Virus record (IMG/VR): IMGVR_UViG_3300046751_000183
Span: 1-37,541 of that record
DNA: 37,541 nucleotides
From: a virus
Direction: 5' to 3' (one strand)
Part shown: positions 1-37,541 of the stretch, piece after piece
Layout: each line of letters begins with the position of its first letter
Numbering within the stretch: position 1 is the first letter of the stretch
The notes under the pieces: model-generated
Database searches by the model: none
What the model saw: only the letters and a program-made list of their open reading frames with translations
What the model was told of the DNA's origin: nothing
Made by a program: the position numbers and the translations under genes

Positions 1-1028
1 GTATGGATTTAAGAGTTGTTTTTAATACAACTGGTACACTTGAAATAACAAACATATCAGTACAAGAAATACAAACAGACACACCAAGAATAGACTTTAG
101 TGATTCAGTTAAAGGTGCATTACTTTTAGAGCCGCAGAGTACGAATTTAATAACTTATTCAGAGGATTTTACTCAATGGATTAAAGAAGCTACTGTTACG
201 TTAACTTCTAATTATGGTGTTTCTCCTGATGGTTTTCAAAACTCTACAAGAGTTCAAATGGATATTAACGATAGTGTTTATATTAGTGCAACAAGTGGAA
301 ATATTTTCAGTATATATGTTAAAGGTGTTCAAGATGAAACTATAAGGATTTCTAATGGGGGAGCTTTAACACATACTCTAACAGGTGAATGGGATAGAAT
401 AAGCCTTTATGATACAGGTAATTCTTCCTCTTTAATCTCAATAAATACTTATAGTAATGCTACAGCAAGAGATATAGAAATATGGGGCGCACAATTAGAA
501 GAAAAATCCTTTGCAACTTCGTATATTCCTAATCACGGAGTTAGTGGTGGTGTTACTCGTTTAGCAGACGTATGTAATAACTCTGGGACAGCACAAGACT
601 TTAATTCAGAACAAGGAACTTTATATGCAGAGATTAGTGCTTTGGCTGATGATGGGACTAATAGAATTTTCGGTTTAAGTAATAATAGTAATTTCAATGA
701 AAGTATAATATTAAGATATAGTGCTGTTTCAAATAGAATATCTGCACAAGTTCGTAAAAGTGGGTCTTATGAATTTACTATGAATTACGATTCTATTGAT
801 GCCAAAACACCTTTAAAAGTTGCATTTAAGTATAAACAAAATGATTTCTCTTTATGGGTAAATGGATTTGAAATAGATACAAGGTCAAGTGGAGATATAA
901 TTTCTGAATTAGATACATTAAGTTTTAGTTTTGTTGGTGGAAATAACTTCTACGGAAAAGTAAGAGAACTACAAGTATTTACAGAAGCATTAACAGACGA
1001 ACAACTACAAAAATTAACAACTATATAA
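1..1028 (+). CDS. Tail fibre protein, C-terminal part (5'-truncated)
   Basis: The frame is open from the left edge, so the ATG at 3 is probably internal. About 342 residues are visible. Residues 15-30 carry the module linker TNISVQEI followed by PRIDFSDSVKGALLLEP, which in this window joins fibre modules. Residues 45-180 form a beta-rich, carbohydrate-binding-like module beginning at YSEDFTQW. The last 150 residues resemble a LamG/concanavalin-A-like domain (SEQGTLYAEISALADDGTNR, then KYKQNDFSLWVNG, ending in EALTDEQLQKLTTI). The same C-terminal architecture ends the genes at 31479 and 32719. Likely role: receptor binding at the tail tip. Fibre family is well supported from these internal paralogues; the receptor is unknown. 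Confidence 0.75.
   Translation, partial: MDLRVVFNTTGTLEITNISVQEIQTDTPRIDFSDSVKGALLLEPQSTNLITYSEDFTQWIKEATVTLTSNYGVSPDGFQNSTRVQMDINDSVYISATSGNIFSIYVKGVQDETIRISNGGALTHTLTGEWDRISLYDTGNSSSLISINTYSNATARDIEIWGAQLEEKSFATSYIPNHGVSGGVTRLADVCNNSGTAQDFNSEQGTLYAEISALADDGTNRIFGLSNNSNFNESIILRYSAVSNRISAQVRKSGSYEFTMNYDSIDAKTPLKVAFKYKQNDFSLWVNGFEIDTRSSGDIISELDTLSFSFVGGNNFYGKVRELQVFTEALTDEQLQKLTTI
48..133 (+). repeat. Fibre module-junction repeat, copy at left end
   Basis: 86 bp matching 36905-36990 with two mismatches by my count. Encodes the linker TNISVQEI...PRIDFSDSVKGALLLEP. Confidence 0.75.
483..618 (+). repeat. Fibre repeat before the LamG domain, copy at left end
   Basis: 136 bp matching 37406-37541 with eight differences by my count. 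Encodes WGAQLEEKSF through TRLADVCNNSG to the beginning of the LamG domain. Confidence 0.75.
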
Positions 1029-1030
1029 TT

Positions 1031-1399
1031 ATGAGAAAAATAGGAAAATACGAATTTAAAGATGAGGCTACTGCTGATAGTAAAATAAAAGGTTTAGGAG
1101 TAGCTACTGATGAAGATGGTAACGAATACCCTACTCACGGACACGCTATTGTAAAATTAGGACATATTGTTTTAGAGCAAGGCGAATATGATGAAGAGGG
1201 TAACGAAACTAAAGCACCAGTATTAAGTGATAAATACCATTTAGATGTAGCTTGGGATTTACAAGACACTTATGACGAAGAAGGTAATTTAATAAAAGCA
1301 GACCACCCATATGGCTGGAAATCAAGTGCTGTTACTATTTCTGATGGTAACGGAGTACATAGTTTCTATGGTGTGGACTATCAAGAATTTAAGATATGA
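1031..1399 (+). CDS. Small acidic protein following a tail fibre gene, unknown function
   Basis: This is a 122-residue soluble protein starting 2 nt after the fibre stop. It has no signal peptide or membrane segment. It is rich in Asp/Glu/Gly with two DEEGN turns (near residues 55 and 84), suggesting a compact beta structure, and ends in HSFYGVDYQEFKI. Its position directly after a fibre gene and before the lysis cassette suggests a fibre-associated structural protein or fibre chaperone. This is inferred from position only; I do not recognise a domain. Confidence 0.65.
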   Translation: MRKIGKYEFKDEATADSKIKGLGVATDEDGNEYPTHGHAIVKLGHIVLEQGEYDEEGNETKAPVLSDKYHLDVAWDLQDTYDEEGNLIKADHPYGWKSSAVTISDGNGVHSFYGVDYQEFKI

Positions 1400-1494
1400 T
1401 AAAAGGATTAAGATATTTAGCAGATAAATTAGAAGAGTTTAAGTTTTGGCTTATACTTAAATGGAATAACCTATTAAAGAGTTTGATGATATGA
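1396..1494 (+). CDS. Short ORF (32 aa) coupled into the lysis cassette
   Basis: The start overlaps the stop of the previous gene (ATGATAA-type junction) and its own stop overlaps the next start as ATGA, so it sits in an unbroken chain of coupled ORFs. The peptide is basic and amphipathic with aromatic residues (FKFWLILKW in the middle), so it could associate with a membrane. Function is unknown. Tight coupling is the main reason to believe it is translated; it could instead be a relay that reinitiates ribosomes for the next ORF. Confidence 0.45.
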   Translation: MIKGLRYLADKLEEFKFWLILKWNNLLKSLMI

Positions 1495-1655
1495 GCCTAA
1501 GCGATTTAAAAGTAGCTTGTTTAAATGCTATCACTTTAGGTGTTAGCTTTACTCATGTTGAGAACAGTTTAAAGGTTATACTGTTATTGGCTTCTATTGT
1601 ATATACACTCCAAAAGATATACGCTAATCATAAAAAGAATGACAAAGAACTTTAA
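1491..1655 (+). CDS. Small membrane protein, candidate holin
   Basis: A 54-residue ORF with one clear hydrophobic stretch (VILLLASIVYTLQKIY, about residues 29-44), an earlier moderately hydrophobic stretch (ITLGVSF), and a charged tail HKKNDKEL. It starts in an ATGA overlap with the preceding ORF and overlaps the endolysin start by 17 nt. Small one- or two-TM proteins directly upstream of an endolysin are often holins or pinholins; here a longer 3-TM candidate lies downstream, so this one could be the holin, an antiholin or an accessory. The assignment rests on size, hydrophobicity and position. Confidence 0.5.
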   Translation: MSLSDLKVACLNAITLGVSFTHVENSLKVILLLASIVYTLQKIYANHKKNDKEL

Positions 1656-2010
1656 GTTAAAAGAATTCAAGTGCAAGTGTGGTTGTGATATGCCTTTAAA
1701 GGTATATGAAAACATTATAAAACTTGCTAGTCAATTACAATTTCTTAGAGATTATACTGGTAGACCTATAACTATTAATAGTGCTTATAGATGTCCAGAA
1801 CATAATAAAAAAATAGGTGGGTCTAAAACATCACAACACTTATTAGGTAAAGCTGCTGATATAACTATACAAAGTTTAAAACCAGCTGAGGTGTTTATGA
1901 TTATAGAAGAACTTATTGACATGGGTCATATGTTACAAGGTGGATTAGGTTTGTATGATACTTTTGTACATTATGATATAAGAAAAACTAAAGCAAGGTG
2001 GAATGGGTGA
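1639..2010 (+). CDS. Endolysin, peptidase M15A (D-Ala-D-Ala carboxypeptidase-like)
   Basis: A 123-residue zinc peptidase of the M15A type that cleaves peptidoglycan cross-links at the end of infection. The signature is visible: FKCKCGC near the N terminus, INSAYRC at 46-52, SQHLLGKAAD with zinc ligands H67 and D74, and FVHYD with the third ligand H111. The frame is open further upstream, but the ATG at 1639 puts the family's usual N-terminal FKLKEFKC at the start and removes a spurious basic leader. There is no signal peptide, so export would depend on a holin. It overlaps the upstream membrane ORF and the downstream holin-like gene, making a compact lysis cassette. Confidence 0.88.
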   Translation: MTKNFKLKEFKCKCGCDMPLKVYENIIKLASQLQFLRDYTGRPITINSAYRCPEHNKKIGGSKTSQHLLGKAADITIQSLKPAEVFMIIEELIDMGHMLQGGLGLYDTFVHYDIRKTKARWNG

Positions 2011-2479
2011 TTATAAGAAAAAGAACGGTACAACAAGAGTAGGTGATGCATTACGTTGGTTAGTTAAACAAGGTAAGGAAGTAGCACCAGATATATTATC
2101 TATAGCTGGAGGTATAACTGGTATTGAACAGTTAAAAGAACTTGCAGGTAAAATAGAAGGTAATAAACAACTCAGCGAAGCTGATAAAGAGTTATTACTA
2201 GAAGAGCTAAGATATGATATGATTGAAATGCAAGAGTCAACAAAACGTTGGGAAGCAGATATGAATTCTGATAGTTGGCTAAGTAAAAATATAAGACCTC
2301 TAAGCCTAGCTTTTTTAACATTGACCTTGTTTATATACATAATACTAGATAGTTCCTTAGAAGGCTTTAAAATAGCTTCTAACTGGATAGATTTACTATC
2401 TTCATTACTATTACTTGTTTATGGTGGTTATTTTGGTGCAAGAAGTGCTGAGAAAATTACCAAGAACTGGAAGAAATAG
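2003..2479 (+). CDS. Holin-like protein with C-terminal membrane segments (3-TM holin type)
   Basis: 158 residues. The N-terminal 90 residues are soluble and partly helical. The segment NSDSWLSKNIRPLSLAFLTLTL opens the membrane part, followed by a TM at about 97-115 and a second hydrophobic segment at about 130-145 ending in YGGYFGARSAEKI. This layout, and the motif of W, RP and GGYFGARSAEK, matches the 3-TM holin family linked to gene-transfer-agent and phage release. It overlaps the endolysin gene by 8 nt. The family assignment is from memory of the motif. It could also be an Rz-like or antiholin partner. Confidence 0.65.
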   Translation: MGDYKKKNGTTRVGDALRWLVKQGKEVAPDILSIAGGITGIEQLKELAGKIEGNKQLSEADKELLLEELRYDMIEMQESTKRWEADMNSDSWLSKNIRPLSLAFLTLTLFIYIILDSSLEGFKIASNWIDLLSSLLLLVYGGYFGARSAEKITKNWKK

Positions 2480-2482
2480 TTT

Positions 2483-2524
2483 GTTTAATATTAGGGGGTT
2501 TGTTTAACATTAAGCCCCTTTTTT
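2483..2524 (+). terminator. Terminator-like element built from two GTTTAAT repeats
   Basis: Two copies of the window's GTTTAATATNATGGGG family lie head to tail just after the holin stop. The first ends in GGGGG (2494-2498); the second ends in CCCC (2515-2518) followed by six T. The G-run can pair with the C-run, which would give a short GC stem followed by a U-tract. The stem is only 4-5 bp with a long loop, so termination strength is uncertain. Confidence 0.5.
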
Positions 2525-2569
2525 GGCTATAAAACATAGCTATCCTGTATACATTGACTTTGTAGAGAG

Positions 2570-2655
2570 TAGAAATCGTATTTCATAGAAATACTTGATT
2601 TATACGGAAGACAATATTGCCACTTCGGCTTTGTGAGCCTTGTGGCTGTCTTTAT
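2570..2655 (+). ncRNA. Candidate structured RNA with two hairpins
   Basis: Hairpin 1 is GTATTTC-ATA-GAAATAC (2578-2594), a perfect 7-bp stem. Hairpin 2 is compound: AAGACA (2608-2613) pairs with TGTCTT (2647-2652), then GCCAC (2619-2623) with GTGGC (2642-2646), then GGCT (2627-2630) with AGCC (2636-2639) around a 5-nt loop. This is 15 bp with internal bulges in otherwise AT-rich sequence. No promoter of its own is obvious, so it may be a processed transcript end or a phage small RNA. Confidence 0.4.
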
Positions 2656-2751
2656 AAAGTTGAAGCAAAGTTACTACATTTTTCATGTAAAGTCAAGTAA
2701 ACTTATAAACAATGTTAATAACTAGTATTTTTTTATAACGTATATATATAA

Positions 2752-2766
2752 TATATTTGTATTGTT
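2752..2766 (+). promoter_or_regulatory. Promoter -7 element (TATATTTG) abutting a start codon
   Basis: TATATTTG at 2752-2759 matches the Bacteroidota -7 consensus TAnnTTTG. The start codon at 2767 is only 7 nt away, so a transcript from here would have almost no leader. No good TTTG -33 box is seen upstream, which lowers confidence. Confidence 0.45.
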
Positions 2767-3192
2767 ATGTCATTATTACATCGCCCACAATATGAGATAG
2801 GATATAGTGAAGAGGAAGATAAAGAGGGGTTAAGAAAGTTACTTTGGTCTCAATTTATGTGTAAATGTGGGCGTTGTAGTATTAAGACAGGAAAGAATCT
2901 TATGGAAAGATTACCTGTGTTTATATTAGATGAGATAGCACAGGAAGAAAGAATGAGGTTTGATATAAAGTTAGCATATACTTGTAAGTCTCATGCAGAC
3001 AGAATAGCATTAACAAGTAAAAATCCACATAGAGTTGGATTAGGTGTTAAAATTAGAATCATAAATAATATGAAAAGATTAAAGTTAGTAAGAGGTTTAA
3101 TAATGAGAGGAGTCACTAGGATTAGTCTTTGTGATGAATTTGTTTACTTTGATACTGACGACCTTAAACCGATGTCATTACACGTTAAGTGA
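2767..3192 (+). CDS. Degenerate M15-peptidase-like protein, predicted inactive
   Basis: 141 residues. From F30 on it aligns with the endolysin at 1639: FMCKCG with FKCKCG, IKLAYTC (67-73) with INSAYRC, PHRVGLGVKI (87-96) with QHLLGKAADI, and FVYFD (125-129) with FVHYD. Of the three zinc ligands only H88 remains; the Asp is K95 and the second His is Y127. The fold is probably kept but peptidase activity lost. It has its own promoter element and a strong terminator after it, so it is expressed separately from the lysis genes. It could be an inhibitor, a wall-binding protein or a repurposed early protein; function unknown. Confidence 0.6.
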   Translation: MSLLHRPQYEIGYSEEEDKEGLRKLLWSQFMCKCGRCSIKTGKNLMERLPVFILDEIAQEERMRFDIKLAYTCKSHADRIALTSKNPHRVGLGVKIRIINNMKRLKLVRGLIMRGVTRISLCDEFVYFDTDDLKPMSLHVK

Positions 3193-3217
3193 TGTTTTTT
3201 GTTTTGTTTGTTAAGAA

Positions 3218-3247
3218 GGGAGCTACAGAAATGTGGCTCTTTTTTTT
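3218..3247 (+). terminator. Rho-independent terminator
   Basis: GAGCTACA (3220-3227), a GAAA tetraloop and TGTGGCTC (3232-3239) form an 8-bp stem with one G-U pair, followed by a run of eight T. It closes the unit of the M15-like gene. Confidence 0.88.
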
Positions 3248-3254
3248 GTTTTTA

Positions 3255-3286
3255 TTTGCATAATTAAAAAATGTTATTTATGTTTG
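3255..3286 (+). promoter_or_regulatory. Promoter (TTTG-N20-TATGTTTG)
   Basis: TTTG at 3255-3258 and TATGTTTG at 3279-3286 are spaced by 20 bp, matching the Bacteroidota -33/-7 pattern. The preceding terminator and the following 51-aa ORF at 3309 place it as the start of the early operon running to 4084. Confidence 0.7.
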
Positions 3287-3308
3287 TATCAAATTAATAA
3301 CTTATACT

Positions 3309-3464
3309 ATGAAAAAAAGACAAACAAAGAACTTTTGGGATTATAAGATAAACCCAATCACAGGATGGAAAGTAGAGGATTCAGAAAGAATTATTTACGA
3401 CAGAAGAACAAAAGAAGAACAAAGAATAACTAAATCATTAAAAAGCTATGGAAAAAACAATTAA
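3309..3464 (+). CDS. Small basic protein (51 aa), unknown
   Basis: First ORF after a good promoter. The peptide is Lys/Arg rich with aromatic residues in its first half (NFWDYKI, GWKVED) and a charged helical second half (RRTKEEQRITKSLK). Its 3' end overlaps the next start by 17 nt, suggesting coupling. Being short and basic it may bind nucleic acid or host RNA polymerase, but nothing recognisable supports a specific role. Confidence 0.55.
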   Translation: MKKRQTKNFWDYKINPITGWKVEDSERIIYDRRTKEEQRITKSLKSYGKNN

Positions 3465-3678
3465 TTATAACTTAGAATTAGATGGAGTAGAATTATCAGT
3501 TTATGGATGTTACTGCGAGGGAATGTCAGGGGATTATTTTAATGCACCAGAACCTGAAGAGTTTGAGGTTTATAGTGTTTATATTGAACAAGACCCTGTT
3601 GATGTAGATATTACTGATTTAATATACAACAGAATAGAAGAGATAGAAAGTATGATAATAGAGAAATATTATAGATAA
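3448..3678 (+). CDS. Small acidic protein (76 aa), unknown
   Basis: Strongly acidic, beta-rich first half (NYNLELDGVELSVYG), a turn containing APEPEEFEVYSVYI, and a helical C terminus (YNRIEEIESMIIEKYYR). No membrane or signal segment. Its stop overlaps the next start (TAATG). It resembles the many small conserved phage proteins near replication genes; function unknown. Confidence 0.65.
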   Translation: MEKTINYNLELDGVELSVYGCYCEGMSGDYFNAPEPEEFEVYSVYIEQDPVDVDITDLIYNRIEEIESMIIEKYYR

Positions 3679-3905
3679 TGGAGCTTATAGAACATCAAAC
3701 GTATGATGCTTGGTTTAAATCTTTAGGCAACAAACTATTAGATTGGCATGAAGAGAAACCACAAAATAAAGATTTAATAAACTTACTAAAAGCTGTTGAA
3801 ATTATAGGAATACACAACAATAAGCTCAACAAGGAGATAAGAGAACTAGAAAGTGAATTAGAAGACATAAAAGAAGCTATAAATAATTTAAACAATATAT
3901 TATGA
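3678..3905 (+). CDS. Coiled-coil small protein (75 aa)
   Basis: The C-terminal half is a heptad-like coiled coil (about residues 38-72, rich in Leu/Ile at spaced positions among Glu/Lys). The start shares the A of the previous stop (TAATG), and the end overlaps the next ORF by 4 nt. Probably oligomeric; no catalytic motif. Function unknown. Confidence 0.6.
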   Translation: MELIEHQTYDAWFKSLGNKLLDWHEEKPQNKDLINLLKAVEIIGIHNNKLNKEIRELESELEDIKEAINNLNNIL

Positions 3906-4084
3906 TGGATTTACACGATTTTAAGAATCAACAAATAAAAGCACTACAAACAGAAGTGTGTACTCTTAATGAATACATTACTAGACTAGAAACGTTTATC
4001 TTTGAATTAACTGAAGAAAACTACCCAAACGATTATAAAAAAGTTATTAGACAAGAGCTGTTTGGAAGTAAAAATGAAGACTAA
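3902..4084 (+). CDS. Coiled-coil small protein (60 aa)
   Basis: Helical, with a likely coiled coil over residues 6-38 (FKNQQIKALQTEVCTLNEY and on). It follows another coiled-coil protein with a 4-nt overlap, so the two may form a heteromer. The last gene of this operon; a new promoter starts directly after it. Confidence 0.55.
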   Translation: MMDLHDFKNQQIKALQTEVCTLNEYITRLETFIFELTEENYPNDYKKVIRQELFGSKNED

Positions 4085-4116
4085 TTTGTATTTAACACAT
4101 TTATTTACTATATTAG
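4085..4116 (+). promoter_or_regulatory. Promoter (TTTG-N20-TATATTAG)
   Basis: TTTG at 4085-4088 and TATATTAG at 4109-4116, spacing 20 bp. The -7 box has one deviation from TAnnTTTG. The position before the ERF gene suits a recombination/replication operon promoter. Confidence 0.5.
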
Positions 4117-4145
4117 CAAAATATTAATTAAAAACAATTAACATT

Positions 4146-4673
4146 ATGAATTTTCACGACAAAGTACTTATAGTACAATCGGAGTTAAAAGCTCCTAAGA
4201 ACCAACGCAACAATTTCGGTAAATATAATTACCGTTCTTGTGAGGATATATTAGAGGCAGTTAAACCTCTTTTAAATGCAAATGCGTTAACACTTATGAT
4301 TACTGATGAGATTAAAGAAGTGTCTGGTTTAGTTTATGTAGAGGCTAGAGCAGTATTGTTTGATACAGAAGGTAGGATTGAGTGTACAGCACAAGCTGGT
4401 ATTGACCCTAATAGAAAGGGTATGGATATAGCTCAATCATTTGGTAGTAGCTCTTCTTATGCTCGTAAATACGCTCTAAACGGTTTATTCCTTATTGATG
4501 ATACTAAGGATGCAGATGCCACAAACGACCATAAGGATGCTCGTAAATGGCTTAATAAAAACACATCAGAGTTTAAGAAAGCACAAGAGTTTGTTTCTAA
4601 TGGTGGTTCAATATCACAAATAGAAGGGAAGTATAAAATATCAGCAGAAGTAAAACAATTATTAAATAACTAA
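4146..4673 (+). CDS. erf: ERF-family single-strand annealing protein
   Basis: 175 residues. It has the ERF pattern: an N-terminal helix with LKAPKNQRNNFGKYNYRSCEDILEAVKP, then beta strands with the conserved aromatic/acidic positions, then GMDIAQSFGSSSSYARKYALNGLFLIDD, the family hallmark (G.AQ..GS..SYA.RY.L). It anneals complementary single strands during phage recombination and repair. It is followed within 4 nt by an SSB-like gene, the expected partner. Confidence 0.85.
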   Translation: MNFHDKVLIVQSELKAPKNQRNNFGKYNYRSCEDILEAVKPLLNANALTLMITDEIKEVSGLVYVEARAVLFDTEGRIECTAQAGIDPNRKGMDIAQSFGSSSSYARKYALNGLFLIDDTKDADATNDHKDARKWLNKNTSEFKKAQEFVSNGGSISQIEGKYKISAEVKQLLNN

Positions 4674-4677
4674 AATT

Positions 4678-4959
4678 ATGGAAAACACAAAAGTATTCGC
4701 AGATGGATTTATCTTTAAGCGAAATGAGAATGCACCTGAGTTTGTTGTAGGTGGAATTAGTATTAAGGTTGATGAGGCTCAAAAGTTCTTATCTTCTAAT
4801 GCTAATAACGGATGGGTAAACCTAGACGTAAAGCAGAGTAAGTCAGGTAAGTATTATATGGAGTTAAATACATTTACTCCTAAATCAAAGTCTGGTGAAG
4901 CTCCAGCACCTAAAAGAGATAACTTTAAAGTTGCTTCTGGTGCTGACTTACCATTTTAA
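4678..4959 (+). CDS. Single-stranded DNA-binding-like protein
   Basis: 93 residues with alternating beta strands compatible with a small OB fold, and a disordered basic linker ending in ASGADLPF. The acidic-hydrophobic last residues (DLPF) mimic the C-terminal tip by which SSB proteins recruit partners. Adjacent to ERF and followed by a terminator, so the two form a compact annealing unit. OB fold is inferred, not proven. Confidence 0.6.
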   Translation: MENTKVFADGFIFKRNENAPEFVVGGISIKVDEAQKFLSSNANNGWVNLDVKQSKSGKYYMELNTFTPKSKSGEAPAPKRDNFKVASGADLPF

Positions 4960-4972
4960 CTAACCAACAACA

Positions 4973-4997
4973 GGGGTGGGGAAACCTGCCCCTTTTT
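4973..4997 (+). terminator. Rho-independent terminator
   Basis: GGGGTGGG (4973-4980), GAAA loop and CCTGCCCC (4985-4992) form an 8-bp stem with two G-U pairs, followed by five T. It lies after the SSB-like gene. Confidence 0.75.
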
Positions 4998-5027
4998 ATT
5001 ATAACAAACAAACAAAACATTTAAAAT

Positions 5028-5933
5028 ATGAGTACAGACGATAAAGAGATACAGAGAATGCACATGGAGAAAATCGATAGCGATTGCTATGTTGATATAT
5101 CTGAGTCTATAAAACATCCTCCTGTTGCATTATCATTTGGTAGGTATTCCATAAATACACCAAGTGGTATAGTAAGATACCCTATACCTATCGGTACTTA
5201 TGGCAATTTTAGTTTTGTCAGCGGTCCTCCTAAAACAAAGAAAACCTTTTTTGTCTCACTATTAACCTCAGTCTACTTATCATCTAATGGTAGAAATGAT
5301 TATGGAGGAAAGATGAGAGCTGATAGGAAGGGTAAGTGCGTTATACACTTTGATACAGAGCAAGGTAAGTTCCACGCTCAAAGGGTGTTTAGAAGAGTTG
5401 TAGAGATGAATAACTCAGAAAACGTAGGATGTTACCATACATACGGATTACGTTCAATAGGATATAAGACAAGAATTGAATTTATAGAATATAAACTAAA
5501 AACTGTTTCTAATGATAATGAGATAGGCTTAGTTGTTATTGATGGAATAGCTGATTTGGTTTCTGATGTCAATGATATACAAGAGTCTAATGAATGTATA
5601 CAAAGGCTTATGACTTGGAGTGAAAGATATAATTGTCATATTGTTCTTTGTATTCACACTAATAACGGTTCAGAGAAGCCTACAGGTCACTTAGGTAGCT
5701 TTGCTCAGAAGAAATGTGAAACAGGTATAGTACTAGAGAGAAATGAAGTTGAAGATGAGCTTATAACAGTAAGATGTAAGCAGAGTAGAGGGTTCTCTTT
5801 TGAGCCATTTAGTTTTAAGGTTACAGAGTTTGGATACCCAAAGATTATTACTAGTCTGAATGATGACCTTGCTGTTGTTGAGCCCCAAAATAAAGAACCT
5901 AATAAATGGCAACAAAAAATGAATATCGCATAG
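5028..5933 (+). CDS. RepA/RecA-like AAA ATPase (helicase or loader)
   Basis: 301 residues. Walker A is GPPKTKKT (66-73) after a beta strand; the segment VIHFDTEQGK follows as in RepA/RadA-type ATPases; Walker B is LVVIDGIADLV; a later HIVLCIHTNN strand carries the polar sensor. This matches the AAA_25/RepA hexameric helicase class. It probably unwinds or remodels phage DNA, and is the only helicase-like gene seen here. No primase domain. It overlaps rusA by 28 nt. Confidence 0.7.
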   Translation: MSTDDKEIQRMHMEKIDSDCYVDISESIKHPPVALSFGRYSINTPSGIVRYPIPIGTYGNFSFVSGPPKTKKTFFVSLLTSVYLSSNGRNDYGGKMRADRKGKCVIHFDTEQGKFHAQRVFRRVVEMNNSENVGCYHTYGLRSIGYKTRIEFIEYKLKTVSNDNEIGLVVIDGIADLVSDVNDIQESNECIQRLMTWSERYNCHIVLCIHTNNGSEKPTGHLGSFAQKKCETGIVLERNEVEDELITVRCKQSRGFSFEPFSFKVTEFGYPKIITSLNDDLAVVEPQNKEPNKWQQKMNIA

Positions 5934-6319
5934 TTACACCTATGTATATTGACTTAGAAAGAAAGACTAAGAAAAATAGAAGAGTTTATATAAGTATGAA
6001 CTCGTATGGAAATGTAAATCATTTTATAAACAACCAAGTGAAGATGGAGTTTAAAAAACTAATAGAAGACCAATTAATAGGAATAAATATACCTACTCCT
6101 GTTGAGATTTTTTATCAGGTATTTAAGCCTAGCAAAAGAAGATTAGATAAGATGAATGTTATTGCTGTCACATCAAAGTATTTATTAGACGCTATAACTG
6201 AAATGGGTTGTTGGGAAGATGATAATGATGATTATGTAAAAACAGAAACAATACTACCAACTGTATACGATAAAGGTAATGGTAGGGTTGAGATTTTAAT
6301 AAAATGTATAGATGATTAG
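5906..6319 (+). CDS. rusA: RusA-like Holliday junction resolvase
   Basis: 137 residues. The conserved acidic core is visible: RRLDKMNVIAVTSKYLLDAI followed by GCWEDDNDDYV, matching the RusA pattern D.DN..K...D.L...G...DD. RusA-type enzymes cut four-way junctions and clear branched DNA before packaging. The first Asp-Asn pair reads D-K-M-N here, a small deviation. The start lies inside the end of the ATPase gene and the stop overlaps the sigma-like gene. Confidence 0.75.
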   Translation: MATKNEYRIVTPMYIDLERKTKKNRRVYISMNSYGNVNHFINNQVKMEFKKLIEDQLIGINIPTPVEIFYQVFKPSKRRLDKMNVIAVTSKYLLDAITEMGCWEDDNDDYVKTETILPTVYDKGNGRVEILIKCIDD

Positions 6320-6878
6320 TAAGCAATTAGAGAAGCTTGCATCCAAGCATAGTACTTGGGTTGGGCTAGTGAAGAGTATGGGTTGTAATCCAGCCTATGT
6401 AGAAGATGTTGTTCAGGATGCTTATATTAGGGTTTATGAATATCTAGAAAAAGGTGTTGATATATCTTATGGTGAAGATGATGTAAATGACTTTTATATG
6501 TATATGACATTGAGAAGCATATATCTTAATCAGTCAAAAAAGAAGTCTGTAGCAAATGAGATTTTAGATATACAAGAAGACGCTCTAGACTTTACTTTAA
6601 ATAGTATAAGAGAAGAGTTTATAGATGTTGAAGAAGAGAAAGGATTTAATAGGCTTATGGATAAAATATTTACAGAAGTAAATAGCTGGGAGTTTTATTC
6701 TAGAAATATATTCATAGCTTACTTTACTACAGGACTGTCTCTGGATAAATTATCTAAAGAGACAGGTATAGGTAGAAGCAGTCTTTATAACTCAATAAAG
6801 AGATATAGAGAGATTATAAGAGAAAACTTCTCAGAAGATGCTGAGGATTATTATAACGGAGATTACGATAAAATTTAA
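6312..6878 (+). CDS. Sigma-70-like RNA polymerase sigma factor
   Basis: 188 residues. The N-terminal half resembles sigma region 2 (NPAYVEDVVQDAYIRVYEYL, the QDAY/F motif typical of ECF factors). The C-terminal part has a region-4 helix-turn-helix (TTGLSLDKLSKETGIGRSSLYNSIKRYR, about residues 137-165). It probably redirects host RNA polymerase to phage promoters, a natural candidate for reading the conserved TTGTTATAAT start element. It may instead be a sigma-like transcription factor without core binding. It overlaps rusA by 8 nt. Confidence 0.7.
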   Translation: MISKQLEKLASKHSTWVGLVKSMGCNPAYVEDVVQDAYIRVYEYLEKGVDISYGEDDVNDFYMYMTLRSIYLNQSKKKSVANEILDIQEDALDFTLNSIREEFIDVEEEKGFNRLMDKIFTEVNSWEFYSRNIFIAYFTTGLSLDKLSKETGIGRSSLYNSIKRYREIIRENFSEDAEDYYNGDYDKI

Positions 6879-6883
6879 TTATT

Positions 6884-7306
6884 ATGGAAGAGTTTAAAGG
6901 AGACAAAAGAACTAAGGCTTACAAAGAATGGAAGGCTAAGTTTGAACTAGAGAACAAGAACAAGTCAAAAGGACTTGGAGATACTGTTGAGAAGATTACT
7001 AAAGCAACAGGAGTAAAAAAAGCTGTTAAAGCACTTTTTGGAGAGGATTGTGGTTGTGATGAGAGAAAGGCTAAACTTAATGAGATAATGAGCTATAAGG
7101 TTACAAATTGTCTTGAGGAGAGCGAATACAATTATCTAAATGAGTTTATGTCTAAAAATAAACCTAATGTAACTATGGTTGAGCAAAGAGCTTTGTTGAA
7201 TATATACAATAGAGTGTTTAACCAAAGAAAACAAATGACTAGCTGTCCTAGTTGTGTTAGGGGTATGATTAATGAACTTAGAAGACTAATACAAAACTAT
7301 AAATAA
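6884..7306 (+). CDS. Conserved phage protein with CGC motif, unknown function
   Basis: 140 residues, basic and helical. Landmarks are a charged N terminus, TGVKKAVKALFGEDCGCDERKAKLN (about 41-65) and a CPSC pair near residue 121. Four cysteines (CGC and CPSC) could bind one zinc. The pattern is one I associate with small phage proteins of Bacteroidota near replication genes; no function is known to me. Its stop overlaps the phosphoesterase start (TAATG). Confidence 0.6.
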   Translation: MEEFKGDKRTKAYKEWKAKFELENKNKSKGLGDTVEKITKATGVKKAVKALFGEDCGCDERKAKLNEIMSYKVTNCLEESEYNYLNEFMSKNKPNVTMVEQRALLNIYNRVFNQRKQMTSCPSCVRGMINELRRLIQNYK

Positions 7307-8019
7307 TGAGAGACTTTAGACCAAGATTAAAAGGAAACAAGCTAAAGGCGTTTAAGAACTTAACTAAGAACGAAACTAGAGTTTTAGTTATTGGAGACTT
7401 ACACGAGCCTTTTTGTTTAGACTCGTACCTTAAACATTGTAAAGATGTTTATTCTAAATACAATTGTAATAGAGTTGTGTTTATTGGTGATGTTATAGAC
7501 AATCATTACTCAAGCTATCACGAAACTAATGCCGATGGCATGGGTGGTGGAGATGAACTGGACCTAGCGATAGACAGGATAGCTAGATGGTACAAAGCCT
7601 TTCCAAAGGCTGATGTTACTATCGGTAATCACGATAGGATAATATCTAGAAAAGCTCAGACCTCATCTATACCAAAGAGATGGGTGAGAGATTATTCGGA
7701 AGTTCTTAACACACCTAATTGGAACTTTATAGAAAGGCTAGTTATTGATGATGTTCAGTATATTCATGGAGAAGGTGGTACTGCTAGAACTAAATCTAAA
7801 GCAGATATGATGAGTACAGTTCAAGGGCATTTGCATACACAATGTTATACAGAGTGGTCTGTAGGTGCTAAGTTCAAAGTATTCGGAACACAAGTAGGTT
7901 GTGGTATAGACCACGAGAAATATGCCTTTGCATACGCTAAGGCAGGTAAGAAGCCAGCCATAGGGTGTGCTGTTGTTATTGGTGGGCATACTGTAATTAA
8001 TGCACTTATGAATTTATAA
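7306..8019 (+). CDS. Calcineurin-like metallophosphoesterase
   Basis: 237 residues with the full metal-binding set of this superfamily: GDLHE (about 28-32), GDVIDNH (about 61-67), GNHD (about 107-110), IHGEGG (about 153) and GHLH (about 174-177). These coordinate two metals and hydrolyse phosphoesters. Substrate unknown; phage relatives act on nucleotides, nucleic-acid ends or protein phosphates. It sits in a coupled run with overlapping starts and stops. Confidence 0.85.
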   Translation: MRDFRPRLKGNKLKAFKNLTKNETRVLVIGDLHEPFCLDSYLKHCKDVYSKYNCNRVVFIGDVIDNHYSSYHETNADGMGGGDELDLAIDRIARWYKAFPKADVTIGNHDRIISRKAQTSSIPKRWVRDYSEVLNTPNWNFIERLVIDDVQYIHGEGGTARTKSKADMMSTVQGHLHTQCYTEWSVGAKFKVFGTQVGCGIDHEKYAFAYAKAGKKPAIGCAVVIGGHTVINALMNL

Positions 8020-8363
8020 TGAATTACAATAACGATTTCAAATACGATTTAAAAGTTGGGCAAGTTAAAGAACAAGAACTTGCTAACATATTCTCAAGCA
8101 AAAAGATTGAGGTTAAGTATGACCTTATGGCTTCTGAGACAGGTAATGTGTTTATTGAGTATGAAAGCAGGGGCAAGGCTAGTGGTATAAGTACTAGTGA
8201 AGCAGATTACTACTGCTTTTGTATTAAACATACATTTCATTTGATACCTTCTGAATTGTTAAAACACAAATGCAGAAAGTATCTAGGAACAAACAGAGAC
8301 AAATTAGGTGGCGACAGCAATACCTCAAAAGGTATTCTGTTGCCTATTAATGAATTATTTTAA
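8019..8363 (+). CDS. PD-(D/E)XK nuclease-like protein
   Basis: 114 residues. The arrangement GQVKEQELANIF, then IEVKYDLMASETGNVFIEYESRGKASGI, then ADYYCF fits the small Hjc/PDDEXK fold: an early Glu, a strand with E-x-K (EVK), and a downstream strand with a further acidic residue. Likely a structure-specific endonuclease in recombination or host DNA degradation. Two junction-nuclease candidates (this and RusA) occur in one operon. Confidence 0.6.
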   Translation: MNYNNDFKYDLKVGQVKEQELANIFSSKKIEVKYDLMASETGNVFIEYESRGKASGISTSEADYYCFCIKHTFHLIPSELLKHKCRKYLGTNRDKLGGDSNTSKGILLPINELF

Positions 8364-8365
8364 AT

Positions 8366-8731
8366 ATGTGGACTATGAATGTAACACACGACATAATAAG
8401 CGGAACTGAATCAGCTTATGTAATAGAAAGAAAGAGTATGCCTGTATTTAGTGGTGTGCTTAAATACTTTCCAGATGCAATAAGAGAAGTATCTAAGACT
8501 TCTTGGGCTGGAAATCAACAACATCATCCAGACAAGCCTTTACATTGGGATAGGAGTAAATCTGGAGACGAATTAGACGCTTTAACACGTCATCTAATGG
8601 AATCTGGTACAATAGACACAGATGGGGTTAGACATAGTGCAAAAGTAGCTTGGAGAGCCTTAGCTAACCTGCAAAAAGAGCTAGAAGCTGATGGAGAAGC
8701 TCCTTTGAGTGAATATAACAAAAAAAATTAG
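8366..8731 (+). CDS. dATP/dGTP diphosphohydrolase-like protein (DUF5664 type)
   Basis: 121 residues. The block MPVFSGVLKYFPDAIREVSKTSWAG, then HWDRSKSGDELDALTRHLM, then HSAKVAWRALANL matches a phage family related to dATP/dGTP diphosphohydrolases with MazG-like metal-binding helices (Glu/Asp in SGDELDAL). It probably changes the dNTP pool. No PurZ-like gene is present, so base replacement is not implied. An alternative start lies 3 codons in. Confidence 0.6.
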   Translation: MWTMNVTHDIISGTESAYVIERKSMPVFSGVLKYFPDAIREVSKTSWAGNQQHHPDKPLHWDRSKSGDELDALTRHLMESGTIDTDGVRHSAKVAWRALANLQKELEADGEAPLSEYNKKN

Positions 8732-8734
8732 GTT

Positions 8735-8759
8735 TTGTTGATTATTTTGTTTATATTTG
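8735..8759 (+). promoter_or_regulatory. Possible promoter before the exonuclease gene
   Basis: TATATTTG at 8752-8759 is a perfect -7 box, with TTG at 8735-8737 upstream. Spacing (14 bp) is shorter than usual, so the -33 assignment is weak. The next start is at 8779. Confidence 0.45.
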
Positions 8760-8778
8760 TTAAATAAATAAGTGAATT

Positions 8779-9462
8779 ATGGAAATTAAAGCTATTTTAG
8801 ACGCAGACAGTATGATTTACGCTTCAGCATCCACTTCTGATGACTTAGAAGAGGCTAAAGTTAAGTTAGATGCTAAAATAAACAATTCTTTGAACAATTT
8901 ACAGGATTTAGGCTATGATATTGTTAGTTTAGTTGTTTGTAGTGGTTCAAAAGGTAATTTTAGGAAGTTTATAACTAAAAAATACAAGGCTAATAGAAAA
9001 AATATAGATACACCTCCTTTTTTAGACCAATTACATGACTATTGTAAGCAAGATTGGCAATCTATGTTTGGATATGGCATAGAAACTGACGATTTAGTTG
9101 CTAAAATATGGTTACATAGCAAAAATAACGATGAAAACCCTGTTATTGTGGCTATAGATAAAGATTATTTGCAGTTTCCAGCTAAAATATACAATTATAA
9201 CAAAAATACATTGATTGAAGTATCTGAAGTAGATGCTTTAAGGAATTTTTATACACAAATGATAGCAGGAGACTCAGCAGACAACATATTAGTATGTAGT
9301 GGTAAGGGAAAGGTTTATGCAGGTAAGTTATTAGGTGAATTAACAACTAAATACCAAATGGTGAAGGCTGTTTACAACGTTTACAAGGACTATTACAAGT
9401 CTAAGGCTAGAGAAAAGTATATTGAGTCTTATAACCTACTTAAACTAAGAACAGATGTATAA
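8779..9462 (+). CDS. 5'-3' exonuclease / flap endonuclease-like (T7 gp6, RNase H type)
   Basis: 227 residues. FEN-superfamily metal motifs are visible in order: LDADSMIY (8-14), KKYKANRK (about 70-77, basic, DNA contact), ETDDLVAKI (about 107-115), AIDKDYLQF (about 131-139), and AGDSADNI (about 169-176). Likely removes RNA primers and processes flaps during phage replication, or degrades host DNA. Length fits short phage versions without a polymerase domain. Confidence 0.8.
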   Translation: MEIKAILDADSMIYASASTSDDLEEAKVKLDAKINNSLNNLQDLGYDIVSLVVCSGSKGNFRKFITKKYKANRKNIDTPPFLDQLHDYCKQDWQSMFGYGIETDDLVAKIWLHSKNNDENPVIVAIDKDYLQFPAKIYNYNKNTLIEVSEVDALRNFYTQMIAGDSADNILVCSGKGKVYAGKLLGELTTKYQMVKAVYNVYKDYYKSKAREKYIESYNLLKLRTDV

Positions 9463-9679
9463 TGAAACACAGCAAGATATAGTTTACTCTTATTATTTAC
9501 TAGCATTGTACAGTATATCTCAAGGAGAAACTATTGATGAGCTTGAAGAAGTGATATCAGGTTTTGAATATGAGGATTTATATGAGCAATGCGATGGTAT
9601 AAGACAGGCTATAAATTTTGCTAAGAACAATACAATGCAAGCTATTTTAAATGAATTAGATAATGAAATTGAACAATAA
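9455..9679 (+). CDS. Small acidic protein (74 aa), unknown
   Basis: Overlaps the exonuclease end by 8 nt. Helical and strongly acidic (IDELEEVISGFEYEDLYEQCD), no membrane segment. Might mimic DNA or bind a partner protein, but that is speculation from charge only. Confidence 0.55.
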   Translation: MYNETQQDIVYSYYLLALYSISQGETIDELEEVISGFEYEDLYEQCDGIRQAINFAKNNTMQAILNELDNEIEQ

Positions 9680-9689
9680 ATAATAAATT

Positions 9690-9830
9690 ATGTATATAAA
9701 CATTGAACTAAAAAAAACAGAAAAGAAAGACCACTTTGATTTATCCATAAATGGGGTTAAGCTAGGGGAGTGGGAACAAAGTGAATTAAGATATTTAATA
9801 GAGAAAATTGATAATAAAATAACAAGATAA
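9690..9830 (+). CDS. Small ORF (46 aa), unknown
   Basis: Sits in the gap between two larger genes and shares the A of its stop with the next start (TAATG), as most genes here do. The peptide looks folded: a beta hairpin (INIELKKTE..HFDLSINGVKLGEW) followed by a helix (SELRYLIEKIDNKI). Function unknown. Confidence 0.55.
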   Translation: MYINIELKKTEKKDHFDLSINGVKLGEWEQSELRYLIEKIDNKITR

Positions 9831-10360
9831 TGACATTAGAACAATTAAAACAAGAATTAGACGAAAGATATAAATTTGATATTGCTAAAAGAAGTAGAAC
9901 TAGAAAAGTATCTTATGCAAGAAAAGTATTTTGCAGTTTAGCAAGAGAGCTGGATTATACTTGGGAATCTATAGGTAAAACAGTTGGACTAAGCCACGAG
10001 GTTGCTTACTATCACTCTTGCTCATTAGATGTAATAGATGACTCAGATAGAATTATATATGATGATATTGTATCTAAATATGACTTATGCATAAAACCTA
10101 TTTATGATAGACCTATAGATGTATTAAAAGCTAAAACAGAAAAAGAGATTAAGATTAACATACAAGACAATATAAAACAAGTCATAACCAAAATGAATGA
10201 AGTAATGTTTGACTGGGATATAGAATCGTTAAACGACTTCTTCAGCAATAGGCTTACGCCTTATGATAAGGCTAGGAAGAATAGAGTTATGCCTAAAGCT
10301 ATTGTACAAGAGAAAGGTGCTAAAATAAATAACAGAGTATTAAATCCATTTTTATCATGA
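9830..10360 (+). CDS. DnaA domain-IV-like DNA-binding protein
   Basis: 176 residues. Residues 21-70 (SRTRKVSYARKVFCSLARELDYTWESIGKTVGLSHEVAYYH) parallel the C-terminal DNA-binding helix-turn-helix of DnaA: a basic helix, an ARK/ARQ position, a short helix ending at IG, and a recognition helix with the H-x-x-x-x-H arrangement. The rest is charged and helical with no ATPase domain. It could recruit replication to a phage origin or act as a regulator. It lies between the replication genes and the terminase. Confidence 0.5.
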   Translation: MTLEQLKQELDERYKFDIAKRSRTRKVSYARKVFCSLARELDYTWESIGKTVGLSHEVAYYHSCSLDVIDDSDRIIYDDIVSKYDLCIKPIYDRPIDVLKAKTEKEIKINIQDNIKQVITKMNEVMFDWDIESLNDFFSNRLTPYDKARKNRVMPKAIVQEKGAKINNRVLNPFLS

Positions 10361-10503
10361 GACTTAAAAAACTAACACAGCAACAAAGAATAGGTAGATT
10401 AGAGAAAGTAGTATCTCAGCTATTTGTATTAACTAAAAAGATTGAGGGTGAAATAAAAGTCATTCAAGATAAGACAGGATATAACAAAGACGAAGAAGAA
10501 TAG
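10357..10503 (+). CDS. Small coiled-coil ORF (48 aa)
   Basis: Starts in an ATGA overlap with the preceding gene. Basic N terminus (MRLKKLTQQQRIGRLEK), an amphipathic helix (VVSQLFVLTKKIEGEIKVIQ) and an acidic tail (KDEEE). Ends 1 nt before the next start. Unknown function; the coupling supports expression. Confidence 0.55.
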   Translation: MRLKKLTQQQRIGRLEKVVSQLFVLTKKIEGEIKVIQDKTGYNKDEEE

Positions 10504-10504
10504 T

Positions 10505-10708
10505 ATGTTGTCTCAAGATATAATTAAATGGTGCTTTAAAGAAGGTTATAGAATATATCCAGTTACAAAAGATAACCTAACCTACCAAGTCGAAGTTTGC
10601 AAGGCTCACCAAAAAGCCTTGCTTACTGAGACACATACCAAAAGAACTATACATAAGGCAGTTGAGGACGTTTATGTAAAGCTCTACAATAAACAAAACA
10701 ATAAATAA
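10505..10708 (+). CDS. Small protein (67 aa), unknown
   Basis: Soluble alpha/beta protein; IIKWCFKEGYRIYPVTKDN at the N terminus and a helical, basic C terminus. It lies just upstream of the conserved start element that opens the terminase genes. No recognisable domain. Confidence 0.55.
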   Translation: MLSQDIIKWCFKEGYRIYPVTKDNLTYQVEVCKAHQKALLTETHTKRTIHKAVEDVYVKLYNKQNNK

Positions 10709-10709
10709 A

Positions 10710-10725
10710 TTGTTATAATGTTATG
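10710..10725 (+). promoter_or_regulatory. Conserved start element TTGTTATAATGTTATG
   Basis: One of four copies in the window of TTGTTATAATNNTATG in which the last three bases are the start codon. It contains a TATAAT-like core 4 nt before the ATG. Here it opens the terminase pair. Confidence 0.55.
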
Positions 10726-11115
10726 AGTAGACATAAAAAATCAGAAGAGACTTCTAAGAATGATGGCAGAAAGTATAATAAAAGATTAGCACCAAAGCCA
10801 ATATCTACAAAAGACAAAATGGTAAAGCCTGCCAGAACTACTAAGGCTAAGAAAGAACGAATAGCATCTTATGCTGTTTCAGCTATGAAAGAGGTGTTTG
10901 GAAGTGAGAAGGATGCATTTAAACATATGGCAGAACTAGCAAAGACTAACTTTAATCAGATGAAGTTGCTTATGGAATATGCTTATGGTAAACCATCAGA
11001 CAGTATAAATGCAGACAGTAAAAGAAAAACAAAGTCAGCACCTACAATTAACTTTGTTATGAATAATCAACAGCCTCAGATTGATAATACCATTGATATA
11101 GAATCAGAAGAATGA
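10723..11115 (+). CDS. terS: Putative terminase small subunit
   Basis: 130 residues. A long basic N terminus rich in Lys/Arg is followed by helices containing MKEVFGSEKDAFKHMAELAKTNFNQMKLLMEYAYGKP; the YAYGKP ending resembles small terminase-like or DUF5681-type phage proteins. An acidic tail (IDIESEE) overlaps the TerL start by 4 nt. It would recognise phage DNA and position TerL. Identification rests on position plus this weak motif. Confidence 0.6.
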   Translation: MSRHKKSEETSKNDGRKYNKRLAPKPISTKDKMVKPARTTKAKKERIASYAVSAMKEVFGSEKDAFKHMAELAKTNFNQMKLLMEYAYGKPSDSINADSKRKTKSAPTINFVMNNQQPQIDNTIDIESEE

Positions 11116-12326
11116 AAAACTCAATACAATTAAACGACAAGTATGTACCTCTTTTTACTGATAAATCGAGGTATTTTGTTGTTACAGGGGGTCGTGGTTC
11201 AGGTAAGTCATTTGGTGTAAATGTATTCTTACTTAACTTAACATATGAGTCAGGACATAAAGTATTGTTTACTCGATTTACTTTAACCTCAGCAGCTGCA
11301 TCTATTATACCAGAGTTCATTGAAAAGATTGAGCTTATGGGAGTTGAATCAGACTTTAGGATAACAAAGGATGAGATTATAAATCTAACCACAGGAAGCT
11401 CTATTATATTTAAAGGCATCAGAACATCATCTGGTAATCAAACAGCCGCCCTGAAGTCTCTTAGTGGCGTTACAACGTTTGTATTGGATGAGGCAGAAGA
11501 ACTTGTAGATGAAGATACTTTCAGTAAGATTGACTTCTCCATACGTTCTAACACTAAACACAACAGGGTTATATTGATACTAAATCCAACAACTAAAGAG
11601 CATTGGATATATCAGAGGTTCTTTATGTATCCTAATGTAAAAGCTGGTACAAATGGCTCTAAGGCTGATGTAACGTACATACACACTACTTTTGAGGATA
11701 ATAAGACTAACCTATCTAAAAGTTATTTAGAGCAGTTATACGACCTTAAAAGACGTGATATAGTTAAGTTTGAGCATCAGATACTTGGTGGCTGGCTAAA
11801 CAAGGCAGAGGGAACTATAATAACTAACTGGAAGGTAGGGCATTTCGTACAGACAGAGCTTATGTGTTATGGACAGGATTTTGGTTTCTCTACAGATATA
11901 ACTAGTTTAGTGAAGGTAGCAGTAGATAAAGACACTAGAAGTGTTTATGTAAAGCAAATATATGGAAAGACAAATCTATCTACTTCAGATATAGCTTACA
12001 GGAATAAAACAGAGTGTGGTACAGATTTAATTATATGTGACAACTCAGAGCCTCGTTTAATATCAGAGCTAAAGAATATGGGTTTAAATATAAAGCCTAC
12101 AATAAAAAAGAAAGGTTCAATACTTTCAGGTATTGCACTTATGCAAGACTATCAGATAATAGTTGACAGAGAATCTAACGGTATCATAAGAGAGATAAAC
12201 AACTATGTTTGGCATGAAAGAAATCAAAGACCTGTAGATAAGTTCAATCACTACATTGATGCGATTAGATATTCTTTAATGTATTTACTTCAGGGTGTAA
12301 ACTCTGGTAGATATGTAATCAGGTAA
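11112..12326 (+). CDS. terL: Terminase large subunit (PBSX type)
   Basis: 404 residues. Walker A GGRGSGKS (26-33), Walker B TFVLDE (122-127), coupling motif ILILNPT, then a nuclease domain with GQDFGFSTDI, LIICDNSEPR and a final DKFNHYIDAIRYSL carrying metal-binding Asp residues. This is the packaging motor that translocates DNA into the procapsid and cuts it. Length is normal for the PBSX/TIGR01547 group. No portal follows directly; the portal is at 29619, an unusual separation. Confidence 0.92.
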   Translation: MKNSIQLNDKYVPLFTDKSRYFVVTGGRGSGKSFGVNVFLLNLTYESGHKVLFTRFTLTSAAASIIPEFIEKIELMGVESDFRITKDEIINLTTGSSIIFKGIRTSSGNQTAALKSLSGVTTFVLDEAEELVDEDTFSKIDFSIRSNTKHNRVILILNPTTKEHWIYQRFFMYPNVKAGTNGSKADVTYIHTTFEDNKTNLSKSYLEQLYDLKRRDIVKFEHQILGGWLNKAEGTIITNWKVGHFVQTELMCYGQDFGFSTDITSLVKVAVDKDTRSVYVKQIYGKTNLSTSDIAYRNKTECGTDLIICDNSEPRLISELKNMGLNIKPTIKKKGSILSGIALMQDYQIIVDRESNGIIREINNYVWHERNQRPVDKFNHYIDAIRYSLMYLLQGVNSGRYVIR

Positions 12327-12329
12327 GAC

Positions 12330-12409
12330 GTTTAATATTATGGGGTATGTTTAATACTATACCCCCTGTGTTTAATATTATACCCCCACTATGTTTAATA
12401 TAATGGGGG
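12330..12409 (+). repeat. Four tandem GTTTAATATNATGGGG-type repeats
   Basis: Copies at 12330-12345, 12349-12366, 12370-12386 and 12393-12409, with start-to-start distances of 19, 21 and 23 bp, near two helical turns. Copies 1 and 4 end in G-runs, 2 and 3 in ATACCCCC, so neighbours can pair: GGGGTAT (12342-12348) with ATACCCC (12359-12365), and ATACCCCC (12380-12387) with GGGGGTAT (12405-12412). Confidence 0.8.
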
Positions 12410-12633
12410 TATCTTGGTTAGTGGATAAATGGGAATGCAAAAACAAAATATAGAAATATTATTGTGACAAAAATTACCACATAAAATAATAGTATTTTAA
12501 TTAATAGCTTTATTTGTCTTTTTATAAAATTATTCATACAACAAATATATTTGGATAATAATGTTGTTTAAGTAAAAAAATCAGCAAAAAAGTCTTTGCC
12601 ATTTAAAATATTTTTCGTAATAAGAAGTTATAT

Positions 12634-12702
12634 GCATCTTATCGAATAATTGTGCATTTTATCGAAATAGTTTTTTTTATTGAATTATGGCTCGTATGTT
12701 TG
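12634..12702 (+). promoter_or_regulatory. Promoter with two direct-repeat operators
   Basis: GCATCTTATCGAA (12634-12646) and GCATTTTATCGAA (12654-12666) are 20 bp apart and differ at one base. They lie upstream of TATGTTTG (12695-12702), a -7 box; a clear -33 box is lacking, as expected of an activator-dependent promoter. The served gene starts at 12733. Confidence 0.5.
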
Positions 12703-12732
12703 TGCTATTAATAACAATAAAACAATATAATT

Positions 12733-13092
12733 ATGACACCAATAGAAGAAAAATTCTCAGATTTAGAAACAAGATATAAATTAGATATAGATACGTTTCC
12801 TGAAACAGAACAAGATGATTTTGAGGAATATTTTAATGACTTGATTGAAGCTACTTTTTCAATAGAATGTATTTATTATAAAGTAGCTATGGAGTACCTT
12901 ATGGATAACGATATGAGTTTGTCTCAGTCTTTAGCTTTGGCTTCACGCTTCGACTTTAAGCCTAGAGAATTAAGTAGTGAAACTTTAGCTACTTTATTGA
13001 TGCAAGAGACAGAACAAGAAAAACTCTATGAAGCAAAAGACGATTTAGAAGAATTATTTAATGAATATTTAGAATTATTTAAAATAGAATAA
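12733..13092 (+). CDS. Acidic helical protein (119 aa), unknown
   Basis: First gene of an accessory operon downstream of the operator-bearing promoter. Very acidic, with helices (DDFEEYFNDLIEATFSIECIYYKVAMEYL) and a final acidic helix rich in Glu and Leu. No membrane segment. Size, charge and promoter position are typical of an early host-takeover protein, but this is inference only. Confidence 0.6.
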   Translation: MTPIEEKFSDLETRYKLDIDTFPETEQDDFEEYFNDLIEATFSIECIYYKVAMEYLMDNDMSLSQSLALASRFDFKPRELSSETLATLLMQETEQEKLYEAKDDLEELFNEYLELFKIE

Positions 13093-13093
13093 A

Positions 13094-13198
13094 ATGAAAC
13101 AAATAATATCAGACAGAGAAATTGTACAGGTTTTAGAATCTCACTTCTTTGACGTATACGAGTCAATTTTAACACATATAGAAACAATTAAAAAATAA
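13094..13198 (+). CDS. Short ORF (34 aa)
   Basis: Starts 1 nt after the previous stop and ends 4 nt before the next start, so it fills the spacing neatly. Amphipathic helical peptide (IVQVLESHFFDVYESILTHIE). Function unknown; may be a relay ORF. Confidence 0.4.
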   Translation: MKQIISDREIVQVLESHFFDVYESILTHIETIKK

Positions 13199-13202
13199 TA
13201 AA

Positions 13203-13460
13203 ATGGAAAATAAAACAGAATTAAAAGAAGTATTTATTACAACAACAAATAGTTTATGGTCAAGTCCTGATGTAGTTCATATTGAAGCTATGGGGTTTTT
13301 ACCTGAAGAATCAATTTATATAGAATGGGACGCAAATTCTCTAGTCAGGGATTTACCATCTTTATATAAAATGTGTAAACTAGCCATAGAGAAAGGCGAA
13401 GAATCACTAAAAGAAGATTTAAAGGATTTTATTAATGAGATTAAAAACGATTTAAAATAA
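13203..13460 (+). CDS. Small protein (85 aa), unknown
   Basis: Beta-rich first half (EVFITTTNSLWSSPDVVHIEAMGF) and an acidic helical second half (EESLKEDLKDFINEIKNDLK). Shares the final A of its stop with the next start (TAATG). No recognisable domain. Confidence 0.55.
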   Translation: MENKTELKEVFITTTNSLWSSPDVVHIEAMGFLPEESIYIEWDANSLVRDLPSLYKMCKLAIEKGEESLKEDLKDFINEIKNDLK

Positions 13461-13660
13461 TGTATACAATAAATATATTTGATGCTACACGCATTATAAA
13501 TAGCCGTAAGGACTTTATATTACTTAACATAGGTAATGATAACAGAATTACAGATTACCGCCTTACAAACGATTTAACAAAGTTTAGGGGGCATTACCAA
13601 ACATTTAGACTTGTGGAAGTAATAAGGGAAGAAATAAATAACGGAATAAAAATATTTTAA
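13460..13660 (+). CDS. Small protein (66 aa), paralogue of the 15153 product
   Basis: The segment KDFILLNIGNDNRITDYRLTN followed by FRGHYQTFRLVEVIREE lines up with KTFINYTLDNEGKLKTYVLND and YKNRFQTFKLLDLFKRE of the 15153 gene. The shared pattern (Y/RLxND, a basic turn, QTFR/KL, acidic-basic helix) indicates a small family duplicated in this region. Function unknown. Confidence 0.6.
   Translation: MYTINIFDATRIINSRKDFILLNIGNDNRITDYRLTNDLTKFRGHYQTFRLVEVIREEINNGIKIF
13632..13653 (+). repeat. 22-bp exact direct repeat, copy 1
   Basis: Lies at the 3' end of the 13460 gene and is centred on AATAACGGAATAAAA. The identical 22 bp recurs at 13895-13916, on the other side of the zinc-ribbon gene. Confidence 0.75.
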
Positions 13661-13662
13661 TT

Positions 13663-13842
13663 ATGAAAGCACAATTTGAAATTTTACAACTAATTCAAAG
13701 AGATGGCTACAACGTAGTAACTTGTGGTAATTGTGGGGATGTAGTGTTATTGGAAATAGATTACACTATTGAGGAAGTTCAATGCCCACATTGCAAAGAG
13801 ACTATGGAATACTGCGATATGCCAGATTTATACACACGATAA
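13663..13842 (+). CDS. Small zinc-ribbon protein (59 aa)
   Basis: Two CxxC knuckles, CGNC (21-24) and CPHC (41-44), 16 residues apart, form a typical zinc ribbon. The remainder is acidic and short. Such minimal zinc ribbons in phages often bind nucleic acid or RNA polymerase. It lies between two exact 22-bp direct repeats and 100 bp before a strong terminator. Confidence 0.65.
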   Translation: MKAQFEILQLIQRDGYNVVTCGNCGDVVLLEIDYTIEEVQCPHCKETMEYCDMPDLYTR

Positions 13843-13894
13843 TTAAAACAAATAAGATGGGACGAAGCCAAAACAATTATAATTGTAGGAAGAA

Positions 13895-13916
13895 AAATAA
13901 ATAACGGAATAAAAAT
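13895..13916 (+). repeat. 22-bp exact direct repeat, copy 2
   Basis: Identical to 13632-13653 but here outside any credible ORF, so it looks like a leftover of the 3' end of the 13460 gene. Confidence 0.75.
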
Positions 13917-13942
13917 AAAATAAATTTAGATTTTATATTAAG

Positions 13943-13970
13943 GGGGTGCAGTCATGCACCTCTTTTTTTT
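13943..13970 (+). terminator. Rho-independent terminator
   Basis: GGTGCA (13945-13950), loop GTCA, TGCACC (13955-13960), extended by a G-T and a G-C pair, then eight T. Closes the operon 12733-13842. Confidence 0.88.
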
Positions 13971-14037
13971 GTTTAATATAATGGGGGAGAATTTTTATAT
14001 ATGTTTAATATAATGGGGTGCGTTTAATATTATGGGG
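13971..14037 (+). repeat. Three GTTTAATATNATGGGG repeats
   Basis: Copies at 13971-13987, 14003-14018 and 14022-14037, all ending in GGGG and starting directly after the terminator U-tract. Start-to-start distances are 32 and 19 bp. No C-run partner is present here, so a role as DNA-binding sites fits better than an RNA hairpin. Confidence 0.8.
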
Positions 14038-14241
14038 TCACAAAAAAATATATCTTCTTTTTTGCTCTTGTTAAATCTAAAAAACAACCTTTGCAAATTC
14101 TAGCAAAAAAAATTAAATTAATGTTTGGATAATTAAAAATATTTTTGTATTCGTGCACACGTACATATATTTATACATTTATAATACTTTATTTAGAATC
14201 AATATAAATAACAATATTTTGCAAAAAAATTAATATTTTTG

Positions 14242-14271
14242 TTTGGTATTTAAAAAAAGGTTGTATATTTG
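14242..14271 (+). promoter_or_regulatory. Strong promoter (TTTG-N18-TATATTTG)
   Basis: TTTG at 14242-14245 and TATATTTG at 14264-14271, spacing 18 bp, a near-perfect Bacteroidota housekeeping promoter. The transcript would start near 14277 and lead into a short A-rich leader before 14309. Confidence 0.8.
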
Positions 14272-14308
14272 TAGAGAACAAAAACAAAAACAATTAAAAC
14301 AAAACATC

Positions 14309-14422
14309 ATGAAAACATTTAAAAAATTAGATTTACAAGTTAAAGCAATGTTAATTTTCACTTTAATTATTGGCTCATTATTCACGGTAATGGCATTAAC
14401 TCAGGGATTTAATTCTTTTTAA
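14309..14422 (+). CDS. Small single-TM membrane protein (37 aa)
   Basis: First ORF after the strongest promoter in the window. A basic N terminus (MKTFKKLDLQVK) precedes one hydrophobic helix (about 14-32, MLIFTLIIGSLFTVMALTQ), so N-in topology is expected. Candidates are superinfection exclusion or host membrane modulation; this rests only on size, topology and promoter position. Confidence 0.6.
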   Translation: MKTFKKLDLQVKAMLIFTLIIGSLFTVMALTQGFNSF

Positions 14423-14424
14423 TT

Positions 14425-14526
14425 ATGGAGAAATTAAATAAAAAGGAATTAATAAAACTAATCAAAACACAAAACAAAGACTTTATCAACTATTTAATTA
14501 AATTACAAAATGAAAAGACAAAATAA
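14425..14526 (+). CDS. Short basic ORF (33 aa)
   Basis: Starts 2 nt after the membrane peptide and overlaps the next start by 17 nt, so it fits the operon. Lys-rich amphipathic helix (KKELIKLIKTQNKDFINYLIKL). Function unknown. Confidence 0.45.
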   Translation: MEKLNKKELIKLIKTQNKDFINYLIKLQNEKTK

Positions 14527-14854
14527 AATATTTCTTAATATAGGTTTAAATAATTGCCCTATAAAATCAAATAAAATTATTGACAGGTTGAATTATGTGG
14601 GTTTATCTGTTAAGGCTTCAATGTTAAAAAATAGCACATACAAAGGAGACAAAGAGCAAACCTTAGTTATTTATTCGGATAGTAGTTATAAACTAAGCAA
14701 AGTAATTGAAATAATAGAAAACTTTTGCTTGTCATTAAATCAAGACTGTATATCTTTAAAATATAATTTAAATGATATTATAATTTATAATCCATATTTA
14801 GAGACTGAAAAAATAAAATTTAATGATAAGTATTTTAAAACTATAAAAGCATGA
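14510..14854 (+). CDS. Small basic protein (114 aa), unknown
   Basis: Alpha/beta pattern: FLNIGLNN at the start, LVIYSDSSYKLSKVIEIIENF in the middle and a Tyr/Lys-rich C terminus. Overlaps the next start by 4 nt. The strand-helix alternation suggests a ferredoxin-like fold, not assigned. Confidence 0.55.
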   Translation: MKRQNKIFLNIGLNNCPIKSNKIIDRLNYVGLSVKASMLKNSTYKGDKEQTLVIYSDSSYKLSKVIEIIENFCLSLNQDCISLKYNLNDIIIYNPYLETEKIKFNDKYFKTIKA

Positions 14855-15144
14855 GACAAATAACAAAGGAAAGTATTAACGCATTTGTTTGGGGATTTAC
14901 TTTCAGTAAACAAAACACAAAAGTTAGAGTATTTAACGACGTTATAAAATTACAATTACACGGTAATACAATAGCGATAAGGGATAGAATAACAAACAAA
15001 ATAAAAATTTCTAATTGTGGTTGGTTTACCAACACAACAAAAGAAAGATTAAACGGTTTGCCAAATGTTAATATACATCAAAAAAATTATATTTGGTATC
15101 TTAACGGCAAAGAGTGGAACGGCAATTTAATAACTATTAATTAA
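14851..15144 (+). CDS. Conserved phage/mobile-element protein (97 aa), unknown
   Basis: Beta-rich. The signature KVRVFNDVIKLQLHGNTIAIRD, then GWFTNTTKERLNGLPNV and WYLNGKEWNG, is a pattern I associate with a small family common in Bacteroidota phages and elements. Function unknown to me; the WYLNGKEW end may be a ligand or nucleic-acid contact. Confidence 0.6.
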   Translation: MRQITKESINAFVWGFTFSKQNTKVRVFNDVIKLQLHGNTIAIRDRITNKIKISNCGWFTNTTKERLNGLPNVNIHQKNYIWYLNGKEWNGNLITIN

Positions 15145-15152
15145 TAAACATT

Positions 15153-15389
15153 ATGAAAGCAACATTGACACAAAAATTAAATATAGTAAAGAGTAATAAA
15201 ACCTTTATAAATTATACATTAGATAATGAAGGGAAGCTAAAAACCTACGTATTAAATGACGATTTCATTAGATACAAAAATAGGTTTCAAACTTTTAAAT
15301 TGTTAGACTTATTTAAAAGAGAGTATATTTTAAATGATTCTTCAAACTTTACAATTAATGAGATATTAAAACACTTAAATATTAAGTAA
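15153..15389 (+). CDS. Small protein (78 aa), paralogue of the 13460 product
   Basis: Shares with the 66-aa protein at 13460 the pattern F-I-x5-DN-x3-K/R-x3-Y-x-L-x-ND followed by QTFK/RL and an acidic-basic helix. It carries an extra C-terminal tail (NFTINEILKHLNIK). Last gene of its operon, with a terminator 27 nt after the stop. Confidence 0.6.
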   Translation: MKATLTQKLNIVKSNKTFINYTLDNEGKLKTYVLNDDFIRYKNRFQTFKLLDLFKREYILNDSSNFTINEILKHLNIK

Positions 15390-15415
15390 ATTTAAACACA
15401 TATTAACAGACAAAG

Positions 15416-15441
15416 GAGGGTATTTTTTACCCTCTTTTTTT
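15416..15441 (+). terminator. Rho-independent terminator
   Basis: GAGGGTA (15416-15422), five-T loop, TACCCTC (15428-15434) and a T-run to 15441. Ends the 14309-15389 operon. Confidence 0.88.
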
Positions 15442-15460
15442 ATGCAATTATTTTAGTAAG

Positions 15461-15489
15461 TTGTTGATTTATAATATTTATTATGTTTG
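15461..15489 (+). promoter_or_regulatory. Promoter (TTG-N18-TATGTTTG) into non-coding DNA
   Basis: TTG at 15461-15463 and TATGTTTG at 15482-15489, spacing 18 bp. No ORF follows for some 600 nt, which suggests an RNA product or a long regulated leader. Confidence 0.65.
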
Positions 15490-15677
15490 TAGTTTGTGAC
15501 CGATTTTAAGCCCTTCTAAGAGCCTAATATCTTTTGCCTAGTATACAACTATTAACCTCAGCGTAAACACGCTTAAAACAGCCTTAAAATGTCTGTAATT
15601 AGCTGTATTTTAGTGCAATTAACGTAAATTGAAAGTATGGTGGGTTGAGTTATCCATTCCAATGATTTCAAACATAT

Positions 15678-15785
15678 GTTTAATATGATGGGGGTCAAAA
15701 CTCTTTTTGACTAAAACTGATTTATTGATTACAGAAATATATTTGGAAACAGTTCTATGTTTAATATGATGCCCCCCTTTTTTTA
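15678..15785 (+). repeat. Two GTTTAATATGATG repeats with hairpin and C-run
   Basis: Copies at 15678-15694 (ending GGGGG) and 15759-15777 (ending CCCCCC, then T-run). Between them, GTCAAAA (15694-15700)-CTCT-TTTTGAC (15705-15711) is a perfect hairpin. G-run and C-run could close a larger loop, giving a terminator-like fold. Confidence 0.7.
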
Positions 15786-15805
15786 TATCTTGTTATTTTA
15801 GATTT

Positions 15806-15975
15806 AGGTTGCTAGTCTAATGGTTAGCGTGTTACTCGTTAGGTTGAATACTACTTGGGCATCAGCGAAAACAACAAAGGATTAAGTAGTGCAATTTCTA
15901 AGGAGATTTAATTTACCTGAACCAACTATATCATCTATAGAAGTTTGGCAACTTAGGCAGATTTGCGACTGCTAC
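15806..15975 (+). ncRNA. Candidate structured RNA
   Basis: Consecutive stems: GCTA (15811-15814) with TAGC (15825-15828); ACTACTT (15850-15856) with AAGTAGT (15884-15890); AAGTT (15941-15945) with AACTT (15950-15954); GCAG (15957-15960) with CTGC (15969-15972). The segment is richer in GC than its surroundings and lacks an ORF. It might be an sRNA or 5' leader structure of the tail operon. Confidence 0.35.
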
Positions 15976-16083
15976 ATACTTATAACAAAAACCTATTAAT
16001 TTCATTTTAGGTATATAGATAAAAAGTATTAATACTTAAACAACTATAGATATTATTTATGATAAAATGATATTTATAAAATA

Positions 16084-16099
16084 TTGTTATAATACTATG
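16084..16099 (+). promoter_or_regulatory. Conserved start element TTGTTATAATACTATG
   Basis: Second copy of the shared start element; its ATG (16097) is the chosen start of the tail-chaperone gene, in preference to an in-frame ATG at 16067. Confidence 0.55.
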
Positions 16100-16822
16100 A
16101 GTAAAATAGATTTGACGATACCATTTAGTTTGGGGCAGATTACACTAGGACAGTATCAGGATTATTTAAAGATATTGGAGAAGTGGGATAAGGAAGATGA
16201 GACGTATCTTAAGTTAAAGATATTACAGATATTTTGTAATATGTCTGCTGAAGATGTGCAGAGGATTAAGTTGTCAGAGTTTGAAGATACTATTCAACAC
16301 ATAAACGACTTATTTAATGAGGACACTAGTAAGTTAATTAATAGATTTAAGATGACTGGTAGTGATGGACAAGGTGGAGAAAGGACTGTGGAGTTTGGTT
16401 TTATACCTAAACTAGATGATATATCATTTGGTGAGTATATTGACTTAGAGACTTATGTTGGTAAGTGGGAGTCTATGCATAAAGCTATGGCTGTATTGTT
16501 CAGACCTATTACTAAAGACAGTAAAGGGTATTATTTGATAGAAGATTATCAAGGTAGTGCTAAGTATAGCGAGGCTATGTTAGATATGCCAGTTAGTGTA
16601 GCTTTATCAGCTACGGTTTTTTTTTATCGTTTAGGAATAAAATTACAGAATTATACTCTGGACTCTTTAGCGAAGCAGATGTTGAAGGAGGGAGCTCAAC
16701 AAGCATCCAAGCTAACTTTGGGAAAAAGTGGGGTTGGTATCAATCAATACATACACTTGCTCAGGGAGATGTTAGACGAATTGACGAAATTACAAAAACC
16801 AGTCTTCATAAGTGCTTTATGA
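16097..16822 (+). CDS. Tail assembly chaperone (lambda gpG-like), frame-0 product
   Basis: 241 residues from the ATG at 16097; the upstream in-frame ATG (16067) would add ten residues outside the conserved start element. Helical protein without membrane or catalytic motifs. It begins the tail operon, the place of lambda gpG-type chaperones that coat the tape measure protein before tube assembly. The last 31 residues after the slippery site (SGVGINQYIHLLREML...) form one alternative end; a better conserved-looking end is in the -1 frame. A T9 run at 16617-16625 lies inside the gene. Confidence 0.6.
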   Translation: MSKIDLTIPFSLGQITLGQYQDYLKILEKWDKEDETYLKLKILQIFCNMSAEDVQRIKLSEFEDTIQHINDLFNEDTSKLINRFKMTGSDGQGGERTVEFGFIPKLDDISFGEYIDLETYVGKWESMHKAMAVLFRPITKDSKGYYLIEDYQGSAKYSEAMLDMPVSVALSATVFFYRLGIKLQNYTLDSLAKQMLKEGAQQASKLTLGKSGVGINQYIHLLREMLDELTKLQKPVFISAL

Positions 16823-16890
16823 TGCTAGAATATGAAAAAGATAAAAACAGAGTTGAGAATGCTCTAATTAAGAAATCAATGAAAAGATAA
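16097..16890 (+). CDS. Tail assembly chaperone extended by -1 frameshift (gpGT-like)
   Basis: Frame 0 to 16726, then the -1 frame to the TAA at 16888-16890, 264 residues. The slip site is G_GGA_AAA (16720-16726), the standard X_XXY_YYZ heptamer and one base from lambda's G_GGA_AAG. The -1 extension of 54 residues begins KWGWYQSIHTLAQGDV and runs through an aromatic and charged helical region to KKSMKR. The -1 frame is open from 16597 but has no ATG before 16820, so it needs a frameshift. A single-base sequencing error is the rival explanation. Confidence 0.65.
16720..16726 (+). promoter_or_regulatory. Programmed -1 frameshift site G_GGA_AAA
   Basis: In-frame codons are TTG GGA AAA AGT. Slippage of both tRNAs by one base re-pairs them on GGG and AAA, and reading resumes as AAG TGG GGT TGG TAT. 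A G-rich stretch follows directly. Located 97 nt before the frame-0 stop codon ends. Confidence 0.7.
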
Positions 16891-16891
16891 T

Positions 16892-17368
16892 ATGAACTTT
16901 TACGAATTAATAGACTTACTTAAACAACTAATAGAGGAGAATGATTTCACTAATAAAATTACATTTGGTGATATATCAGATGTAGACCTCAACAAAGACA
17001 CCACATTCCCATTATTACATATAATGCTAGATGAGGCTGTTATACAACAAAACACTATTGATTATAGAATAAATATTATCGCTGCTGATATAGTAGATGT
17101 GATTGACGAGAATTTAGGTGTAGATGACTTTTATGGAAACGACAATACTCAAGATATATTAAACACACAACTAAGAGTAGTTACTGAGCTTGTTAATGCA
17201 CTTAGAAAGCTAGATTTAGTAGCTTCTAAGTATTCTAGAGTAGAAGACGAAGCAACTGCAACTCCTTTTAGAGATAGATTTGAGAATGAGATTGCTGGGT
17301 GGGAAACAAGTATAACACTTAAGAAGTTCCAAGATGGAGGTTCATCTATTGGAGTAGGACCTTGCTAA
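16892..17368 (+). CDS. Putative tail terminator / tail completion protein
   Basis: 158 residues. Alpha/beta protein with the run TFPLLHIML, DYRINIIAADIVD, then a long helix (TQLRVVTELVNALRKL) and an ending FRDRFENEIAGWETSITL. Strand-helix order and location just after the tail chaperone fit a tail terminator, which caps the tube and binds the neck. Assigned by context and fold pattern, no catalytic motif. Stop overlaps the next start (TAATG). Confidence 0.5.
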   Translation: MNFYELIDLLKQLIEENDFTNKITFGDISDVDLNKDTTFPLLHIMLDEAVIQQNTIDYRINIIAADIVDVIDENLGVDDFYGNDNTQDILNTQLRVVTELVNALRKLDLVASKYSRVEDEATATPFRDRFENEIAGWETSITLKKFQDGGSSIGVGPC

Positions 17369-17850
17369 TGAGTTTTGAAGCAAACATACAGAATGCCTTA
17401 GACAAAATTGGTCAATACTATATTGTTGAATTAAAAAACGGTATACAGGCTTCTGGCAATGTTGCTTCTAAAGATTTATTAAATAGTATAAAGCCTAAAG
17501 TTTCTGCTGACGCTGTTACTATTACAGCTAATAGATACTTACAAGCTTTATCTGAAGGAAAGAAACATACATCTAAGAGACCTTCTCCAGAAATGGTAAG
17601 TAGTATTTCTAGGTGGATGAAGTTTAAAGGGTTGAAACCTAAAAGTGGTGGTCTTAGTGACATTAGTTATAAAAAAGCATCCTTTGCAATAGCAAAGAGA
17701 ATAAACAATAGTGGTTGGGCTGGAAGTAAAGTTATACAAAAAGCATTCTACGCTATAGAGAACAAAATAGATGAAGAGATTACAAATGCATTTAAGCAAA
17801 CAATAGATGAGATAATTCAAGAAATGAATCAAGAAATAAACAAAAAGTAA
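17368..17850 (+). CDS. HK97 gp10-like neck / tail completion protein
   Basis: 160 residues from the ATG at 17368 that overlaps the preceding stop; a TTG two codons earlier also opens the frame. Starts with a helix (FEANIQNALDKIGQYYIVELK), then SKDLLNSIKPKVSADAVTI, a mid segment with a Lys-rich turn, and KKASFAIAKRINNSGWAGSKVI, recalling gp10-type head-tail joining proteins. C-terminal helix is charged. Likely head-tail joining; moderate certainty. Confidence 0.5.
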   Translation: MSFEANIQNALDKIGQYYIVELKNGIQASGNVASKDLLNSIKPKVSADAVTITANRYLQALSEGKKHTSKRPSPEMVSSISRWMKFKGLKPKSGGLSDISYKKASFAIAKRINNSGWAGSKVIQKAFYAIENKIDEEITNAFKQTIDEIIQEMNQEINKK

Positions 17851-19340
17851 TGACAATAACATACAATAAAGTACTAATAGATGTTACATCTGAATTTACA
17901 ATAGGAGATACAATAATAATTACAGACTCTGCTGGTAATTCAATAACTTGGACTTCTCCAGCTACATACCCAGCTCCTGTTTTTCCTGAACTCTCTCAAT
18001 CATTATTATCTTTTGCTGGAGATTTAATTAGCGGTGACAACATAACTACAAATGGTGGTAAGTTACAGCTTCTTGCATACGGTGCTGTAATAAGTTTTAC
18101 AACTCAAAACTTCTTTCTAGGTAACAACAAGCTAACATTTTCTGTAGTTCAAGCTGGAGGCTCTAATACAACAGGAGCTATAACTGCAACTACTGGAACT
18201 GTAAATAGAAGTTTTAATAATATCTTAACAAGAAGCCCTTACTATGTAAGCAGGCAAGACGCTACTGCATCAAGTTTTCAACTAACATTAGACATAAACA
18301 ATGATAGGCTATGGATTTCAAACCCTGTCAATGAAAACTTATTTGAATCTACAGTAACCTTAGTAAATGAATTAGCATTATCAGATATAAGTCCTTTGGT
18401 TAGGGATTTTGTGCCTAGTAACTTTAACGGAACTTACAAAACAACAAATGCATCTACATTAATAGATTTTGAATTTGCAGCTCCATCAGACTTAGCTGTT
18501 GGATTTGATGGCTATGGTTATTTTGAAGATGGATACAATCCTGTATTAGAAAAGCCACTTATGCAATCTAATACATACATATCAAAGCCAGATGACTCTC
18601 CAGTAAGAATACCTGTGTTAAGAGCCGCTACAGACTCTGTTCAGTTTGTTTATAATGGAGATGTTATATATTCAGCAGATATTGGAACTTCTACATTTTG
18701 TGATGAGCAAATACTTTATGTAAGCAATGTAGTTAATGGTGCTGATGATTTTATGCAAAGAGTATTAATGGATGGTGGAATATTTGAAGATAGTTCTTGC
18801 TTCCAGAGTTTTGAAGGATTATATACTATATACCCTGTACAAAAAATATACATAACAGGATATGATGGAAGTGTTGAGATAATAGACGTAGAAAGTATTG
18901 ATGAATGTAAATACGAGCCATACAAACTAACGTTTATAAATAAGTTTGGTGCACTACAAGATTTATGGTTCTACAAAAGAAGCGATTTATCTATGGACGT
19001 AGAAACAGATTCTTATAGAAGTTCTGTATTAAGTTCTGTTAAAGATTCTGGAGGAGTATACAACACTACTTATGACACAAGCAATCATCAATATAGAAAC
19101 ATATATGTATCAGGAAAGGAATCATTAAGATTGAGTTCAGGATTCTATAGAGAATCATATAATGAAATATTTAGACAACTTATGCTTAGTGAGGCTTTAT
19201 GGATTGAGTACGATAACGTAACTCTTCCTGCTAACATAAAGGCTTCTTCAATAAAGTATAAAACACAATTAAATGATAAATTAATAAACTACGAGATAGA
19301 TTTAGAATTTGCGTTTGACAAGATAAATTCAATAAATTAA
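17850..19340 (+). CDS. Large minor tail / tail-tip structural protein
   Basis: 496 residues, beta-rich throughout, no membrane or catalytic motif. N-terminal 90 residues resemble a small beta sandwich (TITYNKVLIDVTSEFTIGD). A cysteine-containing region (STFCDEQILY, DSSCFQSFEG) is followed by CKYEPYKLTFINKFGALQDL, a block I associate with tail proteins of flavobacterial phages. Located between neck-type proteins and the next large tail protein. Probably part of the tail tip or baseplate; exact role unknown. Confidence 0.55.
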   Translation: MTITYNKVLIDVTSEFTIGDTIIITDSAGNSITWTSPATYPAPVFPELSQSLLSFAGDLISGDNITTNGGKLQLLAYGAVISFTTQNFFLGNNKLTFSVVQAGGSNTTGAITATTGTVNRSFNNILTRSPYYVSRQDATASSFQLTLDINNDRLWISNPVNENLFESTVTLVNELALSDISPLVRDFVPSNFNGTYKTTNASTLIDFEFAAPSDLAVGFDGYGYFEDGYNPVLEKPLMQSNTYISKPDDSPVRIPVLRAATDSVQFVYNGDVIYSADIGTSTFCDEQILYVSNVVNGADDFMQRVLMDGGIFEDSSCFQSFEGLYTIYPVQKIYITGYDGSVEIIDVESIDECKYEPYKLTFINKFGALQDLWFYKRSDLSMDVETDSYRSSVLSSVKDSGGVYNTTYDTSNHQYRNIYVSGKESLRLSSGFYRESYNEIFRQLMLSEALWIEYDNVTLPANIKASSIKYKTQLNDKLINYEIDLEFAFDKINSIN

Positions 19341-21553
19341 TGAGAAGAAACGTAGAACTATACATAAAATTAGATTCTTCAGATGCTGGCGAATATAATA
19401 GAATTGATTTATACGAATTTGAAGATATAAACATAAATAACTCTATAAAAGACGCTAGAGATATAGGAAAGGTATTTACTGAGTTTACACAGGAATTTAA
19501 AGTTCCAGCTTCTAAGAACAATAACTTTATATTCTCTCACTATTATAACTGGGATATAATAAATGGTTTTGATGCTAGAATAAAAGTAAAGGGTCTTATA
19601 AAAATAAATGGAGTAGATTACAAAAAAGGAAGAATAACTCTAAAAGGTGCTTCACTAAAAAAGAATAAGGCTAAGAACTATAGTATAGTATTCTATGGAG
19701 AAACAGTAGGTCTTAAGCAACTATTCTCTGACGATAAACTAAAAGACTTAAATACAGGTTATCTAAATAAATTTAGTCTACCATACACATCAGACAATGT
19801 TAAGTTTGGTTTAAAGAATGGATATAATCTAGTTGGAGGTACTCTTGTAAATAATACAGGAACATCTCATGCTGGAGACTTATGTGTTCCTTTTATAAGT
19901 TCTAGAGATTACTATTTCTACGATAGTACAGTTCCATCACCAAATCCAGCAGAAGGAGCTAGTGCATCTAGAAACTTAAATATATCAGAGACAAACACTC
20001 CAAGAGGAGTTATATTTGCTGACTTAAAGTTTGGTATAAGAATTTATCATATAATAAAAGCAATAGAAGAAAGATACGGTTTAACATTTAGTGATGACTT
20101 TTTTTCTACTACAAACTTAGAATTCTATGAGCTGTATATGTTGTTAAGTAAAGAATCTGGCAGATACTCTGGTACTGCTGGAACTGTTGTTACTGATATA
20201 GACGACTTCTCATTAGACTCTGGAAATGACCTAAGACCTTTAACAACTTGGAATGCGGTTAGAAGTTCTGATGTTGGGTATCAGAAATATGAAGTTACCT
20301 ACACAGTTCAAACGCTATATCCTAGTTCAGTATATAGTGTTGCTGTAACAGATACAAATACAGGTACTGAGTACTTAGAACAAAGCGGAGGAGGATTAAG
20401 TACTACATTTGTATTTAATGTTGAGAGCGGAAGTGGGTTTATTCGTGAGGAAATTGTAAGAAATTTACAATTTAAAATACAAGGGGAGAATGTTGGTAAT
20501 TTCGGTCAGTCATTATCAATAGAGAGAACAACAAGAGAGTATGTAGAAAGTAGTGGATTTGTAACCACAACAGAGACTTCTGAGTATTCATTAGCAGGAG
20601 AAACTCTTAAGTTTAATGCAATAGGAAGTATGCCAGACATTAAAGTTATTGACTTTCTTACTTCACTATTTAAAACATTTAATTTAGTAGCTTACTTTTA
20701 CAATGATGAAATAGTAGTCAAAACACTAAATGACTACTATGATGAAGGACAGCAAATAGACTTAACACAGTATATAGATAATGATGCTATAAATCTAAAT
20801 AGAACAAACTTATATTCTGTAATAAACTTTGAGTTTGAAAAGCCTAGCACATTTGCTGTTTTAAATTCAAACAACATAACTTCTGATGAGTTTGGTAATG
20901 AGAAGATGAATAATCTATCTCAAAACACAGAGATATTTAATACTCTGGCATTTGATGGAGGAACTTATAACGTTAAGAATAAGTTTGAGAAAGTTATGTA
21001 TGAAAGAAGTACTAATCAAACTGGAGGTGCTAATACTAATATTGGATGGGGTTGGCTTGTAAATGACAACCAAGACCCAGTTAATATTAAGCCTCTACTT
21101 TTTTACGCTATAAAACAAAGTTTATCATCAGACCCTTCAGGTAATTCTCCTAGTGTAATACTATGGGATAACGGTGACTCAACTTATGACACTTCGTTTT
21201 TAACTCAATACATAAGACCTTCAAATACTAGGTCTTACTATAACGGAAGTCTTTTGGTAGAAGAGCAGTCTATAAACTTTGGTAGTGAAGTAGATGAATT
21301 TCATCAAGTAGAAAACACAAAGAGTTTATTTGACACTTATTACAAAGAATATGTAGAAGATATTTACAATAGAAGGTCTAGAATAGTAAAAGCAAAAGCG
21401 TTTTTACCAGTTAGTATAATACTTAAGATGACCTTAGATGATGAGATAATAATAAACAACAGGCTTTACGGAATAAATAAAATGAAGCTAAACTTAAATA
21501 CAGGTAAGGCTGATTTAGAATTAATGACTAGAACAGAAAGTAAATTAAGTTAA
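19340..21553 (+). CDS. Tail-tip / baseplate hub-like protein
   Basis: 737 residues, beta-rich, starting in a TAATG overlap. N terminus: VELYIKLDSSDAGEYNRIDLYEFEDININNSIKDARDIGKVFTEF cut by FKVPASKNNN, a pattern used by Bacteroidota phage tail proteins that modify an initial hub domain. A mid helix (DIKVIDFLTSLFKTFNLVAYFYND) resembles the hub strand-helix core. C terminus contains NRLYGINKMKLNLNTGKADLELM. Placed two genes before the tape measure. Hub/distal tail assignment is inferred. Confidence 0.5.
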   Translation: MRRNVELYIKLDSSDAGEYNRIDLYEFEDININNSIKDARDIGKVFTEFTQEFKVPASKNNNFIFSHYYNWDIINGFDARIKVKGLIKINGVDYKKGRITLKGASLKKNKAKNYSIVFYGETVGLKQLFSDDKLKDLNTGYLNKFSLPYTSDNVKFGLKNGYNLVGGTLVNNTGTSHAGDLCVPFISSRDYYFYDSTVPSPNPAEGASASRNLNISETNTPRGVIFADLKFGIRIYHIIKAIEERYGLTFSDDFFSTTNLEFYELYMLLSKESGRYSGTAGTVVTDIDDFSLDSGNDLRPLTTWNAVRSSDVGYQKYEVTYTVQTLYPSSVYSVAVTDTNTGTEYLEQSGGGLSTTFVFNVESGSGFIREEIVRNLQFKIQGENVGNFGQSLSIERTTREYVESSGFVTTTETSEYSLAGETLKFNAIGSMPDIKVIDFLTSLFKTFNLVAYFYNDEIVVKTLNDYYDEGQQIDLTQYIDNDAINLNRTNLYSVINFEFEKPSTFAVLNSNNITSDEFGNEKMNNLSQNTEIFNTLAFDGGTYNVKNKFEKVMYERSTNQTGGANTNIGWGWLVNDNQDPVNIKPLLFYAIKQSLSSDPSGNSPSVILWDNGDSTYDTSFLTQYIRPSNTRSYYNGSLLVEEQSINFGSEVDEFHQVENTKSLFDTYYKEYVEDIYNRRSRIVKAKAFLPVSIILKMTLDDEIIINNRLYGINKMKLNLNTGKADLELMTRTESKLS

Positions 21554-21554
21554 T

Positions 21555-21695
21555 ATGGAATCATTAAAAGCACTAATAGACTTATTAAACGCTGATGACT
21601 TCTTAGTAGGAGACGAGGATATAGATATAGCAAAAGGCAAATACAAAAGACCAGAAAGCTGGAAAGAATTTAGAAACATACTAAAACGTAAATAA
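21555..21695 (+). CDS. Small ORF (46 aa) before the tape measure gene
   Basis: Begins 1 nt after the upstream stop and shares the A of its own stop with the tape measure start. Acidic front (LIDLLNADDFLVGDEDID) and basic back (KRPESWKEFRNILKRK). Length and position suggest a tail assembly factor. Function unknown; coupling makes it likely to be expressed. Confidence 0.6.
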   Translation: MESLKALIDLLNADDFLVGDEDIDIAKGKYKRPESWKEFRNILKRK

Positions 21696-23977
21696 TGGCA
21701 GAACAAAGTATAAATATTAAAATCAAAGTTGACAAGCAAGGTAACGTAGAGCTTAAGTCACTTGAAAAGGGTTTTGATAAAATAAAAATAACAGCAAAAC
21801 AGGCATCTCAAGCTGCAAAACAACTGGGTGTTGATATAAGCAAGATTCAGAGTTCTGGAAATATAAATGTAGCTGCAAATGACTTTAATAAGTTAGGTAA
21901 AGCTATGTCTGGGGCTTCTGCCGCAGCAGGTGGAGCTACAGCATCAGTTCTTGAAGTTGGTCGTGTTATATCAGATGCTCCTTATGGTATTCGAGGTGTT
22001 GCCAACAACTTACAGCAATTAGCATCTAACTTTGCGTTTATGGCTAAACAAGCTGGAGGGGCAGGTGCTGCATTAAAAGCTATGGGTTCTGCATTAATGG
22101 GTCCTCTTGGTATATTAATAGCTGTTCAAGCTGTTATTGCGGCTTTTGATTACTTCTCACAAAACATTCAAGAAACAAAAAATCAATTAGGGGAATTAGA
22201 GGCACAATCATTAACAGAAAACGTAGTTAAACTTCATTTGCTTAGAGAAGCTGTAAACGACAGTAATGTAGCATTAGAAGATAAGATTTTAGCTCTGCAA
22301 AAAGCAGGAACTGAATTTGAAGAACTTAATGGATTCATAGACAACGGTACAATAGCTTTAGACTCTTTCAACTCTAAAATATCGGAGATGATTACAACAA
22401 TGAAGGAAGTTGCTTTTGCTAAAGCTGTTCTTAAGGAAACTGAGGAAGTTATGCAAAATTTCGTCAAGACTGTTGTAAAGGGAGTAGACCCTACATTTAT
22501 GGAAAAGACTGCTGCTATATTTAATCCTACAGGACCTTCAGCTCAAATGATGGCAGGAGCAAGATTCGCAAAAGATATTAAGGAATTTGATGAGCAATAT
22601 ACTAAGCTTTATAATATGTTGCTTGCAAAACAAGACGATAAAGATGGAATAGTTCTAGAGCATTTATTTGGAGACTCTAAAAAATCAGGTTCTGGCACAA
22701 GAAATAGAATTCTTAAACAGCAACTACTAGATATGTCTAAGCTAATACTTGATAGCTATAAAAAACAAGAGATGATGCTTGAGGAAAACGAGCTCAAGAA
22801 AATGGACATAAGACAGCGTTATGAAAGAGATGATGTAAAGAGAAGAAGAGATATGTTCTTAGAACGTCAAAAGCAACGTTTTGATGATTTCATGAAAAGT
22901 GCTAAGACTGACAAGCAGAAAGCTCAAGCTAGAAAAGTATGGAATGATAGTCAAATACAAGCAGAAGAAGAGTATCAAGAGGCACTTACTGCTTTAGGTA
23001 TTAAGCAAACTGCTGAAAGACAAGTTAAGATGCTAGAGTTAGAGCGTAAGTTTGCGGAAGAACTAGTAAATCAAAGACTAGCAAGAATAAAAGCTGACGA
23101 AAGTAGATTAGCCTCACTTAGAGCTGGGACAGGAGCAGGAGCTTTAAACAGACCTATGAGTGCTGTAGGTGCTGAAGATATAGAGGGTCAAAACGAAATG
23201 GCTAGACAGAGAATGGCTGCTGAACAGGAAAACTTTGAGAATGACCTACAAAGAAAGATAGAAAACCTAACAAATGAGGGCTTTAGTCTATTGGAAGCAG
23301 AACAAATGGTTGCTGGAGAAAGGCACGCATTTCAGATGAGCCAAGCAGAGCAAGAGATAGAACTAGAGCGTAACAAGATTGAAGCTAAGAGAAATATAAA
23401 TATGGAGTATGTTTCTTGGGTACAGGGTCTAGGTAATATATTTAAAGGTATTGCTGGAGAAAATGAAGCTTTAGCTACAGCTGCTTTGGTTTTAGAAAAG
23501 GGCTCTGCTATAGCAGGTGTTATAATAAAAACACAAGCTGCTAATGCTCAGATTACAACAAATATGCTTCAAGAACAAGGTGCTTATTACGCCGCAGCTG
23601 CTGGTTATACATTAATGCAGAATTTACCTGCCGCTAAGTTAGCTAAAGCAAACGCTGTTACTGCTGGTGCTTTAGGCAAGAAAAGAATACTTAAAAATAA
23701 CATAGGTTCTGCCATATCTATTGCTAAAATCGCAGCAACTACATTACAATCTAGAGGTGGTGCTGGTGGCGGTGGTGGAGCAGGAGATGAAGGCGGCGGA
23801 AGAACCTTTGACTTTAATTTAGTAGGCTCTACAGGTCAAGACCAGTTAGCACAAACTGTTGGAGGTCAATTCGGTCAAGGTCCTGTTCAAGCATATGTAG
23901 TTAGTTCTCAAATCACGTCTCAACAGCAACTAGACAATATGATAGAGTCTGACGCTACATTTGGAGGAGAAGATTAG
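21695..23977 (+). CDS. Tape measure protein
   Basis: 760 residues. N-terminal KIKVDKQGNVELKSLEKGFDKI is usual for tape measures; then Ala/Gly-rich helices, a hydrophobic stretch (about 134-158, MGPLGILIAVQAVIAAFDYF), a long coiled-coil middle rich in Glu/Lys/Arg/Gln (about 330-600), a second hydrophobic Ala-rich region (about 620-680) and a Gly-rich tail. It sets tail length and enters the host envelope during injection. By the rule of about 0.15 nm per residue the tail would be around 110 nm; this is an estimate. Confidence 0.85.
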   Translation: MAEQSINIKIKVDKQGNVELKSLEKGFDKIKITAKQASQAAKQLGVDISKIQSSGNINVAANDFNKLGKAMSGASAAAGGATASVLEVGRVISDAPYGIRGVANNLQQLASNFAFMAKQAGGAGAALKAMGSALMGPLGILIAVQAVIAAFDYFSQNIQETKNQLGELEAQSLTENVVKLHLLREAVNDSNVALEDKILALQKAGTEFEELNGFIDNGTIALDSFNSKISEMITTMKEVAFAKAVLKETEEVMQNFVKTVVKGVDPTFMEKTAAIFNPTGPSAQMMAGARFAKDIKEFDEQYTKLYNMLLAKQDDKDGIVLEHLFGDSKKSGSGTRNRILKQQLLDMSKLILDSYKKQEMMLEENELKKMDIRQRYERDDVKRRRDMFLERQKQRFDDFMKSAKTDKQKAQARKVWNDSQIQAEEEYQEALTALGIKQTAERQVKMLELERKFAEELVNQRLARIKADESRLASLRAGTGAGALNRPMSAVGAEDIEGQNEMARQRMAAEQENFENDLQRKIENLTNEGFSLLEAEQMVAGERHAFQMSQAEQEIELERNKIEAKRNINMEYVSWVQGLGNIFKGIAGENEALATAALVLEKGSAIAGVIIKTQAANAQITTNMLQEQGAYYAAAAGYTLMQNLPAAKLAKANAVTAGALGKKRILKNNIGSAISIAKIAATTLQSRGGAGGGGGAGDEGGGRTFDFNLVGSTGQDQLAQTVGGQFGQGPVQAYVVSSQITSQQQLDNMIESDATFGGED

Positions 23978-23995
23978 AAATAAAAAGAAAATTAA

Positions 23996-24011
23996 TTGTT
24001 ATAATATTATG
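23996..24011 (+). promoter_or_regulatory. Conserved start element TTGTTATAATATTATG
   Basis: Third copy, between the tape measure stop (23977) and the protease start (24009). An in-frame ATG at 23961 inside the tape measure gene is therefore probably not used. Confidence 0.55.
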
Positions 24012-25355
24012 GAAGACTTAGATATATTTGAATTATTCATAGACGAGGAAAATGAATGGGGTGGCATAGAGGCTATCTCTATCGTTGAAAATCCAGCAAT
24101 AGAAGAGGATTTTATAGCTCTTAAATCACAGGAAATAAAACTTGCTGAGGTAAACTCTGAAAAGCGTATATTAATGGGAGCTGCTTTAATTCCTAACAAG
24201 AAGATATACAGAAGAAATGGTGATAAAGAATACTACATACATTTCTCAGAAGATACTGTAAGAAAAGCATCACAGCTTTTTCTATCAAGGGGTAAGCAGA
24301 ATAACTCAACTTTAGAACACGAAGTAGAGCTAGGTGGTTTATCTGTTGTAGAGTCTTGGATAATAGAAGACGAAATACAAGATAAGTCTAGAAAATACAA
24401 TCTTAATATGCCTGTAGGAACTTGGATGGTTTCAGTTAAGGTAAATAATGATGAGATTTGGGAAGAGTTTATTAAGACTGAAAAGGTGAAAGGATTTAGC
24501 ATAGAAGGTTTCTTTAGTGACAAAAATCAAAACGGTCCTAAAGAAAGCGTTGAAGAAGAACTGTCTCCAGAAGACCTAGCTAAGATATATGAGATAGAAG
24601 AGATTTTAAGTGCGTATAATAACGTAGAATTAAAAACTTATAGTGATTATCCAAAGGCTGCTAGAAACAATGCTAAGAGAGCTTTAAAATGGAAGAAAGA
24701 GAATGGTAGTTCTTGTGGGACAAGTGTAGGTTGGACAAGAGCCGCTCAACTAGCTAGAGGTGCTAGCTTGAGTCGCTCAACGATTGCTAGAATGGCATCG
24801 TTTAAAAGACATCAACAACACAAAGACGTACCTTATTCTGAAGGATGCGGTGGTCTTATGTGGGATGCTTGGGGTGGCTCTGCTGGAGTTAACTGGGCTA
24901 TCAGTAAGCTAAAAAAGATAGACTCTGAGAAGATGGCTGAAGTAGGACCTAAAGGTGGTGTTAAGAGTAGTCCTAAAGCACCTAAATCAGATACACCTAA
25001 TAAAAACCCAAAAGGTGAAGGAAGTGCTAAGGGTGATGCTTCTGGTAAGACTGGAGCTAAGGTGTCTCAAAAAGACAGAAAGGCTTTGCAAAAAAAAGCT
25101 GATGAGTTTAATAAGAAATATAAAGAAAAGCTTGGATATGGCGTAACAGTTGGTATGTTAGCATCTGTATTTCAAAGAGGACTAGGTGCGTTTAACACTA
25201 GCCACTCTCCAAACGTAAAATCAGCAAGTCAATGGGCACACGCAAGAGTCAACGCTTTTATGTATTTAGTAAAGAATGGTAAACCGCAAAATGCTAAGTA
25301 TACTACTGATTACGATTTATTACCAGCTAAACATCCTAAATCAAGTAAAAAATGA
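24009..25355 (+). CDS. Head maturation protease (XkdF-like) with C-terminal extra domains
   Basis: 448 residues from the ATG at 24009. N terminus EAISIVENPAIEEDFIALK and RILMGAALIPNKKIYR, then EHEVELGGLSVVESWII and VGTWMVSVKVNNDEIWE up to KGFSIEGFF, the pattern of PBSX XkdF-type serine proteases that process the procapsid. After about residue 195 come two unrelated-looking parts: YPKAARNNAKRALKWKKENG...CGGLMWDAWGG (about 200-290) and, after a Lys/Ser/Gly linker, RGLGAFNTSHSP...WAHARVNAFMYLV (about 360-448), both resembling small stand-alone phage domains. Scaffold and capsid genes follow. Confidence 0.7.
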   Translation: MEDLDIFELFIDEENEWGGIEAISIVENPAIEEDFIALKSQEIKLAEVNSEKRILMGAALIPNKKIYRRNGDKEYYIHFSEDTVRKASQLFLSRGKQNNSTLEHEVELGGLSVVESWIIEDEIQDKSRKYNLNMPVGTWMVSVKVNNDEIWEEFIKTEKVKGFSIEGFFSDKNQNGPKESVEEELSPEDLAKIYEIEEILSAYNNVELKTYSDYPKAARNNAKRALKWKKENGSSCGTSVGWTRAAQLARGASLSRSTIARMASFKRHQQHKDVPYSEGCGGLMWDAWGGSAGVNWAISKLKKIDSEKMAEVGPKGGVKSSPKAPKSDTPNKNPKGEGSAKGDASGKTGAKVSQKDRKALQKKADEFNKKYKEKLGYGVTVGMLASVFQRGLGAFNTSHSPNVKSASQWAHARVNAFMYLVKNGKPQNAKYTTDYDLLPAKHPKSSKK

Positions 25356-25696
25356 GAGCAAAGTATTGCAAGTGCAAGAATACATACTGTATAAGCTGCT
25401 GCAAGGATTGCAATGCAGCTGATTACTGGAAACAAGGAATTGGAAATATAACAGGGACTCATTTTGTTGAAACTTGGCATGGATACAGAATACAAAGGTG
25501 TTCTGATTCTCACGTAAGTCACGTGCATATACACGATAGTCAGTTAACTGTTGGACAGACATATTATTTTACTCTAGAAAATAACCACAATGGTTGTTAT
25601 ACAGTTCTAGACACTCATCATTCAGAGGGTATACATATAAACACCGTATCTGTTGCTTATAGTGATTGCACAGAATGCGAGAATGCAAACCCTTAA
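25352..25696 (+). CDS. Cys/His-rich small protein, unknown
   Basis: 114 residues starting in an ATGA overlap. The N terminus is packed with cysteines (CKCKNTYCISCCKDC), the middle has a His cluster (HVSHVHIHD), and a last CTEC pair sits near the C terminus. The remainder is beta-rich (TYYFTLENNHNGCYTVL). Probably metal-binding or disulphide-linked. Placed between protease and scaffold, so it may be a capsid accessory or decoration protein; not recognised. Confidence 0.55.
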   Translation: MRAKYCKCKNTYCISCCKDCNAADYWKQGIGNITGTHFVETWHGYRIQRCSDSHVSHVHIHDSQLTVGQTYYFTLENNHNGCYTVLDTHHSEGIHINTVSVAYSDCTECENANP

Positions 25697-25749
25697 AAAT
25701 GAAATAAACTTTAATTTAATTGTTATACTAATATAAAAACCTTTAATTT

Positions 25750-26244
25750 ATGAAAGCTACAGAAATTTTAGAAAAGCTGCAAAATGTTTTTCTATCTACT
25801 GAGGCGGAAGTATCTGAGACTCCTGTTGAGGAAGTTAAAGAGGAATTATCTTCTGAAGAAGTGGTAGAAAATGTTGAGCAAGAAGTTCAAGAAGAAGTTA
25901 GCGAAGAAGTAGTAGAAGAAACTACTGAGCTAGCTGAAGAAGAAGTCGTAGAAGAAGAGGTAGTAGAAGAAGAAGCTGCTGCTCCAGAATACGCAACTAA
26001 AGAAGACCTATCAAAGATGAAACAAGAATTTATGGATGTTATCGAAGGTCTTATGAAAAAAGAAGAAGAATACCAAAAAGAAGTACCAGCAGAATTAAGC
26101 TCTGATGTTGATTTATCAGAAGATGCTGAAGAAATTTCTCACTCTCCTGAGTCTGGCATAGAAAGTAAAGCTAGATTTGTTATAGGTGGAAACAGACCAA
26201 TGACTACTAAAGACAGAGTGTTCAACAAAATGTTTAATAATTAA
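25750..26244 (+). CDS. Acidic scaffold-like protein
   Basis: 164 residues. A long Glu/Val low-complexity region (about 25-80, built from EEV/EVVEE units) is followed by a helix (TKEDLSKMKQEFMDVIEGLMKK) and a basic C terminus ending TTKDRVFNKMFNN. Acidic coiled-coil body plus basic tail directly upstream of the capsid gene is the usual profile of scaffolding proteins, which guide capsid assembly and are then removed, probably by the protease at 24009. Confidence 0.65.
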   Translation: MKATEILEKLQNVFLSTEAEVSETPVEEVKEELSSEEVVENVEQEVQEEVSEEVVEETTELAEEEVVEEEVVEEEAAAPEYATKEDLSKMKQEFMDVIEGLMKKEEEYQKEVPAELSSDVDLSEDAEEISHSPESGIESKARFVIGGNRPMTTKDRVFNKMFNN

Positions 26245-26259
26245 TTATTTTAAATAAAA

Positions 26260-27186
26260 ATGGCAACTACAACAACTATTACTACAACTTATGCTGGTGA
26301 GAAATTGCAAGGCTTTATCTCTGCTGCATTATTATCTGCTAACACTATTGAAAATGGTGGTGTAAGCGTTAAACCAAACATTAAATTTAAAGCTGTTATA
26401 AAATCACTTGCTACAGGTACTTTGATTGCTGATGACACTTGTGACTTTACAGACAGCTCTTCTGTAACTCTTGATGAAAGAATTCTTGAGCCAGAAACTT
26501 TCCAAGTTAACTTACAACTTTGTAAAGACGATTTTCGTTCTGACTGGGATGCTATCTCTATGGGATATTCTGCATTTGACAGCTTACCTCCATCTTTTGC
26601 TGATTATTTAGTAGCTCACGTTGCTGCTAAAGTAGCTGAAGAAATGGAAAGCACTATCTGGAGCGGAGCTAACGCTACTGCTGGACAGTTCGATGGATTT
26701 ACTACTTTATTTGCTGCTGATGGAACTGTAAATAGCGTAACTGGAACTACTGTTACTGCTGCTAACGTTATTGAAGAGATGGGGAAAGTAGTAGACGCTA
26801 TTCCTTCTGCTATCTACGGAAAAGAAGACCTTAAATTATACGTTTCTAAAAACGTTATGAAGGCTTACGTGAGAGCTTTAGGTGGATTTAGTGTTGCTGC
26901 AACGTCAAACGCTGGTACTGACAACAAAGGTACTCAATGGTATGACAACGGAGCGTTATCTTTCGATGGAATCTCTATCTTTATGGCTAACGGTCTTGGA
27001 GATGACAAAATGGTAGCTGCTCAGTCTTCAAACTTATACTTCGGTACAGGTGTTTTATCTGATTTAAACCAAGTAAAAGTTTTAGATATGGCTGACCTTG
27101 ATGGTTCTCAGAACGTAAGAGTAATTGCACGATTTACTGCTGGTATCCAGTACGGATTTGGTGCAGAGATTGTTTATTACGCTTAA
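26260..27186 (+). CDS. Major capsid protein (HK97-like fold expected)
   Basis: 308 residues. Position after protease and scaffold, compact size, high Ala/Thr/Gly content and an order of strands and helices typical of HK97-type capsids: an N-arm (TTTTITTTYAGEKLQGF), a P-domain with DSLPPSFADYLVAHVAAKVAEEMESTIW, then an A-domain with LKLYVSKNVMKAYVRAL and GISIFMANGL, ending in RVIARFTAGIQYGFGAEIVYY. Uses A-rich leader (AAAAATG). Followed by a strong terminator, consistent with high expression. Confidence 0.82.
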   Translation: MATTTTITTTYAGEKLQGFISAALLSANTIENGGVSVKPNIKFKAVIKSLATGTLIADDTCDFTDSSSVTLDERILEPETFQVNLQLCKDDFRSDWDAISMGYSAFDSLPPSFADYLVAHVAAKVAEEMESTIWSGANATAGQFDGFTTLFAADGTVNSVTGTTVTAANVIEEMGKVVDAIPSAIYGKEDLKLYVSKNVMKAYVRALGGFSVAATSNAGTDNKGTQWYDNGALSFDGISIFMANGLGDDKMVAAQSSNLYFGTGVLSDLNQVKVLDMADLDGSQNVRVIARFTAGIQYGFGAEIVYYA

Positions 27187-27208
27187 TAAACTGTTCATTT
27201 AATATATA

Positions 27209-27239
27209 GGGGGTGGGTGTCTATCCCATCCCCTTTTTT
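27209..27239 (+). terminator. Rho-independent terminator after the capsid gene
   Basis: GGGGGTGGG (27209-27217), 7-nt loop, CCCATCCCC (27225-27233), nine pairs with one G-U, then six T. The upstream ATTTAATATATAGGGGG looks like a worn copy of the GTTTAAT repeat. Confidence 0.85.
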
Positions 27240-27264
27240 GTTTAACTAATAAAAATATAAAATT

Positions 27265-27813
27265 ATGCCTTGTGATATAGCAACTGGAAGAACAGAAGCG
27301 TGTAAAGAGAGTGTTGGTGGATTAAGAAACATCTACATTGCAAACTTCGTTTCTGGACTTTTCGCTGATGTACTTGCGAACTTAGATTCTGATGAGCAAG
27401 TTACAGCATTAACAACTGACCTTGTTGTTTACAAATTCGAGCTAAGAGGAGATAACAATACTTTTGAGGAAACTAACGAGAACTCAAGAGATAATGGAAC
27501 TTCTTTCTGGACTCAGAGTGGAACAATAGCACTTAAAAAACAAGATGCTGCTACTCAAAAAGCTCTTAAATTACTTTCTTATGGAAGACCACATATCTTA
27601 ATTGAGGATTACAACGGTAACTTCCGTTTAGCTGGTGCTCAAAATGGTGTTGAAGTTTCTGTAGGTACTGCTACTGGTGGTGCAATGGGAGACTTAAATG
27701 GTTACAACATTACATTTGAAGGAAAAGAAAAAGAGCCTGCTTACTTTGTAGATTCTGCAATAGTAGGAGCTGGATTAGACTTTGACGTAAACACAACAGT
27801 TATTAACCCATAA
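27265..27813 (+). CDS. Putative major tail tube protein
   Basis: 182 residues, beta-rich. MPCDIATGRTEACKESVGGLRNIYIANF opens, then KFELRGDNNTFEETNENSRDNGTSFWTQ, a helix with AATQKALKLLSYGRPHILIEDYNGN, and GDLNGYNITFEGKEKEPAYFVDSAI at the end. The DNGT..W segment, the VEDNNGK-like strand and the DLNGYNxTFxGxE block are hallmarks I associate with tail tube proteins of Bacteroidota siphophages. Flanked by terminators on both sides, so probably strongly expressed on its own. Confidence 0.65.
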   Translation: MPCDIATGRTEACKESVGGLRNIYIANFVSGLFADVLANLDSDEQVTALTTDLVVYKFELRGDNNTFEETNENSRDNGTSFWTQSGTIALKKQDAATQKALKLLSYGRPHILIEDYNGNFRLAGAQNGVEVSVGTATGGAMGDLNGYNITFEGKEKEPAYFVDSAIVGAGLDFDVNTTVINP

Positions 27814-27836
27814 TAACTAAATATCTTTAACAAAGG

Positions 27837-27868
27837 AGGGCTACTGTTTAACACAGAGCCCTTTTTTT
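27837..27868 (+). terminator. Rho-independent terminator after the tube gene
   Basis: AGGGCT (27837-27842) pairs with AGCCCT (27857-27862), with an inner CTGT/ACAG stem and a bulged A, then a T-run to 27868. Confidence 0.8.
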
Positions 27869-27895
27869 ATTAAATAAAACAAAAACACCTATTTG

Positions 27896-27911
27896 TTGTT
27901 ATAATATTATG
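27896..27911 (+). promoter_or_regulatory. Conserved start element TTGTTATAATATTATG
   Basis: Fourth copy, identical over 16 bases to the one at 23996. It follows a terminator, so a promoter is needed here, which supports a promoter role for the element. Confidence 0.6.
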
Positions 27912-29600
27912 ACAATAGCAGACGTAAATAGCTTACCAACCATTACATTAAATGTTACAGGACGAGAAGGTTCTGGAACATCTGTTACTGTAATAAATCA
28001 AGAGTCTAAAGAGCATATACAAGCCTCTAGCTTTAGCTATACTCAAAACGAGTTATTAGTGGTTACACTAAGCGATGTTGACTTCTTAAACTCAATAGAA
28101 GAAACAACAACTCTTTCTGTTATATTGTATGATAACAATATTCCTTTGTATAGAGATATTGTTAGATTTAGTGGTGAGATGAATACTGCTAATGATTATA
28201 TAGCATATAACAATGAAGATGATTACTTCATATACGAAGCTCCAGATGATACTGATGCAGACAATGCAACTTCATACGGTGAAGATGATATTAGCGGATA
28301 CAGCCCTAGCTCTGGTTCTTCTGGCAGCTCTGGTTCTAGCTCTGGTTCTGGTTCTAGTTCTAATAACGAAGAAACTGGTTCAAGCTCTTCTACAACAATT
28401 ATACCTCAAAGTGCGTTAGCAGGTAAGTCTTTACTTACAGACCTTAACGATGATACTATAGTTGAATCTACAAATAACTCTGTTGTTTATGATACTAACA
28501 ATAATGGTAGAGGTGAAATGAAGTTAGGTAATAACTATACATACCTTCAATCAGTAGAGGAAACATTCGGAGACTTTAAAGTTCGTTCTGCTGAATACGG
28601 AACGTTTAACAGTTCACCATCATCATTAGAGGCTATAACTGTATATGACTATGACTTTAATGCTAATAATGGAAACTTCTATGGTTATTCTGCACAGTTT
28701 TTAGATGGCAGAAACCCAGACTTAGTAAATCATTTATCTAGGGACTTTGGGAACGACCCTGTAGGTAACAATATAGGTGAAAGACCTTATGCTCACTTTA
28801 TAAACGGTAGAGACAATCAGTTAAATGAAACAATAACTACTTTAAGGTTAAGAGAAGAGAATTCATTACCTATAACTAACTTTGAAAGAACAATATATGT
28901 AGAAGACTCTTCATATGGATTTAGTGTTGGAGATAGCGTATATTCAGACCAGTCAGGAACTTCATTAACAGACTTTGAAGATTCATTTGCTGATGTAGAT
29001 GATTTAAGCAGGTATCATTTTATATACAAGAACGGAAGTACTTGGCAACTAATAAAATGTACAGATGGTATTGTAACACACGTTGAAGATACGTCTGCTA
29101 ACTATATTAGATTCTCTGAAATGTATAGAGTATATACATATGGTAGTGCACCTAATTCACCAAGTGTAGGTACTACTTTTGAGGATAGAAAAACTTGGAT
29201 AGAGAGTATACTATCTCATAATACAACTGTATTTTATGAAGGTTCTGGGTTTGTAAATTACACAAACGCATTAGTTCAAGTAAATACTGCTGTCGAAAGA
29301 CACAGTCATAGATTACCTATTGACAATCAGGATAGCACTATAGCTCCTGTTGGAAGTAAGATTTTTGTTAGTACAGAGTCTACTAACACTCAAAGAGTAT
29401 TTCATAAACAAATAGCTACTGAAGATGCTATGCAGTCTGAGTACGTTCAAAACTCACCAAGTAGATATTATTTTCAGCTTTTAGCTCAAAAATACGACCC
29501 AGTATATCAGTTAAACTTTTATGAAATGCCTATGCTCTTTGTAGAGAAAGACAGATACACAGGTTTAATATCCAACAGAGCTTGGATTCAACCTCAATAA
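27909..29600 (+). CDS. Structural protein with Ser/Gly linker, possible fibre or adhesin
   Basis: 563 residues. N-terminal domain (1-115) of beta strands: PTITLNVTGREGSGTSVTV, ELLVVTLSDVDFLNS, LSVILYDNNIPLYRDIVRF. Then an acidic stretch and a low-complexity Ser/Gly linker (about 136-165). The C-terminal 390 residues form a distinct domain with many aromatic residues and no known motif. A small adaptor plus flexible linker plus large domain suggests a surface-exposed adhesin or fibre anchored by its N terminus. Its place between tube and portal is odd for a fibre. Confidence 0.5.
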   Translation: MTIADVNSLPTITLNVTGREGSGTSVTVINQESKEHIQASSFSYTQNELLVVTLSDVDFLNSIEETTTLSVILYDNNIPLYRDIVRFSGEMNTANDYIAYNNEDDYFIYEAPDDTDADNATSYGEDDISGYSPSSGSSGSSGSSSGSGSSSNNEETGSSSSTTIIPQSALAGKSLLTDLNDDTIVESTNNSVVYDTNNNGRGEMKLGNNYTYLQSVEETFGDFKVRSAEYGTFNSSPSSLEAITVYDYDFNANNGNFYGYSAQFLDGRNPDLVNHLSRDFGNDPVGNNIGERPYAHFINGRDNQLNETITTLRLREENSLPITNFERTIYVEDSSYGFSVGDSVYSDQSGTSLTDFEDSFADVDDLSRYHFIYKNGSTWQLIKCTDGIVTHVEDTSANYIRFSEMYRVYTYGSAPNSPSVGTTFEDRKTWIESILSHNTTVFYEGSGFVNYTNALVQVNTAVERHSHRLPIDNQDSTIAPVGSKIFVSTESTNTQRVFHKQIATEDAMQSEYVQNSPSRYYFQLLAQKYDPVYQLNFYEMPMLFVEKDRYTGLISNRAWIQPQ

Positions 29601-29618
29601 ATTATTATATAATTAAGA

Positions 29619-30839
29619 ATGGAAAGTAAAAACATTAGAGTAATAGAATTGTCAGGATACCAAACCCCTGTTGTTGAAGAGCAATACAACAAGGAGTGGG
29701 TTAAGTATGGTGAAGACAATAACTATTTTAAGACACTCATAGATAATTATATGGGTTCTCCAACAAATTCTAGATGTATCAATGGTATTGTTGATATGAT
29801 TGCAGGTAGAGGTTTAGAAGCTACAAATAGAGAAGAAAAACCTGAGCAGTATCTTGAAATGAGAAAGTTACTTAATAAAAAGACAGTTAAGCGTATTGCT
29901 CACGATTACAAAATGCTAGGTCAAGCTGCTATACAAGTAACATACAACAAAAGAAAGAATAGAATACTAAAAGTATCACATTTTCCTATGGAGACTCTTA
30001 GAGCTGAGAAATGCGACTCTAACGGTATTATAAGAGCGTATTACTACCATCCTAAGTGGTCAGAATATAAAACAACTGATAAACCAAAAAGAATACCTAC
30101 TTTTGGTAACGGTTCTAAGAAACAACAAAACGAACTTTATATTGTAAAACCATACAGAAGCGGATTTTATTATTATGCCCCTGTAGATTACAATGGTTGT
30201 TTACAGTATTGTAACTTAGAACAAGAGGTTTCTAATTATCATATAAACAACATTAAGAATGGTCTGCAACCAAGTTTATTGATTAACTTCAATAATGGCA
30301 CACCACCTGAAGAAACTCAAGCAGCTTTAGAGCGTAAGATATATGAGAAGTTCTCAGGTTCTAGCAATGCAGGTAAATTTATAATTGCATTTAACGAGTC
30401 ACAAGATACAAAGGCTGACATAGAGCCTATTCACTTGCCTGACGCTCATGCACAATATCAATTTATGTCTGATGAAGCTAGAGAAAAGATTATGTTAGGT
30501 CACGGTATTGTTTCTCCTATACTATTAGGTATTAAAGACAATACAGGTTTTGGTAACAATGCAGAAGAATTAAGAACTGCTGCTGTGCTTATGGATAACG
30601 TAATTATAAGACCTTTACAAGATGGTATTATAGAAGCCCTAGAAGAAATATTGAATTTCAATGGAATTGATTTAGACTTATACTTTATAACATTACAGCC
30701 TATTGAGTTTACAGAATTAGACAATATCTCTACTAAAGTAAAAAGAGAAGAAGAAACTGGAGAGAAACTAAGCTCACAAGTAGAGGTTGAAGAGTCTCCA
30801 GAAGAATCTGAAGTTGAACCTAAAGACGAAGAGGAGTAA
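29619..30839 (+). CDS. Portal protein
   Basis: 406 residues. N terminus: VKYGEDNNYFKTLIDNYMGSPTNSRCINGIVDMIAGRGL, the YGxDNxYP-like opening of this portal group; then DYKMLGQAAIQVTYNK, then LGHGIVSPILLGIKDNTGFGNNAEELRTA and an acidic, disordered tail rich in Glu. Forms the dodecameric ring through which TerL pumps DNA. Portals usually follow terL directly; here it is 17 kb away and after the capsid gene. Confidence 0.82.
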   Translation: MESKNIRVIELSGYQTPVVEEQYNKEWVKYGEDNNYFKTLIDNYMGSPTNSRCINGIVDMIAGRGLEATNREEKPEQYLEMRKLLNKKTVKRIAHDYKMLGQAAIQVTYNKRKNRILKVSHFPMETLRAEKCDSNGIIRAYYYHPKWSEYKTTDKPKRIPTFGNGSKKQQNELYIVKPYRSGFYYYAPVDYNGCLQYCNLEQEVSNYHINNIKNGLQPSLLINFNNGTPPEETQAALERKIYEKFSGSSNAGKFIIAFNESQDTKADIEPIHLPDAHAQYQFMSDEAREKIMLGHGIVSPILLGIKDNTGFGNNAEELRTAAVLMDNVIIRPLQDGIIEALEEILNFNGIDLDLYFITLQPIEFTELDNISTKVKREEETGEKLSSQVEVEESPEESEVEPKDEEE

Positions 30840-31357
30840 TGGCAAAGAAAGCACTATTCATAAGCGTATCAGACCTAAAGAAAAGGTCAATGATTGAAGG
30901 CAATGTTGACTCTAGTAAGATTGTACAATACATTGAGGTTGCTCAGGATTTACATATACAAAACTACTTAGGCGGTAAGCTATATAAGAAAATGCAACAG
31001 CTAGTTATTAGCGGTGACATTTTAACTACAGAGTACGCTAATTATAAGACGTTATTAGACGACTATATAAAGCCTATGCTCATATGGTATACACAGTCAA
31101 CTATACTGCCTTATATCACGTTCTCTATCACTAATGGAGGTGTTGGGAAACATATTTCAGAGAATACTGAGACAGCAACACACGATGATATGACTTATTT
31201 AGGTCAGAGAATGAATGATACTGCTGAGTTTTATACTAAGAGGTTTCTAGATTATATATGTAATTATTCTAATTTATATCCAGAATACACTAGTAGCAGT
31301 AATGAAGATATGCACCCAGACAGAGATGTTAATTACACAGGAGGCTGGTACATATAA
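30839..31357 (+). CDS. Head-tail connector/adaptor protein
   Basis: 172 residues, helical: ALFISVSDLKKRSMIEGNVD, VAQDLHIQNYLGGKLYKKMQQLV, then YANYKTLLDDYIKPMLIWYTQSTILPY. The pattern of a helical protein with IQ.yLG.kLY..l, directly after the portal, is that of head-tail connector proteins of Bacteroidota phages. It would sit under the portal and seal the DNA-filled head. Starts in a TAATG overlap with the portal gene. Confidence 0.65.
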   Translation: MAKKALFISVSDLKKRSMIEGNVDSSKIVQYIEVAQDLHIQNYLGGKLYKKMQQLVISGDILTTEYANYKTLLDDYIKPMLIWYTQSTILPYITFSITNGGVGKHISENTETATHDDMTYLGQRMNDTAEFYTKRFLDYICNYSNLYPEYTSSSNEDMHPDRDVNYTGGWYI

Positions 31358-31482
31358 TGAATAAAGACGTTAACATATACAAACCTAAAAAGGTTAATAT
31401 TATAAAATTAAAGAAGTATTTAGATAAAATAAAAAATACTGATAAGAGCAACAGGATGTTGCATGAAATTAAAAGAGGATGA
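31357..31482 (+). CDS. Small basic ORF (41 aa) linking connector and fibre genes
   Basis: Starts inside the TAATG junction of the connector stop and ends in an ATGA overlap with the fibre gene. Lys-rich (KPKKVNIIKLKKYLDKIKNTDK). The double coupling and lack of any gap argue for real translation, either as a tiny structural protein or a relay ORF. Confidence 0.55.
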   Translation: MNKDVNIYKPKKVNIIKLKKYLDKIKNTDKSNRMLHEIKRG

Positions 31483-32717
31483 TTAAACCAAAGTTAGCAT
31501 TAATACCAAGCGGATATAAGTCTGGAGAAGTATATTCTATATTACCTAATGATGGTAGTGGGGATTTTACTTTTGACAGAGCTAATGGTCTTTCTACAAG
31601 AGTCCGTAAAGATGGTCTTATAGAAGAGGTATCTAATGATACACCAAGATTAGATTGGTTAAATAGCGATTGTCCAGTTTTATTGTTAGAGAATGAAAGC
31701 ACAAACAGACTAACGTATTCAAGTGATTTTGATAACTGGAGTAAAGTAAATATAACAATTGCTTCTGATAGTCAAATATCTCCAAGTGGAGAATATAATG
31801 CAGACACTATAACAAGAAACTCTGCATTAAGTTCGTATGTTAGTAAGTCATTTTCTAAACCAACATCAAGTGAATTAGATATGACACTATCTGTTTTTGT
31901 TAAACAAAACGTTGGTGATTTCTTTGCTATGAGGAGTCAAGGCTTTTATCCATCAAGAGCAGATATTATATTTCAATTTAGTACAAAGACTTTTACAACA
32001 TCAGTATCTGGAACTAACTTTTCTTTAGATAGTACAAAATATGAAGATTATGGTAATGGTTGGTATCGTTTATCAGCTAAATTTAATACAGATGCTTACC
32101 CTACTTTAGCTTGTTTATTTTCAGCAAGAAGTTTAAGTGGTCAAGTAGATAGTACTGATTCGTCAAGCGATTCAAGTGCTTATGTATGGGGTGCGCAATG
32201 TGAGTTAGGCGATTTAAGTTCGTTTATTCCTACTACTACATCAACACAAACACGCTTTGTAGAATCTTGCACAGGTTCTACAGATGCTACTATATTTAAC
32301 GATTCAGAAGGTGTACTATATATGGAGATTCAAGCGTTATCAGATGATGCTACATATAGATTAATTAGTATTTCAGATGGCTCTAATAATAAAATAACTT
32401 TAGGGTATTCTAATCAAAATAATGCATTGATAGCACAAATAATTAGTGGTGGTTCTAATGAAGTAAATTTAGAGCCTATTAATGTAAGTGATATTACAGA
32501 TTTTAATAAAATTGCGTTTTCTTATAAAACTAATGATTGTAAAGTATATGTAAACGGAAGTTTAGTGGCAACAGATATAAATGCAACTATGCCAACTGGA
32601 TTGAATCAATTAAATTTTGATTATGCATATGCTCTTGATTTTTATGGCAGATGCAAAGATTTAAGATATTACGATACAGCATTAACAGATGCAGAATTAA
32701 CAGAATTAACAACATAA
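31479..32717 (+). CDS. Tail fibre / receptor-binding protein, paralogue A
   Basis: 412 residues. N-terminal adaptor with LALIPSGYKSGEVYSILPND and DFTFDRANGLSTRVRKDGLIEEV, then PRLDW and LLLENESTNRLTYSSDF, the phage module junction also seen in the other fibres. A beta-rich carbohydrate-binding-like domain follows (about 90-260), then a LamG-like C-terminal domain (about 270-412; SEGVLYMEIQALSDDATYR, KIAFSYKTNDCKVYVNG, DTALTDAELTELTT). Shortest complete fibre here. Starts in an ATGA overlap. Probably attaches at the tail tip. Confidence 0.7.
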   Translation: MIKPKLALIPSGYKSGEVYSILPNDGSGDFTFDRANGLSTRVRKDGLIEEVSNDTPRLDWLNSDCPVLLLENESTNRLTYSSDFDNWSKVNITIASDSQISPSGEYNADTITRNSALSSYVSKSFSKPTSSELDMTLSVFVKQNVGDFFAMRSQGFYPSRADIIFQFSTKTFTTSVSGTNFSLDSTKYEDYGNGWYRLSAKFNTDAYPTLACLFSARSLSGQVDSTDSSSDSSAYVWGAQCELGDLSSFIPTTTSTQTRFVESCTGSTDATIFNDSEGVLYMEIQALSDDATYRLISISDGSNNKITLGYSNQNNALIAQIISGGSNEVNLEPINVSDITDFNKIAFSYKTNDCKVYVNGSLVATDINATMPTGLNQLNFDYAYALDFYGRCKDLRYYDTALTDAELTELTT

Positions 32718-32718
32718 T

Positions 32719-35700
32719 ATGGCAAACGAAATATATCATAGAAGTAATTGGGGAAATGCAGTAAATGATAAATACTGGGCAGATGTTTACGAGAAATATT
32801 CTGCTACTAATAAAATGTATATACGTTCAGACTATTACGAGAATAGCAACGAAACAGACAAACTAATGGCTGATATATACCCAAAGCCAAGTATATTACT
32901 AACACCTACTGCATACGATAATGGCTCTTTACATAGTGTTAAGCCTGTTCAGTCTTTTGGTAGTGAATTGGTTACAAATGGAACGTTTGACACAAATAGT
33001 AATTGGATTTTATCTTCAGGGTCAAGTATTGCAAATGGTAAGTTAACTATAGACGCTTTAGATGGAAGTTATCAATACGCTAGACAAATTATTAACACAA
33101 TAGTAGGTAGTACTTATAAACTAGAATTTGACATAACTGAAATTAACAATACAGGAAAACTTCAGTTGATGTATGATGCTGTTGTTATTGGTGAAGTAGA
33201 TTATAATACTATAGGCACATATACATTAAATTTTAAATCTACTAATTCAAGTGGTACTCTAGAGATAAAAAGATTTTTTCCAAGTAATACAAACGTATCA
33301 ATAGACAACGTAAGCATAAAAGAAGTAATAGACGCAGACTTTGACTTTACAAGAGGCTCAAGTGCGACACGAGTAAACGAAAAAGGACTTATAGAAGATG
33401 TACAGATATTAAGTGGGAATTTAGTACAGAACGGAGATTTCTCACAAATAGGTAGCGAAGAAATTTCTAATGGCGATTTCTCACAAATAGGAAGTGAGTT
33501 AATTACAAATGGAGATTTTTCTAATAATGGTACAGGTTGGAACTTTCAACTTGGATGGACGTTTAGCAACAATCAAGCACATTTTGAAAATTTAGGTACA
33601 AGCAATAGAAATTTATGGCAAAGTCCACTTGTTAGTGGTAAATTTTATAAATTAACTTTTGAAATAACATCAATAACATCTGGTTATATAATAAACGCAA
33701 ATTCATCAATTACTGATGATACACAATTTTCAACAGTTGGTATTCATACTCAATATTTTAAAGCTGATAATGTAAATTTATATTTAAAAGCAAGTTCAGA
33801 TGCAAACCTATCTATAGACAACGTAAGCGTTAAAGAGGTTGGTCAAGATTGGAATTTTAATAATTGGAAATTAACAAATAACAATGTTTTATTAGTAGAC
33901 ACGAGTGGTTATGTGAATCAAGTTAATGTTTTTGTTGTAGGAAAAAATTACAAAATTTCTGTTGATGTTAAAGATTATACAAGTGGTGATTTAAGAATTG
34001 ATAGTAATGGTCAAAATTTGTTTACACCAAGTGGAAGCAATACTACCGCAACCATATTTATTTCTAATTTAGACAAAACAAATCTTTTGTTAGAAGGTAA
34101 TTTTAGAGGTACAATAACAAATATATCAGTCAAAGAGGTCGGACAGAATTGGACGTTTGGTACTGGTTGGAATATGGGTGATAGAGAAGCTGTTAGTGTA
34201 AACGGAGGTAATTATACTGATGGTCTTTTTCAAGATAATGTTTTTGAAAATGGTAAAAAATATAGATTAAGTTTTGATGTTACAGAAATAACTTCAGGTA
34301 CAGTTCAAGCAAGATTTCATACCGCAGACCCTATTTCAGCTACATCAGTAGGTAGTTATAGTGCTGAAGGTGTTGCTAATGGGACAAAGTTATATTTTTT
34401 AGGTTTTAGTACATTTAATGGTAAAGTAGACAACATATCAGCAATAGAAATAACAGAGGACACAGACTTACCAAGAATAAACTATACTAACTTTGATTAT
34501 GAAGATGTTTTAGGAGATGAGTTGGTAACAAATGGCTCGTTTAGTGATGATAGTGATTGGGTTTTGACAGGTGCTACAATTAATGGAGGAAAAGTAAACG
34601 TTAATTCATCAAGTCCTGTATATATAATTCAAAATAACGTTGCTACAGTTGGAAAACTATATAAGGTTGAATTAACTGTTAGTAATTATGTAGAAGGCGA
34701 TTTAAGATTAAGATACCCTTTTACAATATCAGAATCAGAATTTACAGGGAATGGAACTTATGTTTTTTATGGAACTGCTGAAGATGCAAGATTTGAATTG
34801 CAAGGAAGATTTAGCGGACAAACTTATAATTACTCAATAGATAACGTATCAGTTAAAGAATTTACAGAAAATGTAGTAGTACCTTATAGTGGTACTGGTA
34901 GTCTTTTACTTGAACCACAGAGAAGTAACTTATTATTGCAGTCAAATTCTTTTGATACTGGGTGGAATAAAGACGATATAACACTTACAAGCGCACAATC
35001 TGGTGTATATGGAAGTAATGATGCTTGGTTAATACAACAAAATACTAATTCATCAAGACATAATATTAATAAATCAGTAAGTTCAAGTGGAACACATACT
35101 TTTAGTATTTATGCTAAAGCAAAAGAATTACAATATATCCAAATCGCATCGGTTCAAACCGCAGATGAATATGCTAATTTTGATTTAAGTGATGGTAGTG
35201 TTGGAACTGTCGGCAGTAGATTTTTAGATGCAAAAGCAACAAGTGTTGGTAATGGTTGGTATCGTTTAAGTGTTTACACAAACAATGGTTCTAACTCTTT
35301 ATACATATCATTGATACAAAGCAAAACAGATGGATGGTTGCAATCATTTAGTGGTTCTAATTCAACAGATGGCTTATACATCCAACACGCACAAGTTGAA
35401 TCTAATTCTTATCCTACATCGATAATAGAAACAACAACATCACAAGTTACAAGATTAGCTGATGTATGCAACAATGCTGGTAGTAGTGATTTAATAAATT
35501 CAGAACAAGGAACACTATATGCAGAGGTAAGTGCTTTGGCTGATGATGGTACTAATAGATGTATTTCTTTGTCAGATGGTACTGTTGATGATAGAGTAAC
35601 TATTCTTTTTTCAACTTCTTCTAATAGAATAAGAGCAATAGTCAAGAGTAATGGCTCTACTTCTTTTGATAAAGAATATACTGTAACATCGACTTTAGAT

Positions 35701-35970
35701 TATCATAAAGTTGCAATAAAATACAAGGCTAATGATTTTGCTTTATGGATTGATGGAGTTGAAAGATTTATAGATACGAGTGGTTCTGCACCTATTGGAT
35801 TAAATCAATTAATGTTTGATGTTGGTAATGCAATTTTAAACTTTTACGGAAACACAAAATGCGTTGCAGTATTTGAAGCATTAGACAATGACCAATTAGA
35901 AAGACTAACAGGCGAGGGGTACGAATCATTCAACTTATTAGCACAAGCTAACAACTATACAATAATATAA
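32719..35970 (+). CDS. Large modular tail fibre protein, paralogue B
   Basis: 1083 residues. Unique N-terminal adaptor (1-75, YHRSNWGNAVNDKYWADVYEK). Then repeated CenC-like, carbohydrate-binding-type beta sandwiches of about 100-120 residues starting near 83, 259, 376, 476 and 599, most opening with xELVTNGxF or a W-rich variant and closing with IDNVSVKEV or a close variant. DFTRGSSATRVNEKGLIEDV sits after the first and LLLEPQRSNLL near 728. A LamG-like domain ends the protein (about 925-1070). Multiple sugar-binding modules imply polysaccharide or glycan adhesion. Confidence 0.75.
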   Translation: MANEIYHRSNWGNAVNDKYWADVYEKYSATNKMYIRSDYYENSNETDKLMADIYPKPSILLTPTAYDNGSLHSVKPVQSFGSELVTNGTFDTNSNWILSSGSSIANGKLTIDALDGSYQYARQIINTIVGSTYKLEFDITEINNTGKLQLMYDAVVIGEVDYNTIGTYTLNFKSTNSSGTLEIKRFFPSNTNVSIDNVSIKEVIDADFDFTRGSSATRVNEKGLIEDVQILSGNLVQNGDFSQIGSEEISNGDFSQIGSELITNGDFSNNGTGWNFQLGWTFSNNQAHFENLGTSNRNLWQSPLVSGKFYKLTFEITSITSGYIINANSSITDDTQFSTVGIHTQYFKADNVNLYLKASSDANLSIDNVSVKEVGQDWNFNNWKLTNNNVLLVDTSGYVNQVNVFVVGKNYKISVDVKDYTSGDLRIDSNGQNLFTPSGSNTTATIFISNLDKTNLLLEGNFRGTITNISVKEVGQNWTFGTGWNMGDREAVSVNGGNYTDGLFQDNVFENGKKYRLSFDVTEITSGTVQARFHTADPISATSVGSYSAEGVANGTKLYFLGFSTFNGKVDNISAIEITEDTDLPRINYTNFDYEDVLGDELVTNGSFSDDSDWVLTGATINGGKVNVNSSSPVYIIQNNVATVGKLYKVELTVSNYVEGDLRLRYPFTISESEFTGNGTYVFYGTAEDARFELQGRFSGQTYNYSIDNVSVKEFTENVVVPYSGTGSLLLEPQRSNLLLQSNSFDTGWNKDDITLTSAQSGVYGSNDAWLIQQNTNSSRHNINKSVSSSGTHTFSIYAKAKELQYIQIASVQTADEYANFDLSDGSVGTVGSRFLDAKATSVGNGWYRLSVYTNNGSNSLYISLIQSKTDGWLQSFSGSNSTDGLYIQHAQVESNSYPTSIIETTTSQVTRLADVCNNAGSSDLINSEQGTLYAEVSALADDGTNRCISLSDGTVDDRVTILFSTSSNRIRAIVKSNGSTSFDKEYTVTSTLDYHKVAIKYKANDFALWIDGVERFIDTSGSAPIGLNQLMFDVGNAILNFYGNTKCVAVFEALDNDQLERLTGEGYESFNLLAQANNYTII
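33436..33530 (+). repeat. 39-nt tandem repeat inside the fibre gene
   Basis: Three copies starting at 33436, 33475 and 33514, encoding GDFSQIGSEEISN, GDFSQIGSELITN and GDFSNNGTG. They lie exactly at a module junction and keep the frame (13 codons per unit). Confidence 0.75.
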
Positions 35971-35971
35971 T

Positions 35972-37541
35972 ATGGGAGTAAAATTAGGAAATGGTAAATG
36001 GGCAATAAAAGAAGATAAGCTATTAGCATATAACGATAATAGTGGTAGATTCTTTAATAAAGAGTTTGATTTCTCAAGAGGGTCAAGTGCTACTTATGTC
36101 GATAAAGATGGTTTAATTAAGACTGCTGGACTACAAGCAACTAATCTTGTAAACAACGGAGATTTTAGTGAACTTGGGTCAGAGCTGATTACTAACGGAA
36201 ACTTCGATACTGATAGTGATTGGAGTAATTTTGGCACACCTACAACATCAGAACAATCTACAGACAAAGCGTATCTTGGTAGTTATAGTTGGTATGTTGT
36301 AGCAACTGCTTTTAGACAAGGTATTTTTTCGCCAAATAATTTTAGTTTAGTTAATGGTAAAACATATAAAGCTTCACTATGGATATACGCAGTAGATGGT
36401 GCTGAAATTCTATCTGGAGTAACAAATTCAGATGCAACAGTTTTTACATCAAGAGCAGTAACGCAAGGACAATGGACTAATGTTGTATATTATTTTACTG
36501 CAAATGCAAGTTCTGCATCTTACATAAGTATTTTATCATCTTCTTCTACATTAGAATTTTATGTAGACAACATATCTGTTAAACAAGTAGACCCAAACGA
36601 TTATTGGACTTTAGGAACTGGATGGAGTTTTGGAGATGGTAAGGTGGTTTTTAGTGATACTGCAAATGGTGATATTAGAACATCAAGCAGTGTATTTACT
36701 GCAAATAGTAAATATAAAATTAATTTAACTGTTTCAGATTTAACAAGTGGAACAGCTTTTTTTGCTTTAGGAGATGGTGCATCATCTAATTTAGTTGGTT
36801 ATAATAATTACAGTAATGGAGATTATAGTTTTGAAATTACTGCACCAAACGGACAAGAATTAAGAATTTACGCAACTACATCAAGTAGTAGTTCATTTAG
36901 CATTACAAACATATCAATACAAGAAATACAAGCAGACACACCAAGAATAGACTTTAGTGATTCAGTTAAAGGTGCATTACTTTTAGAGCCAAGTTCTACT
37001 CAATTATTACAGTATTCAGAAGATTTTAGTGATAGTAGTTGGTTTTTGTATGGTACAATTCAAGCTAATAGTTCTTCATCTCCAGATGGTTTAACAAATG
37101 CAACTAAATTAACTCATACACATCAGACATATAATATGTTAAGAGTTTCTGTTGGTGGTTTGCGTGTTACATCTGTATTTGTTAAAAACATAGATGCTAA
37201 TAATTTTTATATTAGAAAAAGTGGAGGTGGTTATGCTTATTATAATTTTGATACAAAAACAGTTAATGATAATTCTTTAAAAGTAGAATATTTTTCAAAC
37301 GACTGGGTTAGACTATCTTTAGCAACAGACCAAGTTACATATAGACAATTTGGAATAGGACAAAGAGAAATTGATTCATCTGAAGTTGGAAATTCAGTTT
37401 ACGTTTGGGGCGCACAATTAGAAGAAAAATCCTTTAGCACTTCGTATATTCCTAATTACGGAGTTAGTGGTGGTGTTACTCGTTTAGCAGACGTATGTAA
37501 TAACTCTGGGTCAGCACAAGACTTTAATTCAGAAGAAGGTG
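35972..37541 (+). CDS. Tail fibre protein, paralogue C (3'-truncated by window)
   Basis: 523 codons are visible from the ATG 1 nt after the previous stop; the frame stays open to the edge. N terminus: MGVKLGNGKWAIKEDKLLAYND, then EFDFSRGSSATYVDKDGLIKTAGLQA, then CenC-like modules opening at ELITNGNFDTDSDW (about 70) and YWTLGTGWSFGDG (about 210). ITNISIQEIQADTPRIDFSDSVKGALLLEP follows, and the last part (AQLEEKSFSTSYIPN, TRLADVCNNSG) runs towards a LamG domain. Nearly identical DNA blocks also occur in the fibre fragment at 1-1028. Confidence 0.75.
   Translation, partial: MGVKLGNGKWAIKEDKLLAYNDNSGRFFNKEFDFSRGSSATYVDKDGLIKTAGLQATNLVNNGDFSELGSELITNGNFDTDSDWSNFGTPTTSEQSTDKAYLGSYSWYVVATAFRQGIFSPNNFSLVNGKTYKASLWIYAVDGAEILSGVTNSDATVFTSRAVTQGQWTNVVYYFTANASSASYISILSSSSTLEFYVDNISVKQVDPNDYWTLGTGWSFGDGKVVFSDTANGDIRTSSSVFTANSKYKINLTVSDLTSGTAFFALGDGASSNLVGYNNYSNGDYSFEITAPNGQELRIYATTSSSSSFSITNISIQEIQADTPRIDFSDSVKGALLLEPSSTQLLQYSEDFSDSSWFLYGTIQANSSSSPDGLTNATKLTHTHQTYNMLRVSVGGLRVTSVFVKNIDANNFYIRKSGGGYAYYNFDTKTVNDNSLKVEYFSNDWVRLSLATDQVTYRQFGIGQREIDSSEVGNSVYVWGAQLEEKSFSTSYIPNYGVSGGVTRLADVCNNSGSAQDFNSEEG
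36905..36990 (+). repeat. Fibre module-junction repeat, copy at right end
   Basis: Partner of 48-133; two mismatches in 86 bp. Confidence 0.75.
37406..37541 (+). repeat. Fibre repeat before the LamG domain, copy at right end
   Basis: Partner of 483-618; the window ends inside this block. Confidence 0.75.

Follow-up and report, generated by a model that had tools for sequence, protein, structure and literature searches.

Two-product tail chaperones are a classic and conserved example of ribosomal frameshifting in phages. In phage lambda, gpG and gpGT are made through a -1 ribosomal frameshift at G_GGA_AAG, and the G frame reportedly ends soon after this slip site; the E/E' gene of phage P2 is said to slip at T_TTT_TTG. 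That a tail chaperone can be produced in two forms is already known (lambda; PMC5009743). Two C-termini are likewise obtained from bacterial genes with transcriptional slippage that carry an uninterrupted run of at least nine A or T, with no conserved RNA stimulator, such as Shigella mxiE (T9) and spa13, Thermus dnaX (A9), and Citrobacter tssM (A11) (PMC5009743, PMC3711429, PMC4256274). Published work places bacterial transcriptional slippage at tracts of nine A or T (PMC5009743); for MxiE, the run is given as Tn with n>8 (cited in PMC3711429).

The gene analyzed here belongs to a 37,541-base virus record in IMG/VR, the whole of which is referred to as the window. It shares with lambda gpG/gpGT the production of two proteins with a common N-terminal part from one gene, the -1 direction of the frame change, an extension that ends beside the following gene, and a location among the morphogenesis genes of a tailed phage. 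It differs from lambda in its junction, which is a T-run of at least nine that is probably read through polymerase slip, and in a 0-frame tail of about 57 codons that is kept open. Further differences from lambda are that no sequence similarity between the family and known chaperone families was found, and that four genes separate it from the tape measure candidate. With mxiE, spa13, dnaX, and tssM, the gene has in common the long uninterrupted run, the lack of a conserved RNA stimulator, and the two C-termini. Unlike these genes, it belongs to a phage structural block, is conserved throughout a lineage, and has two downstream frames that both appear to be under selection.

The window gene and its relatives

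All parts of the gene lie on the plus strand. The 0 frame encodes a product of 241 aa (16097-16822), consisting of an N-terminal domain and an alternative 0-frame tail. Its start was placed at ATG 16097 and not at 16067, because the relatives, in a 42-row alignment, begin at 16097. The N-terminal domain (16097-16624) is common to both readings in 258 loci, reaches over 176 residues as far as the run's two Phe codons, and matches PHROG 32199 (unknown function) with an E of 1.4e-15. The T9 run, the slip site, occupies 16617-16625 and contains T_TTT_TTT in register at 16618-16624. An earlier note on this DNA described a -1 frame that is open between 16597 and 16887 and has no early start codon. 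Both points hold: the stop TAA follows at 16888-16890, and the first ATG comes about 202 nt past the start of the run. The -1 frame extension (16624-16890, with its coding residues at 16624-16887) consists of 88 residues plus the stop (LSFRNKITELYSGLF...KWGWYQSI...ALIKKSMKR) and is conserved in all loci. It abuts the next gene, another point on which the earlier note was accurate: the stop ends at 16890 and the next ATG is at 16892. From 16625 to 16822, the 0-frame tail (65 residues plus stop) lies over the -1 extension, forming a putative dual-coding overlap that is recognized by the openness of the 0 frame and by synonymous depletion.

Elsewhere in the window, the stretches 13661-14509 and 15390-16066 contain no listed ORF of at least 60 aa, and neither an Rfam family nor a tRNA was found in the window. 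Four large ORFs (3-1028, 31479-32717, 32719-35970, and 35972-37540) share a repeated C-terminal motif (LADVCNN...EQGTLYAEISALADDGTNR) and probably represent paralogous proteins of the tail-fibre or lectin-like type. Since the last of these ORFs runs off the end of the record and the first begins at its start, the record may correspond to a single circular genome that was cut within a motif-bearing gene.

An IMG/VR protein scan with the 0-frame product yielded 28 relatives (38-100% identity); in the GenBank phage collection, the Nonlabens (Persicivirga) phages P12024L and P12024S matched at 28% identity. Three further viral scans queried with the extension were added, together with one GTDB genome scan, whose matches were one Bacteroidetes MAG and Galbibacter pacificus CAA-3. 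This resulted in 258 loci with both domains, as defined by HMMs from which the run-encoded residues were excluded. Because the extension was the seed in three of the four viral scans, these could miss members that do not have it; the IMG/VR scan seeded with the 0-frame product returned no member without the extension. All 258 loci have an uninterrupted run of at least nine T (207 T9, 49 T10, 2 T12), and the extension that follows it is always in the -1 phase. Some of these loci are the same contig found twice, and clustering at 85% identity left 133 representatives, with T9 in 109, T10 in 23, T12 in one, and a run of 7 or 8 in none. Just one other run of at least nine T is present in the 759 kb of remaining coding sequence of the same loci. 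Judged from these sequences, a gene family common to many marine Bacteroidota phages gives two differently ended proteins from one gene.

In the Nonlabens phages, the homologue likewise has an in-register T9 followed by a -1 extension, but it is only 28% identical to the window gene and its 0-frame tail is short (about 25 aa). Their annotated gp40 and gp41 (P12024L, L001, JQ823123.1, 11995-12689) and gp38 and gp39 (P12024S, L260, JQ823122.1, 1237-1931) are listed as separate hypothetical proteins, although each pair represents the two halves of this frame-shifted gene. The cultured flavobacterium Galbibacter pacificus CAA-3 (L032, NZ_JAQSVC010000002.1, 7989-8719) carries the same gene with T9, with homologues of the protease and capsid genes of the window behind it, and this is possibly a prophage. 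A possible distant relative is gp10 of Flavobacterium phage 6H (L261, 10047-10927, minus strand), with a fold match of E 2.7e-4 and an hhalign probability of 57%. Behind 6H gp10 there is a -1-frame ORF of some 105 codons that has no annotation, but there is no T9 at the end of gp10. With a frame junction that looks different, 6H gp10 may use another kind of frame change.

Position of the frame change

The earlier note had proposed a lambda-like slip at G_GGA_AAA (16720-16726), leading to an extension of 54 residues, and had named the T9 run as a second candidate site. In the window, the heptamer does fit the 0 frame as X_XXY_YYZ, and it is also in register in L002 and L003, which alone among the first-scan relatives and P12024L/S carry it. 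It is, however, missing from L004-L029 and P12024L, and only 2 of the 133 representatives carry it in register. The T-run is at the same codon position in all of the first-scan relatives and P12024L/S. Conservation extends to the -1 reading just 3' of the run and 5' of the heptamer (FFLSFR-KI---Y--LF), and the fused reading can be aligned over its full length.

Upstream of T9, most pairwise substitutions are at 0-frame third positions, and from T9 on most are at -1-frame third positions, including the ~95 nt that precede G_GGA_AAA. Ordered by 0-frame positions 2, 3, and 1, substitutions between the window and L003 number 8/51/19 upstream of the run and 5/1/0 after it; between L003 and L004, 11/61/19 and 9/5/1; and between the window and L004, less clearly, 13/41/18 and 4/4/1. 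The codon phase has already flipped ~100 nt upstream of the heptamer, at the T-run. L027 and L117 carry a -1-frame stop immediately 5' of the run, and L106 has a 0 frame that stops 16 nt past the run, upstream of the position of the heptamer. Taken together, the -1-frame stops 5' of the run, the end of the 0 frame in L106, and the flip in phase place the slip within the run, and the extension therefore has 88 residues and not 54, as its conservation from the T-run onward also indicates. That the 0 and -1 frames are joined at the T-run is almost certain, whereas a slip at G_GGA_AAA is refuted by the comparison of relatives and retains practically no probability.

Alternatively, the -1 region could be an independently started gene, consistent with the GenBank annotation of P12024L gp41 as a separate CDS. 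Yet the conserved part starts at the run, 82 of 132 representatives lack any ATG, GTG, or TTG over the initial 45 codons of the extension, the extension of L020 has no start codon whatsoever, and the annotated start of gp41 lies inside the conserved domain and is not shared. An independently started gene is therefore highly improbable. Homopolymers are also liable to slippage at the DNA level as well as to sequencing and assembly errors, and poly-A/T phase variation has been discussed (PMC3711429). The 258 loci, however, derive from many metagenomes and two bacterial genomes and all show one -1 phase. Separately started homologues, which the earlier note had viewed as telling against a frameshift, were not found in the 258 loci, and neither were in-frame fused homologues or a +1 or other phase at T9, T10, or T12. 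The absence of in-frame fusions and of other phases is a strong argument against read error and phase variation, which are barely conceivable as the origin of this junction. The comparison of relatives thus establishes the change of frame, its location, direction, and conservation, and the retention of both frames. Of the programmed -1 frameshift that the earlier note envisaged, the frame change and the extended C-terminus stand in all 258 loci; a purely translational slip fits the conserved run of at least nine T less well than transcriptional slippage does.

Run length and the slipping machine

Every T9 holds an in-register T_TTT_TTN, and the register therefore cannot separate ribosome from polymerase, whereas run length can. 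Programmed -1 ribosomal frameshifting at T_TTT_TTT (16618-16624), with two tRNA-Phe shifting together, would give the same products with the same function. It is the mechanism of known two-product tail chaperones (PMC5009743), and the in-register heptamer TTTTTT[T/G/C] is present in 133/133 representatives. Seven T's would be enough for such a slip, yet the family has no run of 7 or 8. With positions numbered relative to the first codon past the run, the wobble base (-3) is T in 123 of the 133 representatives, with C and G in five each, despite TTC making up 22% of the Phe codons in the N part. The T's at -10 and -2 are partly explained by amino acid conservation, but the wobble base is not.

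Ribosomal slip also leaves unexplained that every loss at an edge of the run is compensated. The representatives that lost the 3' edge all (10/10) have T at both -11 and -12, compared to 1/123 of the others (Fisher p = 3e-14, which assumes independence of cases that are related), and a quick tree puts these losses in three separate places. In the same tree, the clade L027/L113/L117 shows the reverse, a loss of the 5' edge with T's added 3' of the run. The compensated shifts of the run amount to about four independent events, each of which kept at least nine T. The lineages with shifted runs retain the heptamer T_TTT_TT[TCG] even without the extra T's, and therefore the uninterrupted run of at least nine T, that is to say its length, appears to be the conserved feature that selection keeps.

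No conserved simple hairpin was found between -240 and +240 using 60-nt windows (mean folding z -0.5 to +0.3) with a model that excludes pseudoknots and SD-like motifs, and folding analysis revealed no downstream stimulatory structure. A terminator-like hairpin upstream of T9 in the window (GTAGC-tttatca-GCTAC) was dismissed, as it folds no better than shuffles and its structure is not conserved. Ribosomal stimulators are not obligatory for a programmed -1 ribosomal frameshift. The maintenance of at least nine T, combined with the lack of conserved RNA structure nearby, favors transcriptional slippage over ribosomal frameshifting. For Citrobacter tssM (A11), absent ribosomal stimulators were taken to indicate polymerase slip, which was later confirmed on RNA (PMC4256274). 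The E. coli polymerase is more prone to slip on poly-T (PMC6260861), the family described here being one of Bacteroidota phages.

We infer that the polymerase and not the ribosome slips at this run. This reading is moderately favored by the sequence comparison, and both machines could act together; ribosomal frameshifting as the explanation is possible but rather doubtful. The entire statement, that one gene gives two tail-assembly proteins via slip at T9 with the polymerase as the slipping machine, is fairly probable. RNA polymerase would slip on T9 (U9), leaving some of the transcripts with one extra U or with two U's fewer. Ribosomes translating these mRNAs in the normal way would enter the -1 frame and produce a 264-aa protein with a KWGWY-containing helical C-terminal domain, and unslipped mRNAs would produce the 241-aa protein, whose tail is different and partly helical.

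Two C-termini and a putative role in tail assembly

The 0 frame 3' of the run stays open over a median of 57 codons. It is open for at least 45 codons in 126 of 132 representatives, against 14 expected under synonymous recoding of the -1 frame, a null that drew on the pooled codon usage of the N part. Within the first 45 codons, there are 14 stops in the 0 frame (235 expected) and 578 in the third frame (680 expected). Synonymous differences in the -1 frame, at 70-80% identity, amount to 0.205 in the overlap, 0.324 past the 0-frame stop, and 0.435 in the N part. Conservation of the 0-frame tail is 0.362, versus 0.255 under recoding, and is slightly higher than under column-wise codon permutation (0.351, sd 0.0014). 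Six representatives have a 0-frame stop, versus 26 under this permutation. The overlap thus appears to be dual-coding and to specify two alternative C-termini, with the 0 frame under selection as well. The 0-frame tails of P12024L and of L188 (16 residues) are short, and the long dual-coding tail is therefore not universal but a trait of the larger branch. L188 and L189 are the nearest relatives of the P12024L form, with 56% identity in the extension.

The AlphaFold2 model of the 0-frame product has a mean pLDDT of 83 (about 93 over residues 11-170), and the extension is predicted to be all-helical (pLDDT 69), with a helix at its start. The slip point falls inside a long helix of the 0-frame product model (166-197), beyond which the 0-frame tail is a helix of low confidence. 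In the models, a helix may thus continue across the slip point in either frame. Searches of the PDB for folds resembling the models of the 0-frame product and the extension gave nothing significant, and no function was assigned by Pfam, PHROGs, or NCBIfam. Significant matches in BFVD are unnamed or uncharacterized phage proteins, and annotated tail assembly chaperones were reached there at E 0.13-0.34 only.

The gene order around it is conserved. Among the 133 representatives, the terminase large subunit is upstream in 103 and a 158-aa gene directly follows in 130, with homologues of the window genes at 17850 and 19340 further downstream in 112 and 101, respectively. The tape measure candidate (21695-23977 in the window) is not directly downstream but is the fifth gene, with four genes between; in this sense the distance of five genes given in the earlier note is right, and this spacing is a trait of the family. 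A tape measure candidate is seen at about +5 kb in 18 representatives, a number limited by contig ends. Adjacency of the chaperone to the tape measure gene is customary and not strictly defining. For a gene that has two products and lies among the morphogenesis genes of a tailed phage, the simplest role is that of a tail assembly chaperone, and we infer from architecture and synteny that this gene family probably has that role. The assignment made in the earlier note is accordingly plausible from layout and synteny, although it found no match to a family model or a solved structure. The 241-aa and 264-aa proteins probably act as a pair in tail assembly, similar to lambda gpG/gpGT.

Nothing on this gene family was found in the literature searched for frameshifts in flavobacterial phage tails. 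Within that literature, what is new is a lineage of Bacteroidota phages in which the junction is always a length-conserved T-run of at least nine, coupled to an alternative 0-frame tail that appears to be selected. It is conceivable, if tentative, that a large lineage of Bacteroidota phages sets the ratio of two tail-assembly proteins by programmed polymerase slippage in place of ribosomal frameshifting, with the overlap encoding two selected tails. If this is true, the short and the long product both have dedicated ends. As a case of overlapping code, a 0-frame tail kept open over about 57 codons is unusual. For annotation, split or truncated hypothetical ORFs in Bacteroidota phages, such as P12024L gp40/gp41, should be read as one gene. 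A T-run of at least nine throughout the lineage would shift the decision on the frame from the ribosome to the polymerase, an interchange that is known for dnaX.
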